Assembly (NCBI GenBank): GCA_003223555.1
Contig: QHVM01000071.1
Span: forward strand, 1-56,888
Length of the DNA stretch: 56,888 nt
Direction of reading: 5' to 3'
Source of the DNA: Acidobacteriota bacterium
GTDB lineage: Bacteria > Acidobacteriota > Vicinamibacteria > Fen-336
Shown: in pieces, positions 1 to 56,888 of the stretch
Numbering within the stretch: position 1 is the first letter of the stretch
Layout: each line of letters begins with the position of its first letter
The notes under the pieces: model-generated
Database searches by the model: none
What the model saw: only the letters and a program-made list of their open reading frames with translations
What the model was told of the DNA's origin: nothing
Translations under genes and position numbers: made by a program

Positions 1-296
1 TAGTCGGCCAGGGGCCGGCCGAGGGCGTCCGCCTGCTCGCGCGACAGCACCGCCCCCCCGCGCACCATCGCCATGCGTCCCGCCCACGGCAGCCCGGCCA
101 GCGCCGCCTGCACGTCGGCCATGCAGCCGGTGCAGCAGAGGTGGTTGATCCAGAGGGTGACGTGCGTCCCCGCCACCGCCGGTCCGGCCGCGGAGGGCTG
201 CCAGAGGTGGCGGTTCTTGACGTAGTCGAGGACGAAGAGCCCGGCCGCCCACGCGAGCGTGAGGGCTACCACCTGGCGGACGTTGCTGAATCTCAT
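1..296 (-). CDS. Secreted/anchored HMA-like CxxC protein (3' end beyond window)
   Basis: Reads off the left edge, so only the first 98 codons are visible. The N-terminus has a hydrophobic segment (about residues 8-24, VVALTLAWAAGLFVLDYV) that should act as a signal anchor. It is followed by a short domain with the motif NHLCCTGCMADVQAAL at about residues 59-74. This resembles the metal-binding loop of heavy-metal-associated (HMA) domains, where the CxxC pair binds copper or mercury. The ATG lies 16 bases past the stop of the DoxX-like gene, so the two are probably co-transcribed behind the Crp/Fnr regulator. The likely role is metal or thiol-redox handling outside the membrane; this is inferred from the motif only. 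It could also be a thioredoxin-like fragment. Confidence 0.6.
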   Translation of the reverse strand, partial: MRFSNVRQVVALTLAWAAGLFVLDYVKNRHLWQPSAAGPAVAGTHVTLWINHLCCTGCMADVQAALAGLPWAGRMAMVRGGAVLSREQADALGRPLAD

Positions 297-312
297 GGAC
301 GCGGCCTCATGG

Positions 313-1495
313 TCAGAGGTTCGAGCGACTGGCGAAGGTCAGCAGGTACAGGAGGGGAAAGATCGCCGTGAAGGCGATGGCGACCGACGCGGGCACCACC
401 ACCGCGAGCTGGGCCGCCGGCCGTCCTCCCCGCGCGGCTGTCCGCTCCAGATCCTCGACGTGGGAGAACTCGGTCTGGGGCGCCGATGGGGTAGATGTGC
501 GGGATCTCGTCCCAGCCGAAGTCCACCACCATCAGCTTCGTGAAGACCCACAGCATCATCAGGCACCACACCCGGGTGAAGATGCCGGTCATGAGCATGA
601 ACCCGCTCAGCACCTCCGCGAGGCCGAAGGACACGATCCAGTTCTCGCGGCGGAAGGCGGGGTCGGTGCCGAGGGAGAAGAAGCCCAGCATGGGATCGTT
701 CATCACCCACGGGTAGTTGTCGGCCACCCCGGCGGTGAGGTTGTGGTTGTAGAGCTTGAACCAGCCGAGGGCGGTGAAGCCGAAGCCCAGGATGAGCCGC
801 ACCGCCCGCATCTGCCCGCGGTTGAGCTCGGTGATGGCCAGTTTGTGGGACTGCCAGGGCGACGAGACGTACACCGCCGCCACCGTCACGACCGGCAGCG
901 CGTCGACCGCCACCATCCAGCCCCACCGGAAGAGGTAGAGCCACGTGCCGAGGATCAAGGCCCCGCTGAGCGGCAGCAGCGTCTGGGTCAGGATCAGGAT
1001 GGCGAGGACGACCTGGATGAACTTGAAGGCGGTGGCCGAGCTGGGCTCCAGGGGATAGCTCGGCATGACCAGCGAGTCGTTGGTCGCCGAGTACATGAGC
1101 ACGAGGGCCGGGCTGCGCAGGAACATGATCACCGCCCACTCCCCCAGCGCGTGGAACCAGCCCAGGCGCACCGGCTTGTCCATGACGAAGGAGGCCAGGT
1201 GATGCAGCCAGCGCTGCGGGCCGCCGCGCAGCGGGCCGCGGGCGAGGTGCTCGACGGCGGCGTCCAGGGTCTGGCGGAAGAACCACACGATGGTGAAGAC
1301 CGCCAGCACGGCGAAGACCGTGGTGCCGATCCGCATCATGTTGGGGTTGATGCCGAAGGGGCTGCCCGGCGTGCGGCGGAAGTACTCGGTGTGCAGGGGA
1401 TACTTCAGGTTGTGCTTGACGAAGCGCTCGTGCGCGTAGACGGCCGCCGGCCACAGGACCGCCCCCGCCAGGAGCCAGGCGGACCTCCTCTTCAT
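313..1495 (-). CDS. DoxX-like multi-pass membrane protein, frameshifted near its C-terminus
   Basis: Integral membrane protein of about 394 residues with a signal-like start and several hydrophobic helices. The second half (LGFGFTALGWFKLYNHN, then GLAEVLSGFMLMTGIFTR) is DoxX-like. DoxX relatives are linked to thiol and sulfur oxidation or oxidative stress. The frame that gives GWDEIPHIYPIGA runs into low-complexity Arg/Gly sequence after the CCCC run (minus strand) at 477-480. Removing one C joins it to a second frame that reads QTEFSHVEDLERTAARGG, then a hydrophobic helix (AIFPLLYLLTFA), and stops at 313. I take 313 as the true end. A homopolymer sequencing error or a real frameshift would look the same. 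The ATG overlaps the stop of the upstream regulator gene (ATGA), so the two genes are translationally coupled. Confidence 0.6.
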
Positions 1496-2136
1496 GACCA
1501 GTCCGACGCATACTCCAGCGCGCGCGAGAGCGCTTTGGGGTCGGGCACCACGAGCTGGCCCCGATCCAGGCGGATGAGCCCCTGATCCTGGAACTGGGCC
1601 AGCAGGCGGCTCACGCTCTCGCGGCTCGCGCCCACCATGCCGGCCAGGTCGGCGCTCGTGAGCTTGATACCGATGCGGGTCCCCTCCGGGCTGGCCTGCC
1701 CGTGCTGGTCGCAGAGCTGGACGAGCAGCCGGAGGAGGCGATAGGGGACCTCGCGGAACGACATCTCCATCATCTCGCCGGAGACGTGGGGGTGCTCGGC
1801 CACGAACTTCTCGAAGTCGCGGCGGGAGATGGAGAGCGTCTCGGTGTCATCGAGGGCGGCGACCGTGGCCGAGCGCGGCTGGCCGTCCAGCATGGCCAGC
1901 TCCCCCACGATCTCGCGCGGGCTGAGGATCTTGAGGATCCGCTCCCGGCCCTGTTCCGAGGTCTGGTAGACCTTCACCGACCCGGACACGATCAGGTGGA
2001 GCGAGTCGGAGGGATCGCCCTGGAAGAAGAGGACCGTGTCGCGGGGGAACCGAGTCCGCTTGACGATCCCGCCCAGCCGCGCGAGCTCGGAAGGAGTGAG
2101 CTTCTCGAAGATCGGGATCTGGGACAGCTCGTCCAT
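1492..2136 (-). CDS. Crp/Fnr-family transcriptional regulator
   Basis: A 214-residue regulator with an N-terminal cyclic-nucleotide-binding-type beta roll (residues about 10-120, including FFQGDPSDSLHLIVSGSV and EIVGELAMLDGQPRSATV). A C-terminal Crp-type winged helix follows, with recognition helix region LAGMVGASRESVSRLLAQF. There is no N-terminal cysteine cluster, so this is not an oxygen-sensing FNR with an iron-sulfur centre. It may respond to a nucleotide or have no ligand. It is the first gene of a three-gene minus-strand operon and overlaps the DoxX-like gene by four bases. It therefore probably controls that operon and itself. No clear Crp-type palindrome was found in the 137 bases upstream. 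Confidence 0.88.
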   Translation of the reverse strand: MDELSQIPIFEKLTPSELARLGGIVKRTRFPRDTVLFFQGDPSDSLHLIVSGSVKVYQTSEQGRERILKILSPREIVGELAMLDGQPRSATVAALDDTETLSISRRDFEKFVAEHPHVSGEMMEMSFREVPYRLLRLLVQLCDQHGQASPEGTRIGIKLTSADLAGMVGASRESVSRLLAQFQDQGLIRLDRGQLVVPDPKALSRALEYASDWS

Positions 2137-2273
2137 GGTCCGAAGCCCAACCGTCGTCGTGCCGGAGAGATGGATGAAGGACAGCGGACATTACTTCGTT
2201 TTTTCCGAGCGAGCAACCAGGGAATTCTCCGAGTCTGCGCGCCATTTCGTAGTCTTTCTAGGGAGGTCGAGCT

Positions 2274-2714
2274 ATGCCCGAGCAAGAGACGTTGGAGAAG
2301 GCCCACGAGGACGAGCGGGAGGGGAAGGCCCCCAGCACCCAGGCCGGGGAGTTCGTGCGCGAGGAGATGCACCATGTCCGGGAAGGAAAGCACGGCGCGC
2401 GTTCGACCAAGCAGGCCATCGCCATCGGCCTGTCCAAGGCTCGGCGTTCGGGGGTGAAGCTGGGCGCACCCAAGGGTCCGGCCGCCACCCGGAAGAAGGC
2501 ATCCCAGGACATCAAGAGGGGAAAGAGCCGGAGGCGCCCCTCCGGGACGCGGGCGCGGGCGGTCAGGAAGGCCCTGCGGCGTGAAGGCCGGTCGGCCGCT
2601 TCCCGCGGCTCGCTCGCCCGTCAGGCCCGCTCGTCCGCGCGCGGTCGCGGGGCCGCCGCCCGGAGCCGGGCGGGCAGGAAGGCCGCCGCGACCCGGGCCC
2701 GTCGGCGGAAGTGA
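2274..2714 (+). CDS. Lys/Arg/Ala-rich protein with DUF6496-like N-terminus
   Basis: A 146-residue protein. The N-terminus (about residues 1-75) has the pattern FVREEMHHVREGKHGARST followed by KQAIAIGLSKARRSG, typical of the small DUF6496 family. The C-terminal half is almost entirely Arg, Lys, Ala, Gly and Ser, like a histone-H1-type tail. The start is fixed by the GGGAGGTC ribosome-binding site just upstream of the ATG. It is divergent from the Crp/Fnr operon. The basic tail suggests nucleic-acid binding, but the function of the family is not known to me. The extreme composition is not explained by the high GC alone, because the reading frame is kept with a real ribosome-binding site and a conserved N-terminus. 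Confidence 0.7.
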   Translation: MPEQETLEKAHEDEREGKAPSTQAGEFVREEMHHVREGKHGARSTKQAIAIGLSKARRSGVKLGAPKGPAATRKKASQDIKRGKSRRRPSGTRARAVRKALRREGRSAASRGSLARQARSSARGRGAAARSRAGRKAAATRARRRK

Positions 2715-2734
2715 TACGCGGCCGGCCCTGAGCT

Positions 2735-3988
2735 CTACTCGTAGCGGAGGGCCTCCACCGGGTCCAGGCGTGAAGCGCGCAAGGCGGGCACCAGCCCGCT
2801 GAGGATCCCGACCAGGACCAGGATGCCGGTGGAGGCCGCCACCGTCGCCAGCGAAAGGTGGAGGTGGATGTCGCCTTTGCCGCTGGTGTCTTCGAACAGG
2901 GGACCCAGGAACGGCAAGGTGCCGATCGCGGCGATGAGGCCGGGGGCGATGAGCATTCCCAGCAGCCCTCCGGCCAGGGTCAGCGCCAGGGCCTCGGCCA
3001 GGAACTGCGCGCGGATGTGGCGGCGGCGGGCTCCCAGGGCGCGCCGGAGTCCGATCTCGCGGATGCGCTCGTCGACCGAGACGAGCATGATGTTCATCAC
3101 CCCGACCCCCCCGATCCCCAGGGTCAGCGTCCCCACGAAGACGAGCAGGACCTGGAGGCCGATCGTGATGCCGTCGATCACGGGGCGGAACTCCTCCCGC
3201 CCGAACATCTGGACGGCCCGCTTGTCGGTCGCCGAGAAGCGCTGCCGCTTCCCGATGGCCGCCCGCACCTGGTTGATCGCCTGGGGCTCGAGCGACGGCG
3301 CCACCGAGGAGAACACGAACGTGCTCGCATAGCGGGTGTCCCACAGGTCGGAGGCCGCAGTGTAGGGGATGAACACGGAGTCGTCGTCGCTCGTGAAGTA
3401 GTTGCTGAGCTGCAGCTTCCGGTCCATGACGCCCACCACGGTGAACGCGGCGCCCCCGACCTTCACCGTCTCCCCCACCGCGGGCCGGCCGCCGAAGAGC
3501 TTCTCCCGTGCCCGGCCGCCGAGGAAGATCACGCGCCGCCGCTCGACGAAATCCTCGGGGTTGATCCAGCGCCCTTCGCCGGGCACCTCGTTGCGGATCT
3601 CGCCGTACTCGGGGTACACGCCGCGGGTGGCGGTATTGATGAAGCGGTCGCCGTAGGCGATGGCCAGCCAGCGCACCGTCTCCAGGCTGGTGAGCTTGAC
3701 CATCGTGGCTTCGGCGCGCACCGCCTCCAGGTCCTCCTTCTCGAAGCGGATGGCGCGGCCCGCCCGCTCGCCCCCCGCCTGCTCGCTGGTCTGCCCCGGC
3801 CAGGCCACCACCGCGCTCTTGCCGAACGCGTTGAAGCCCCGCACGAGGGCCCCCCGGAAACCGCTGCCGTAGGCCATGAGGACCGTCACGGCCACGATGC
3901 CCCACACGATGCCGAGCATGGTGAGGACGCTGCGGGTGCGGTTGCGCCCCAGCGCGTCCCAGGCCAGGACCAGCACCTCGCGCAGCAT
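2735..3988 (-). CDS. ABC transporter permease, MacB/FtsX type (second of pair)
   Basis: A 417-residue inner-membrane permease with the MacB-type layout. One N-terminal helix (RSVLTMLGIVWGIVAVTVLM) is followed by a large periplasmic domain (residues about 45-290). Three C-terminal helices form the FtsX domain, with the conserved GIGGVGVMNIMLVSVDERIREIGLRRALG motif region near residues 300-330. It ends in the family's DPVEALRYE. Proteins of this class move lipoproteins, peptides or other hydrophobic compounds across the envelope by mechanotransmission rather than forming a channel. The start overlaps the stop of the upstream permease (ATGA). No ATPase domain is present in this protein or its neighbours. 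Confidence 0.9.
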   Translation of the reverse strand: MLREVLVLAWDALGRNRTRSVLTMLGIVWGIVAVTVLMAYGSGFRGALVRGFNAFGKSAVVAWPGQTSEQAGGERAGRAIRFEKEDLEAVRAEATMVKLTSLETVRWLAIAYGDRFINTATRGVYPEYGEIRNEVPGEGRWINPEDFVERRRVIFLGGRAREKLFGGRPAVGETVKVGGAAFTVVGVMDRKLQLSNYFTSDDDSVFIPYTAASDLWDTRYASTFVFSSVAPSLEPQAINQVRAAIGKRQRFSATDKRAVQMFGREEFRPVIDGITIGLQVLLVFVGTLTLGIGGVGVMNIMLVSVDERIREIGLRRALGARRRHIRAQFLAEALALTLAGGLLGMLIAPGLIAAIGTLPFLGPLFEDTSGKGDIHLHLSLATVAASTGILVLVGILSGLVPALRASRLDPVEALRYE

Positions 3989-5247
3989 CAGCCCCCCACC
4001 TCGGTGCGCAGGGCCTCGATGGGATCGACCGCCGCCGCCCGGCCGGCCGGGTAGAGGGCCGAGAGCACCGCCACCGTCCCCAGCAGGAGGAAGGCCAGCG
4101 TCCCGGACTGCCAGGTGGGCAGGAGGCCGGCGAAGTACTGCGGCATCGGCAGCAGGTTCACGAGGGCGCAGATGGCGTAGGCGAAGCTCAGCCCGGCCCC
4201 CCCGCTCAGGAAGACGACGATCATCGTCTCCACGAAGAACTGCCGGACGATGCTGTGCCGGGTCGCGCCCACCGCCTTGCGGACGCCGATCTCGCGCGTC
4301 CGCTCCCTCACCGCGACCAGCATCACGTTCATCACGCCGATGCCGCCGATGAAGAGGGTGGCCAGCCCCACCGCGCCCAGGAAGTACTTCATCCCGTCCG
4401 TCATCTTCGCGAAGGCCTGGGCCTCCTCGACCGTGTCCCAGATGCCGGCCGCCTCCTTGTCGTGGGGGTCGAAGCCGTGCAGGCGGGCCAGCGACTGCCG
4501 GACCTCCCACTTGCACGGCTCGTGCTGGCCCAGGGACTTCGGCACGGCGATCAGCCGGTCGACGGAGTCGGGCCGGGCCGGGGGCTTGTTCGGAAAGTCC
4601 CGGCGCACCGCGGCGAAGGGCACGAACACCTTGGCGATGTCCTGGCCGTCGTAGCTCGAGTCCTGCTCCTTGTGGCGCATGACGCCGATGACGACGTAGG
4701 GGAACGCGCCGACGCGGATCGTCTCGCCGAGGGCGGGCCGGCTGCCGAAGAGCTGCTTCCTGGCGTCGCTGCCGAGGAAGGCCACCCGCCGGGCGTCCTT
4801 CTCGTCCTCCCAGTTGGGGTAGCGCCCTTCGGCGGCCGGGATGCTCCGCACCTCGGCGAACTCCGGCAGCGAGCCGGTGACCCTGAGGGCGGCGTTGTTG
4901 TAGAGGCTGCGCACGGGGACGCTGCCCTGGCCCAGCTCGGGCATCACGAAGGCGCAATCGGGCGACTGCGCCTGGACCGCCAGGTGGTCGTCGTCCTTCC
5001 ACTGGACCTGCCGGCCGGCCCGCGTGCCGCCGGCCTGCATGCTGGTGCGGCCGGCGAAGACGATCATGATGTCGCGGCCGAACTGCTCGGCCACCCTGGC
5101 CTGCCCCACCCGCAGCCCCTCACCGGCCGCCACCATCAGGGTGATGGAGACGATGCCCCAGGCGATGCCGAACATCGTCAGGGCGGTGCGGAGCTTGTGC
5201 GCGGACAGCGTCTGGACCGTATCGCGGATGAGGTCCCGGAAGAGCAT
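3988..5247 (-). CDS. ABC transporter permease, MacB/FtsX type (first of pair)
   Basis: A 419-residue paralogue of the following permease. It has an N-terminal helix (LRTALTMFGIAWGIVSITLM), a periplasmic MacB-like domain, and the FtsX signature FIGGIGVMNVMLVAVRERTREIGVRKAVGA around residues 298-328. Two further helices and the ending AVDPIEALRTEVGG complete it. It starts directly after the MacA-like adaptor stop (adjacent bases) and overlaps the second permease by four bases, so the three genes form one transcript. The two permeases probably form a heterodimer that works with the adaptor and with an ATPase encoded elsewhere. The substrate cannot be told from sequence. Confidence 0.9.
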   Translation of the reverse strand: MLFRDLIRDTVQTLSAHKLRTALTMFGIAWGIVSITLMVAAGEGLRVGQARVAEQFGRDIMIVFAGRTSMQAGGTRAGRQVQWKDDDHLAVQAQSPDCAFVMPELGQGSVPVRSLYNNAALRVTGSLPEFAEVRSIPAAEGRYPNWEDEKDARRVAFLGSDARKQLFGSRPALGETIRVGAFPYVVIGVMRHKEQDSSYDGQDIAKVFVPFAAVRRDFPNKPPARPDSVDRLIAVPKSLGQHEPCKWEVRQSLARLHGFDPHDKEAAGIWDTVEEAQAFAKMTDGMKYFLGAVGLATLFIGGIGVMNVMLVAVRERTREIGVRKAVGATRHSIVRQFFVETMIVVFLSGGAGLSFAYAICALVNLLPMPQYFAGLLPTWQSGTLAFLLLGTVAVLSALYPAGRAAAVDPIEALRTEVGG

Positions 5248-6411
5248 CTACTGCAGCACGACCTTGTCGCCCGGCTTCAGGCCCTCCAGCACCTCGGCCT
5301 TGACCCCGTTGGAGATCCCGACCTTCACCGGCACCTTGCGGCGACCGTTTTCGCCCTTGGGGTCGGGCACCTCGACGGTGGTCTTCCGGTCCTTGTCATA
5401 GATCACCGCCGAGTCGGGGACGAGGAGCACGCTCTTCTTCTCTTCGCGGATGATCTCGGCATTGGCGCTCATGTTGGCCTTCAGCTCCCCGCCCGGGTTG
5501 TCGATCGAGACCCGCACCTCGAAGGTGGTGACGTTGTCCTTCTCCTTGCCGAAGGGAGAGATCTTGGTCACCTTGCCCTCGAATTTCTTGTCCTTGAAGG
5601 ACTCCACCGTGATGCGGGCGGGCTGGCCGAGGTAGACCTTGCCGATGTCCGCCTCGTCCACCTTCCCGAGCACGTACACGCGGGTGACGTCGCCCAGCGT
5701 CATGATGAGGGTGGCCTGGGAGCCGAGGACCAGGATCGAGCTGACCGCGTCGCCCACCTCGACGTCGCGGGACAGGACGAGGCCGTTCATGGGGCTCACG
5801 ATCGTCGAGTTGCGCAGGTCGGTGTCGGCGCGCTCGACGGTGGCCTGGGCCCGGGCGACCTCCGCCTGGTTGACCGACACGTTGCTCTGGGCCGCGTGCT
5901 GCTTGTTGAGGGCCAGCTCGTACTCCTTCTGGGCGTCCTCGAGCACGTTGGTGGAGATGAGTCCCTGCTCGTAGAGCCGGCGGGCGCGCTCGGCGGCCGA
6001 CTTCAGGAACGGCAGGTCGGGGCCCTCGGCCTCGACCTTCGTCCGCTGGAGGGCCGCCTGGGCCGAGAGCAACTGTGCCCGCGCTTCCCGCAGCTGGGCC
6101 TGCAGCGTCTCCTTGTCCAGGTCCACGAGCAACTGCCCCTCCCGGACGGTGTCGCCGTAGTCGGCGTACAGCTTCTTGACGATGCCGCTCGCCTTCGACT
6201 TGATCTCCACCTTGGAGAGGGGCTGGATCTTCCCCGTCGCCACCACCGAGCGCGCGATGTCGCCCTTCTCCGCCGTGGCGAGCTTCGAGGGATCGATCTC
6301 GGTCTTCGACCGGGACGCCGAGACGATCCCCACGATCGCCAGCACCACCCCCAGAGCGCCGGCACCCAGGTAGATGCGCCGCCGCCGACGCTTGCCATTG
6401 CTTTCGGTCAT
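5248..6411 (-). CDS. MacA-like periplasmic adaptor (membrane fusion protein)
   Basis: A 387-residue adaptor. A basic N-terminus and one membrane anchor (IYLGAGALGVVLAIVGIVSA) come first. Next is a lipoyl-like half-motif (VATGKIQPLSKVEIKSKASG), a long alpha-helical hairpin (residues about 85-190, rich in Ala, Gln and Glu), the second lipoyl half (STIVSPMNGLVLSRDVEVGD), and beta-barrel and membrane-proximal domains. Such adaptors link an inner-membrane ABC or RND transporter to an outer-membrane exit duct. I chose the ATG at 6411, preceded by a GGGGGG tract 8-13 bases upstream, over an in-frame TTG at 6441. It is the first gene of the adaptor-permease-permease operon. No TolC-like gene is nearby. 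Confidence 0.88.
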   Translation of the reverse strand: MTESNGKRRRRRIYLGAGALGVVLAIVGIVSASRSKTEIDPSKLATAEKGDIARSVVATGKIQPLSKVEIKSKASGIVKKLYADYGDTVREGQLLVDLDKETLQAQLREARAQLLSAQAALQRTKVEAEGPDLPFLKSAAERARRLYEQGLISTNVLEDAQKEYELALNKQHAAQSNVSVNQAEVARAQATVERADTDLRNSTIVSPMNGLVLSRDVEVGDAVSSILVLGSQATLIMTLGDVTRVYVLGKVDEADIGKVYLGQPARITVESFKDKKFEGKVTKISPFGKEKDNVTTFEVRVSIDNPGGELKANMSANAEIIREEKKSVLLVPDSAVIYDKDRKTTVEVPDPKGENGRRKVPVKVGISNGVKAEVLEGLKPGDKVVLQ

Positions 6412-6487
6412 TTTCTTGGACCCCCCCAGACGGCGCCGCAAGCGTAAACGCTGCCGGGAAGCAAAGGTTCCCGAAATGCAGGCGTGC

Positions 6488-7024
6488 TCAGGGTTTGCGG
6501 GCCACGACGGCCGCCAGGTGTCGTCCTTCGATGAGGCCGTCGCGCTCGCGCACGATGGTCATGGGCCGCAGGCGCTTTTGCAACTCCCCGTGCTTCAGCA
6601 AGAAATCGGGATGCCGGGGCTTGCCGAGCCGGGCCTGCTCCACCGTGAACGTCTCATAGAAGAGGAGGCCGCCGGGGGCGACGGCGCGGACGAGAGCAGG
6701 GAAAAGAGGCCGGTGGAGGTAGTGGCTGACGACGACCAGGTCGAAGGCCTCCCGGCCCAGGTCCGCCTCTCCGGTCTCCAGGTCGACGATCCGGGCCTCC
6801 ACGGTGAGGCGCCGGCGGGCGGCCTCGGCGCGAAGCCCTTCGAGCGCTCGCGGGTCCCGGTCGACGGCCGTCACGGCCAGGCCGCGCTCGGCCAGGAAGA
6901 GCGCATGACGGCCCCGGCCGCAGGCGACGTCGAGAGCGCGGCCGGGGCGGGGAATCAGGTCGGCGTTGACGAGGAGCCAGGCCGAAGGCGGGAGGTCGAG
7001 GGGGTCAGGGGCGTCCGCGGTCAC
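6488..7024 (-). CDS. Class I SAM-dependent methyltransferase, TehB-like
   Basis: A 178-residue cytosolic methyltransferase. Motif I reads ALDVACGRGRHALFLAERG (residues about 30-48), followed by the acidic end of beta 2 (VTAVDRDP) and motif IV (FDLVVVSHYLHRPLFP). The layout matches the small TehB/tellurite-resistance-like group, which methylates small electrophiles or metalloids, but substrate cannot be inferred. Translation appears to start at a GTG. It lies 19 bases downstream of a small membrane-protein gene on the same strand and 76 bases upstream of the adaptor operon. Co-transcription with the small gene is likely. Confidence 0.78.
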   Translation of the reverse strand: MTADAPDPLDLPPSAWLLVNADLIPRPGRALDVACGRGRHALFLAERGLAVTAVDRDPRALEGLRAEAARRRLTVEARIVDLETGEADLGREAFDLVVVSHYLHRPLFPALVRAVAPGGLLFYETFTVEQARLGKPRHPDFLLKHGELQKRLRPMTIVRERDGLIEGRHLAAVVARKP

Positions 7025-7043
7025 GCCCCCAGGATAGAGCGTC

Positions 7044-7265
7044 CTACAGGGCGCGGTTCGTTTCCGCGGCGCGAGCCATCCGCTCCGACGACGGAGCGTG
7101 GGTGATGAAGCCCACCGCTCCCGCCACCATCACCGCCAGCGTGATCGCGAACGCGAGGTCGCGACCGACCTCCAGCGCCTTGTCCCTCGTCGAGAGCGCC
7201 GCGCCGTAGCGCTCGGTCCACGCCAGCGTCGTTCCCTGGATCCGCATCGTGCTCGGGGTCGCCAT
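7044..7265 (-). CDS. Small single-helix membrane protein, unknown function
   Basis: A 73-residue protein starting at an ATG with a good GGAGG site 9 bases upstream. The N-terminal half is hydrophilic (MATPSTMRIQGTTLAWTERY). The middle contains one hydrophobic segment (LAFAITLAVMVAGAVGFITH, residues about 38-57), and the C-terminus is short and charged. I do not recognise a family. It is followed closely by the TehB-like methyltransferase and is divergent from the DUF4013 gene. The ribosome-binding site and clean frame argue that it is real. Confidence 0.5.
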   Translation of the reverse strand: MATPSTMRIQGTTLAWTERYGAALSTRDKALEVGRDLAFAITLAVMVAGAVGFITHAPSSERMARAAETNRAL

Positions 7266-7451
7266 TGGATCGCCTCCGATCTCGGTTTCAGAAGCTGAGA
7301 CGAAGGCCGAGCGGCGAGGGTTGCGTTTATTTTTGTCAATGCGTCGGCGTCCACCGGCTTGGATGATGTCGTCGCCCCCGGTCGCCCCCCGTCGGTTGAC
7401 GCCGCCGCCGCCTCCACGTACTGTCGGCGACGATCCTGACAGGAGGAGGCC

Positions 7452-8189
7452 ATGACTGCGCCGCCCCCGCACCCGCCCTCGCGCGACCTCGACCTCGGGC
7501 AGGCCTTCCGCTTCTTCTTCGAGGACCCCGACTGGGTCAAGAAGATCCTCATCGGCGGCGTGTTCATGCTGCTGTCGACCTTCATCGTGGGCGCCGTCTT
7601 CGTGGCCGGCTACGGCGTGCACCTGCTCCGGCGCGTCGTCCGCGGCGAGCCGCGCCCGCTGCCGGAATGGGAGGAGCTGGGCCGCTTCTTCGGCGACGGC
7701 CTCCGGGCGCTCGGGCTCTACCTCGTCCACCTGGTGGGCGTCGGCCTGGTGCCGGCGGCGTTCGGCTGCCTCATCGCCCTCATGGGCGGCGGCATGGCCG
7801 GTGTCTTCCCGTCGTCGCGCGGCGCGTCTTCCGATGCCGCCGGCGGACTCATCGCCCTGGCCATCATGGGCCTCTACGCGGTGACGTTCCTGCTCATGCT
7901 GCTGCTCGCCCTCTACTTCCCGGCCGCGTTCACGCGATTCGTCGTCCTCGACCGCTTCGGCGCCGGCTTCGAGGTGGCGCAGAACATCGAGTTCATCCGC
8001 CGCAACCTCGGGCGCTACGCCCTCGCCATCGTGGTCTACCTGCTGGCCAACCTGGTGGCCCAGGTCGGCATCATCGCCTGCTGCGTGGGCATCTTCCCGG
8101 CCTCCTTCTGGGCGTTCTGCGTCGCGGCCTGGGCGCTGGGCGAGGTCGCGCGGCGGGACCCGCAGCTCTTCGCGGCCGCCGCTCCCTGA
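7452..8189 (+). CDS. DUF4013 multi-pass membrane protein
   Basis: A 245-residue integral membrane protein. The N-terminus carries the family's short cytosolic lead (LDLGQAFRFFFEDPDWVKKILIGG). A first helix follows, then GYGVHLLRRVVRGEPRPLPEW, a signature that I associate with DUF4013. Several more helices follow, with a further amphipathic region AQNIEFIRRNLGRYALAI. The role of DUF4013 proteins is unknown. The start is supported by an AGGAGG site just before the ATG. The gene is not obviously linked to the ETF-quinone oxidoreductase gene that begins about 20 bases after its stop, though co-transcription is possible. Confidence 0.8.
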   Translation: MTAPPPHPPSRDLDLGQAFRFFFEDPDWVKKILIGGVFMLLSTFIVGAVFVAGYGVHLLRRVVRGEPRPLPEWEELGRFFGDGLRALGLYLVHLVGVGLVPAAFGCLIALMGGGMAGVFPSSRGASSDAAGGLIALAIMGLYAVTFLLMLLLALYFPAAFTRFVVLDRFGAGFEVAQNIEFIRRNLGRYALAIVVYLLANLVAQVGIIACCVGIFPASFWAFCVAAWALGEVARRDPQLFAAAAP

Positions 8190-8211
8190 ACGGCGTGGTA
8201 TGTTGCCGTCC

Positions 8212-9864
8212 ATGATCGTTCCCTCGCGCTACCAGCCTGCCTTGCCGGTCGAGCGCTTCATCCGCGCCGAGCCCCCGGACAAGGAAGCAGTGGCGATGGA
8301 CGTGGTGTTCGTGGGCGGCGGGCCGGCCGGGCTGGCCGGAGCGATCGAGCTGGCGCGGCTGGTGAGGAAGGACCAGGAGGCCGGCGGGAGCCTGGGCCAC
8401 GTGGAGATCGCCGTCCTCGAGAAGGCGGAGACGCTCGGCGCGCATTGCCTGTCGGGCGCGGTCGTCAACCCGGTGGCGCTGCGCGAGCTGTTCCCCGAGC
8501 TGAAGGACGGCGACTTCCCGCTGCGGACGCGCGTGACGAGCGAGCGGGTCTACTTCCTCGGCGCGAGCCGGGCGCTGCGCATGCCCACCCCGCCCACCAT
8601 GCGCAACCACGGCTTCTACATGGCCTCGCTCTGCGAGATCGTGCGCTGGCTCGGCGCGAAGGCCGAGCAGCTCGGCGTGAACATGTTCACTGGCTATCCG
8701 GCCGACGCGCTGCTCGTCGAGGGCGACCGCGTGCGGGGGGTGCGCACGACGGCTTCCGGCTTGAAGCGTGACGGGTCGCCCGGCGGGGGCTACGCGCCTC
8801 CCACCGACATCACGGCCCGCGTCACCGTCCTCGCGGAGGGCACCCGGGGATCGCTCACCCAGGCCTGGCTGGCCTGGCAGCGCATCGGCTCGCCCAACCC
8901 CCAGATCTTCGCCCTCGGGGTGAAGGAGCTGTGGGAGACGAAGAGGCCGCTCGACGCGGTCGTCCACACCCTCGGGTGGCCGCTGCCCGCCGACGCGTTC
9001 GGCGGCAGCTTCATGTACCCGCTGGAGCCGAACCTGGTCGCCCTCGGCCTCGTGGTGGGGCTCGACTACCGCGACGCCGGCCTCGACGTCCACGTCCTGC
9101 TGCAGCGACTGAAGACGCACCCACTCTTCCGGCCGTACCTCGAAGGAGGAGAGCTGGCCGAATGGGGAGCCAAGACGATCCCCGAAGGCGGTTTCCACTC
9201 CCTGCCCGAGCGCCGCCACGGCAGCGGCGTCCTGCTGGTGGGCGACGCCGCCGGTTACGTGGAGGTGGCCTCGCTGAAGGGGATCCACTACGCGATGCAA
9301 TCGGGGATCCTGGCCGCGCGCACGATCTTCGCCGCCCTCAAGCAGCAGGACGTCTCGGCGGCCGGGCTGGCGGCCTACGACCGCGCGGTCGATGCGAGCT
9401 TCATCGTCGAGGACCTCCGGGCCCGGCGGAACATGCGTCTCGTCTTCCAGAAGGCCGGCCTGTACCGGGGGGGCGCGCAGGCGGCGCTCATGACGGTGAC
9501 CGGCGGGGCGTTCCCGAGCCGGCGGATCGCGACCGAGCGCGATGCCGACGTTCCCCGCCGGACGGGCCACGGCGACGGCTTCGTACCCGACCGCAAGCTC
9601 ACCTTCGCCAAGCTGGACGCCGTCTTCAAGGCCGGCAACGCCACCCGCGACGACATCCCGTCCCACCTGATCGTGGGTCGCGACGTTCCGGCCGAGGTCG
9701 CCGAGCTGTACCGGCACATGTGTCCGGCCGGTGTCTACGAGCGACAGGCCGACCGGCTCGTCGTGAACCCGCCCAACTGCGTCGACTGCAAGGCGACCGA
9801 CGTGCTCGGACCGCGATGGACGCCCCGCGAAGGTGGCAGCGGACCGCATTACCGGCGCATGTGA
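8212..9864 (+). CDS. Electron-transfer flavoprotein:quinone oxidoreductase homologue with an altered Fe-S motif
   Basis: A flavoprotein of about 550 residues homologous to ETF-QO, which passes electrons from electron-transfer flavoprotein to membrane quinone. The N-terminal FAD-binding motif reads VFVGGGPAGLAGAIELARL (residues about 31-49). The FAD-linked GVLLVGDAAGYVEVASLKGI segment and the C-terminal ferredoxin-like domain (MCPAGVYE, then NCVDCKATDVLGPRW) are both recognisable. In canonical ETF-QO the last motif is CxxCxxC; here the third cysteine is replaced by Thr, leaving three visible ligands. Two starts are possible, at 8200 and 8212. I chose 8212 because the protein then begins like relatives. 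No etfAB genes are nearby. Confidence 0.85.
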   Translation: MIVPSRYQPALPVERFIRAEPPDKEAVAMDVVFVGGGPAGLAGAIELARLVRKDQEAGGSLGHVEIAVLEKAETLGAHCLSGAVVNPVALRELFPELKDGDFPLRTRVTSERVYFLGASRALRMPTPPTMRNHGFYMASLCEIVRWLGAKAEQLGVNMFTGYPADALLVEGDRVRGVRTTASGLKRDGSPGGGYAPPTDITARVTVLAEGTRGSLTQAWLAWQRIGSPNPQIFALGVKELWETKRPLDAVVHTLGWPLPADAFGGSFMYPLEPNLVALGLVVGLDYRDAGLDVHVLLQRLKTHPLFRPYLEGGELAEWGAKTIPEGGFHSLPERRHGSGVLLVGDAAGYVEVASLKGIHYAMQSGILAARTIFAALKQQDVSAAGLAAYDRAVDASFIVEDLRARRNMRLVFQKAGLYRGGAQAALMTVTGGAFPSRRIATERDADVPRRTGHGDGFVPDRKLTFAKLDAVFKAGNATRDDIPSHLIVGRDVPAEVAELYRHMCPAGVYERQADRLVVNPPNCVDCKATDVLGPRWTPREGGSGPHYRRM

Positions 9865-9875
9865 AGGAGATGCCG

Positions 9876-10382
9876 ATGAGCGAGAGGTCGCAGGACAAGG
9901 CCGGGGCCCACCGCCGGCTCATCACACGCCTGGAGCAGCAGGCCGAGGACGTCCGGCGGCTGACCGCCGGCCTCGACGACGAGCAGCTGTCGCGGCGCAC
10001 GGTGCCCGCGAAGTGGTCGCTGAAGGAGCTGGTCTGCCACCTGGGACGGATCCAGGACGTCTTCGACGCGCGGGTGGCCGCCATGGTCGGGCAGGAGCAG
10101 CCGGCCATCGCCTCCTACGAGCCGGAGGACGATCCCGACTTCGAGGGGCTGACGCGGCGGCCCGCGTCGGCGTGCCTGCAGGACTTCTTCTCCGGGCGCG
10201 ACCGCCTCTTCGCCCGCCTGGAAGCGCTCGGGCCCGAGCAGTGGCACCGCTCCGGCCGTCACCCCGAGTACCCGAACTACGACGTGCACTTCGCGGTCGA
10301 GTACATGGCGCACCACGAGGCGCACCACATCTACCAGATGTACCAGCGCCGGGCCCCGCTGGGCCGGCTACCGCATCACTGA
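9876..10382 (+). CDS. DinB-family protein
   Basis: A 168-residue four-helix DinB-like protein. The N-terminal helix is followed by KWSLKELVCHLGRIQDVFDAR, and the C-terminal helix holds VEYMAHHEAHHIYQMYQ. The first His in the helix-2 region and the C-terminal HxxxH pair would form the usual metal site. DinB-fold proteins include thiol-dependent transferases that use bacillithiol or mycothiol, but most are uncharacterised. The ATG at 9876 is preferred because the AAGGAG site ends six bases upstream. An ATG at 9870 would overlap that site. It follows the ETF-QO homologue by 11 bases, so co-transcription is likely. Confidence 0.8.
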   Translation: MSERSQDKAGAHRRLITRLEQQAEDVRRLTAGLDDEQLSRRTVPAKWSLKELVCHLGRIQDVFDARVAAMVGQEQPAIASYEPEDDPDFEGLTRRPASACLQDFFSGRDRLFARLEALGPEQWHRSGRHPEYPNYDVHFAVEYMAHHEAHHIYQMYQRRAPLGRLPHH

Positions 10383-10591
10383 GCTTGCTCGGCGCGCGGG
10401 TAGCGCCCTTCACGCGGGGACGCTCCGCGCGCTGGCTTTCAAAGGATCGAGTATCTTCGCGCGCTCCGCTCGAAGGTCGCGGTTACCTCGACTCGCCATG
10501 CGCGACCTACGCCCCGCGCTCCGGGCGACCCGTGCGCCATTCGTTGCTGTTACTCTGGTCCTGTCTCTGCGGTCCTCTGCGGGCTCTGCCT

Positions 10592-11494
10592 TCAAAAAGC
10601 GGCGGGGAAGCAGCTCGAGCGGTAGGAGCCCGGCCCGCGGCGGATGTAGCCCTCGCCGGCGAAGATGTCGTAGTGCTCCGAGAAGTCGTTCGACTTCTTC
10701 ACCACCAGCTCCTCCCCGTCGAAGCGGGAGCAGTAGCCGAAGGAGATCATCGCCTTCACCATCTGGTCGAAGAACCGGTCGGCGTCCTTGATCGCGTACC
10801 AGTCGGTGCCGGGCTGGACGTTGTTGAAGTCGAAATTCCCCGGATCGTCCCTGGCCACCTTGTCGAGCGCCCGGTCGATGTCGGCGTGGTATTGCTCGCG
10901 CAGCTCGTGGTCGCAGGTGATCTCGAGGCTTCCGGGCAGCGAGCACCCGTTGTTCGGAGGGAAGGGGGGCGGCGGGGTCGGGAACACGGCGGGAGCGCAC
11001 GTGGTGCGGTAGGAGCCCTGGCCCCGGCGCATCATGAACGCCGAGGTCAGCACGTGGTACTGGTCGCTGAAGGAGTTCGAGCTCTTGATCTGCAGCTCCT
11101 CGCCGTCGAAGCCTCCGCAGAGGCCCTGGGCCTCCAGGTTCTTGATGAGGCCGACGTAGTAGCGGCCCGAGCTGGTGACCCGGTACTGGCCGCTCCCGCT
11201 CGACTCGTTGAAGTTGAAGATCTCGGGTTGTTGGGCGATGAGCTGGTCCATGGCCTTCTCGAGCTGGGGAAGGAAGCTCGGTCCGGACTCCGAGCAGTCG
11301 TTGCTCGGGCTGACGTAGCCGAGCCGGCTGCACGAGGTCGCGGCTGGCGTCGGCTGGGTGGCGGGCGGGGCGGTGGTGGGCGGCGGGGTGGCCGGGGTGC
11401 TCGAGGCGGGCGACTTCTTGCCGCAGACGGAGAGAGTCGAGGCCGCGAGGATCACGGCCACGGCGGTGACTAGGGAACGGGGACCCAACTTCAT
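10592..11494 (-). CDS. Lipoprotein with two tandem copies of an unknown domain
   Basis: A 300-residue predicted lipoprotein. The signal ends in LSVCGKK, a lipobox, and a Pro/Thr/Ala linker follows (residues about 28-55). The rest is two copies of one domain. Copy 1 (about residues 57-165) holds FDGEELQIKSSNSFSDQYHV and RRGQGSYRTTC. Copy 2 (about residues 190-300) holds FDGEELVVKKSNDFSEHYDI and RRGPGSYRSSC. Each copy also begins with a helical stretch ending in a Gln/Asn-rich turn (PEIFNFNES and PGNFDFNNV), and each has paired cysteines that could form disulfides. I do not recognise the domain. It stands alone between the DinB gene and a divergent DUF72 gene. Confidence 0.65.
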   Translation of the reverse strand: MKLGPRSLVTAVAVILAASTLSVCGKKSPASSTPATPPPTTAPPATQPTPAATSCSRLGYVSPSNDCSESGPSFLPQLEKAMDQLIAQQPEIFNFNESSGSGQYRVTSSGRYYVGLIKNLEAQGLCGGFDGEELQIKSSNSFSDQYHVLTSAFMMRRGQGSYRTTCAPAVFPTPPPPFPPNNGCSLPGSLEITCDHELREQYHADIDRALDKVARDDPGNFDFNNVQPGTDWYAIKDADRFFDQMVKAMISFGYCSRFDGEELVVKKSNDFSEHYDIFAGEGYIRRGPGSYRSSCFPAAF

Positions 11495-11609
11495 CCAGGA
11501 CCTCCAGCGAGGGGCCGCGACCCGCGGCCCGGGAAACCGGCGAAGGGTACCACTCCGGCACGTCGCTTGCACCAGGAATCCACACCGGTTCGCCGGAAAG
11601 AGGTGGGCC

Positions 11610-12578
11610 ATCGGCCAGGCGCGCGGCGCGGTCTATATCGGCACCAGCGGGTACGACTATCCCCACTGGCGAGGCGCCTTCTACCCTCGCGGGCTGCCGC
11701 GCTCGCGCTGGCTCGCGCACGTCAGCCGCGCCTTCAACTCGGTCGAGCTGAACGGGACCTTCTACAGCCTCAAGAGCCCGGACATCTTCCGCCGCTGGGC
11801 CAGGGAAACGCCAGAAGACGGGTTCGTCTTCGCCATCAAGGGGAGCCGGTTCATCACCCACAACCTCAAGCTCACCCGCCCGCAGCCGGCCCTGGGCAAC
11901 TTCCTCGCCAGCGGGATCCTCGCCCTGGGCGGCAAGACCGGCCCATTCCTGTGGCAGCTCCCGCCCGGCTACGCGTTCCGGCCGGAGCGCGTCGAAGCCT
12001 TCCTGAAGCTGCTCCCGGCCGATTCGACCGCGGCGGAGCGGGTGGCCCGCCGCCACGATCACCGCGTGCGGGGCCGGGCGCTCCTGCGCGCCGCGGCCGC
12101 CGTCCGCTACCGCCACGCCTTCGAGGTACGGCACCCGTCCTTCCTCTCGCCCGCCTTCTACGACCTGCTCCGGGCCCACGGCTGCGCCTTCGTCATCGCC
12201 GACAGCGCGGGCAAGTTCGTGCGGGCCGACGAGGTGACCGCGGACTTCGTCTACGTCCGCCTCCACGGCTCCGGGGCGCTCTACGCGGGCGGCTACCCGG
12301 CCGGGGAGCTGGACGAGTGGGCGGCACGCATCGGGCGATGGGCCGCCCCTGGGCAGGAGCCCGCCCGTGACGTGTACGTCTATTTCGACAACGACGCGCT
12401 CGGCAATGCGCCGCGCGACGCGGCGGGCCTGACCGAGCGGGTCCGGGGGCTCCTCGGCGACCTCGTTCCCGATCGCCTCCGGACGAGCTCCCGCAGCAGC
12501 GAGGCCCAGGCGCCGCGCTCGCGCTCCGGCCGGACGAGGCGGGCGAGCCGCCGCACGCTCCGTCCCAGCCTCGCGTAG
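11610..12578 (+). CDS. DUF72 family protein (start uncertain)
   Basis: A TIM-barrel DUF72 protein of about 320 residues. The family hallmarks are present: VYIGTSGYDYPHWRGAFYP at the N-terminus, FAIKGSRFITHNLKL, the FLWQLPP strand, and the ending VYVYFDNDALGNAPRDA. DUF72 function is not established, though links to nucleic-acid repair have been proposed. No ATG, GTG or TTG lies in frame just before the conserved start. The nearest codon of any kind used for initiation is ATC at 11610, after AGAGGTGGG. A GTG about 145 bases upstream would overlap the divergent lipoprotein gene. The family normally ends near residue 280; this frame continues to 12578 and overlaps the convergent senB by 199 bases. 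Confidence 0.7.
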   Translation: MGQARGAVYIGTSGYDYPHWRGAFYPRGLPRSRWLAHVSRAFNSVELNGTFYSLKSPDIFRRWARETPEDGFVFAIKGSRFITHNLKLTRPQPALGNFLASGILALGGKTGPFLWQLPPGYAFRPERVEAFLKLLPADSTAAERVARRHDHRVRGRALLRAAAAVRYRHAFEVRHPSFLSPAFYDLLRAHGCAFVIADSAGKFVRADEVTADFVYVRLHGSGALYAGGYPAGELDEWAARIGRWAAPGQEPARDVYVYFDNDALGNAPRDAAGLTERVRGLLGDLVPDRLRTSSRSSEAQAPRSRSGRTRRASRRTLRPSLA

Positions 12579-13429
12579 AAGCGGGGATCTCTCTCGGCCC
12601 GCAGCAACAGCCCGGCCAGCGCGCGGGTGTCGCCGACCGCAAAGTATCCGGGATGGCGCGCTCCGAGCAGGCCGACGGAGCCGTCGATCCGCGAAGACAG
12701 CACGGGGACGCCGGCCGCGGCCGCTTCGGAGACGACGTTGGCTCCGCCCTCGAGCTTCGACGTGAGGCAGAGCAGGCGGCAGCGCGCCAGGAGGCTCATC
12801 GCCTCGGCGTGCGGCCGGTTGCCGAGCCACCGGTAGCGGGGGTTGCGCCGCTGCTCGGCCCGGGCCCGGGCGGCCGTCCCCGGCTCGAGGGCCGCCCCGG
12901 CATGAAGGACCCGGATGCGGGAGGAGCGCGGAAGGAGCCGGGCGGCGGCGGCGGCGCGGAAGGGGTCCTTCACGGCGCGCAGGTGGCCGAGGACGCAGAC
13001 GTCGAACGTGCTGGCGCCTGCGCGAATGCGGCGCCAAGGTCCGGCCGCCGACTGCACGATCACCCGCGCCTTGGCCCGGGCGCCCGGGGGCAGCGCCCGG
13101 AGAGCCGTGGGCTGGAGGACGACGAGGCGCGTGGCCAGGTCCAACGCCCGGCCGGTCGCGGTCGACCGGCGCAGGTCGGCGTAGAGGTCGGTGCCGGTGA
13201 GGGCCACCACGAGGGGGCCGGACGCGTGACGGCGCCGGAAGGCGACGATCGAAGCAAGGCTGCGGCGGGCGTGAAGGGCGACCAGCAGGTCGCAGCGCTG
13301 CCCGCGATAGGCGGTGGCCACCGTCACGCGGTGGCCCAGGCCGCGGAGCAGGCCGGCCCACCGCTGCGCCGTGACCCGGTTCCCGGTGCGCGCCCCGGCC
13401 CGGGCGGGCGTGACGACGAGGATCCTCAT
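12380..13429 (-). CDS. senB: Selenosugar synthase SenB
   Basis: A 349-residue glycosyltransferase of the TIGR04348 type, the family shown to be SenB in selenoneine biosynthesis. SenB joins selenophosphate to a UDP-sugar to give a selenosugar. The N-terminus MRILVVTPARAGARTGNRVT and the motifs DLLVALHARRSLASI and PLVVALTGTDLYADL are strongly characteristic. The GT-B donor-site region reads SKLEGGANVVSEAAAAGVPVLSSRI. The ATG overlaps the stop of senA (ATGA), so translation is coupled. The last 30 or so residues, which run into the convergent DUF72 gene, are low-complexity Arg/Ser sequence and go beyond the expected family end. No senC-like selenophosphate synthetase lies in the window. Confidence 0.82.
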   Translation of the reverse strand: MRILVVTPARAGARTGNRVTAQRWAGLLRGLGHRVTVATAYRGQRCDLLVALHARRSLASIVAFRRRHASGPLVVALTGTDLYADLRRSTATGRALDLATRLVVLQPTALRALPPGARAKARVIVQSAAGPWRRIRAGASTFDVCVLGHLRAVKDPFRAAAAARLLPRSSRIRVLHAGAALEPGTAARARAEQRRNPRYRWLGNRPHAEAMSLLARCRLLCLTSKLEGGANVVSEAAAAGVPVLSSRIDGSVGLLGARHPGYFAVGDTRALAGLLLRAERDPRFYARLGRSVRRLARLVRPERERGAWASLLRELVRRRSGTRSPRSPRTRSVRPAASRGALPSASLSK

Positions 13430-14730
13430 CCGGGCGCGCACGTGCGGAAGCCGGCCCAGACGTCGCGGCGGTCGGGCGGGTAGAAGTTCCGCCACGTGTT
13501 GCGGAGCAGCCGCGACCGCGTCACCCAGCCGCCGCCCCGCAGGACCTTGTGCGTGCCGAACCAGGGCTGCGAGTAATCGCGGTAGGCGTCCGGTACGAAG
13601 CCGGGATAGGGTGCGAACGTGGTGGCGGTCCACTCCCAGACGTTGCCGATCATCTGCCGGCATCCGAAGGCGCTGTCCCCGGCGGGCAGCGCGGCCACGT
13701 CGAGGCAGCCGAGGGCTCGCCCATCGAGGTTCGCCCTCTCGGGCGTGGGCCGCTCGGCGCCCCAGGGGAATGGCCGCTTGCGGGCCGAGAGCCCGGCGGC
13801 GTCCGGCTCGGATGCGGCGGCCGCTTCCCATTCGGCCTCGCTCGGCAGCCTCCGCCGCGCCCAGGCGCAGTAGGCTTCGGCCTCGAACCAGCAGACGTGG
13901 ATGGCCGGCCGGTGCGGCTCGAGCAGCTTCCAGCGGTCGAAGTCCCGCCGCTCCCAGCCTCCCCGCGCGTGCCGCCAGTAGACCGGATGCTCCGCCCTGG
14001 CCCCTTCCCGCCAGCGCCACCCCTCTTCGCTCCACAGCTCCCGCCGGCGGTAGCCGCCGTCTTCGACGAAGGCGGCGAGCTGCGACTGCGTCACCGGCGC
14101 CCGGGCGATGGCGAAGGGCCGCACCGGGACCGGGTGCGCCCACTTCTCGTTGTCGAAGACGAAGGGCTCGTCCTCGCGCGCGCCGAGCACCAGCTCGCCG
14201 CCGGGCACGACGGCGTCGCCGTCGAGCGGCCCGGCCTCGCCCTTCGCGGCCCGCGCGGGCCCGTCGGAGAAGGCGGGGGCGCGATAGCCGAGCGTCTGGC
14301 GGGTGTAGGCGAAGGCCTCGCCGTGCATGTCCTCGTGGAACGTCGTGTAGCGGGCGAAGTAGGCCAGCTCGGCCGGCAGCGACGGGCGCCCGAGCCGGCT
14401 CAGGACGCGGGTGCGCACCTCCGCCATGTATCTCAGCGTCTCGTGCCGGAGCGGCAGGGGAAGGTCCCACCGCGTGTCGTGGGCGACGGCGCTCGAATCC
14501 CAGAGCGCGTCGCCGTCCGCGCGCAGCGGGGCCTCGCCGAGCGCGTGCCGCAGCACCCAGTGTTCCTGGAACCAGGCCACGTGGCCGATCTCCCAGAGCA
14601 GCGGGTTCACGATGGCGAGCCGCGGGCCGAGGAGCTGGCCGTCGTCGAGATCGGCCACGAGGTCCAGCGTCCGCCGACGGGCGTCGAGGAGGTCGCGGGC
14701 GAGCTGGCCGGGAGTGGTCACGAGGCCCAT
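13426..14730 (-). CDS. senA: Selenoneine synthase SenA (EgtB-like)
   Basis: A 434-residue non-haem iron enzyme of the EgtB/SenA group. The N-terminal DinB-like domain holds EIGHVAWFQEHW and the iron-binding HEDMHGE (HxxxHxE, residues about 139-145). The C-terminal formylglycine-enzyme-like domain holds GCRQMIGNVWEWTATTF and LRGGGWVTRSRLLRNTWRN. EgtB joins hercynine to a thiol to make ergothioneine precursors; SenA joins hercynine to the selenosugar made by SenB. I call it SenA rather than EgtB mainly because senB overlaps it. Hercynine would have to come from an EgtD, not seen here. The ATG at 14730 follows no strong ribosome-binding site. Confidence 0.8.
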   Translation of the reverse strand: MGLVTTPGQLARDLLDARRRTLDLVADLDDGQLLGPRLAIVNPLLWEIGHVAWFQEHWVLRHALGEAPLRADGDALWDSSAVAHDTRWDLPLPLRHETLRYMAEVRTRVLSRLGRPSLPAELAYFARYTTFHEDMHGEAFAYTRQTLGYRAPAFSDGPARAAKGEAGPLDGDAVVPGGELVLGAREDEPFVFDNEKWAHPVPVRPFAIARAPVTQSQLAAFVEDGGYRRRELWSEEGWRWREGARAEHPVYWRHARGGWERRDFDRWKLLEPHRPAIHVCWFEAEAYCAWARRRLPSEAEWEAAAASEPDAAGLSARKRPFPWGAERPTPERANLDGRALGCLDVAALPAGDSAFGCRQMIGNVWEWTATTFAPYPGFVPDAYRDYSQPWFGTHKVLRGGGWVTRSRLLRNTWRNFYPPDRRDVWAGFRTCAPG

Positions 14731-14741
14731 CGCCTTCAAGG

Positions 14742-15938
14742 TTACCCGGCCGCCAGCCAGCCCGCCTGCTCCAGGAAGCCGCGCACCGCGTCCGCCGCGG
14801 CGTGGTGGCCGGCCGCGTTCCAGTGGCCGTCGTAGTCGAAGTACGGTCCGCTCCACGGCCAGTGGACTCGTGCCCGCAGCGCCGGCGTGAGGTCCAGCAC
14901 GGGAAAGCCGCGCTCGGCCCCGATGCGCTCGAGGCGGCGACGTACCGCGGCGCGGTCCCAGACCGTATCGTCGACGCCGTAGAGGATCCGCGTCAGCTCC
15001 CAGGTGCGCGGGTCCACTTCGAGCCGGTTCGGCACGTACACCACGAGGAGGCGGGCGCCGCGGGCGGCCGTCTCCTCGGCCAGCGCGCCCAGCAGCAGGG
15101 CCGTCTTGCGCCACGCGGCCTCGATCTCGGGGGGCGGCCGGCGCTCGTACACCCGGATCTCGAGGGGCGCGCGCGTCGTCGGGATCGGGTCCCAGAGGCC
15201 GAGGCGGGCCAGGGCCTGGCGGGCGCGAGGTTCGCCGTAGAGCAGGCGGTCGCGCAGCCACTCGAGGAGCGCGGAGCCTTTGGGCGGCGAAGGCTTCCGC
15301 TCGGGGCCGGCCGGAGGCGCCTCGGGCACCGGCTCGTTCGCCACCGCCAGCCGGCCCGCCCGATCGGCGAGCAGCGGCTTGGGCTGCTTGGCGAACCGGT
15401 CGCGGTCGTTGTAGAGCACGTCGTTGTAATAGAAGAAGACGAGCACGATGCGGGCAGAATAGCGCACGCCTTCGGTCCGGTAGAAGAGATACTCCTGGTC
15501 GGTGCTGTAGCCGCTGGTGCCTGCGTTCAGCACCTCGACCGCGCGCCCTCCGGCCCGGATCGAGCTCTCGAGCACCTGGCCGACGGTCTGGGGGAACGCC
15601 ACCGTGTATCCTTCCACGAACGAATCGCCCAGGGCCAGGATGCGCAGGCAACCCGCGGGCGCCTCGTACCCGCGGTCGAGGTCGCGCAGGCCGAGGCGGT
15701 TGATCGCCACGTCGACCGTGTACTCCCGCCGCCGGTACGTGACCCTGACGTTCGGGCGCTTGCGCCAGCCGAGCAGCGGGTCGTATTCCATGTAGCGCGT
15801 GGTCTCGGCCGCCTCGTACCCGGCCCCGCGGAAGTGACGCGCAACGCGAGCCGCTCCTTCGAGCGCGGCGGTCGTGAAGGCCACCGAGCCGAGGACGAGA
15901 AGAGCCCGGACGAGGCGCTCGCGGGCCGAGGCCGGCAT
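14742..15938 (-). CDS. SGNH/GDSL-family hydrolase with N-terminal anchor
   Basis: A 398-residue protein with an N-terminal hydrophobic segment (ALLVLGSVAFTTAALEGAA) that should anchor or export it. The SGNH blocks are present: block I as ILALGDSFVEGYTV (nucleophile Ser), an Asn-Gly-type region VLNAGTSGYSTDQEYLF, and the C-terminal catalytic dyad as YDGHWNAAGHHAAA (Asp and His). Such periplasmic SGNH enzymes often act as acyl- or acetyl-esterases on polysaccharides, but the substrate is unknown. It precedes senA on the same strand by 11 bases, so it may be co-transcribed with senAB without having an obvious role in selenium metabolism. Confidence 0.8.
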   Translation of the reverse strand: MPASARERLVRALLVLGSVAFTTAALEGAARVARHFRGAGYEAAETTRYMEYDPLLGWRKRPNVRVTYRRREYTVDVAINRLGLRDLDRGYEAPAGCLRILALGDSFVEGYTVAFPQTVGQVLESSIRAGGRAVEVLNAGTSGYSTDQEYLFYRTEGVRYSARIVLVFFYYNDVLYNDRDRFAKQPKPLLADRAGRLAVANEPVPEAPPAGPERKPSPPKGSALLEWLRDRLLYGEPRARQALARLGLWDPIPTTRAPLEIRVYERRPPPEIEAAWRKTALLLGALAEETAARGARLLVVYVPNRLEVDPRTWELTRILYGVDDTVWDRAAVRRRLERIGAERGFPVLDLTPALRARVHWPWSGPYFDYDGHWNAAGHHAAADAVRGFLEQAGWLAAG

Positions 15939-16010
15939 CGCCGTGAAGCATCGTGCGGCCGTCTCGCCGCGTCAACCCGCGCCGGGATAGGCTGGGCGGG
16001 GGGGCGTCAG

Positions 16011-17381
16011 ATGAAAGTCGACGTCGTCATCATCGGGAGCGGCCAGGCGGGCGTTCCGCTGGCCGCGCGGCTGGCCGGCGCCGGGCGCAAGGTGGTCCTG
16101 GCGGAGCGCAAGGCGCTCGGCGGCACTTGCGTCAACTACGGGTGCACCCCCACCAAGACGATGGTGGCCAGCGCGCGGGCCGCGCACGTGGCCCGCACCG
16201 CCGGCCGCCTCGGGGTGAGGGCCGCCGGGGTGAGAGTGAGCCTCGCCGCCGTGGTCGACCGCAAGGACGCCATCGTCCGGCGGTGGCGCGAGGGCATCGC
16301 CAAGCGGCTCCAGGAAGCCGGCCCCCGGCTCAAGCTCGTTCGCGGCCAGGCGCGGTTCCGGGGCCCGCGGCAGGTCGAGGTCGCCGGCGACCGCTACGAG
16401 GCCGACACCGTCATCGTCAACGTCGGCGCGCGGCCCGCCGTCCCGCCCATCGACGGGCTGGAGAAGCTGCCCTGGCTCGACAACACCCGTGTCATGCGGC
16501 TCCGCCAGGTCCCGCCCCACCTCATCGTCCTCGGCGGCGGCTACATCGGCTGCGAGTTCGCCCAGATGTTCCGGCGCTTCGGCTCACGGGTGACCATCGT
16601 CGACCAGGCCGAGCACCTCATGTCGATGGAGGAGCCCGAGGCGTGCACGGCACTGGAGAAGGCGTTCCGGGCGGAACGGATCCGCCTGGTGTTGAAGACC
16701 AAGGCGGAGTCCGCCACCGGGCGGCGAGGGGCGGTCACCTTGCGGCTCGACAAGCGCCGGAGCGTGACGGGCTCGCACCTGTTGGTCGCCGTCGGACGCC
16801 GGCCGAACACCGACGACCTCGGCGCCGATGCCGCCGGCGTGCGCCTGGACAAGAAGGGGTACATCGAGGTCGACGACCGCTACCGTACGAGCGCCGACGG
16901 GGTCTATGCGGTGGGCGACTGCGTGCCTGGCCCGCAGTTCACCCACGCCTCCTGGGACGACCACCGCATCCTCTTCGACCTGCTGCAGGGACAGGGCGCG
17001 CGTAGCCGCAAGGACCGGCTGATCCCGATCACGGCCTTCACCGATCCCCAGGTCGCCCGCATCGGGCTCACCGAGCGCGACGCGCGGGCGCAGGGCCACG
17101 AGCCGGAGGTGGCCACCCTAGCGTTCGAGGAGATCGCCCGGGCGACCGAGACCGGCGAGACCGCCGGAACGATGAAGGTGCTCCTCGACCCCGCCACGGA
17201 GAAGGTGCTGGGGGCCTCGATCGTGGGCGCCGAGGCGGGCGAGCTGATCCACGTCTTCGCGCCGCTCATGATGGCCGGTGCGCCCGCGCGCGCCATCGTC
17301 GACGCGGAGTTCGTCCACCCGACCTTCGCCGAGGGCGTACAGAGCCTGGTGATGAAGCTGAAGCGTTACGAGATCGAATGA
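16011..17381 (+). CDS. MerA/dihydrolipoamide-dehydrogenase-like FAD disulfide oxidoreductase
   Basis: A 456-residue flavoprotein. The FAD motif is VVIIGSGQAGVPLAARLAG. The redox-active disulfide is in ALGGTCVNYGCTPTKTM (CxxxxC, residues about 40-45). The NAD(P) motif is LIVLGGGYIGCEFAQMF. The second FAD block is TSADGVYAVGDCVPG, and the C-terminal dimer motif is FVHPTFAEGVQSLV with the catalytic His-Glu pair region. There is no N-terminal HMA domain and no C-terminal cysteine pair as in true mercuric reductase. It therefore belongs to the broad MerA-like group that reduces unknown disulfide or quinone substrates. The gene is divergent from the SGNH gene and convergent with udgX. Confidence 0.87.
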   Translation: MKVDVVIIGSGQAGVPLAARLAGAGRKVVLAERKALGGTCVNYGCTPTKTMVASARAAHVARTAGRLGVRAAGVRVSLAAVVDRKDAIVRRWREGIAKRLQEAGPRLKLVRGQARFRGPRQVEVAGDRYEADTVIVNVGARPAVPPIDGLEKLPWLDNTRVMRLRQVPPHLIVLGGGYIGCEFAQMFRRFGSRVTIVDQAEHLMSMEEPEACTALEKAFRAERIRLVLKTKAESATGRRGAVTLRLDKRRSVTGSHLLVAVGRRPNTDDLGADAAGVRLDKKGYIEVDDRYRTSADGVYAVGDCVPGPQFTHASWDDHRILFDLLQGQGARSRKDRLIPITAFTDPQVARIGLTERDARAQGHEPEVATLAFEEIARATETGETAGTMKVLLDPATEKVLGASIVGAEAGELIHVFAPLMMAGAPARAIVDAEFVHPTFAEGVQSLVMKLKRYEIE

Positions 17382-17389
17382 AGGCGGGC

Positions 17390-17997
17390 TCAGCCGGCCA
17401 GCGCCCTGGCCACCTTCTTGAGGTCCTCGACGAAGCGGGCCCGCTCCGCCCGGCGTGTCTCGTCGTCCGGCGCGCGCAGGATCGACGACGGATGGACCGT
17501 GGCGGTGACCAGCCGAGAAGGGCCTGGGCGGCGGTCGAGCCGAGGCAGACGACCGCCTCGGGGTGCACGACCGCGATCTCGGCCTGGAGCCAGGGCAGGC
17601 AGGCCGTGATCTCCACCACGTCGGGCTTCGAGTGGATGCGTCGCTTGCCGCGCGGCTCCCACTTGAAGTGCTTCACGACGTTGGTGACGTAGGCCTGCCC
17701 ACGGTCGATCCCGGCCTCTTCCAGCGCGCGGTCCAGGAGCTTCCCGGCCGGCCCCACGAAGGGCCGACCGGCCAGGTCCTCGTCGTTGCCGGGTTGCTCG
17801 CCGACGAACATCACCTGGGCCTTCCGCGCCCCCTCGCCGAAGACCGTCTGCGTGCCGCGCTTCCAGAGGTCGCACGCCTTGCAGCCGGCGGCGGCGGTGC
17901 GCAGCGCGGGCAACGTGGGCCGGGCCGGCACGAGCGGGGCCGCGGTTTCCATCACCCGCTTCGGTCCGGGGACCACCCTCGGCTTCGCGACGGCCAT
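17390..17997 (-). pseudogene. udgX: UdgX-type uracil-DNA glycosylase, broken by internal deletion and frameshift
   Basis: The frame from 17997 encodes a UDG superfamily protein with UdgX hallmarks. These are the motif A variant VMFVGEQPGNDEDLAGRPFV, iron-sulfur cysteines CKACDLW and CLPWL, and the R-loop KRRIHSKP, whose His makes a covalent bond to DNA in UdgX. After AAQALLG (near 17510) the frame is lost. The correct C-terminus continues in another frame as TATVHPSSILRAPDDE and LKKVARALAG, ending at 17390. Compared with the family, about 25 residues between these two parts are missing, so more than a single-base error is involved. The motif B His (HPSS) is therefore out of frame and the product should be inactive unless the assembly is wrong here. 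Confidence 0.75.
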
Positions 17998-18089
17998 GGA
18001 TCCATTGTGCTTCGAAGCGGGCCGTCCGGGGCGATGACGGGCCACAAAGCGTCACCGGCCGCGCCCGGGAGCGTTCACGGGGGCTCGTC

Positions 18090-18119
18090 TTGACAAGCCA
18101 CGCCGCTCCGGACCAGAAT
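18090..18119 (+). promoter_or_regulatory. Candidate sigma-70 promoter for dnaE2
   Basis: A perfect TTGACA (18090-18095) is followed after 18 bases by CAGAAT (18114-18119), four of six matches to the -10 consensus. Transcription would begin near 18126, giving a leader of about 45 bases before the dnaE2 start. No CTGT-N8-ACAG or GAAC-type SOS box is clear. Confidence 0.4.
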
Positions 18120-18168
18120 CGAACTGTAGCGAAGAAAAAGCGAATACAGGTCTCCCTCCTCGCTTCCC

Positions 18169-21100
18169 ATGTACGTCGAGCTGCACGCCCGCTCCGCCTT
18201 CAGCTTCCTCCAGGGCGCCTCGCTGCCCGAGGAGATGGCCCAGATCTGCGCCGACCACGGCATGGGGGCGCTGGCGCTCGTCGACCGCGACGGCGTCTAC
18301 GGCGCCCCGCGCTTCCACCAGGCGGCCAAGAAGCTCGGGATCAGGGCCCACATCGGGGCCGAGGTCCCGGTGGAGGGCGCCGGGCGCTGGCCGCTGCTCG
18401 CCCGCAACCGGACCGGCTACCAGCGCCTCTGCCGCCTCGTCAGCCTCTACAAGCTGCGGTCGAAGAAGGGCGAGGGGGCGGCCACCGCCGAAGAGATGGC
18501 CGAGCACGCCGAGGGGCTCGTCTGCCTGACCGGCGGCGACGACGGCCCCCTGGCCGAGGCGCTCGCGCGGGGCGGGGCCGGCGAGGCGCGGCAGGAAGCG
18601 GAGCGGCTCATCGGCATCTTCGGCCGCGAGAACGTCTACGCCGAGCTGCAGCGGCACTACGACCCCGTCGAGGAGGCGCGCAACCAGGCGGTGGCCGAGA
18701 TCGCGGGCCGCCTGGGTCTCCCCCTCCTCGCCACCAACGGCGTCGCTCACGCCACGCCCGCCCAGCGCGAGGTGCTGGACGTGTTCACCTGCCTGCGGAA
18801 CCACACGACGCTGAAGCAGGCGGGGCGGCTCCTCACCAGGAACGCCGCCCGCCACCTCAAGCGGCCGGCGTCCATGGCGCGGCTGTTCCGCGACCTCCCC
18901 GAGGCGGTGGCCCGGACCGAGGAGCTGTCGTCGCGGCTGCAGTTCACCCTCGCCGACCTCGGCTACGAGTTCCCGCGTTACCCGGTGCCGGAAGGCGAGA
19001 CGACCTCTTCCTTCCTACGGAAGCGCACGGGCGAGGGCGCGCGCCAACGCTACCGCCCCTATCACGAGAAGGCGCAGCAGCAGATCGAGCGCGAGCTGGC
19101 CCTCATCGAGAAGCTGGACCTGGCCGGCTACTTCCTCATCGTGTGGGACATCGTGCGCTACTGCCGCGAGGCGGGGATCCTGATCCAGGGCCGCGGCTCC
19201 GCGGCCAACAGCGCCGTCTGCTACGCGCTCGGCATCACCGCCGTGGACCCGGTGGGGATGGACCTGCTCTTCGAGCGCTTCCTCTCCGAGGAGCGCGGGG
19301 AGTGGCCCGACATCGACCTCGACCTGCCGAGCGGCGACCGCCGCGAGAAGGTGATCCAGCACGTCTACGAGCGCTACGGCCAGCGGGGAGCGGCCATGAC
19401 CGCCAACGTCATCACCTACCGCGGCCGCTCCGCCGTGCGCGAGGTGGGCAAGGTCCTGGACTTCGCGCCCGAGGACCTCGGCCGGCTGTCGAGCCTCGTC
19501 TCCCGCTTCGAGTGGAAGGACCCCAAGGACACCGACGTCAAGGCCTTCCGCACCGCCGGCTTCGACCTCGCCGACCGGCGGATCGTGAAGTTCCTTCAGC
19601 TCTACCGGGCCGTGCAGGATCTGCCCCGCCACCTCGGACAGCATTCCGGCGGCATGGTCGTCTGCCAGGGCCAGCTCGACGCGGTCGTGCCCCTGGAGCC
19701 GGCCAGCATGCCCGGTCGCGTCGTCGTGCAGTGGGACAAGGACGACTGCGCGGACCTGGGCATCGTCAAGGTCGACCTGCTCGGGCTGGGGATGATGGCC
19801 GTGCTCGAGGACTCGATCACGATCATCCGCGAGGCGTGGGGCGAGGAGGTGGACCTGGCCCACCTCCCTCCCGACGACCCCGACGTCTACGCCTCGCTGC
19901 AGAGGGCCGACACGGTGGGCCTCTTCCAGGTGGAGAGCCGGGCCCAGATGGCCTGCCTGCCCCGGCTGAAGCCGAAGAGCTTCTACGACATCGTGGTCGA
20001 GGTGGCGATCATCCGCCCCGGCCCCATCGTCGGGAACATGGTCCATCCTTATCTGAAGCGGCGGGCGGGGCGCGAGGCGCCCGAGTGCCTGCACCCGTCG
20101 CTGGAGCCGATCCTGCGCCGGACCCTCGGCGTGCCGCTCTTCCAGGAGCAGCTCCTGCGCATGGCCATGGTCGCGGCCGGCTTCTCCGGGGGTGAGGCCG
20201 AGGAGCTGCGCCGGGCGTTCGGCTGCAAGCGCTCCGAGCGCCGCATGAAGGACGTGGAGGTGAAGCTGCGCCGGGGCATGGACCGCAACGGCATCACCGG
20301 CGCGACCCAGGACGCCATCGTGCAGTCCATCACCTCGTTCGCCCTCTACGGCTTCCCCGAGTCGCACGCGGCCAGCTTCGCGCTCATCGCGTACGCCAGC
20401 GCGTGGCTCAAGTGCCGCTACCCGGCCGCCTTCACCGCCGCCATGCTCAACAACCAGCCGATGGGCTTCTACCACCCGGCCACGCTGGTCAAGGACGCCC
20501 AGCGCCACGGCGTGCGCATCCGGCCGGCGGACGTGGCCCGCTCGCAGTGGGACTGCACGATCGAGGTGGAACCCCGGGAGGACGCAGGTCCTCCCGCACA
20601 AAGAGCGAGCGAGGGATTCACTCCCGAGCGAGCGAAAGTCATTCGTTACCTGCGGCTGGGCCTGCGCTACGTGCGCGGCCTGCGGGAGGAAGCGGGCAAG
20701 GCCCTGGTGGCCGAGCGCACGCGAGGACCCTTCGCCGGGATCGACGACCTCGCCCGCCGGGTGCCGCAGCTCCGCAAGGACGAGATGGCGACGCTGGCCG
20801 AAGCGGGGGCGCTGAACTTCATCCGCCGCGAGACCGCGCCTCTCCACCGCCGCGACGCGCTCTGGCACGCGGCCCGGGCCGTGCGGCCGCCGGGGGAGCT
20901 GTTCCGCGCCGCCCTCCCGGAGGAGGGCCCGTCCCCGCTCGCGCCCATGACGGCCGACGAGCGGCGGGAGGCCGATTATCGCGACACCGGGCTCACCATC
21001 GGCCCCCATCCCATGGCCGCCCGCCGGGCGGAGATGCGGCGCCGGGGCGTGCTGCGCGCGGCCGACCTGCTGCGCCTGAGCGACGGACTCCACGTGCAGG

Positions 21101-21360
21101 TGGCCGGGGCCGTGATCTGCCGCCAGCGGCCGGGCACCGCGAAGGGCTTCCTGTTCCTGAGCCTGGAGGACGAGACCGGCATCGCCAACGCCATCGTCAC
21201 CCCCGATCTCTTCGACGCGAACCGGGAGGTGCTGGTGGGTGAGCCCTTCATCATCGTGGACGGAGTGCTCCAGCACCGGGACGGCGTCGTTTCCGTGAAG
21301 GCGCAGCGCGTCGAGCCCTGCCCGCGGGGGGCCGCCGTGCCGTCCCACGACTTTCATTGA
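18169..21360 (+). CDS. dnaE2: Error-prone DNA polymerase III alpha, DnaE2/ImuC
   Basis: A 1063-residue C-family polymerase. The N-terminal PHP domain (YVELHARSAFSFLQGASLPE) is followed by the palm with the catalytic PDIDLDLPSGDRR motif (near residue 385) and upstream VWDIVRYCREAGILIQGRGS. Fingers and the tandem helix-hairpin-helix region follow, and a C-terminal OB domain (VQVAGAVICRQRPGTAKG). The length and the lack of a C-terminal clamp tail fit DnaE2 rather than replicative DnaE1. DnaE2 works with ImuA and ImuB in mutagenic lesion bypass, but neither is next to it here. The neighbouring divergent gene is the broken udgX. A stretch near 20575-20650 is an insertion with Glu/Arg-rich sequence not seen in close relatives. 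Confidence 0.92.
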   Translation: MYVELHARSAFSFLQGASLPEEMAQICADHGMGALALVDRDGVYGAPRFHQAAKKLGIRAHIGAEVPVEGAGRWPLLARNRTGYQRLCRLVSLYKLRSKKGEGAATAEEMAEHAEGLVCLTGGDDGPLAEALARGGAGEARQEAERLIGIFGRENVYAELQRHYDPVEEARNQAVAEIAGRLGLPLLATNGVAHATPAQREVLDVFTCLRNHTTLKQAGRLLTRNAARHLKRPASMARLFRDLPEAVARTEELSSRLQFTLADLGYEFPRYPVPEGETTSSFLRKRTGEGARQRYRPYHEKAQQQIERELALIEKLDLAGYFLIVWDIVRYCREAGILIQGRGSAANSAVCYALGITAVDPVGMDLLFERFLSEERGEWPDIDLDLPSGDRREKVIQHVYERYGQRGAAMTANVITYRGRSAVREVGKVLDFAPEDLGRLSSLVSRFEWKDPKDTDVKAFRTAGFDLADRRIVKFLQLYRAVQDLPRHLGQHSGGMVVCQGQLDAVVPLEPASMPGRVVVQWDKDDCADLGIVKVDLLGLGMMAVLEDSITIIREAWGEEVDLAHLPPDDPDVYASLQRADTVGLFQVESRAQMACLPRLKPKSFYDIVVEVAIIRPGPIVGNMVHPYLKRRAGREAPECLHPSLEPILRRTLGVPLFQEQLLRMAMVAAGFSGGEAEELRRAFGCKRSERRMKDVEVKLRRGMDRNGITGATQDAIVQSITSFALYGFPESHAASFALIAYASAWLKCRYPAAFTAAMLNNQPMGFYHPATLVKDAQRHGVRIRPADVARSQWDCTIEVEPREDAGPPAQRASEGFTPERAKVIRYLRLGLRYVRGLREEAGKALVAERTRGPFAGIDDLARRVPQLRKDEMATLAEAGALNFIRRETAPLHRRDALWHAARAVRPPGELFRAALPEEGPSPLAPMTADERREADYRDTGLTIGPHPMAARRAEMRRRGVLRAADLLRLSDGLHVQVAGAVICRQRPGTAKGFLFLSLEDETGIANAIVTPDLFDANREVLVGEPFIIVDGVLQHRDGVVSVKAQRVEPCPRGAAVPSHDFH

Positions 21361-21384
21361 GCGGGACGGGACGTCGGTCTCACC

Positions 21385-21459
21385 TCAGAAGGCGAGCGTG
21401 CGGCTCAGCCGGAGCTCCGTGGCGCCGCCGAAGCGCGCCGAGAGCTGGTACGCGTCCAT
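21385..21459 (-). pseudogene. Possible outer-membrane barrel C-terminal remnant
   Basis: A short minus-strand frame downstream of the peroxiredoxin reads MDAYQLSARFGGATELRLSR and ends LAF. Alternating polar and hydrophobic residues with a final Phe look like the last two strands and beta-signal of an outer-membrane protein. It has no room for the rest of the protein. It may be a leftover after a deletion, or chance. Confidence 0.25.
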
Positions 21460-21473
21460 TGAAGCTCCCAGGT

Positions 21474-22127
21474 TCACTTCGGCTGGGGCACGATCCTCAG
21501 GTACGGCTTGGGCGCCTTCCAGCCGCCGGGGAACTTCTGCTTCGCCTCGTCGTCCGAGACTGCCGGCACGATGATCACGTCCTCGCCCTGCTTCCAGTTC
21601 ACCGGCGTCGCCACCTTGTGCTTGGCGGTGAGCTGGATGGAATCGATGACGCGCAGCACCTCGTCGAAGTTGCGTCCGGTGCTCATCGGGTAGGTCAGGA
21701 TGAGCTTGATCTTCTTGTCGGGGCCGATCACGAACACCGACCGCACGGTGGCGTTGTCCGCCGCGGTGCGCTTGCCGCCCGCCGCGTTGGGGTGGATCAT
21801 GTCGTACATCTTCGCCACGTTGAGGTCGGAGTCGCCGATGATCGGGTAGTTCGGCGCCGCCCCCTGCGTCTCCTCGATGTCCCGGGCCCAACGCTTGTGG
21901 TCGTCGACCGGATCGACGCTGAGGCCGATGATCTTGACGTTGCGCTTCGCGAACTCCGGCTTGAGCTTGGCCATGTAGCCGAGCTCGGTCGTGCAGACCG
22001 GAGTGAAGTCCTTGGGGTGGGAGAACAGGATGGCCCACCCGTCTCCGATCCACTTGTGGAAGTCGATCTTGCCCTCGGTCGTCTCCGCGGTGAAGTTCGG
22101 GGCCTCGTCTCCTATGCGCAATGACAT
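21474..22127 (-). CDS. 1-Cys peroxiredoxin (Prx6 type)
   Basis: A 217-residue cytosolic peroxidase that reduces peroxides through one catalytic cysteine. The active site is HPKDFTPVCTTELGYMAKL (Cys near residue 46). The Prx6-specific C-terminal extension includes VATPVNWKQGEDVIIVP and FPGGWKAPKPYLRIVP. There is no resolving cysteine, so an outside reductant is needed. The ATG at 22127 has a good GGAGG site nine bases upstream. It is transcribed alone, divergent from the small secreted protein that follows. Confidence 0.92.
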   Translation of the reverse strand: MSLRIGDEAPNFTAETTEGKIDFHKWIGDGWAILFSHPKDFTPVCTTELGYMAKLKPEFAKRNVKIIGLSVDPVDDHKRWARDIEETQGAAPNYPIIGDSDLNVAKMYDMIHPNAAGGKRTAADNATVRSVFVIGPDKKIKLILTYPMSTGRNFDEVLRVIDSIQLTAKHKVATPVNWKQGEDVIIVPAVSDDEAKQKFPGGWKAPKPYLRIVPQPK

Positions 22128-22259
22128 GACGTCCTCCTGAATGCTGGGAACCACGATTATAGGGTTTTTCTAGGACCGCCGTCTCCCGCCGAACAACCCG
22201 GGGCCGCCAGCGTTCTTTGGGGTAAGCCGTCCACGATGCGGGCGGCAAAGGAGGATACG

Positions 22260-22652
22260 ATGACGAAGCAGCTCTTCAAGGCTCTGGGAGCGGTCGGCCT
22301 CGTGGCCGCGCTCGTGGCCCTTTCGGTCCCGGCCGGCGCGGCCGACATGCGGGCCAAGATCCCCTTCAGCTTCAAGGTCAACGGCAAGACGCTGCCGGCC
22401 GGCGTCTACACCTTCTCGACGTCGCAGACGTCGCTGCTCGTCCGCGGCTACGGCGACGGCGCGATCGCCCTGACCAATCGCCTCGAGTCCCGCACGGACA
22501 ACCAGGCCAAGGCGATCTTCCACAAGTACGGCGACAGCTACGTCCTGCGCCAGGTCTGGACGGGCGCGGGCGCCGGTCGCGACATCCCGGAGCGTCGGCG
22601 CGCCGAGCGCGAGCTGGCGAGCTTCGAGCGCGTGGCCATCCCGCTGCCGTAG
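22260..22652 (+). CDS. Small secreted protein of an Acidobacteria-type family
   Basis: A 130-residue protein with a clear signal peptide (KALGAVGLVAALVALSVPAGAA). The mature domain begins with KIPFSFKVNGKTLPAGVYTF, a motif I associate with small secreted beta-rich proteins common in Acidobacteria. Function is unknown. The start is fixed by an AAAGGAGG site six bases upstream. A strong hairpin follows the stop. It stands alone between divergent and convergent neighbours. Confidence 0.7.
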   Translation: MTKQLFKALGAVGLVAALVALSVPAGAADMRAKIPFSFKVNGKTLPAGVYTFSTSQTSLLVRGYGDGAIALTNRLESRTDNQAKAIFHKYGDSYVLRQVWTGAGAGRDIPERRRAERELASFERVAIPLP

Positions 22653-22677
22653 CGACGGGGTTGCGGTCTCCGCGCTC

Positions 22678-22711
22678 CGGCAACCCGAAGGGCGCACTCT
22701 TCGGGTTGCCG
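22678..22711. terminator. Long perfect hairpin between convergent genes
   Basis: Perfect 13-base inverted repeat CGGCAACCCGAAG (22678-22690) and CTTCGGGTTGCCG (22699-22711) with an 8-base loop. It sits between the stops of the small secreted protein gene (+) and the PAP2 fusion gene (-). Neither side has a real T tract, so it may be a weak bidirectional terminator or an RNA-stabilising end. Confidence 0.55.
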
Positions 22712-22733
22712 AATCATTTCGACCCTCCCCCGC

Positions 22734-25700
22734 TCAGAACACCTTGAATGCGGTGGCCCTCAGGACCTGGGCGCCCTTCCTCCCCTCGCGGTCGCGGGCC
22801 TGGAAGCCGTAGCCCCAATCGACGGCCAGGAGAAGCCCGTGGGGAAGCACGGTCTCCACACCCGCCCCCGCGCCCAGGTATGGCTTCTCGCGCGGGCCGA
22901 AGCCTGGATCGCGGACGAACGCGCCGTCGAGAAAACCGTCGAGCCGCAGGCGCCGCGCGGCATTCCAGCTCGCGGCGGTGCGCAGGAGAGCTCCGCGGTC
23001 GTAGCGCAGCCCGGCGCTCGGGTAGCCGCGCAGCCGGTTGTCGAAGCCGTCGAAGGTGAAGCGGCTGAAGCGGTCGAGGCCGCGGCCGGCCATCCACGAC
23101 AGCCGGGCCTGGCCGACCGCCCGCGGCGAGAACACGAACGACCGGCCGGCGTCCGCGCCGTACCGCTGGAAGCCGATCGCCTGCGGGCCGAACTCCGGAT
23201 TGCCCGTGAATCCCCAGGCCGGCCAGCGCTGGCGCCGCGCGTAGCCCCACCAGAGGGACGCCGACCACGGCCCCTGCTGCGCCTCGAGGGCGAGGCGCAG
23301 GCCGTGCACGGGCGTGCTCGCGGGGGGCGCGAAGGCCGGGTCGGCGAAGCCCGCCCGGCGGAAGCGCGTGTAGCCCAGCTCGTAGTCGGCCCGCGCCCGC
23401 CAGCGCGGGCCGAGCGGGCGGAGCAGGCCGAGCGTGAGCCGGGCCGGCCGCTGGCGCACGTCCTCGGCGTAGACCTCGACGCCTTCGCGGAACGAGCGGT
23501 CGTTGTACTCCACGAAGGTCGCAAAGCCCGTGCCGTGGAGCTGCAGCCGGGTACCGCCCAGCGACGGCACGGCGAAGGCCGCCTGGGCGAAGGCACCGCC
23601 ACAGAACGCGTTGACCTGCGCGCCCGTGCCGAGGAAGTCGAAGTCGACGTAGCTCAGCGCCGCGAACGGCAGCGGATGGTCGATGTCGGGATCGACGAGC
23701 ACGCCCGCGGCGATCGTCCGCACCCGCTGCGCCTTGCCCGCCGCCACCCTTTGCGTGCCCGGACCCGGAACGTTCCCGGGCTCGACCGGCTTGCCGATGC
23801 GCCGGAGGTACCGGAAGCCCTCCGGCGTCTCCTGCATCATCACCGCAGGCGACGCGTGGGCGGCGGCGAGCCGGGCCGCGAAGCCGGCCGGGTTCGGCTC
23901 GTGCTGCGCGAGCGTGAGCACGCGGTGGATCGGCGTGCGGTAGCCGGCGCCGGCGTAGACCTGGTGCGCCTCCGACCGCCCGAGCAGCCACGCCATGCGG
24001 CCGCCGGCCTCGACGGGGACGAACTCGTCCTCCTGCTGGGCGGAGATGATCGCGCCCCGCAGGGAGGTCTGGCTCGCGGCGACCCGGAGCATCGCGAAGC
24101 TGTCGGCGTCGATCCAGACCCGGCCCCGGAAGAGCGACCGTCCCTCCGCCCTCGGCTCGAAGGCCAGCACGTAGGCGTCCCGGCCGCGCTCCTTCTCCCG
24201 GCCCTCCAGGTGATAGCGGTAGACCTCGCTGAGCGAGATCGCGAGGGGCGGTTCGCTCACCCTCTCCGGCTCGACGATGGGCAGGCGCGGCACGCCATCC
24301 TTCTCCGTCTCGTAGTCGAGGCCGTTGAGCCGGATGTGGCGCTGCTCGACCTCCGAGACCCCCGGCGCCTCATAGATGACCGTCTCCGAGCTGATCGTCA
24401 TCGGCGCATCCAGGCCGGGCACCTGGAAGCTGATGACCATCGTGCCCGACGCGATGAGGCTCCGCACCTGCCGGCGCTGGCGGGCGGCGGCGGCCTGGTG
24501 GCGGGCGATGACTTCCTCGACGGTCAGGCTCCTCTGCCCCGTGACGTCTACCGCGGAGATGAAGCGGCCCTCGTCGGCGCCGCTCCAGCCGGCGATGCGC
24601 AGCAGGAAGGTCCGGTCCACGCCCGGCAGCTCCGCGTGGGGGCCGAGGGCCGCCGGGAACGTCTCGCCGGGCGCGGCGCCCGGGTCGAGCGGCCGGACCT
24701 CGATCCGCATCGCGCCGGGCGCGACCGAGACCGCCCGCAGCGGCGCGTAGGGGTCCACGAGAGCGATCGCCTCCAGCGTTCGCGGATGGAGGAAGACCCG
24801 GCTCGTGCAGGCTTCGGCGGTTGATGGCCGCGCTGGCTCGCACATGATGCGGACCTGCCCCAGCGGGCTGAGGCCCGCCGGTAGCAGCTCGCCCAGGCGG
24901 GCCATCGCCAGCACCAGGGCCGGATCCACGGCGGGGGCCAGCACACGCTCCCCTGCGGAGGCCGTGGTGAGCGAGAGCAGGGCCGGGATCGACGGCGAGC
25001 CCTCGAAGCGGCGCCAGACGGGAACTCCGGCCATGTCGGCCGGGAGCGGGCGGTTGGCGCCCGCCACGACGAAGTCGATGTACGCCCCGAGGCCGCGCTG
25101 CCACAACTGCGGCCAGGCCGGCGCCTTTGCCTCCAGACCGAGCAGGATCGACGGCTGTTGCGAGCGCAACTCGGTGGCCCGCGTCTTCAGGCGGAAGACG
25201 TCTTCCTCGACGCTGTCGCCGGCCGCTCTCAGCAGGAGATCCGTCTGCGCGCCACGCTCGCGCAGGCGGCTCAGCAGGTCCACCGGCCACTCCGCGCCCG
25301 GCGCGGCCGGCATCACCACCTCGACTCCGGCGAGCCGGTCTCCCGTGCCCAGCAGCGCCTCGGCCTGCTCCGTGGTCGCCTCCCAGGCCACGCATTCCGC
25401 GCACGGCGGCCCGACCGCAGTCGCCGCCGCGGCCGGCCGGCCGAGAAGGAGCGCGAGCAGGAGCGAGCCGGCCGCCTTCGTAGCGGCAGCCTTGACGGCG
25501 GCCTGGTGACGCGACCGCCGGTAGTCGCGCCAGCGCACCCAGGCCTCCGTGCCGGAGAAGCAGACCGCCATCCAGCCGATGCCGGCCACGAAGCCGGCCA
25601 CCACGTCGCTGAAGTAGTGCACGCCGAGGTAGATCCGGCTGGCCCCGATGGCGAGGGCCGACAACCCGCACGCGAGCACGGCGGCCAGGCGCCACGCGCG

Positions 25701-26234
25701 CTGATGCTCGATCGTGAAATAGACGACGTAGGCCAGGCTGCCGAAGAAGAGCACCGACCCCATGGCGTGGCCGCTCGGGAAGCTGTAGCCGCTGGCCAGG
25801 ACCAGCGAGCTGGCGGGGCGCGCGCGATGGAAATAGACCTTGAGCAGCCCGTTCAGCAGCGCGCCGCCGGCCATGGCCGCCGCGAAGGCGTAGAGCCGGC
25901 GATGCGACTTGATCTTCAGCAGCCAGAGGATGACGAGCACGGAGAGCGGGGCCATGATCTCCAGCCGGCCGAAGAGGGAGATCGCGATCATGAGCATGGT
26001 CATCCGCGGCGAGACGAGCCGGTGGGCGATCTGCTGGGCCTGGAAGTCGGCGTGGCGGATGTTCTGCGTCGAGAACACCCAGTCGGCGATCCGGTCGAAG
26101 ACGGCCGCGGCGGCCACCGCGAGGAAGAAGCCGACGACGAGGTGGAGGCCGAGGTAGCCCTCGGGGGAGAGCCAGCGCCGGTAGAAGCTGGGCCGCGGGG
26201 CGGGTTGGGCGGCGGCGCTCACGGCGTCGGGCAT
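22734..26234 (-). CDS. PAP2 phosphatase fused in frame to a predicted periplasmic/outer-membrane protein
   Basis: A continuous frame of 1166 residues. Residues 1-245 are a complete membrane PAP2 phosphatase with all three signature motifs: KVYFHRARP (KX6RP), YSFPSGHAM (PSGH) and SRIYLGVHYFSD (SRX5HX3D). Next comes a signal-peptide-like segment (AAGSLLLALLLGRPAAAA, about residues 254-272). After this lies an alpha/beta region of unknown type (to about 520), a LolA-like beta region with VWIDADSFAMLRVAASQ, and a barrel-like C-terminus ending in AFKVF. No ATG, GTG or TTG lies before the internal signal. The parts may be cut by signal peptidase, or a stop and start were lost. The 5' end overlaps the kinase-like lipoprotein gene by 16 bases. 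Confidence 0.75.
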   Translation of the reverse strand: MPDAVSAAAQPAPRPSFYRRWLSPEGYLGLHLVVGFFLAVAAAAVFDRIADWVFSTQNIRHADFQAQQIAHRLVSPRMTMLMIAISLFGRLEIMAPLSVLVILWLLKIKSHRRLYAFAAAMAGGALLNGLLKVYFHRARPASSLVLASGYSFPSGHAMGSVLFFGSLAYVVYFTIEHQRAWRLAAVLACGLSALAIGASRIYLGVHYFSDVVAGFVAGIGWMAVCFSGTEAWVRWRDYRRSRHQAAVKAAATKAAGSLLLALLLGRPAAAATAVGPPCAECVAWEATTEQAEALLGTGDRLAGVEVVMPAAPGAEWPVDLLSRLRERGAQTDLLLRAAGDSVEEDVFRLKTRATELRSQQPSILLGLEAKAPAWPQLWQRGLGAYIDFVVAGANRPLPADMAGVPVWRRFEGSPSIPALLSLTTASAGERVLAPAVDPALVLAMARLGELLPAGLSPLGQVRIMCEPARPSTAEACTSRVFLHPRTLEAIALVDPYAPLRAVSVAPGAMRIEVRPLDPGAAPGETFPAALGPHAELPGVDRTFLLRIAGWSGADEGRFISAVDVTGQRSLTVEEVIARHQAAAARQRRQVRSLIASGTMVISFQVPGLDAPMTISSETVIYEAPGVSEVEQRHIRLNGLDYETEKDGVPRLPIVEPERVSEPPLAISLSEVYRYHLEGREKERGRDAYVLAFEPRAEGRSLFRGRVWIDADSFAMLRVAASQTSLRGAIISAQQEDEFVPVEAGGRMAWLLGRSEAHQVYAGAGYRTPIHRVLTLAQHEPNPAGFAARLAAAHASPAVMMQETPEGFRYLRRIGKPVEPGNVPGPGTQRVAAGKAQRVRTIAAGVLVDPDIDHPLPFAALSYVDFDFLGTGAQVNAFCGGAFAQAAFAVPSLGGTRLQLHGTGFATFVEYNDRSFREGVEVYAEDVRQRPARLTLGLLRPLGPRWRARADYELGYTRFRRAGFADPAFAPPASTPVHGLRLALEAQQGPWSASLWWGYARRQRWPAWGFTGNPEFGPQAIGFQRYGADAGRSFVFSPRAVGQARLSWMAGRGLDRFSRFTFDGFDNRLRGYPSAGLRYDRGALLRTAASWNAARRLRLDGFLDGAFVRDPGFGPREKPYLGAGAGVETVLPHGLLLAVDWGYGFQARDREGRKGAQVLRATAFKVF

Positions 26235-27306
26235 GGCGGCCCGTCGGCGACCTCGGCCACCTTGACCTCGAAGGCCCGGACCCAGCCGTCCAGGTCGCGG
26301 TTGGCGTCGGGCCCCGCCTCGAACTGGGCGAACCCGGCGGCGGCGAAGAGGTCCCGCACCTGCGCCGCGCGAAGCTGCTTCAGCTCCGTGGCGAGGAGCT
26401 TCCGGCCGCCTTCGGAGATCTCGGCCTCGCCGAAGGTCGCGCCGTGATAGGGCAGGGACTTCATGTCCACGCGGCAGGCCTCGCGGTCGGCCCATACCGG
26501 CACCTTCCTCCACGCCTCGAGGTCGAGGGCCAGCGGGCCGAAGGTCGCGCCCACGTCCTGCAGGAACGCGAAGGGCTCGCGGCACTCGCCTCCGGCCTGC
26601 TCCGCTCCGGGCAAGCAGACCAGCCGCTGGTTGGGGGCCTTGTTGTCCCAGTCGGCGAGCAGCACCGCGACGAGGCGCAGGGCGTCTCGCTCGGCCCGGT
26701 TGGCGCCGCCACCCGGATCGATCCGTTCCAGCTCGTACCACGCCCAGCCCGGCGCGCCGTGAGCGGCGATCTTCTTCCCGGGGAACGGCCGCTCGACCGA
26801 GGCGGGCGCGAAGTCGACCGCGCGGTCCTCCCGGCTGAAGAACGCGTCCAGCCACCGGAAGCGCGGCTGGGGATAGGGCGGGCAGCCGAAGCAGCGCACG
26901 CGGGCGACGGCGTACATGAGGTCGGCGCCGAAGCCGAGCGCGGAGAGCAGCCGGGCCGCCGCGACCTCGGTCACCGCCTCGGGGTTGCGATGGCCGTACT
27001 TCACCTTGACGACCTCGCCGCCCGGCAGGACGCAGTAGAACTTCGGGGTCCGCCCGTACGAGCGCCTCAGTTTCCCCCCGGCGGGTTTCGCCGGAAGTCC
27101 ACTTCTCCGATCGGCTGCGGCGGCTCGCGCCAGACGCGCGCCCGGGCCAGCGCGCCGGCCCGCATCGCGTCCGCGCGGTCCGTGGGCAGCGGCAGCGTGT
27201 CGTCCTCCTTGCGCGGCTCGTAGTCGCCGGGCGGCAGCGCCGGCGCGGTGGGATCCCGGGGCGCGCACGCCGACAGGAGCAGGCCGACCAGCAGCACGCC
27301 CCTCAT
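26219..27306 (-). CDS. Lipoprotein with protein-kinase-like residue set, frameshifted near its N-terminus
   Basis: The product would be about 360 residues. The N-terminal frame (27306 to about 27075) has a lipobox (VGLLLSAC, Cys 14). After the GGGGGG run at 27074-27079 this frame stops. Adding one G joins it to the main frame, KLRRSYGRTPKFYCVL onward, ending at 26219. The main domain shows a kinase-like order. First is a strand lysine (EVVKVKYG), then a helix-C-like Glu (VTEVAAARLLSALG). A catalytic loop follows as LLADWDNKAPNQRLV, with D-x-K-x-x-N spacing as in HRDLKPEN, and a DxG motif as FLQDVGATFG. A secreted kinase or pseudokinase is inferred; similarity to a known family was not established. 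Its stop overlaps the PAP2 fusion start. Confidence 0.6.
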
Positions 27307-27347
27307 CTTCCGATCTTATCCCGGTCGCGCGAACCTCCTCGGTGCCC

Positions 27348-27376
27348 TTGACCGTCCGGCGGCGCCACGATAGCTT
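27348..27376 (+). promoter_or_regulatory. Candidate promoter for the TonB-dependent receptor
   Basis: TTGACC (27348-27353), a 17-base spacer, then TAGCTT (27371-27376). The -35 is five of six and the -10 three of six. The start codon at 27396 would be about 13 bases from the expected transcription start, so the leader is very short. A GGAGAG site lies in it. Confidence 0.35.
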
Positions 27377-27395
27377 CGAGTTGTTCCGGAGAGAC

Positions 27396-30300
27396 ATGCC
27401 GCATCCCTCTCGCGTTCGAGCGGCTTGCTCCGCCTGCCTGTTCGCGGCCCTCGCCGCCGCCGCGGCCGCCCAGACGGTCACCGGCACCGTCCAGGGCACC
27501 GTCACCGACCCGAGCGGCGGCGTGCTGCCCGGCGCCACGGTGGTCATCCGCAGCCCGGAGACGGGGCTGGCGCGGACGTTGTCGACCACCGAGAAGGGCT
27601 TCTACAGCGCCCCGTTCCTGCCCATCGGCCGCTACCAGGTGCGCGCTTCACGGGCGGGGTTCGGCACGGCCGTCCGGGACAAGGTCGACGTGCGCCTGAA
27701 CGACACCATGGTCGTCGATCTCGTCCTCGACCCCCGCGTCGCCGAGGTGGTCACGGTCACCGCCGAGCGGCCCCCCATCAACACGACCAACGCCGAGATC
27801 AAGCAGGCCCTGACCGCCGAGCAGATCATCGACAAGCCGACCCTGGCCCAGACCAACGCCTTCCTGAGCCTGGCCGAGACCTTCGCCGGCTTCCAGGAAA
27901 ACCCGACCTCGGGCCAGAACAACCCCACCGCCTCCTCGGGCTCTTCGATCAACTTCGACGGCACGGGGACCCGCGGCGCCACCTTCCAGATCAACGGCGT
28001 CAACAACGACGACTCGTCCGAGAACCAGAACCGTCAGGGAGTGGCCCTGTCGACGATCAAGGAGTTCCAGGTCATCACCAATACCTACAGCGCAGAGTTC
28101 GGCCGGGGCTACGGGGCGGTGGTGCTGGTCCAGACCAAGCAGGGCACGAATCGGTTCGCGGGGGACGTCTACGGGTACTTCAACGACAGCCACTGGAACG
28201 CCAAGCGCTTCTTCGACCGGGGCAAACCCGACAACCAGCGCAAGCAGTACGGCTTCACCCTCGGCTTCCCGGTCATGAAGAACAGGCTGTTCGGCTTCGT
28301 GAGCTTCGACCAGACCCGGCGGGACGGGACGCAGAGCTACACCCGCGACCTCTTCCTGCCCGCCGAGCTGGGAGGGACGCGGCTGACCCGGGGCAACGAC
28401 AGCCCGGCCAACCGGCAGTTCATCGACTCGGTGCTGGGCCGCTTCCCCGCCTCGCTGTCCGCCAACGACCCCCGCAGCCCGCGCACCTACCAGGGGGCGG
28501 TGGGCTTCGACCAGCCCCTCGACGACTACACGGCGCGGATGGACTGGGACCCCACCGCCCGCGACCACGTCTCCGGCCGGGGCCAGTACACCCGGCAGGT
28601 CTTCGACAACGAGGACATCATCGTCGGCGAGGCCACCAAGCAGAACAACCGGCAGATCAACTACGGCCTGACCTGGACCCACCTGTTCTCGGCCCGGACG
28701 GTGGGCGAGTTCCGCTACGGGCTGGGCATCCGCGACACCAACGTCGACATCAAGGCCGGCAACGACACCCCCATCGTCCGCTTCGCCGGCACCCCGGTGT
28801 CCGGCTCGATCATCGGCAACGCGGGCGGGTTCCCCATCCACCGCGACCAGCGGGACAACCAGCTCGTCTACAACGTCTCCAGCCTGCTCGGCGGCGCCCA
28901 CGGCTTGAAGGCCGGGACCGACGTCCGCTTCTCGAGCCTGGACGACCTGGCCGACAACTTCTCCCGCGGATTCTGGAGCTTCGGCGCCACCTGCGGGGGG
29001 GTGAGCTATCCCAGCTCCTACGCCGCCTTCCTCGACGGCTGCGTCACGACGTTCCAGAAGGGCTACGGCAACTTCTTCCTCGAGAATCGGCTGAAGGAAT
29101 ACAACGTCTACGCCGAGGACGACTGGAAGGTGAGGCCGAGCCTGACCCTGAACCTCGGCCTGCGCTACGAGTACGTGGAGGCGCCGAAGGAAAAGGAAGG
29201 ACGGCTGGACTACGCATACGGAGCCGACAAGGACAACGTCGAGCCGCGGCTCGGGTTCGCATGGTCTCCGGGCTGGAGCCACGGGGTGCTGGGGCGGATC
29301 GCGGGCGGGGCGGGCAACGCCTCGATCCGCGGCGGCTACGGCGTCTACCACGGCCGCGTCTTCCAGTCGATCTTCTCCCAGACGGGGGCCAACGTCCGCT
29401 TCAACCCCCCGAACGCGATCTTCCTGACCTTCACCAACAGCCTGAACGTGGGCGACCCCACCGGCGGCTTCGTGTTCCGGCCGGGGCCCCAGACCGCGCG
29501 CCACAGCGAGACCCTCATCGACCCCCGCCTCGAGATGCCCTCCACCCACAAGTGGAACCTCACATTCGAGCGCAAGATGCCCTGGAGCTCCAGCCTGCGG
29601 CTCACCTACAGCGGCACCCGCGGGCTCGGCCTGCTGCGCTACAGCCTCGACAACCTGCCCGTGTCGCCGCTGGCCGGCGGGATCGTGGTCGTCGACCATC
29701 CCAACAACGCGCCCGCGGCCGGCTTCCCCGACCTCCGGGGGATCAAGATCGACAGGATCGCCAACGACTTCCAATGCGCCGGAACCGCATTCCTGCCCGG
29801 GATCAACCCCAACGCCGCCTGCCCCGTGCCGGTGCCCATCGCCAACGACGAGGTCAGCCTCCGCGTGCCCCGCACCAACGAGCGCCGGCCCGACCCCCGT
29901 TTCACCACCAACCTGGTGGTGAGCAACGGAGCCAACAGCTGGTACCACGGCCTGCAGGTGGAGTGGCTGAAGCGCTTGAGCGGCGGCCTCCGCTTCGAGG
30001 TCGCCTACACCTGGAGCAAGGCCATCGACGACACCTCGGAGGCCACCTTCGTGGGCGCGGGTGACTCGAACATCCTCGGCCCCGACCGGCGCTTCGCGCG
30101 CGGGCTGTCGCGCTTCGACACCCGCCACCGGCTCGCGCTCAATGGGACCTGGCGGCTGCCGATCTTCCGCGATCGGACGGACTCCTTCGGGAAGGTATTC
30201 GGCGGCTGGCAGCTGGCGGCGGTGCTGAAGATCTCCTCCGGCACGCCCTTCACCGTCATCGACACCGGCACGGGCGACATCAACTTCGACGGCTTCTCGG

Positions 30301-30671
30301 AGAACCGCCCGGTGATCCTCGACCCGTCGATCCTCTACCGGACGGTGGACGACCGCGACCACGCCACCGAGCGGCTTCCCCGCACCGCCTTCCGGCGGGC
30401 GAACTTCCAGGATCTGGGGGGCGACATCGTCGGCCGGAACACGTTCTTCGGCGACGGCGTGCGGAACCTGGACATCGGGATCTACAAGTCGTTCGCCACG
30501 GTGGGCGATCAGCGCCTGAGCGTGCGCCTGGAGCTGTTCAACGCCTTCAACCGCGCGCAGTTCGGCTTTCCCAGCGCGGACCTGGCCGCCAGCAACTTCG
30601 GCCAGATCGTCGGCACCGCCGGCGCCTACAACCCGCGCACGGTGCAGATCACGCTCAGATACTCGTTCTAG
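27396..30671 (+). CDS. TonB-dependent receptor with N-terminal carboxypeptidase-like domain (Oar type)
   Basis: A 1091-residue outer-membrane protein. Signal peptide (LFAALAAAAAAQ) to about residue 27, then a carboxypeptidase-regulatory-like beta domain (GTVTDPSGGVLPGATVVI, residues about 34-115). A plug domain with RGATFQINGVNNDD and YSAEFGRGYGAVVLVQTKQG (about 205-255) follows. The long 22-strand-type barrel ends in TVQITLRYSF, with the terminal Phe beta-signal. The layout matches the Oar-like receptors abundant in Acidobacteria, which are thought to import oligosaccharides or other large molecules. No obvious TonB box was seen. It is divergent from the kinase-like lipoprotein gene, with 89 bases between. 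The substrate is unknown. Confidence 0.9.
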   Translation: MPHPSRVRAACSACLFAALAAAAAAQTVTGTVQGTVTDPSGGVLPGATVVIRSPETGLARTLSTTEKGFYSAPFLPIGRYQVRASRAGFGTAVRDKVDVRLNDTMVVDLVLDPRVAEVVTVTAERPPINTTNAEIKQALTAEQIIDKPTLAQTNAFLSLAETFAGFQENPTSGQNNPTASSGSSINFDGTGTRGATFQINGVNNDDSSENQNRQGVALSTIKEFQVITNTYSAEFGRGYGAVVLVQTKQGTNRFAGDVYGYFNDSHWNAKRFFDRGKPDNQRKQYGFTLGFPVMKNRLFGFVSFDQTRRDGTQSYTRDLFLPAELGGTRLTRGNDSPANRQFIDSVLGRFPASLSANDPRSPRTYQGAVGFDQPLDDYTARMDWDPTARDHVSGRGQYTRQVFDNEDIIVGEATKQNNRQINYGLTWTHLFSARTVGEFRYGLGIRDTNVDIKAGNDTPIVRFAGTPVSGSIIGNAGGFPIHRDQRDNQLVYNVSSLLGGAHGLKAGTDVRFSSLDDLADNFSRGFWSFGATCGGVSYPSSYAAFLDGCVTTFQKGYGNFFLENRLKEYNVYAEDDWKVRPSLTLNLGLRYEYVEAPKEKEGRLDYAYGADKDNVEPRLGFAWSPGWSHGVLGRIAGGAGNASIRGGYGVYHGRVFQSIFSQTGANVRFNPPNAIFLTFTNSLNVGDPTGGFVFRPGPQTARHSETLIDPRLEMPSTHKWNLTFERKMPWSSSLRLTYSGTRGLGLLRYSLDNLPVSPLAGGIVVVDHPNNAPAAGFPDLRGIKIDRIANDFQCAGTAFLPGINPNAACPVPVPIANDEVSLRVPRTNERRPDPRFTTNLVVSNGANSWYHGLQVEWLKRLSGGLRFEVAYTWSKAIDDTSEATFVGAGDSNILGPDRRFARGLSRFDTRHRLALNGTWRLPIFRDRTDSFGKVFGGWQLAAVLKISSGTPFTVIDTGTGDINFDGFSENRPVILDPSILYRTVDDRDHATERLPRTAFRRANFQDLGGDIVGRNTFFGDGVRNLDIGIYKSFATVGDQRLSVRLELFNAFNRAQFGFPSADLAASNFGQIVGTAGAYNPRTVQITLRYSF

Positions 30672-30705
30672 GGCGACGGGGGCAGGGCCGCGCCGCAGCC
30701 TCGCG

Positions 30706-31269
30706 CTACTGGCTGATGGGCGGCTGGCCGCTGATCTGGCGCATCGCCTGCTCGGCGGCGACGCGCGTGGAGTCGATGCGCGCGGCCTCGGCCAGGGCGG
30801 GCAGCGCCGGGCGGGCGGGCGGCCCGATGTTGCCGAGGGCCTTGGCCGCCCACAGGCGGACGTTGCCGTCGCGGTCGCGCACGGCGCGGGCGAGCGCCGG
30901 GACGGCCGGCGCCGCATCCGGGCCGACCGACTCGAGCGCCATCGCCACCCCGACCCGCACGCCGTCGTCGGCGTCGGCCAGCGCTCCGGCCAGCACCGGT
31001 ACCGCGGCTCTCGCCTTCGGCCCCAGGCCCCACAGCGCCGACGCTGCGGCGGTGCGGACCTTCGCCGCGGGATCCTGGAGGGCCGGGATGAGGACGGGCA
31101 CGGCCGGCTCGCCCATCTCCACGAGTTTGCGTACCGCCTTGTCCACCGACTCCTGATCAGGGCTCCGGAGGTCCCCGACGAGATCGGCGGCGCGTTGCTC
31201 CGGCGAGCGGCAGGAAGCGAGCCCGAAGGCGGTCAGCACCAGGATCGCGGGGCGGAGGGAGCCACGCAC
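30706..31269 (-). CDS. HEAT-repeat lipoprotein
   Basis: A 187-residue predicted lipoprotein; the signal ends in GLASC (Cys 20). The remainder is four or so HEAT/PBS-lyase-like repeats, for example AVPVLIPALQDPAAKVRTAA, VRVGVAMALESVGPDAAPA and VRLWAAKALGNIGPPARPA. Each forms a helix pair with conserved Val, Ala and Leu at the packing positions. Such proteins serve as binding scaffolds. It ends 34 bases from the receptor's stop and is convergent with it. The membrane-protein gene on the same strand ends upstream, nine bases before this region. Confidence 0.82.
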   Translation of the reverse strand: MRGSLRPAILVLTAFGLASCRSPEQRAADLVGDLRSPDQESVDKAVRKLVEMGEPAVPVLIPALQDPAAKVRTAAASALWGLGPKARAAVPVLAGALADADDGVRVGVAMALESVGPDAAPAVPALARAVRDRDGNVRLWAAKALGNIGPPARPALPALAEAARIDSTRVAAEQAMRQISGQPPISQ

Positions 31270-31278
31270 GGCGGAAGT

Positions 31279-33372
31279 CTACGCCCGAGGACCGGTTATC
31301 CGGGCGTGCTCCCGGTCACACATGGGCCGGGCACCCCCGCCCGGCTCTTCGGCGTCCGGCTCCAGCCGTTCCGGGTCCGGGACGTACAGCTCGTACGGCC
31401 CGTCCTCGTCCACCTTGACCAGGCCGAGCAGTCGGACGGCGAAGTGGCGGAGGTGCTCGGTGGCCCGCGCGGTATCGATGACCACGTAGCCCAGCCGCGA
31501 GCGTTGGAGGAAGCGGGAGCGGCGGGCGAAGGCCTGGCGTCGCTGCGCCGGCGACAATACCTGGCCGCCGCTCAGCGTGAAGAGCGCGTTCAGGATCGCA
31601 TAGCGCCGGCAGGCGCGCACGCGTTTGAGCGACACCCGGGACAGGTAGCCCCCCACCAGGGGCTTGCCGTGCAGCGTCTGGTGGAACTGCGCGGCCGCGC
31701 TGTAGTCGCCCGTCGACGACGTGCCGTCCCTCAGCCCCGTGGGCAGCTCCAGCACGCGCACGTCCCGCGGGTCGTCGGCGATCCTCTGGAACACCCGCGG
31801 GATCTCGGCGGAGTAGAGGGCCCGCGGGACGGGCGCCAACTCGAAGAGGAGGGCGGTGCCGATGCCCGCCGCGATGAGGCCGCGGCGAGCGGCGTGGCGG
31901 CGCATCAGCTCGCTCACGGCCAGCGCGAAGAGCGCGCAGAGCAGCATCATCACCACCACGGCGAAGCGTCCCGGCGAGCGCACGAAGCCGATGACGGGCA
32001 CGTAGCGCAGAAGCGCCCATGGCGTCGGGATCCGGGTGTTCACTCCCCCGACCCAGATGAAGGGGCCGAGGGCGAGCAGGGCGAAGAACGCGGCCAGGAC
32101 GGCCCAGCGCCGGGGGATCCGCCGCCGGGGCCAGAATCCGGCCACGATCACCAGGGGCGCGACCATGGTCAGCGCGGCCACGTTCTCCTCGAAGCCGTCC
32201 GGCCGCTCCCGCCGGAGCCAGTCGGGGCCCGACCCGCTGAGCAGCCGGTGGTTGGGATTCGGCATGAAGAAGGCCAGGGCGTCGACGCCCCGGGGGCTGC
32301 TGCGCCAGTGGACGGGAGGAGAGACGACGTCATGCTCGGCGACGCGCGCGGCGAAGGCCGGCAGGGAGGCCATCAAGCCCAGGCTGGCGGCCAGCACGCC
32401 CGCGGCGCCGATCCACGCCCAGGCCCGCCAGGGCGGAGGCGGTCCGAGGCGCAGGCGCAGGGAGCGGCCGAGGATGAAGCGGGCGGCGAGGACGAGCACG
32501 GCGAGCAGCACGGGGGTGTTCACGGCGTGCACACCGATCCGGACCCCGCCCAGCTCCACCGTCCGGCCTCCGGTGAGGGCGATCCAGGCCGCCAGCGCGA
32601 CGAGGAGGATGGCCAGGCCGTCGAGGATGCGAACGACGGAGCCGTGCGGCGTCGCTCGGGTCTCCCGCGTGGCGCGAATGCTCGCCGTTCCGAGGTACGC
32701 GCCGGCGATGAGCACGCAGAAGACCGCGTAATACGGGTCGCAGTAGAGGGCCCAGGCCAGTGTCAGACCGAGGCCGAAGCCGTAGCGGACACGCGGCGTC
32801 TCCTCGATCTTCATCAGGAGGAGGAGGAAGACGGGAAGGGGCGCCGCGGCCACGAGGCTGAAGTGCGCGGTGCCGCGGGCGGTCAGGAACGGGGAAAACG
32901 CGAACAACACCCCGGCCAGCCACGCCGCCATCACACTCCCGCTCAGGTGGCGGGCGAGGAGGAACATCGAGTAGGCGTTCAGGACGCCGAGGACCAGGTA
33001 GAGGACGTTGAAGGTGGCGATGAGGCCGAGCCGCGGCTGCAGCGGGAGGGACAGCAGGTTCGCGAAGACCGCGTAGTTGTGCAGCGTGAGGTCGGTGCGG
33101 CCGGTGGGGGCGAAGAGGGCCGACGTGTAGAGGGGGCTGCGCCCCGCCAGCAGCTCGTGCCGGAAGTGCCAGAGGTTCCAGACGTAGACACCGGTGTCGC
33201 CGGCGGGGTCACCGGTGAGGTGGGTCGAAAGATGTAGCGGGAGTGGCCAGGAAAGGCCGACGCTCAGGAGGGCGTAGGCGGAGAGAATCGCCAGATGCCA
33301 GCGCCATCCGGCCGGTGCTGCGATCTCGACCCCCTCGCGCTTCGATGCCCGGACTCTCCATGCCGCGGGCAC
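31279..33372 (-). CDS. Large multi-pass membrane protein, GT-C glycosyltransferase-like
   Basis: A 697-residue protein with about eleven hydrophobic segments, starting near residue 28. An extracytoplasmic loop after the first helix holds HLTGDPAGDTGVYVWNLWHF. Acidic residues in that position are typical of GT-C enzymes that use lipid-linked sugars. The last 180 residues are soluble and periplasmic (RVLELPTGLRDGTSSTGDYS, then GYVVIDTARATEHLRHF). This resembles uncharacterised membrane proteins of the YfhO/GT-39-like group. The acceptor is unknown. It is followed nine bases later on the same strand by the HEAT-repeat lipoprotein gene, so the two are likely co-transcribed. Confidence 0.68.
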   Translation of the reverse strand: MPAAWRVRASKREGVEIAAPAGWRWHLAILSAYALLSVGLSWPLPLHLSTHLTGDPAGDTGVYVWNLWHFRHELLAGRSPLYTSALFAPTGRTDLTLHNYAVFANLLSLPLQPRLGLIATFNVLYLVLGVLNAYSMFLLARHLSGSVMAAWLAGVLFAFSPFLTARGTAHFSLVAAAPLPVFLLLLMKIEETPRVRYGFGLGLTLAWALYCDPYYAVFCVLIAGAYLGTASIRATRETRATPHGSVVRILDGLAILLVALAAWIALTGGRTVELGGVRIGVHAVNTPVLLAVLVLAARFILGRSLRLRLGPPPPWRAWAWIGAAGVLAASLGLMASLPAFAARVAEHDVVSPPVHWRSSPRGVDALAFFMPNPNHRLLSGSGPDWLRRERPDGFEENVAALTMVAPLVIVAGFWPRRRIPRRWAVLAAFFALLALGPFIWVGGVNTRIPTPWALLRYVPVIGFVRSPGRFAVVVMMLLCALFALAVSELMRRHAARRGLIAAGIGTALLFELAPVPRALYSAEIPRVFQRIADDPRDVRVLELPTGLRDGTSSTGDYSAAAQFHQTLHGKPLVGGYLSRVSLKRVRACRRYAILNALFTLSGGQVLSPAQRRQAFARRSRFLQRSRLGYVVIDTARATEHLRHFAVRLLGLVKVDEDGPYELYVPDPERLEPDAEEPGGGARPMCDREHARITGPRA

Positions 33373-33493
33373 GGCGCCGAACGGCCCCTTCCAGTGATCC
33401 TGAACGCGGTTGTTGGGAGGACGTTAGCGCCGGCTGGGCCCGGAGTCAAGCCCTTGAACGGCTCCGGCACGTCTTCTCCGCGCGGCCGGTGCT

Positions 33494-34609
33494 TCACAGG
33501 TAGAGATGAAGCTGGGCCAGCAGCGTCCGGGTCACGAGACCACTCGCGCGGCCGCGGTCGCGGTAGAACGAGACGTCGACGTTCCACCGCGTTCGCGGCA
33601 GCAGGTTCGCCTCGAAGAGCAGCCTCAGCACACCGCCCGATGCGTTGCCGAGCTCGGTGCGGAGCTGGGGCGAGAACTTCAGCCACAGGCCTCGATAGAC
33701 CTCCCAGCCCGTCTCGTTGAGCAGGACGTAGGCGGGCGCTCCCGCCACGCCGTGCTGCACCTGCGCATCCGCCTCGGTCCAGGTCGTCAAGCGCGGAAGG
33801 GGAGCGAACCCGAACGCCACGCCGCCCGATCCGTTGCGCGGCACCACCGCCGAAGTGTTGCGGACGAGGCCCGAGACGACCAGCACGCTCCGCGGGCCGA
33901 GGTCCATCTGGAGCCGGCCGGCGGCCGTGAAGGCGCGCCGGCCGTCCTCGTGCAGGATCGAGTCGGCCCGCCCGGGGCCCGCCGTGAGCTGCAACAGGTG
34001 CCGCTCGCCGGTGTGGCTCACCTCGAGCCCATAGATCTGGTCGTAGACGTCGAGCCCCAGCGGCGCGCGCGTGAAGGCGGTGTGGTCGGCGAGCCGGACG
34101 CCGTAGGCGGGCAGGAACCGTCCCGCGCGGAAGCCGAACCCCTTCTCCGCCTGGTGCGCGACCCAGTACTCGTACGAGTCGACCTTCGTCCCCTCCGGCC
34201 GCGGCTGGCGGCCGACCTCGCCGTAGACGGTCCAGCCGTTCGCCTGGTAGGCGGCCAGCACGTCGGCGGTCATCAGGAGATCGCGGGTGGCGCTTCCCCC
34301 CTCGAAGCGGACGTCCAGGTGCGCGGGGCGCACGTCGATGCCGATGCTGACCGGACCCATCCGGTCCTCGGCCACGCTCCACCGCAGGTCCTGCTTTCCG
34401 CTGGAGGGGGACGGGTGGCTCCGGCCGGTCGTCGACAGCTCCTCGCGGGAGAGCGAACGGCCGTACGGCGTCAGCAGGCCGCCGCCGGTCGGCGAGAAGT
34501 GACAGGTGGTGCAGCGGGTGTACTGGCGGGACAGGAAGATCGGCTCCGCTCCCACCCGGCTCGCCCCGACGGCGACGAGCGCGAGCGCGGGCGCGGCGAG
34601 CCTCCTCAC
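33494..34609 (-). CDS. Predicted outer-membrane barrel with N-terminal CxxCH motif
   Basis: A 371-residue exported protein starting at a GTG that overlaps the upstream stop (GTGA). The signal peptide ends near ASRVGAEP. The mature N-terminus carries QYTRCTTCHFSPTGGGLLTP, a CxxCH haem-binding-type motif followed by a Gly-rich turn. The rest alternates polar and hydrophobic residues in a pattern typical of an outer-membrane barrel and ends in LHLYL. Proteins with this CxxCH-SPTGGG start plus a barrel are, to my knowledge, not functionally known. It is the last gene of an operon with a YceI protein and a Rieske protein, suggesting periplasmic electron transfer or a quinone/haem-related role. Confidence 0.65.
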   Translation of the reverse strand: MRRLAAPALALVAVGASRVGAEPIFLSRQYTRCTTCHFSPTGGGLLTPYGRSLSREELSTTGRSHPSPSSGKQDLRWSVAEDRMGPVSIGIDVRPAHLDVRFEGGSATRDLLMTADVLAAYQANGWTVYGEVGRQPRPEGTKVDSYEYWVAHQAEKGFGFRAGRFLPAYGVRLADHTAFTRAPLGLDVYDQIYGLEVSHTGERHLLQLTAGPGRADSILHEDGRRAFTAAGRLQMDLGPRSVLVVSGLVRNTSAVVPRNGSGGVAFGFAPLPRLTTWTEADAQVQHGVAGAPAYVLLNETGWEVYRGLWLKFSPQLRTELGNASGGVLRLLFEANLLPRTRWNVDVSFYRDRGRASGLVTRTLLAQLHLYL

Positions 34610-35211
34610 TGGACGGCCGACGGCGCGACGGCCGACAGCACCAGCGACACCTTCACCTGCACCTGCCCCTTCACGCCGAGCCCCATGTACTGCGGCCTGG
34701 CGATGCCGTAGTCGGCGAGCGTCACCGGGAAGCTGGCTTCCACCCGCACCGAGGATCCTTCGCGGCGCACCTCCGCCTGGCCGGCGATGGTCTTCTTCAC
34801 TCCGTGGAGGAGGAAGAGGCCGGTGAACGACGTGCGGCGCGGGAACCCTTCCGCTCCGGCGTCGGCGAGGCGGATGTCGGAGAGGACGGCGGTGTCGTAG
34901 CCCTCGCCCTTGTCCACCTCGAGGTACGTGCCGCGGAGGTGGTCGTTGCGCAGGCCGATTCCGGTGTCGAGCGTCCGCAGGTCGACGGCCAGGCCGCCGG
35001 TGAGCGCGGCCGGACGCACGCCGGCCACGGCCAGCGACCCGGCGAGCGAGCTCGTCCGCGCTTCGAAAGAGCCGCCCACGGTCAGCGGGCAGACGACGCG
35101 GACGTCGGCCCGTGCCACGCGCCACGACTCCCTCGCCGCGGCCGGTCCATTCGCGGCGAACAGAGCGGCCAGGCCGGCCGCGGCCGCCCCGGCGACGAGC
35201 GCCCTCCTCAT
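34606..35211 (-). CDS. YceI-family periplasmic protein
   Basis: A 201-residue secreted protein with a Tat/Sec-style signal (MRRALVAGAAAAGLAALFAA). The mature YceI-like lipocalin fold is recognised from RVVCPLTVGGSFEARTSSL, RNDHLRGTYLEVDKGEGYD, FTGLFLLHGVKKTIAGQAEV and the final strand GLGVKGQVQVKVSLVL. YceI proteins bind isoprenoid lipids such as polyprenyl quinone precursors. The ATG overlaps the stop of the upstream Rieske gene (ATGA) and its own stop overlaps the GTG of the CxxCH barrel gene. This tight packing suggests a shared process around a quinone or isoprenoid. Confidence 0.8.
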   Translation of the reverse strand: MRRALVAGAAAAGLAALFAANGPAAARESWRVARADVRVVCPLTVGGSFEARTSSLAGSLAVAGVRPAALTGGLAVDLRTLDTGIGLRNDHLRGTYLEVDKGEGYDTAVLSDIRLADAGAEGFPRRTSFTGLFLLHGVKKTIAGQAEVRREGSSVRVEASFPVTLADYGIARPQYMGLGVKGQVQVKVSLVLSAVAPSAVQ

Positions 35212-35678
35212 AGGGCGATCGTCAGGACGCCGTTGGCGAAGCGCGTGGTATAGGAGCGTAGCGCCGTGACGGCGGGGCCGTTCAGGACGTGTCCGCTCGG
35301 GTCGAAGCGCGACCCGTGGCACGGGCAGACGTAGGTCTGGCTCTCGTAGCCGGTGATCGTGCACGCCTCGTGCGTGCAGGTCGCCGTGAGCGCAGAGAAG
35401 GTGTCCTGGCCCGTGCGGGCGACGAGGAAGAGCCCGCTCGAGGTCTGCACCAGCGCGGCGCTTCCGACCGAGGCCAGCGGCGAGCTGGCGTCGATGGTGA
35501 GGCTGATGACCCCGCTGGCCACCGTGCCGCTGACCCTGGACAGGGCGGCCGCCGAGCTGGGCGAGGTGAGCCCGGCCCCCGCCCCGCAGCCCTGCAGGGC
35601 GCTCCCGATCGTAGCCAACGCCACGGCCTGGCAGGCCTGGGTGCAGAATTCACGCCGCGTCTGCCGGGACAGTTTCAT
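35208..35678 (-). CDS. Rieske 2Fe-2S periplasmic protein
   Basis: A 156-residue protein. The N-terminus MKLSRQTRREFCTQACQAVA carries a twin-arginine-like RRxF motif, followed by a hydrophobic segment and Cys residues (LQGCGAG) that may serve as a lipobox. The Rieske cluster ligands are in ATCTHEACTITG and YVCPCHGSRFDPSGHVLNG (CxH and CxxH). The fold is the small, soluble Rieske type seen in arsenite-oxidase small subunits and standalone exported ferredoxins, not a cytochrome bc1 subunit. The ATG has a GGAG site ten bases upstream. It leads the Rieske-YceI-CxxCH operon and is divergent from the VWA gene. Confidence 0.85.
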   Translation of the reverse strand: MKLSRQTRREFCTQACQAVALATIGSALQGCGAGAGLTSPSSAAALSRVSGTVASGVISLTIDASSPLASVGSAALVQTSSGLFLVARTGQDTFSALTATCTHEACTITGYESQTYVCPCHGSRFDPSGHVLNGPAVTALRSYTTRFANGVLTIAL

Positions 35679-35965
35679 CGCGCCAGCTCCTCTTCGTGGC
35701 CCTTGCGCCATGCGCGGCGTGTTGCAATGCCCGTACCGTGACGCGGGCACGGATCCTGCTCTTAGGCGGCTACGGGGCGCAAAATCTTCCGGCCTCGCCA
35801 AAGGTTCTTTAGACACGGGGCGTGGGGCGGGCCGTGATGTTCCTGGAACTGTTGGTGTTGGCGCCGGCAAGGGACAATAGGTCTACTTTGCTCGAATCTG
35901 TGCTGGCCGAGAGCGCTGTCCTCGACGTTGACCAGGGGTGTCTCCCCCGAGGACGGAGGGTTGCC

Positions 35966-37278
35966 ATGTCGAGAGACCGTTCGTTCGTAGGGCTGGTGGC
36001 CGTGCTGATCCTGGCGGTGCTCGCGGCAGGGACCGCCGGGGTCGCCCTGGCCCGGGTCGAGGATCCCCTCACCACGGCGGACCTCGTCCGGTTCCTGCGC
36101 GCGGGGATCAGCGAGCGCACCATACTCGCCGAGCTGCGCGACCGCGGTTTCGCCGAGACGCTCGACGCCACGCGGGAGGCTACGCTACGCGAGGCCGGGG
36201 CCAGCGAGACCCTCGTCGTCGCCGTCCGCCGGGCGGTGCCGCCTGGCGCGGCCTCGGCTCCGGCCGGTGCTCCCTCGACGCCCACCGCCACCGCCTGGCC
36301 GCGCCCCCCCAAGGGTACGTCGTCTCCGGCCGCCGAAGGGCCGCGCGGGCTGACCTTCGGCGCCACTACCCGCTCGGTGCGGGTGCCGGTCTCCGTCCTC
36401 GACAAGCGCGGCCAGCCGATCCTGGGGCTGCGGGGCGAGGACGCATCGCGCTGGCCCTGGACGTCAGCGCGAGCATGGCGGGCAAGATGAGGCAGGTCTC
36501 GGAGGCGTTGCGGCACTTCATCGACCTCCTCGAGCCGGCCGACGAGATCATGGTCATCACGTTCAGCGCCGACGTGAGCGTGGACCAGGACTTCACGTCC
36601 GATCGCGACCTGCTGGAGCGCGTCTTCTCGCGGCTGCGACCGGCCCAGGGGACGGCGCTCTACGACGCCGCCATCGAGGCCATCCACCGCGTGGCGGCCG
36701 GCCCCGCCGAGAGCAAGGCGGTCGTGCTCGTGACCGACGGCATGGACACGGCCAGCATGGCTTCCTTCGAGGAAGTCCGCGAGTTAGCCCGGCGGTCCGA
36801 GGTGCCGATCTTCTCGATCGGCATCGGCAGCGAGACGAGCTTCCTCAGGAGCGTGCTCCGCCCCGGGGGCGGCTTCGGAGGCGGCGGCCGCGGACCCCGC
36901 GGCTGGCCGGGGGGGGGCGGGGGCGGCCGGGGAGGCTGGCCCGGCGGCGGCGGCCGCGGCGGGTGGCCGGGCGGCGGCGGCCGGGGCGGGCCCGGGGGCC
37001 CGATGGGCGGGGAATCCGATTTCGACGGGCGGCCCCTGCAAGAGCTGGCCGACGACAGCGGCGGGCGGGCCGAGATCCTGAAGGGCCTCGAGCACGATCA
37101 CGGCCCGGTCGATCGCCTCAAGGAGGCCGTGGAGTCGATCGCGGTCACCCTGCGGCATCGCTACCTGGTGGGCTACGAGCCGCAAGGCGGAAAGGCAGGC
37201 TGGCGCAAGATCAAGGTCGAGGTCGACCGTCCCTCGGTCACCGTCCAGTCGCGCAAGGGGTATTACACGGAAGGCTGA
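35966..37278 (+). pseudogene. VWA-domain protein broken by internal deletion/frameshift
   Basis: The 5' frame from the ATG at 35966 (GGAGGG site upstream) encodes a signal anchor, a helical region and a beta strand (VPVSVLDKRGQPILGLRGED), and is then lost near 36445. The downstream frame resumes as RIALALDVSASMAGKM, a MIDAS DxSxS motif, and runs to 37278 through SKAVVLVTDGMDTAS and the ending YLVGYEPQGGKAGW. In the VWFA-related family about 30 residues (a 'DF-V-EDG' segment) lie between the two parts. Their absence plus the frame change means an internal deletion, so no full product is expected if the sequence is right. A Gly-Trp-Pro low-complexity block sits between 36864 and 37012. Confidence 0.7.
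36864..37012 (+). repeat. Gly-rich low-complexity repeat (RGGWPGGGG-like units)
   Basis: Inside the VWA gene, three or more copies of a 9-residue unit close to RGGWPGGGG form a Gly/Arg/Trp/Pro-rich stretch of about 50 residues. It is disordered and probably a flexible or sticky linker. The G-rich DNA here is also prone to assembly error. Confidence 0.8.
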
Positions 37279-37421
37279 GACGTCGCCGCCTTGCCGCAGC
37301 GGTGGCCGAGCAGAAGAGAAGGGTCAGCCTGATGTGGGGCTCTTGCCTCGCCTCGCGCGCTGGCTCATGATGGCATACACCGCCGGCGCGAGGCAGCCGC
37401 GCCAGCAAGGAGGCTTCTTCC

Positions 37422-37907
37422 ATGCCCACCCGAAAGCCCCGCCGGGCCGCGCGCGCCGGCCGGACGGCCGCCCGGAAGACGACCGCCCGTACCGCGCCCC
37501 GGCGCGAGCGCCGGCGTCAGGACTCCGAGACCCTGCGCTTGCGCTCGATCGAGCCCAGCTTCACCGTGGGCGACCTCGAGCGGAGCCTGCGCTTCTACAC
37601 CGACGTCCTCGGCTTCACGGTCGGCGAGCGTTGGACCGACGGCGGCGTGCTCCGGGGAGTCATGCTCAAGGCGGGCGCCTGCGGCCTGGGTCTCTCGCAG
37701 GACGACTGGTCGAAGGGGCGCGACCGCGAGAAGGGTATCGGGTTCCGGGTCTGGTGCCAGACCGCGCAGGACATCGACGCCCTCGCCGCCCGCATCAAGG
37801 CGGCCGGCAGCCGCCTCAGCCAGGAGCCGAAGGACGAGTCCTGGGGCGGGCGGAGCTTGACCGTGGACGACCCTGACGGCTTCCGCCTGACGATCTATCG
37901 GGAGTGA
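37422..37907 (+). CDS. VOC-family (glyoxalase/bleomycin-type) protein with basic N-terminal tail
   Basis: A 161-residue protein. The first 35 or so residues are Arg/Lys/Ala-rich (MPTRKPRRAARAGRTAARKT). A single VOC module follows (SIEPSFTVGDLERSLRFYTD through DDPDGFRLTIYRE). The metal-ligand positions are not all obvious. VOC proteins include isomerases, dioxygenases and resistance proteins; no substrate can be given. The start is supported by an AAGGAGG site. The basic tail is unusual for the family and resembles the composition of the protein at 2274-2714, so nucleic-acid binding is possible. Confidence 0.75.
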   Translation: MPTRKPRRAARAGRTAARKTTARTAPRRERRRQDSETLRLRSIEPSFTVGDLERSLRFYTDVLGFTVGERWTDGGVLRGVMLKAGACGLGLSQDDWSKGRDREKGIGFRVWCQTAQDIDALAARIKAAGSRLSQEPKDESWGGRSLTVDDPDGFRLTIYRE

Positions 37908-37916
37908 ACCGCGGTC

Positions 37917-38175
37917 TCATGGCTCGTTGACCCCGGCCCAGACCATCCAGTGATAGGGGTCGTCCATGGCGGCCGGCGATTCCGGCATGTCGCGGCCGAG
38001 CCACCATGACAGCAGCGACAGAAGGGCGCCCGCCGGCGCGTGGGCGAGCGCCGCGCGCCGCTCGGCGGCGAGTCCCCGCCCGCGTGGCAGCTCGGCCAGC
38101 CGGCGGTCGATCCCCCGCGCGAAATGTCCCGTAGCCATTACCTCGAAGAACTCCTCGGCGTCGCTGAGGAGCTGC
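37917..38175 (-). pseudogene. C-terminal remnant of a TetR-family regulator
   Basis: The minus-strand frame reads LLSDAEEFFEVMATGHFARG, then ALAHAPAGALLSLLSWWLGR and DMPESPAAMDDPYHWMVWAG, ending at 37917. This is the ligand-binding C-terminal half of a TetR protein (a stretch like 'GALLGLLRWWL..MP.SPEEM' is typical). The DNA-binding half is missing on this strand. A TetR helix-turn-helix fragment lies directly next to it on the opposite strand (38181-38237), so the gene was scrambled rather than simply truncated. Confidence 0.6.
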
Positions 38176-38180
38176 TCGAT

Positions 38181-38240
38181 CGCGCCGGGGTCGGGCGCTC
38201 GACCTTCTACGTGCACTATCGCGACAAGAACGCCGCATGA
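38181..38240 (+). pseudogene. Inverted TetR helix-turn-helix fragment
   Basis: The plus strand reads RAGVGRSTFYVHYRDKNAA before a stop. This is the recognition-helix end of a TetR HTH (consensus 'RAGVGRSTFYxHYxDK'). It abuts the TetR C-terminal half on the other strand. The stop overlaps the start of the next gene. Confidence 0.6.
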
Positions 38241-38920
38241 CGGACGATCGGAAAGGCGGCGCCGCGCTGATCGCGGGCGCGGTCCTCGGCCTGCTGACCA
38301 TGAGCCTGCACCCGTCGGGGCGCGATCTCCTCGCGACGGGCCAGTTCTCGCCGACGGCGTTCCTGGCCGGGCTCGCCCATGCGATCGCCATCGCGAGCAT
38401 GCCGTTGTCCTTCCTCGGCGCGCTCGCGCTCTCCCGGCGGCTGGCCGCGCCGGACCGGCTCGCCGTCGCGGCGCTCGTGGTGTACGGCTTCGCGCTGGCG
38501 GCGGGGCTGGCGGCCGCCACGCTGAGCGGCTTCGTCGCGCCGGGCCTCGCGCGGCAGCTCATCGACGCGTCGCCCCCGGCCACCGACCACTGGCGGGTCC
38601 TCTTCCAGTACAACGGGCTGCTCAACCAGGCGTTCGCGAGAGTCCTGGTGGTGGCTTCGGCGACGGCCATCGTGCTCTGGTCCTTGTCCATCGTGAGCCG
38701 CCGAGCGCTCGCTCCCGGCGTGGGCATCTACGGCCTCGTGTCGGGCCCGGTGATCGTCGTCGCGGTCGTGTCCGGCCACTTGAGGCTGGACGTGCACGGG
38801 TTCGGCCTGGTCGTCCTCGCCCAGTCGGCGTGGTTCATCATCGTCGGCGCTCGGCTGTGGCGGTCCGGCCTCGAGACGGGAGCCCATCGGCCGGGCGGAG
38901 TCCACTCTCCGAGCCCGTGA
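38237..38920 (+). CDS. Multi-pass membrane protein, unknown function
   Basis: A 227-residue protein with about six hydrophobic helices (for example ALIAGAVLGLLTMSLHP, LAVAALVVYGFALAAGLAAA and VGIYGLVSGPVIVVAVVSG). I do not recognise a named family. The ATG overlaps the stop of the inverted TetR fragment, and no strong ribosome-binding site is seen, because the sequence upstream has been rearranged. It may have been the original target of the broken TetR regulator. Confidence 0.6.
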   Translation: MTDDRKGGAALIAGAVLGLLTMSLHPSGRDLLATGQFSPTAFLAGLAHAIAIASMPLSFLGALALSRRLAAPDRLAVAALVVYGFALAAGLAAATLSGFVAPGLARQLIDASPPATDHWRVLFQYNGLLNQAFARVLVVASATAIVLWSLSIVSRRALAPGVGIYGLVSGPVIVVAVVSGHLRLDVHGFGLVVLAQSAWFIIVGARLWRSGLETGAHRPGGVHSPSP

Positions 38921-38976
38921 CGCTTTGCGTATAAACGCTGCCGCCCGAGGGCGCGTCGATGCGTGGGACGCCGCTC

Positions 38977-39438
38977 TCAGGGCATGGGCAGCCGGGGATC
39001 GAACGGAAAGGGCATGGGCTCTCCGATGCTGATGTCCGCGAAGCCAGGGTGGGACGGGTTCAGCACGTAGTTGAACTCGTCGGGCACCACGACGCTCGGC
39101 ACCCTCAGCACGGCGCTGCCGCCCTGAGCGACCCACCGGTCGCCGATCGCTCTCGTCTCCGGAGGCGGCGGATGATCCCGCCAGCTCGCGGGAAGCTCCG
39201 CGGGCTCGATCGCGGTCACCATCGACTCGTCGAAGTGCACCCGCACCGCCGAGTACGCGGGGAGGATCCCGCTCGGCAGATGCACGAGGACCTCGACGAG
39301 GGCGAGCGACAGCGTGCCCGACGTGTAGACGACGGCGATCCCCACGCTGTTCCAGCGGCCGCCAGACTTCCGGGCGCCCTGGCCGTCCCAGGCGCCAGAG
39401 AGCAGCTTCGTCTTGGTCAACCGCCAGGCCGACAGCAT
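38977..39438 (-). CDS. RES-domain toxin (NAD+ phosphorylase type)
   Basis: A 153-residue RES protein. Family positions are visible: the Arg in KSGGRWNSVGIAVVYTSG, the Glu in LSLALVEVLVHL and the Ser in VVPDEFNYVLNPSHPGF. RES toxins such as MbcT and Res deplete NAD+. The Xre-type antitoxin gene is directly upstream and its stop overlaps this gene's start, the standard order for this class. Confidence 0.87.
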   Translation of the reverse strand: MLSAWRLTKTKLLSGAWDGQGARKSGGRWNSVGIAVVYTSGTLSLALVEVLVHLPSGILPAYSAVRVHFDESMVTAIEPAELPASWRDHPPPPETRAIGDRWVAQGGSAVLRVPSVVVPDEFNYVLNPSHPGFADISIGEPMPFPFDPRLPMP

Positions 39439-39938
39439 CAGGTCAATACGCCGTGCTCCAGCCGATCGACGAGGGCTTCCACCTCACGCGCGCCGAGGTC
39501 GGCCCTGGCCAGGACCATCGGCCGCTGCCCGCCGAGGCCGCCCTGCGGGTTGGCCAGCCACTGGCGGGCTCCCTCCGCGTCGCCTTCGAACAGCTCCAGC
39601 GTCCGCCCGAAGACCCGGCAGAGCCGCAGGAGGCGATCGGACTCTTCCGGGTCGAGGCGGCCCTGCTTCTTGCGCCGGGCCAGCGTACGCGGCTTGATCG
39701 CGACCGCGGCGGCCAGCTCGGCCATCGACAGGCCGGAGTTCCTTTGAAACCGTACGAGCGCTTGGAAGGCAAGTCCCTTCTCGATGCGCTTGAAGATCCT
39801 TATCGGGTCCTGGGGGCGCAGCCCGGCCAGCGCCACGTACCAGTAAGCGCCCGGCCGGCCCGCCCTGATTGCCTCACGGTACGCCTCGATCGGTGCTGGT
39901 TGCGACGACGGGGTCTCTGCGAGCGTGCCCTCCACCAT
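39438..39938 (-). CDS. Xre/MbcA/ParS-type antitoxin for the RES toxin
   Basis: A 166-residue antitoxin. An N-terminal Xre-like HTH (GLSMAELAAAVAIKPRTLARRKKQGRL is split by the family as a HTH) is followed by the DUF2384-like toxin-binding domain (LCRVFGRTLELFEGDAEGAR, then QWLANPQGGLGGQRP). This class binds and blocks RES toxins and represses the operon. The GGAGGGG site lies 6 bases before the ATG. An inverted repeat that could be its operator is just upstream (39952-39981). Confidence 0.88.
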   Translation of the reverse strand: MVEGTLAETPSSQPAPIEAYREAIRAGRPGAYWYVALAGLRPQDPIRIFKRIEKGLAFQALVRFQRNSGLSMAELAAAVAIKPRTLARRKKQGRLDPEESDRLLRLCRVFGRTLELFEGDAEGARQWLANPQGGLGGQRPMVLARADLGAREVEALVDRLEHGVLT

Positions 39939-39951
39939 GTGTTCCCCTCCG

Positions 39952-39991
39952 CCATTTGGCTAATTCTGTCATGCCAGATGGCTGACTGCAA
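39952..39991 (-). promoter_or_regulatory. Promoter with overlapping inverted-repeat operator of the toxin-antitoxin pair
   Basis: Inverted repeat CCATTTGGC (39952-39960) and GCCAGATGG (39973-39981), one mismatch, 12-base spacer. On the minus strand TTGCAG (39991-39986), 17 bases, then CAGAAT (39968-39963) form a fair promoter. The repeat spans the spacer and -10, a good position for repression by the Xre antitoxin. Confidence 0.5.
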
Positions 39992-40060
39992 GTGGGATGT
40001 GGGCCCCCTCACGGCCCCGCGGGCGCGGATCGGTTACCTTCCGCGTTTGGGGGTGTACCC

Positions 40061-40798
40061 ATGTTCCTGAGAACTGCGCGTCATCTCGTGGTCCTGATCG
40101 CCGCCGCCGCGATGTGGCGCTGCGGCTCGAGTCCCACCTCGCCTTCCGGCGGCGTGAAGCTCCAGGGAGTGGTGGTGCAGGACGCGACCGCGACCTCGGC
40201 CAGCGCGGGAGTCTCCGCCCGATCCGCCGCCAAGGCCGGCAAGATCGTGGTGACCGTCCAGGAGAATCCCTCCCTCTCGGTCACCGTGTCGGGCAACGGC
40301 ACGTTCGAGATCCAGGGCCTTCCGGCAGGGGGCTTCACCCTGGTGTTCTCGGTGAACGGAGCGACCGTGGGCCAGATCACGATCACCGCCGTCGCGGAAG
40401 GCACCACAATCAAGATCGTGGTCAGGGTATCGGATCAGGAGGTCGAGCTGGTCGACATGGAGACCGACGACGACACCGGCAGCGGGAACGGGGACCAGGG
40501 CACCAAGACCTGCATGATCGAGGGCGGAAAGCCCGGGGCCGGCATCGAGCTGGAAGGCAACGTCGACTCGGGCACCAGCAGCCAGTTCAAGCTGCGGGTC
40601 AACGGCAACCGCTCCAGCGGGCTGGTCGACGTGGCCGCCGCGGGAGCGAGCTACAAGTGCAACGGGAACAAGGGCGGCAGCGACTGCAAGAGCAACCTCA
40701 AGACGGGATCCAAGGTGCACGTGGGGGGCAACCTTACGAGCTGCACCACCAGCGCCGCCAGCGTCACGGCCACCGAGGTCATGATCCAGAAGGACTGA
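40061..40798 (+). CDS. Lipoprotein with carboxypeptidase-like beta domain
   Basis: A 245-residue predicted lipoprotein. The signal ends in AAAAMWRCGSS (Cys near residue 21). A beta-sandwich-like region follows (SVTVSGNGTFEIQGLPAGGF, then TLVFSVNGATVGQITI), typical of carboxypeptidase-regulatory folds. An acidic linker and a second region with paired cysteines (TKTCMIEGG, SYKCNGNKGGSDCKS, GGNLTSCTTS) complete it. The second region looks like an OB-type or calcium-binding-type module with possible disulfides. Function is unknown. The downstream barrel gene starts three bases after the stop, so the two are probably one unit. Confidence 0.7.
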   Translation: MFLRTARHLVVLIAAAAMWRCGSSPTSPSGGVKLQGVVVQDATATSASAGVSARSAAKAGKIVVTVQENPSLSVTVSGNGTFEIQGLPAGGFTLVFSVNGATVGQITITAVAEGTTIKIVVRVSDQEVELVDMETDDDTGSGNGDQGTKTCMIEGGKPGAGIELEGNVDSGTSSQFKLRVNGNRSSGLVDVAAAGASYKCNGNKGGSDCKSNLKTGSKVHVGGNLTSCTTSAASVTATEVMIQKD

Positions 40799-40800
40799 AT

Positions 40801-41343
40801 GTGAGGCTGGCCTGGACGCTGGGCGCGATCCTCCTCCTGTCGCACCCCGCCGGGGCGAGCGCGGCCGCGCGCGCTCGCCCCGCGGCGAGGTCCCCCGCAT
40901 CGGGCACCGACCTGTCGGCGTCCTATTCGTTCCTCCGCTCCGGCGAGGCCCACCTCCATGGCGCCGACGTCGCCGCCTCGTTCCGTCTCCGGCGGAGCTG
41001 GCGGCTGCTGGGGGACCTCAGCGTCCATTCCGGGTCGTTCGCGGGAGCGGACCTGAAGCAGGTCAATTTCATGGGGGGGCTGCGCCGGCTCTTCGGCGGC
41101 CGGACCTGGCAGCCTTTCGGCCAGGCCATGATCGGCGGCTCCCATGCGACCAGCCGGTTCTCGGACGTGCTGGCCTCGAGCCAGACGGGCTGGGGCGGCG
41201 CCCTCGGCGCCGGCGTCGACTATCGGCTGTCGCCGCGCTGGGCCCTGCGCGGCCAGGGAGACTACCTGCTCCTGCACTGGGACGCCGGCTGGGACGCGGA
41301 TCCGCGCCTGTCGATCGGCCTGGCCTACCGCTTCCCGCGCTAG
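40801..41343 (+). CDS. Small outer-membrane beta-barrel protein
   Basis: A 180-residue exported protein starting at a GTG two bases after the lipoprotein stop. The signal peptide (LAWTLGAILLLSHPAGASA) is followed by beta strands of the OmpA/OprF-like small barrel (DLSASYSFLRSGEAHLHGAD to GLAYRFPR). The short strands, Gly turns and aromatic girdle residues support a barrel of about eight strands. The pairing with a lipoprotein suggests a surface-lipoprotein partner. No catalytic motif is seen. Confidence 0.68.
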   Translation: MRLAWTLGAILLLSHPAGASAAARARPAARSPASGTDLSASYSFLRSGEAHLHGADVAASFRLRRSWRLLGDLSVHSGSFAGADLKQVNFMGGLRRLFGGRTWQPFGQAMIGGSHATSRFSDVLASSQTGWGGALGAGVDYRLSPRWALRGQGDYLLLHWDAGWDADPRLSIGLAYRFPR

Positions 41344-41535
41344 CTTCCGCGCTTGACTAGCTCCAGTGCCGGGCGTACCTTGGCGGCCGTCGAGATGGAG
41401 TTGCGGCCGTTGCTCGGGTGCGTCGCCAGGGCGCACGTCGTTTGACGAGCAGCCCTCTCAGGTTCTCCTTCACCCAAAGCGCGGTCGCCGTTTGGCTCGC
41501 CGAGGAGGCCAGCGCCTCGGTCAGGGGGTACGCCC

Positions 41536-42402
41536 ATGATCAGGAATGAGCAAGCCGGCATCTCGAGCGAGGTCGCCGACCGCCCGCTGCGTCCGTTGAT
41601 GGCCCATGTCCGGGAGCCGCGCGGGCCGCGCACGATCGTCATCCGCCACGGGAGCGCCTGGCAGTCGCTGGCCTTCCTCTGCCTCTGCCTGCTGCTCCTG
41701 GGCGTCGTGATGCTGGGCCACGAGGCGGTGCGCGGGCTCGACCGGCAGAACCAGGAGATCTCCTCCACCATGGCCCGGTTCGAGCGGCGGGTCCAGCAGC
41801 TCGAGTCGGGGATCCCGTACGACTCCCGCCGCCGGCACCTCCTGCTCGGCATGCGGGACCACATCCTGAAGGCCAACCCCCGCGTGAGCCTCGGCGATGC
41901 GTATCGCTACGCCGAGCTCGCGCTCGCGGCCAGCGAGAAATACCCGGCCGTCGACCCCCTCCTCCTCCTGTCCATCGGCATCGTCGAGAGCGGCTACGAC
42001 CCGCAGGCGAAGAGCCACGCCGACGCCCGCGGCCTCTATCAGATCTGGCCTTCGACCGGGCGCCTGCTCCTGCGCGCCCTCGGCTGGAGCTACGAGGAGG
42101 GCGCGCTGTACGATCCGGAGAAGAACACCCAGGCCGCCGCCCTCTACCTGGACATCCTCTTCTCCACGTACAGCGATCCCCAGATGGTGCTTGCCGAGTA
42201 CAACGGCGGGCCGCTGAACGCCGGCTACTTCCGCGCCGGCGTCGGCCAGCTCGCCGCCGAGACCCGGAGCTACGTCCCCCGCGTGCTCCAGCTCCGCGAG
42301 CGGCTCAAGGAGGAGTTCGACAAGGGGATGGACCTCCAGCTCGGGCTCACCTACCGGGACGTCCTGCGCGAGGGCAAGACCCTCGCCGGCGGCGCGCGTT
42401 AG
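41536..42402 (+). CDS. Membrane-anchored lytic transglycosylase
   Basis: A 288-residue peptidoglycan lytic transglycosylase. A cytosolic lead of about 40 residues comes first, then a transmembrane anchor (LAFLCLCLLLLGVVMLGH), a coiled coil (about residues 68-92) and the SLT catalytic domain. Here the Glu in LLSIGIVESGYDPQAKSHAD (near residue 155) is the general acid and ARGLYQIWPSTGR is the second SLT motif. The C-terminal motif is VLAEYNGGPLNAGYFRAG. It cuts the glycan backbone for cell-wall turnover or to make room for envelope machines. No obvious operon partner. Confidence 0.87.
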   Translation: MIRNEQAGISSEVADRPLRPLMAHVREPRGPRTIVIRHGSAWQSLAFLCLCLLLLGVVMLGHEAVRGLDRQNQEISSTMARFERRVQQLESGIPYDSRRRHLLLGMRDHILKANPRVSLGDAYRYAELALAASEKYPAVDPLLLLSIGIVESGYDPQAKSHADARGLYQIWPSTGRLLLRALGWSYEEGALYDPEKNTQAAALYLDILFSTYSDPQMVLAEYNGGPLNAGYFRAGVGQLAAETRSYVPRVLQLRERLKEEFDKGMDLQLGLTYRDVLREGKTLAGGAR

Positions 42403-42417
42403 GGCTGCGGCCGGGCA

Positions 42418-42435
42418 TCAATTTTATTGAATTGA
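42418..42435. repeat. AT-rich hairpin at a composition break
   Basis: TCAATT (42418-42423) and AATTGA (42430-42435) with loop TTATTG, about 15 bases after the transglycosylase stop. The surrounding 42415-42500 is less GC-rich than its neighbours. It may be a weak terminator or the edge of a deletion. Confidence 0.35.
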
Positions 42436-42509
42436 TTCTCTGGCTTCGTGTCTTGCCCGGGCACCGGGCCTTGCCCTACAGTTCTAGGAAAACATGCTAC
42501 CTGGCGCCC

Positions 42510-42648
42510 GCTCGCCCTCTACGCCACCGCCGACGGGGGCGACACCTGGACGCTCCTGCAGTTCGGCATGCGGATCCACCGGATGCGCGTGCTCAGCGGC
42601 ACCGTGGTCTACGCCTGCGGCGACCGCGTCTACCGGTGGACGCCGTAG
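42510..42648 (+). pseudogene. C-terminal fragment of a BNR/YVTN-type beta-propeller protein
   Basis: The plus strand reads LALYATADGGDTWTLLQFGM, then RIHRMRVLSGTVVYACGDRV and YRWTP before a stop. The Asp-box-like DGGDTW and the repeated beta pattern are typical of the last blade of a BNR or sortilin-like propeller. Nothing that could be its N-terminal part lies upstream, where composition changes near 42490. It is a gene remnant. Confidence 0.5.
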
Positions 42649-42656
42649 CGCCGCGC

Positions 42657-43190
42657 CTACCAGCTCATCACCATCGACGCCCCCGCTCCCCGCGGCCGCG
42701 GTCGTAGAGCGACCCTCACCTTGACCCCCGGAACGTCGGCCCAGTCGTGTTGCGGCTGGGCCACCGCGCCGGCGACGAGCCCGATGACCGCGCCCGCGCC
42801 GGCTCCCACCCCGACACAGGTGAGGCGATTGTGACAGGCCGCGTCCTTCTCGTTCGGGTCGTTGGCGGCGAAGGCGACGGCAAGCCCGAAAGCCCCGCCC
42901 ACGACGGCGAACTCCAGGGCCCGCGTGAGCACCGGCTTGTGCAGGCCCCGGCTCCACTGGAGCTTCTGGACGGCGTCGCGGGGGATGACATTGACGCCCG
43001 CGCTCGTCGAGAGCCTCAGGAAGCTCTCGTTGGCTCCGGCCAGGGTCCCGACCAGCCGCTTCGGGCTGACCGAGGGCGCAGTGACGCGAACCAGGGAGCC
43101 GACATACTTGACGACGGGGTCCTGGGCCCACGCGAAGGGTCCGGCCAGGAGCGAGAGGACGGCGACCGCGGCGGCTCGAACGCTGCGCAT
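42657..43190 (-). CDS. Exported hypothetical protein
   Basis: A 177-residue protein with a signal peptide (MRSVRAAAVAVLSLLAGPFAWAQ). The mature part starts with a beta-rich segment (DPVVKYVGSLVRVTAPSVSP, then VGTLAGANESFLRLSTSAGV). A hydrophobic Gly-rich region (VGVGAGAGAVIGLVAGAVA) may be a membrane hairpin. No family is recognised. It begins 9 bases downstream of the sialidase-like gene and is probably in the same transcript. Confidence 0.6.
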   Translation of the reverse strand: MRSVRAAAVAVLSLLAGPFAWAQDPVVKYVGSLVRVTAPSVSPKRLVGTLAGANESFLRLSTSAGVNVIPRDAVQKLQWSRGLHKPVLTRALEFAVVGGAFGLAVAFAANDPNEKDAACHNRLTCVGVGAGAGAVIGLVAGAVAQPQHDWADVPGVKVRVALRPRPRGAGASMVMSW

Positions 43191-43199
43191 GGGAACCTC

Positions 43200-44264
43200 C
43201 TATTCGATCCGTGCCGGATCGACGACGACATGCTTGATGCGGCGGCGCTGCCACGTGTAGGTGACGTGCACGAGGCCCTCGCGCGCCTGGATCATCGACG
43301 GGTACGAGTACTCGCCCGGCGAATCCTCCAGCACGAGGCCGGGACGCCAGGCCTGCCCGTCGACGGAGACGTCGATCTCGAGCTTCTCGCGGCCGCTCGT
43401 TGTCGGGTTGTACGCGAGGAGGAACCGGCCGTCCGCCAGCCGCAGGGAATCGATCCCCGAGCTCGGGTTCGGAAGCCGGGTCGCGTTCATCCGGGTCCAG
43501 TGGCGGCCCGCATCCTCCGACCAAGCCTCGGTGATGACCCCCTGCTGGCTCCGGCAAAGGATCTGCCAGCGCGTCCGCGAATGCAGGAGGATCGTCGGCT
43601 GAATGGCCGCGAACTCCCGGGGGTCGTTGAGGGGGCCGCTCTTCGACCACGCGCTGGCCGACGCGAGCGCCCGGGCGTTCCACCTCGGGCCTTTCGGCGC
43701 AAAGCGTTCGAGGTGCACGACCCAGCCGTCGTGCTCGGTGCTCGATCCGGCCAGCAGCCCCCCGGGCAGCCCGACTGGCTTGGCCCTGATCGGACCGAGC
43801 ATCCCGTCGGGGAGCCTGACGGCGGCCGACCAGGTGCGCCCGGCGTCGAGCGACATGCGCGCCAGGGCCCACCACTCACGCGGGCTCGGACCCACCTTGT
43901 AGAAGAGCAGCAGCGGGCCGTCCGACGGCTGGAAGAGGACGGGATTCCAGCACGGATGTCTCGTGCCGTCCGGCTGCGAGCCGTTGGCGATCTCGGCCGG
44001 CGCGGTCCAGGCCCCGGCCCCGCGCCGCGAGGCCCAGATGCCGACGTCGGGATTCCCCTCCCCGGTTCCCCCGAACCAGGCGGCGATCAGCCCCTCGCGC
44101 GTTTCCGCAATCGTCGACGCGTGCGCCGACGGGAACGGGGCGGCCTCGTAGATCATCTCGGCGGTGACGATGGCGTGAGACGGCTGCTCAATGGCCGCAA
44201 CAGCCAGCGCGACCAGGAGCGTCACGCTCGCCCGGTGCCGCACGGGACATCCATCGCGACCCAA
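43200..44264 (-). CDS. Exported sialidase/BNR-repeat-type glycosidase
   Basis: A 354-residue exported protein (signal SVTLLVALAVAAIEQPSHA). The mature six-bladed propeller has Asp-box motifs MSLDAGRTWSAAVRL and WSEDAGRHWTRMNAT. It starts AEMIYEAAPFPSAHASTIAE and contains GLIAAWFGGTGEGNPDVGIW, the layout of the exo-alpha-sialidase-like family common in Acidobacteria and Bacteroidota. The substrate may be sialic acid or another acidic sugar. It lies between the hypothetical exported gene and the DUF4214 operon on the same strand. Confidence 0.72.
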   Translation of the reverse strand: MGRDGCPVRHRASVTLLVALAVAAIEQPSHAIVTAEMIYEAAPFPSAHASTIAETREGLIAAWFGGTGEGNPDVGIWASRRGAGAWTAPAEIANGSQPDGTRHPCWNPVLFQPSDGPLLLFYKVGPSPREWWALARMSLDAGRTWSAAVRLPDGMLGPIRAKPVGLPGGLLAGSSTEHDGWVVHLERFAPKGPRWNARALASASAWSKSGPLNDPREFAAIQPTILLHSRTRWQILCRSQQGVITEAWSEDAGRHWTRMNATRLPNPSSGIDSLRLADGRFLLAYNPTTSGREKLEIDVSVDGQAWRPGLVLEDSPGEYSYPSMIQAREGLVHVTYTWQRRRIKHVVVDPARIE

Positions 44265-44348
44265 GCGTACGACCGATCACGGCCAGAGGAGGTCCTTCCC
44301 GCAGTCACTTCGGGCTGATCGACCTCGGCGGGCGCGCGACGAGGGCCT

Positions 44349-45440
44349 TCACCGCCGTCGCGCCGCCGTTACGCCGCTGGAGGCGATGGCCGCGAGCTGG
44401 GCCAGCGTGCTCTCCCACTGGCCCTGGTCGTGGTCGCCCCGCCAGTACATGAAGTGGGTGCCGAAGCGCCGGGCCCGGCGCACCTGCCGGATCACCTCCG
44501 ACGGCTCGAGCGGCGCATACTCGTTCACGACGATCGGCTTCGCTCCCGCGCGCTGCGCCTGGGGGACGTGCCGCGTGATGTAGTCGAGCCGGGACTCCAG
44601 GCCCGGGTCTTGGGTGTTGGTGGCGACCAGCCGGTCCGAGAAGCCGTGCCGGCGCAGCTCGTCCTTGACCAGGTCGTAGACGCCGACCTCCCAGGCCTCG
44701 GAGAAGCTCTTGAAGCCCTCGTTGCCCACCTGGAACAGCACGTTCTCGAACTCCCCCAGCTCCGCCACCGCCTTGCGGACCCAGCGCTCGTGGACGGGGG
44801 CGGGCGCGGAGAGGAAGATCGCCAGTCCGCCCGCGTCGATCCCCTGGATGTTGTTGCGGGCGGACCAGGGATCGACCTCGGGCAGGTCCGTCTCCCCATG
44901 CTGGCGCACCCACCTGTCGATCAGGTCGAACTCCACGTAGATCCGGAGCTGGCGGGCATGGTCGGCGATCCCCCGCGCCCGCTCCCAGAACGCGGGGAAG
45001 AACTGCTCGAGGTCGACCCGCCCATCGGCGGTCGTGACGTATCCGACGTAGATCGGGTCGTCCTCGCCGGCGGCGGTGAACGGGCCCAGCCGGCCGTGCG
45101 TATAGCTCAGGCCGTGGCTGGCGAACAGGTCGAGGGCCTCGAGGGTCACGAGCGGCCAGCCGTTCGTCTTCGCGTCTTCGCAGCAGACGATGGCCCCGAG
45201 CGGCTTCACCTCGTTCCCTCGTGGGTCCACGAAGCGGTTGCCCTCGACGCGCAAGGCCATGCTGCCCGGCGGCGGGTTCTTCTGGGCGTACTCGTCGCTG
45301 CGGAGCAGGGCCTCTCGGAGGTCGGCTTCGCTCAGTCCCTGGTTCATGCGATCGTTGAAGTGCGCCAGGCCGCCCGGGTCGGGCGCGCGCTCGAGGATCT
45401 CCTCGTAGGCGTCGCTGACGATGCGGGTGAAGTTCGGCAT
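44349..45440 (-). CDS. DUF4214 domain plus glycosidase-like TIM barrel (gene 3 of 3)
   Basis: A 363-residue protein with no signal peptide. Residues 1-60 are a DUF4214 copy (MPNFTRIVSDAYEEILERAP, then RMNQGLSEADLREALLRSDE). The rest looks like a clan A (beta/alpha)8 glycosidase. LFQVGNEGFKSFSEAWEVG would hold an Asn-Glu acid/base, and PIVVNEYAPLEPSE could hold the nucleophile. It begins 4 bases after the previous gene. The shared N-terminus links it to the two genes upstream on the same strand. Substrate unknown. Confidence 0.7.
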   Translation of the reverse strand: MPNFTRIVSDAYEEILERAPDPGGLAHFNDRMNQGLSEADLREALLRSDEYAQKNPPPGSMALRVEGNRFVDPRGNEVKPLGAIVCCEDAKTNGWPLVTLEALDLFASHGLSYTHGRLGPFTAAGEDDPIYVGYVTTADGRVDLEQFFPAFWERARGIADHARQLRIYVEFDLIDRWVRQHGETDLPEVDPWSARNNIQGIDAGGLAIFLSAPAPVHERWVRKAVAELGEFENVLFQVGNEGFKSFSEAWEVGVYDLVKDELRRHGFSDRLVATNTQDPGLESRLDYITRHVPQAQRAGAKPIVVNEYAPLEPSEVIRQVRRARRFGTHFMYWRGDHDQGQWESTLAQLAAIASSGVTAARRR

Positions 45441-45444
45441 CGCG

Positions 45445-46545
45445 TCAGCGCGTCGTGCCTAGCGCCCCGGGGACGAGGCGCGTCACCCCCGTGGGCCGCA
45501 GGACGGATTGAAGGAAGTAGTAGGCGGGCTTGGGGGAGAAGTCCTCGTTCACGATCCCGAAGCCCCCGTCACCCTGTCCGGGCCCGTCCCAATAATGGAA
45601 GAAGAAGAGCCGGTTCACCCACGTCTTCTCGCGCAGGACCCCGACCACGTCCTCGTAGTACCGTCGCTGGTCGGCCTGGTCGGACCGTACGCCGGTCTCC
45701 GTGAGCCAGAACGGCTTGTCCTCGACCCCGAGCTGGCGGATGAGGGTCCGGAGCGACGGCTGCCCCGGCCGCTCGCGCTCCAGATCCAGCAGCACCTCCC
45801 GGCCCGAGCGCTGGTAGTCGTGGTGGTCGATGATGTCGATCGCGTCCCGCGCTTTCATCGCCTCCCGGAACCAGTCGCGCCAGTCCCCCAGGTTGGCCAG
45901 ACCCGGCGCCACGACCTGCAGGCCGGGATCGATCGCGCGGGCCACGCTCGCGCCCGGCTCCAGGATCTGGGTCCGGTACTGCGCCCGCGAGCCCGTCCAG
46001 AACTCGCGCACGTTGGGCTCGTTCCAGAACTGCCAGTGACGGACCTCGTGCCGGTAACGCTCGATGGCTGCCCGGACGAAGTCCGTCCAGGACCCGGTCC
46101 CGGCCGGGGGATCGCTCGTCCGAGGGCCATCCGGGTTGGACGACGCCCACGACGGCGTGTACGCGAGGGTGGCCAGCATCTGTGCGCCGCGCGCAGCCGT
46201 GCGGGACACCACCCGGTCCAGCTCCTCCCAGTGGAGCACCCCCTGCTGCGGCTCGATGCGGAACCAGTCGAAGTCGAGCCTGACCCAGCGCATGCCCAGC
46301 CCCCGGGTCACGTCGTCGATCATCGGATCGGAAGGGATGTGGACGTTCAGGCCCAGGCGCGCCGGCAGGTCCGCGGCGGGGTTCCGCGACGCGAACTCCG
46401 GGCTGCGGAGCAGCGCCTCGCGCATGGTCGCTTCGCTCATGCCGGCGTTCATCTGCCCGTTGTAGCCGGCCAGCCCCTCGGCATCCGCGTCACGCTCGAG
46501 GATCTCGCGGTAGGCGTCGCGGATGACGCGCGCGAAGTCGGGCAT
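45445..46545 (-). CDS. DUF4214 domain plus clan A glycosidase-like barrel (gene 2 of 3)
   Basis: A 366-residue protein without a signal peptide. Residues 1-60 are DUF4214 (MPDFARVIRDAYREILERDA, then QMNAGMSEATMREALLRSPE). The barrel domain holds GMRWVRLDFDWFRIEPQQGV, the acid/base motif HWQFWNEPNVREFWTG (Asn-Glu-Pro) and the nucleophile motif FWLTETGVRSDQ. This is the GH39/GH5-like layout of beta-xylosidase and cellulase relatives. Intact catalytic residues argue for activity. It lies between the DUF4214-only gene and the third gene, with 4-base gaps on each side. Confidence 0.78.
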   Translation of the reverse strand: MPDFARVIRDAYREILERDADAEGLAGYNGQMNAGMSEATMREALLRSPEFASRNPAADLPARLGLNVHIPSDPMIDDVTRGLGMRWVRLDFDWFRIEPQQGVLHWEELDRVVSRTAARGAQMLATLAYTPSWASSNPDGPRTSDPPAGTGSWTDFVRAAIERYRHEVRHWQFWNEPNVREFWTGSRAQYRTQILEPGASVARAIDPGLQVVAPGLANLGDWRDWFREAMKARDAIDIIDHHDYQRSGREVLLDLERERPGQPSLRTLIRQLGVEDKPFWLTETGVRSDQADQRRYYEDVVGVLREKTWVNRLFFFHYWDGPGQGDGGFGIVNEDFSPKPAYYFLQSVLRPTGVTRLVPGALGTTR

Positions 46546-46549
46546 CGCG

Positions 46550-46819
46550 CTAGCGCGTCTGGCGGGACCTGACCTTCTTCCGGGTCGGCGCCGGACGGCG
46601 GCTGGCCGTCCTCGCCCCTCGGCCCCGGCCGGCCGCGCCCGCGAGACGCGCGGGGTTCTTGGTCGCGTATTCGGGGCTGCGCAGCAGGGACTCGCGCATG
46701 GCAGCCTCGCTCATGCCTCCGTTCATCCGTGTGTTGTAGCTCGCCAGACCGCCGGGATCCGGCTCGCGGTCGAGGATGCGGAGATAGGCCATGCGGATGA
46801 TCCGTGAGAAATCGGGCAT
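46550..46819 (-). CDS. Standalone DUF4214 protein with basic tail (gene 1 of 3)
   Basis: An 89-residue protein. Residues 1-58 are DUF4214 (MPDFSRIIRMAYLRILDREP, then RMNGGMSEAAMRESLLRSPE). The last 30 residues are Ala/Arg/Lys-rich (AGRGRGARTASRRPAPTRKK). It has a strong AAGGAGG site seven bases before the ATG, so it is the well-translated first gene of the set. The two glycosidase-like genes follow with 4-base gaps. The N-termini of all three proteins align over about 58 residues. Confidence 0.75.
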   Translation of the reverse strand: MPDFSRIIRMAYLRILDREPDPGGLASYNTRMNGGMSEAAMRESLLRSPEYATKNPARLAGAAGRGRGARTASRRPAPTRKKVRSRQTR

Positions 46820-46983
46820 CGGGCACCTCCTTCCTGCCCTGCACGGATCAGCCTATCGGTCCCCGCTCGCCTTCCTTGTGATTGCAGTCACGACCGCCAG
46901 GAGCTGACGGGGATTGCATGGGCGGCGGTTGGCATGACACATGAAAGACTCGAAACAGCGCACGAGTTCGGAGGACAGACGCG

Positions 46984-47367
46984 ATGCTGACAGATGCGCC
47001 CATCGTTCCCTACATACCGGCGGCCGACGTCAGTCGGGCCCGGAAGTTCTACGAAGGCAAGCTGGGGCTGAAGCCCGCCGAGGAGTACGCCGGCGGCGTG
47101 ATCTACGAGTGTGGCCGCGGCTCCCGGGTCTTCATGTACCCCTCCGGCGGCGCGGGCACGTCGAAGGCCAGTACTGCGTTCTGGGCGGTCGACGACGTCG
47201 GGGCCGAAGTCGCTGACCTCAAGGCCAGAGGCGTCGTGTTCGAGGAGTACGACCTGCCGGGGATCAAGACGGTGAACGGAATCGCGACCAGCGGTGGGGC
47301 GAAGACGGCCTGGTTCAAGGACAGCGAGGGGAACATCCTCGCCGTGAGCCAGAGGATTCGGCGCTGA
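46984..47367 (+). CDS. VOC-family protein
   Basis: A 127-residue single-domain VOC protein. The strand-helix-strand start (VPYIPAADVSRARKFYEGKL) and the closing GGAKTAWFKDSEGNILAVSQ are typical. Metal-binding His and Glu are not clear in the first half, so it may be a binding or resistance-type member rather than a metal enzyme. It stands alone, divergent from the DUF4214 operon. Confidence 0.82.
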   Translation: MLTDAPIVPYIPAADVSRARKFYEGKLGLKPAEEYAGGVIYECGRGSRVFMYPSGGAGTSKASTAFWAVDDVGAEVADLKARGVVFEEYDLPGIKTVNGIATSGGAKTAWFKDSEGNILAVSQRIRR

Positions 47368-47373
47368 CCGGGC

Positions 47374-47805
47374 TCAGCGCTCCCTGAATCGGCCCGGGGT
47401 GGCCTCCCCGCTCACCTCGACCTTCCCGTCGAGGGTGCGGATCAGCTTGCTGCCCTTGTACACCTTCACCTTGATCACGTGGTTGCCCGGCTCCCAGAAC
47501 TGGTGCGACTTGTTCCAGGTCCGCTCGTGGTCCTCTTTCTGGGCCGACTCGAAGGCGGGGCAATCGGATTCCTCGGTGGCGATCGTGTGGTCTTCCCACT
47601 CCCACTCGATACGGGGGCAATAGTAGTTCTCGTCGCCGCCATCCTTGATCGAGAGCCGGAAGTGAACGGTCGCGGAGGCGCGCGGGCCGACCCCCAGCAT
47701 CGCGAACTGGGGGTTGACCTTGAGCTCGACCTTGGGTTTGGCCGACTCCGCCGCCAGGAACAGGACGAGAGCAAGCGAGGTCATGAGCCACAGTAGCGCC
47801 GGCAA
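47374..47805 (-). CDS. Exported beta-rich hypothetical protein
   Basis: A protein of about 143 residues with an N-terminal hydrophobic segment (LLWLMTSLALVLFLAAES) and a beta-sandwich-like rest (KPKVELKVNPQFAMLGVGPR, ASATVHFRLSIKDGGDENYY, WEPGNHVIKVKVYKGSKLIR). This looks like an Ig-like domain. The start could be a TTG at 47805 or an ATG at 47784; neither has a good ribosome-binding site. It is convergent with the VOC gene, with 6 bases between. No family is recognised. Confidence 0.5.
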   Translation of the reverse strand: MPALLWLMTSLALVLFLAAESAKPKVELKVNPQFAMLGVGPRASATVHFRLSIKDGGDENYYCPRIEWEWEDHTIATEESDCPAFESAQKEDHERTWNKSHQFWEPGNHVIKVKVYKGSKLIRTLDGKVEVSGEATPGRFRER

Positions 47806-47864
47806 GGCGTTCGGGTCAAGCCGCTCTAGGGACCGCTACGGATCCGCTCTACGGGCCCGCCGGG

Positions 47865-48326
47865 TCAAAGGATCTTCACGTAGCGAAGCGTCTCGAGTGC
47901 GTAACCGAGGTGCTCGTACACGGCCCGCGCCGGATGGTTCGCCTCGAAGACGGTCAGGGTGAGCTTCCGATAGCCCTGCTCTCGCGCCCAGCCCTCCGCC
48001 GCCCGCATCAGGGCGCCTCCGACTCCCTTCCCCTCCCCTTCCTCGATCACGACGAGCATGCCGACGTGACCATGCGGCTCACGGCTGAAGTAGTCCTGGA
48101 GCCGCTCCAGGTAGACGAAGCCCAGCCTCTTGCCGTCCGCCGACTCCGCCATCAGCAGGGCCGAGCCGGCGGGAGGCTCTACGAAGAACGCCTCGAGAGT
48201 GCGCCTCTCTCCGCTGACGATCTCGCCGGGAGGACGTCCGGCCGGCGGGCCGAAGGCCGCCAGCCGCTCGGCCGCCGCCATCACGAAGGGAGCGTCGCCA
48301 GGAAGAGCGCGACGAATGGTGATCAT
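47865..48326 (-). CDS. GNAT-family N-acetyltransferase
   Basis: A 153-residue GNAT protein. Motif A for acetyl-CoA reads HGHVGMLVVIEEGEGKGVGGALMRA (Q/RxxGxG/A-like), followed by LTLTVFEANHPARAVYEHLG. The substrate cannot be told. It is divergent from the RHH/PIN pair. Confidence 0.85.
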   Translation of the reverse strand: MITIRRALPGDAPFVMAAAERLAAFGPPAGRPPGEIVSGERRTLEAFFVEPPAGSALLMAESADGKRLGFVYLERLQDYFSREPHGHVGMLVVIEEGEGKGVGGALMRAAEGWAREQGYRKLTLTVFEANHPARAVYEHLGYALETLRYVKIL

Positions 48327-48447
48327 GGGCGATGATACTTGTCGCAGAGGCGCCCTGTTAAACCGTGGTGTCTACGTCCGACCCGGCCGGCTCTCAGCTC
48401 GGAAGAGTTGGAGCACCTGCCCGCGCGAGTCTATCCAGTAACTCATT

Positions 48448-48466
48448 GTAATACGAAGCGTAATAC
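48448..48466 (+). promoter_or_regulatory. Direct repeat, possible operator of the RHH/PIN pair
   Basis: GTAATAC occurs at 48448-48454 and again at 48460-48466, with GAAGC between, in the 50 bases before the antitoxin start. RHH antitoxins often bind spaced repeats that overlap their promoter. The repeats are AT-rich in an otherwise GC-rich region. Confidence 0.35.
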
Positions 48467-48493
48467 ACTATGATGGTCGCGGTGGAGGCAGAC

Positions 48494-48754
48494 ATGGCAT
48501 CCCCCGTGACCCTGCGGCTCGACAAGGAGACCCGGCTGCGTATCGCCCGGATCGCGCGGCGCAGACGGGTCTCCACCTCGCAAGTGATCCGCGAAGCCAT
48601 CGCAGCACTGGTCGGGCGCGAGGAGTCCGCCGCTTCCCCCTATCAGGTCGTCGCAGACCTGATCGGCGTGGTTCATGGCGGCAACCCGCGGCTCTCCAAG
48701 GACATGGGCCGCCAGCTCACGGATTTGCTCAAGCGCCGGCGGATACGCACCTGA
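48494..48754 (+). CDS. Ribbon-helix-helix antitoxin
   Basis: A protein of about 86 residues from the ATG at 48494, which follows a GGAGG site; an in-frame ATG at 48470 would give 94. The N-terminal RHH fold (SPVTLRLDKETRLRIARIAR, then VSTSQVIREAIAAL) is the DNA-binding and dimer part. The C-terminal region (VVADLIGVVHGGNPRLSKDM) is the toxin-binding tail. It is followed by the PIN toxin gene, five bases after its stop. Confidence 0.85.
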   Translation: MASPVTLRLDKETRLRIARIARRRRVSTSQVIREAIAALVGREESAASPYQVVADLIGVVHGGNPRLSKDMGRQLTDLLKRRRIRT

Positions 48755-48759
48755 TCCTG

Positions 48760-49155
48760 GTGGACGCGGGCCCGCTCATCGCTCTCGTCGACGCCGGCGA
48801 CCAGCATCACCATCCATGCGTTGCCGTGATCAAGCAGCTGCGAGAGCCGCTCGGCACCGTATGGCCTGCCCTGACCGAGACGATGTATCTGCTGGCCGAC
48901 CAGCCGAGAGCCCAGGAAGCGATCTGGGAGATGCTGGCTCGAGGCGCTGTTCGGCTCCTCCTGCTCGATTCCGGGGACTCTCCGCGCATCCGTGAGCTCA
49001 TGCGCAAGTACGCCGATCGGCCCATGGACCTGGCCGACGCCGCCCTCCTGAGGGTCGCCGAACGGGAGGGCATCCGGACGCTCTTCACGGTGGATAGGAA
49101 GGACTTCTCTGTCTATAGGCTCCACGGGCGCGTGCGGTTGGCGCTGCTCCCCTGA
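48760..49155 (+). CDS. PIN-domain toxin (VapC-like ribonuclease)
   Basis: A 131-residue PIN protein starting at a GTG. The first acidic residue is in VDAGPLIALVDAGDQHH, the Glu in ALTETMYLL, and the C-terminal acidic pair in RPMDLADAALLRVAEREG and TLFTVDRKDFSVYR. These positions match the metal-binding site of VapC-type ribonucleases that cut tRNA or rRNA. It is paired with the RHH antitoxin directly upstream, five bases away. Confidence 0.86.
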   Translation: MDAGPLIALVDAGDQHHHPCVAVIKQLREPLGTVWPALTETMYLLADQPRAQEAIWEMLARGAVRLLLLDSGDSPRIRELMRKYADRPMDLADAALLRVAEREGIRTLFTVDRKDFSVYRLHGRVRLALLP

Positions 49156-49204
49156 AACCAGCGATAAGGCTCTTCCACCGGGGGCGGAGGATCCCGCAGT
49201 GGCA

Positions 49205-50002
49205 CTACTCGAAGACGAGCAGCGAGACCGCTTGACGCGGGAGCGCGAACTTCACCGTCGACATGCCTCCGGCAACCGCGACTTCCGAGGGCGGCTCGAG
49301 CAAGGAGAGCCGGCCCTCGGCTTCGAGCTGCGTGTACTGATCGCGATTGGGCGCCAAGGGCGATCCCATGCGCCTCCACGCCGCGTAGGCGTTGCTGTGG
49401 GTCTCGTCGATGCGGTAGTGGCTGAGGCGCATCGCGCCGTCGGTCACCGGCAGCCCCGAGACGTCGAGCGTCACCGCGGCCTCGGGACCCGGCACGTCGT
49501 CGTCGTGGTAATGCCACACCATCACCATCCGGCTGAACATGCGGAAGACGTTGAGCACCGGGAGGTCGAGCCCGCTGCTCGCGAGGGCGCGGAAGCCGGG
49601 GAAGTACGGCTGGTCCTCGAACTCGAACGCCCAGGTGACCGCGCCCTCGAGGTCGACGCCGTGGCGGTCGGCGAGGTCGTGGGCGAGGGCGAAGCTGGCC
49701 GCGGTGTAGCTCGAGTACATCGTGCCGCTGCGGTACGCGAGCTGGGGGCCCTGGCAGGCCGCACAGCCCTCGGGGTCGGACTCGCCGATCACGATGGGCG
49801 TCTTCCTCAGCTCGGGATACGAGGCGACGGTGGCGAACCCGGCGTCGATCGTCCGCAGGTGCGTCGCGATCCCCATGCGGACGTGGCCGTCCACGGTGGT
49901 CGGGGCGCCCTTCGCGTGGAAGGCGATGAAGTCCAGCGGCGTGCCGGTGCGGGCCGTGGCGTGATTGGTGCCGCGGAGGCTGTGCTCGATGAAGGCGGCC
50001 AC
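49205..50002 (-). pseudogene. C-terminal half of a GH39-type beta-xylosidase-like glycosidase
   Basis: The frame reads VAAFIEHSLRGTNHATARTG, then TPLDFIAFHAKGAPTTVDGH and PIVIGESDPEGCAACQGPQ, which holds the GH39 nucleophile Glu. It continues through GAVTWAFEFEDQPYFPGFRA to the C-terminal beta-sandwich. The N-terminal half of the family, with the acid/base Asn-Glu motif, is missing. The frame begins at a GTG two bases from the stop of a SnoaL-like remnant, so the gene is cut at 50003. It should be inactive as a glycosidase. Confidence 0.7.
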
Positions 50003-50003
50003 G

Positions 50004-50434
50004 CTACCGCTGCCGTAGCGGCCGGCTCGAGTTCCAAATGTTGCGCTTGATGCGCCACGTGCCGTCGCTCTGCTTCTCGTAGATCTTTATCCACGCGCCA
50101 CTGTCGCCACCCTGCGATGGGGCGCTCGGCCCGAGCGTGTACACCCCACTATCTCCTCGGGAGTTTCAGTAAGCGTTGTGAGCCCAGTGAATGCCACGAT
50201 CCACGAGCGAAGCGCGACGCTGCCTTCGACTGCCGCGCCGTTCGGCGGAAGGAAGACGGCATCTGCGGTCAACAGGTTAGCCCAGGCGTCCCAGTTCGAG
50301 GCAAGGGCTGTGTCAGCATACCGCTCCGTTACCTCACGGATCGCCCGGATGTCTGCATCGGATAGTTCCGCGGACCAGGCCCGACCCGCGAGTAACAGCA
50401 GAACTGACACGACGATCGCGCCACGTCGCAGCAT
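50004..50434 (-). pseudogene. SnoaL/DUF4440-like protein with internal frame break
   Basis: From the ATG at 50434 the frame encodes a signal peptide (GAIVVSVLLLLAGRAWSAE) and a SnoaL-like domain (AIREVTERYADTALASNWDA, then LLTADAVFLPPNGAAVEGSV). Near 50147 the frame breaks. The family's closing part, GVYTLGPSAPSQ and IYEKQSDGTWRIKRNIWNSS, continues in a different frame to the stop at 50004. About ten residues expected between them are missing. The 3' end directly abuts the cut GH39 gene. Confidence 0.65.
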
Positions 50435-50648
50435 GCGCACGCTCCTCGCTTGAAGCACGCGTGTCGCTCTCCTGTCCGCCGCCAACGTCCCTCAAACGAA
50501 TAAGTGAACAGCTCTGTACAGATAATCATATCCGCATTATCCAGATCTGTTCATCTCGTGGCTCCGAGGGGAAGAGTCGGCGCCACCTCAGCGCGGCGCC
50601 GTCCAGTTTCAGACGCTGGCGGCTGCGCTGTCGCCGAGGGGACAGCCA

Positions 50649-50903
50649 GTGCTGCGCGATCAGCTCGAGCGCGCGAGCCTGAGTATCGCGCTCAACATCG
50701 CGGAAGGCGCCGGCCGGCGCTCGCGGCCGGACAAGAACCGGTTCTATGGCATCGCGCGAGGGAGCACGAACGAGTGCGCGGCCATCATCGATCTGCTGCG
50801 CGTCCGGGGCTTGGCGAGCGAAGCATCCTGCAACCAGGCGCGGGAGCTGCTCGTGCGCATCGTGCAGATGCTGACGAGGCTGCAGCAGAGGATGGCGGCG
50901 TAG
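50649..50903 (+). CDS. Four-helix bundle protein (S23 family), N-terminus probably incomplete
   Basis: An 84-residue frame from a GTG, matching the four-helix S23/'23S rRNA-intervening-sequence' family: RASLSIALNIAEGAGRRSRP, then FYGIARGSTNECAAIIDLLR. The family normally has about 115 residues. The plus frame reads VQFQTLAAALSPRG just upstream (from about 50605), so the first helix is partly there but no start codon in that frame fits. Function is unknown. It is convergent with rpoC. Confidence 0.68.
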   Translation: MLRDQLERASLSIALNIAEGAGRRSRPDKNRFYGIARGSTNECAAIIDLLRVRGLASEASCNQARELLVRIVQMLTRLQQRMAA

Positions 50904-50910
50904 CCCGCCA

Positions 50911-50945
50911 AATAAAAAGCCGCCAGCGCTTTCGCGCTGGCGGCT
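50911..50945 (-). terminator. Intrinsic terminator of the rpoBC operon
   Basis: A perfect 12-base stem AGCCGCCAGCGC (50918-50929) and GCGCTGGCGGCT (50934-50945) with a 4-base loop. On the minus strand it is followed by TTTTTATT (50918-50911), a good T tract. It lies 66 bases after the rpoC stop. Confidence 0.9.
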
Positions 50946-51010
50946 CGGGTACGGGTCACGGGCACGGGGCCGGCTAACGGAATGACCGGGGCACCTGCAC
51001 GGGAAAGCCG

Positions 51011-55198
<4,188 letters not shown>

Positions 55199-55207
55199 GG
55201 ATAAACC

Positions 55208-56888
<1,681 letters not shown>

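Follow-up and report, generated by a model that had tools for sequence, protein, structure and literature searches.

It is likely that a gene on the minus strand of the window (the whole stretch of 56,888 nucleotides analysed) belongs to a new extracytoplasmic, kinase-like PKL family resembling CotH and Fam20, that the family functions in an envelope kinase–phosphatase module, and that the window copy has recently been disrupted or misassembled. The family is large, unnamed and of the Acidobacteriota; it is new within the known kinase superfamily and unusual in its location, and does not represent a new fold. The earlier sequence-only reading of this gene as kinase-like is supported, by the structural models and by residue conservation, with respect to fold and active site, and kinase activity is what these features would suggest.

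Layout and state of the window gene

Two minus-strand frames make up the window gene, with a lipobox ORF followed, after a frame change, by the kinase-like domain. The first frame (27067..27306; ATG at 27306, stop near 27067) encodes the lipoprotein signal MRGVLLVGLLLSAC and the N-terminal region. The lipobox LSAC occupies residues 11-14 of the window protein, and the lipoprotein test recognised a signal peptide with lipobox, as had been read from the DNA; a lipobox is also found in the intact relatives L010 and L032. The second frame (P0001, 26219..27094, minus strand, 291 residues, stop at 26221-26219) encodes the protein-kinase-like domain, and its translation contains EVVKVKYG, VTEVAAARLL, WDNKAPNQ and QDVGATFG, so that the Lys, Glu, D-x-K-x-x-N and D-x-G motifs are all present in the order originally described. 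Downstream on the same strand lies a PAP2-domain gene (22734..26234, ATG at 26234; PAP2 domain at about 25889-25548, Pfam PAP2 E 7.5e-17). The claimed overlap with this gene is real, since the kinase stop at 26219 and the PAP2 ATG at 26234 give an overlap of 16 nt that is kept in the intact relative L032. The PAP2 domain shares its frame with about 600 further residues and with a C-terminal stretch resembling an outer-membrane beta-barrel; coupling a phosphatase of the inner membrane to a barrel would make for an odd topology. The divergent neighbour on the plus strand (27342-30671) resembles a TonB-type outer-membrane receptor with a carboxypeptidase-like domain.

The same-genus relatives L010 and L032, which agree over the region compared and probably represent the same species, each carry the gene uninterrupted, in a frame that spans 378 codons from stop to stop. 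In DNA alignment with these two, the window copy is about 40 nt shorter where the N-terminal part meets the core, at the frame change (27070..27094, minus strand), and this difference indicates that it has been disrupted or misassembled. A simple homopolymer slip was ruled out as the cause since the relatives are about 40 nt longer at this point. The joined frame originally envisaged needs one correction, in that it reflects this shortening of the window copy against its intact same-genus relatives. Comparison of the core frame with L010 gave a dN of 0.17, a dS of 0.69 and a dN/dS of about 0.25, with changes mostly at third positions. Since purifying selection is still visible in the core frame, any damage would be recent. 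Whether the window gene is no more than a pseudogene, with nothing functional locally, appears evenly balanced, and such a state would be compatible with the other explanations considered below. The missing nucleotides and the frame change speak for it, whereas the selection acting on the downstream frame, the presence in the same genome of two further family members whose frames are open (46% and 44% identity), and an assembly artefact as a possible source of the frame change all speak against it.

Extent, fold and active site of the family

No sequence match to Pfam, NCBIfam, PADLOC or the PDB was found for the window protein or with a profile built from 63 sequences, and none of the 63 family members had a meaningful Pfam match; the weak matches listed (ribosomal L29, LSm11 and Nudix) were dismissed as chance. 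Likewise, no description of the family was found in the literature. Relatives of the window protein occur in 11 of 60 near genomes, and the family profile matches 47 genomes in a phylum-wide sample of 396. When 84,980 species genomes were scanned with a narrow pattern, which does not by itself prove absence elsewhere, 34 loci were recovered, all from Acidobacteriota records except for one labelled as a cyanobacterial MAG. The family comprises two subfamilies, both distributed across the Acidobacteriota: subfamily A with eight conserved Cys residues and subfamily B without them. Identity between the subfamilies falls to about 20%, and their profiles match each other at 99.9% probability. Tandem pairs of subfamily A-like genes are present at L061-L064 (around 5600-8400), the second gene being the more divergent (E about 1e-44).

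The alignments comprised 20 to 65 sequences, and residue counts were taken from 65 family members. All of the following motifs lie on the minus strand of the window. The G-R-T-P-K loop between strands 1 and 2, at the position of a nucleotide-binding loop (27041..27055), has its Gly conserved in 62/65 and its Lys in 64/65. The strand-3 Lys, which is the second Lys of VKVKYG (26999..27001), is conserved in 63/65, a figure taken from the conserved-column list of the alignment (L010 reads IKVKYG). It is followed by the helix-C Glu pair (26966..26980), made up of the E of NPE (63/65) and the E of TEV (61/65). In the catalytic loop D-N-K-A-P-N (26630..26647) the Asp is invariant (65/65) and the Lys is found in 62/65. 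The loop Asn, present in the window copy, is kept in 43 of the 65 and replaced by Gln in 21 and by Gly in one. Both the Asp and the Gly of the D-V-G metal-binding motif at the DFG position (26549..26557) are found in all 65. In the 63-sequence alignment the only invariant columns were G137, D234, D264, G266 and G270 (L032 numbering), and four of these five correspond to the catalytic-loop Asp and the D-x-G-x-x-x-G motif. Of the residues on whose conservation the kinase reading had been said to depend, the Lys and Asp are thus conserved, but the Asn varies with Gln. The Gln form (D-x-K-x-x-Q-Q) is seen in L019, L022, L024, L029 and about 17 others, with the remainder of the site kept. Since about a third of the members have Gln at this position, catalysis may differ among them.

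AlphaFold2 models were produced for the window domain (pLDDT 83.3, pTM 0.84) and for an intact orthologue with 63 sequences (pLDDT 91.7, pTM 0.90). For both models, the best 50 matches listed by Foldseek against the PDB were kinases only, and in neither case was the predicted fold unrelated to kinases, in agreement with the kinase-like fold that had been claimed. The best fold match was CtkA (probability 1.00, TM about 0.5), with PI4KIIalpha (4hnd) and HipA also listed. The best 50 of the first search (window model) included Fam20 (4kqa, E 8e-4) and APH, and those of the second (intact orthologue) included Src-family kinases. The better model places the conserved Lys on strand three of the N-lobe and the Glu on the helix that comes next; the Asp is in the loop after a long C-lobe helix, the Asn/Gln lies shortly ahead of the next strand, and the D-x-G comes directly behind the strand after that one, which is overall the order found in kinases. 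Since the order of secondary structure matches, the active-site side chains would be expected to coincide with those of kinases.

Comparison of profiles with the named kinase families gave a weaker signal. HHalign to HipA_C, CotH, PF00454 and APH gave probabilities of 0-11%, and we therefore claim membership in none of these. With the combined profile, the scores for CotH, HipA_C and PF00454 exceeded all 25 block-shuffled controls and that for APH did not, while the subfamily profiles gave a mixed result against such controls. The HipA alignment was in register over the G-x-x-x-K loop (G-x-Q-x-K in HipA), Lys, Glu, D....N and D-x-x, and the CotH alignment over D....N and D-x-x-x-x-F-G. In the reverse direction, the CotH profile PF08757 matched none of the 63 members at E 0.01, and no member was matched by the Pfam Fam20C profile, by PF00454 or by the HipA_C profile PF07804, the last of which also had no match in the window's own genome. 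A placement near the CotH/HipA/PI4K side of the superfamily, as a member of none of these families, would suit the profile alignments.

The extracytoplasmic location proposed for the window protein would extend to the family as a whole. Using a simple signal-peptide rule, an export-like N-terminus was found in 60 of 65 members, with a lipobox in at least 17, whereas the same rule detected 0/17 HipA and 0/18 APH controls and 13/17 CotH proteins of the same phylum. One of the five misses is the window copy, whose signal is encoded in its other frame; by eye, a hydrophobic leader can be made out in two or more of the rest. L027, a distant member, is instead anchored by a transmembrane segment.

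Neighbouring phosphatase and CotH-associated genes

A gene for a metallophosphatase (PF00149), a PLD-like protein (PF13091), a DUF4956/MgtC-like protein or a PAP2 protein was found within the flanking stretches covered at 33 of the 70 kinase-like loci, and at none of 20 random 12-kb stretches from related genomes using the same threshold. The Fisher p of 3e-5 is optimistic since the neighbour models were built from kinase-adjacent genes and the loci are related by descent; five duplicate stretches (L210-L213, L215) were dropped before counting. The metallophosphatase is frequently arranged tail-to-tail with the kinase-like gene (L033-L038, L040, L055), and it also lies alongside one of the two other family members in the window's genome (L256). 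At L038 a metallophosphatase–kinase B–DUF4956–PLD series adjoins a kinase A–metallophosphatase pair.

The window's PAP2 gene has a counterpart in L032 that is 69% identical and has GTG as its start codon. At a further locus, represented twice (L021/L043), a kinase domain and a PAP2 domain occupy a single open frame. The PAP2 domain of this fusion is only weakly similar to, and not orthologous with, that of the window, so the link between kinase and PAP2 appears to have arisen twice. A PAP2 link as a general rule was ruled out, as it is confined to the window, its same-genus relative and this one independent fusion. The PAP2 link of the sequence-only reading thus applies to this genus and to the one fusion, the metallophosphatase being the commoner partner.

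DUF4956 is present at seven of the kinase-like loci, a context shared with CotH that is not by itself a criterion of membership. Several CotH loci of the phylum, examined out of sample (L244, L248, L251 and others), also have DUF4956, PLD-like and metallophosphatase neighbours. Genes for metallophosphatase, DUF4956/MgtC-like and PLD-like proteins cluster repeatedly with either the new kinase-like genes or CotH, at L038 (8487-12076), L044 (1812-5432), L244, L248 and L251. Genes for CotH, polyphosphate polymerase, DUF4956 and DUF4832 have been found to adjoin pel clusters (PMC7112168).

Proposed role and relation to known kinases

We propose that intact members would be exported by Sec as lipoproteins or as soluble periplasmic or membrane-anchored proteins. 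The two-lobed kinase fold would bind metal-nucleotide through the strand-3 Lys, the helix-C Glu and the Asp of D-x-G, and the Asp of D-x-K-x-x-N/Q would then pass phosphate on to a protein or lipid head group of the envelope. The adjoining phosphatase, a metallophosphatase or, in this genus, PAP2, may oppose this reaction or process its product, in a role comparable to that of CotH beside DUF4956 genes. Several points count against this proposal, namely the periplasm, which is thought to hold little ATP, the Gln at the position of the loop Asn, the broken frame of the window copy and the lack of profile homology to any named kinase family that would be significant on its own.

A special case of this proposal is that the family consists of envelope lipid or small-molecule kinases targeting a phospholipid head group, undecaprenol or a sugar, with the PAP2, PLD-like and metallophosphatase neighbours drawing on one shared pool of lipid phosphates. 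This would fit the lipid substrates of PAP2 and PLD-like proteins, the presence of PI4KIIalpha among the best fold matches and the profile signal to PF00454. We nevertheless consider this narrower reading possible but doubtful, since the best fold match, CtkA, is a protein kinase, the neighbours vary between loci, and DUF4956 genes also accompany CotH, which PMC7821199 describes as a Ser/Thr kinase acting on a spore-coat protein.

It is rather unlikely that the kinase fold serves another chemistry, such as the transfer of AMP (as in SelO) or of glutamate (as in SidJ), or that the proteins are ligand-binding envelope pseudokinases. Such a reading would accommodate the replacement of the loop Asn by Gln in 21/65 members and the scarcity of ATP outside the cytoplasm, and other PKL families are known for such transfers. 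However, the Lys, Glu, catalytic Asp and D-x-G are nearly intact family-wide, which would be unusual for a pseudokinase, and the phosphatase neighbours together with the phosphatase fusion suit phosphate chemistry. That the motifs arose by coincidence in a non-kinase lipoprotein, as the lack of Pfam, NCBIfam or PDB sequence matches might suggest, is highly improbable given that two fold searches found kinases only among the best 50 matches listed and that no columns of the family alignment are better conserved than those of the motif residues.

Returning to the proposed kinase–phosphatase module, exported bacterial kinase-fold enzymes are few, and they would have to draw on a phosphate donor available outside the cytoplasm. 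An exported kinase-fold family often found beside phosphatase genes suggests an undescribed envelope phosphorylation system. More speculatively, and with the balance tilted well against it, this may be a dedicated system of the Acidobacteriota in which exported kinases place a mark that metallophosphatases or PAP2 enzymes reverse or process, using as donor either released ATP or an alternative such as polyphosphate. The family, absent from Pfam and NCBIfam, provides a concrete gene set for probing reversible envelope phosphorylation in Gram-negative bacteria, a set resting on a conserved active site, near-universal export signals, recurrent phosphatase neighbours and one phosphatase fusion. 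It also ties this question to the poorly understood CotH-DUF4956 loci.

Among known systems, the PI4KII/PF00454 lipid kinases resemble the family in fold (4hnd in both searches) and in a weak profile signal above shuffles, but the new family consists of bacterial exported proteins. Fam20 and the Golgi casein kinases share the fold (4kqa) and an extracytoplasmic location with conserved Cys residues; the new family is, however, bacterial, and Fam20 was not among the best 50 matches of the second fold search. With CtkA and HipA the likeness lies in the best fold match (CtkA, TM about 0.5) and in the alignment of the G-x-x-x-K loop, Lys, Glu, D....N and D with HipA_C, whereas HipA is cytoplasmic and the new family is exported, and the HipA-coupled domain was not seen in the family. 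CotH differs in that subfamily A of the new family has eight conserved Cys residues and a true CotH is encoded separately in the same genome. It nevertheless shares the kinase fold class, is mostly exported in the phylum (13/17), and at several of its loci adjoins DUF4956, PLD-like and metallophosphatase genes just as the new kinase-like genes do.
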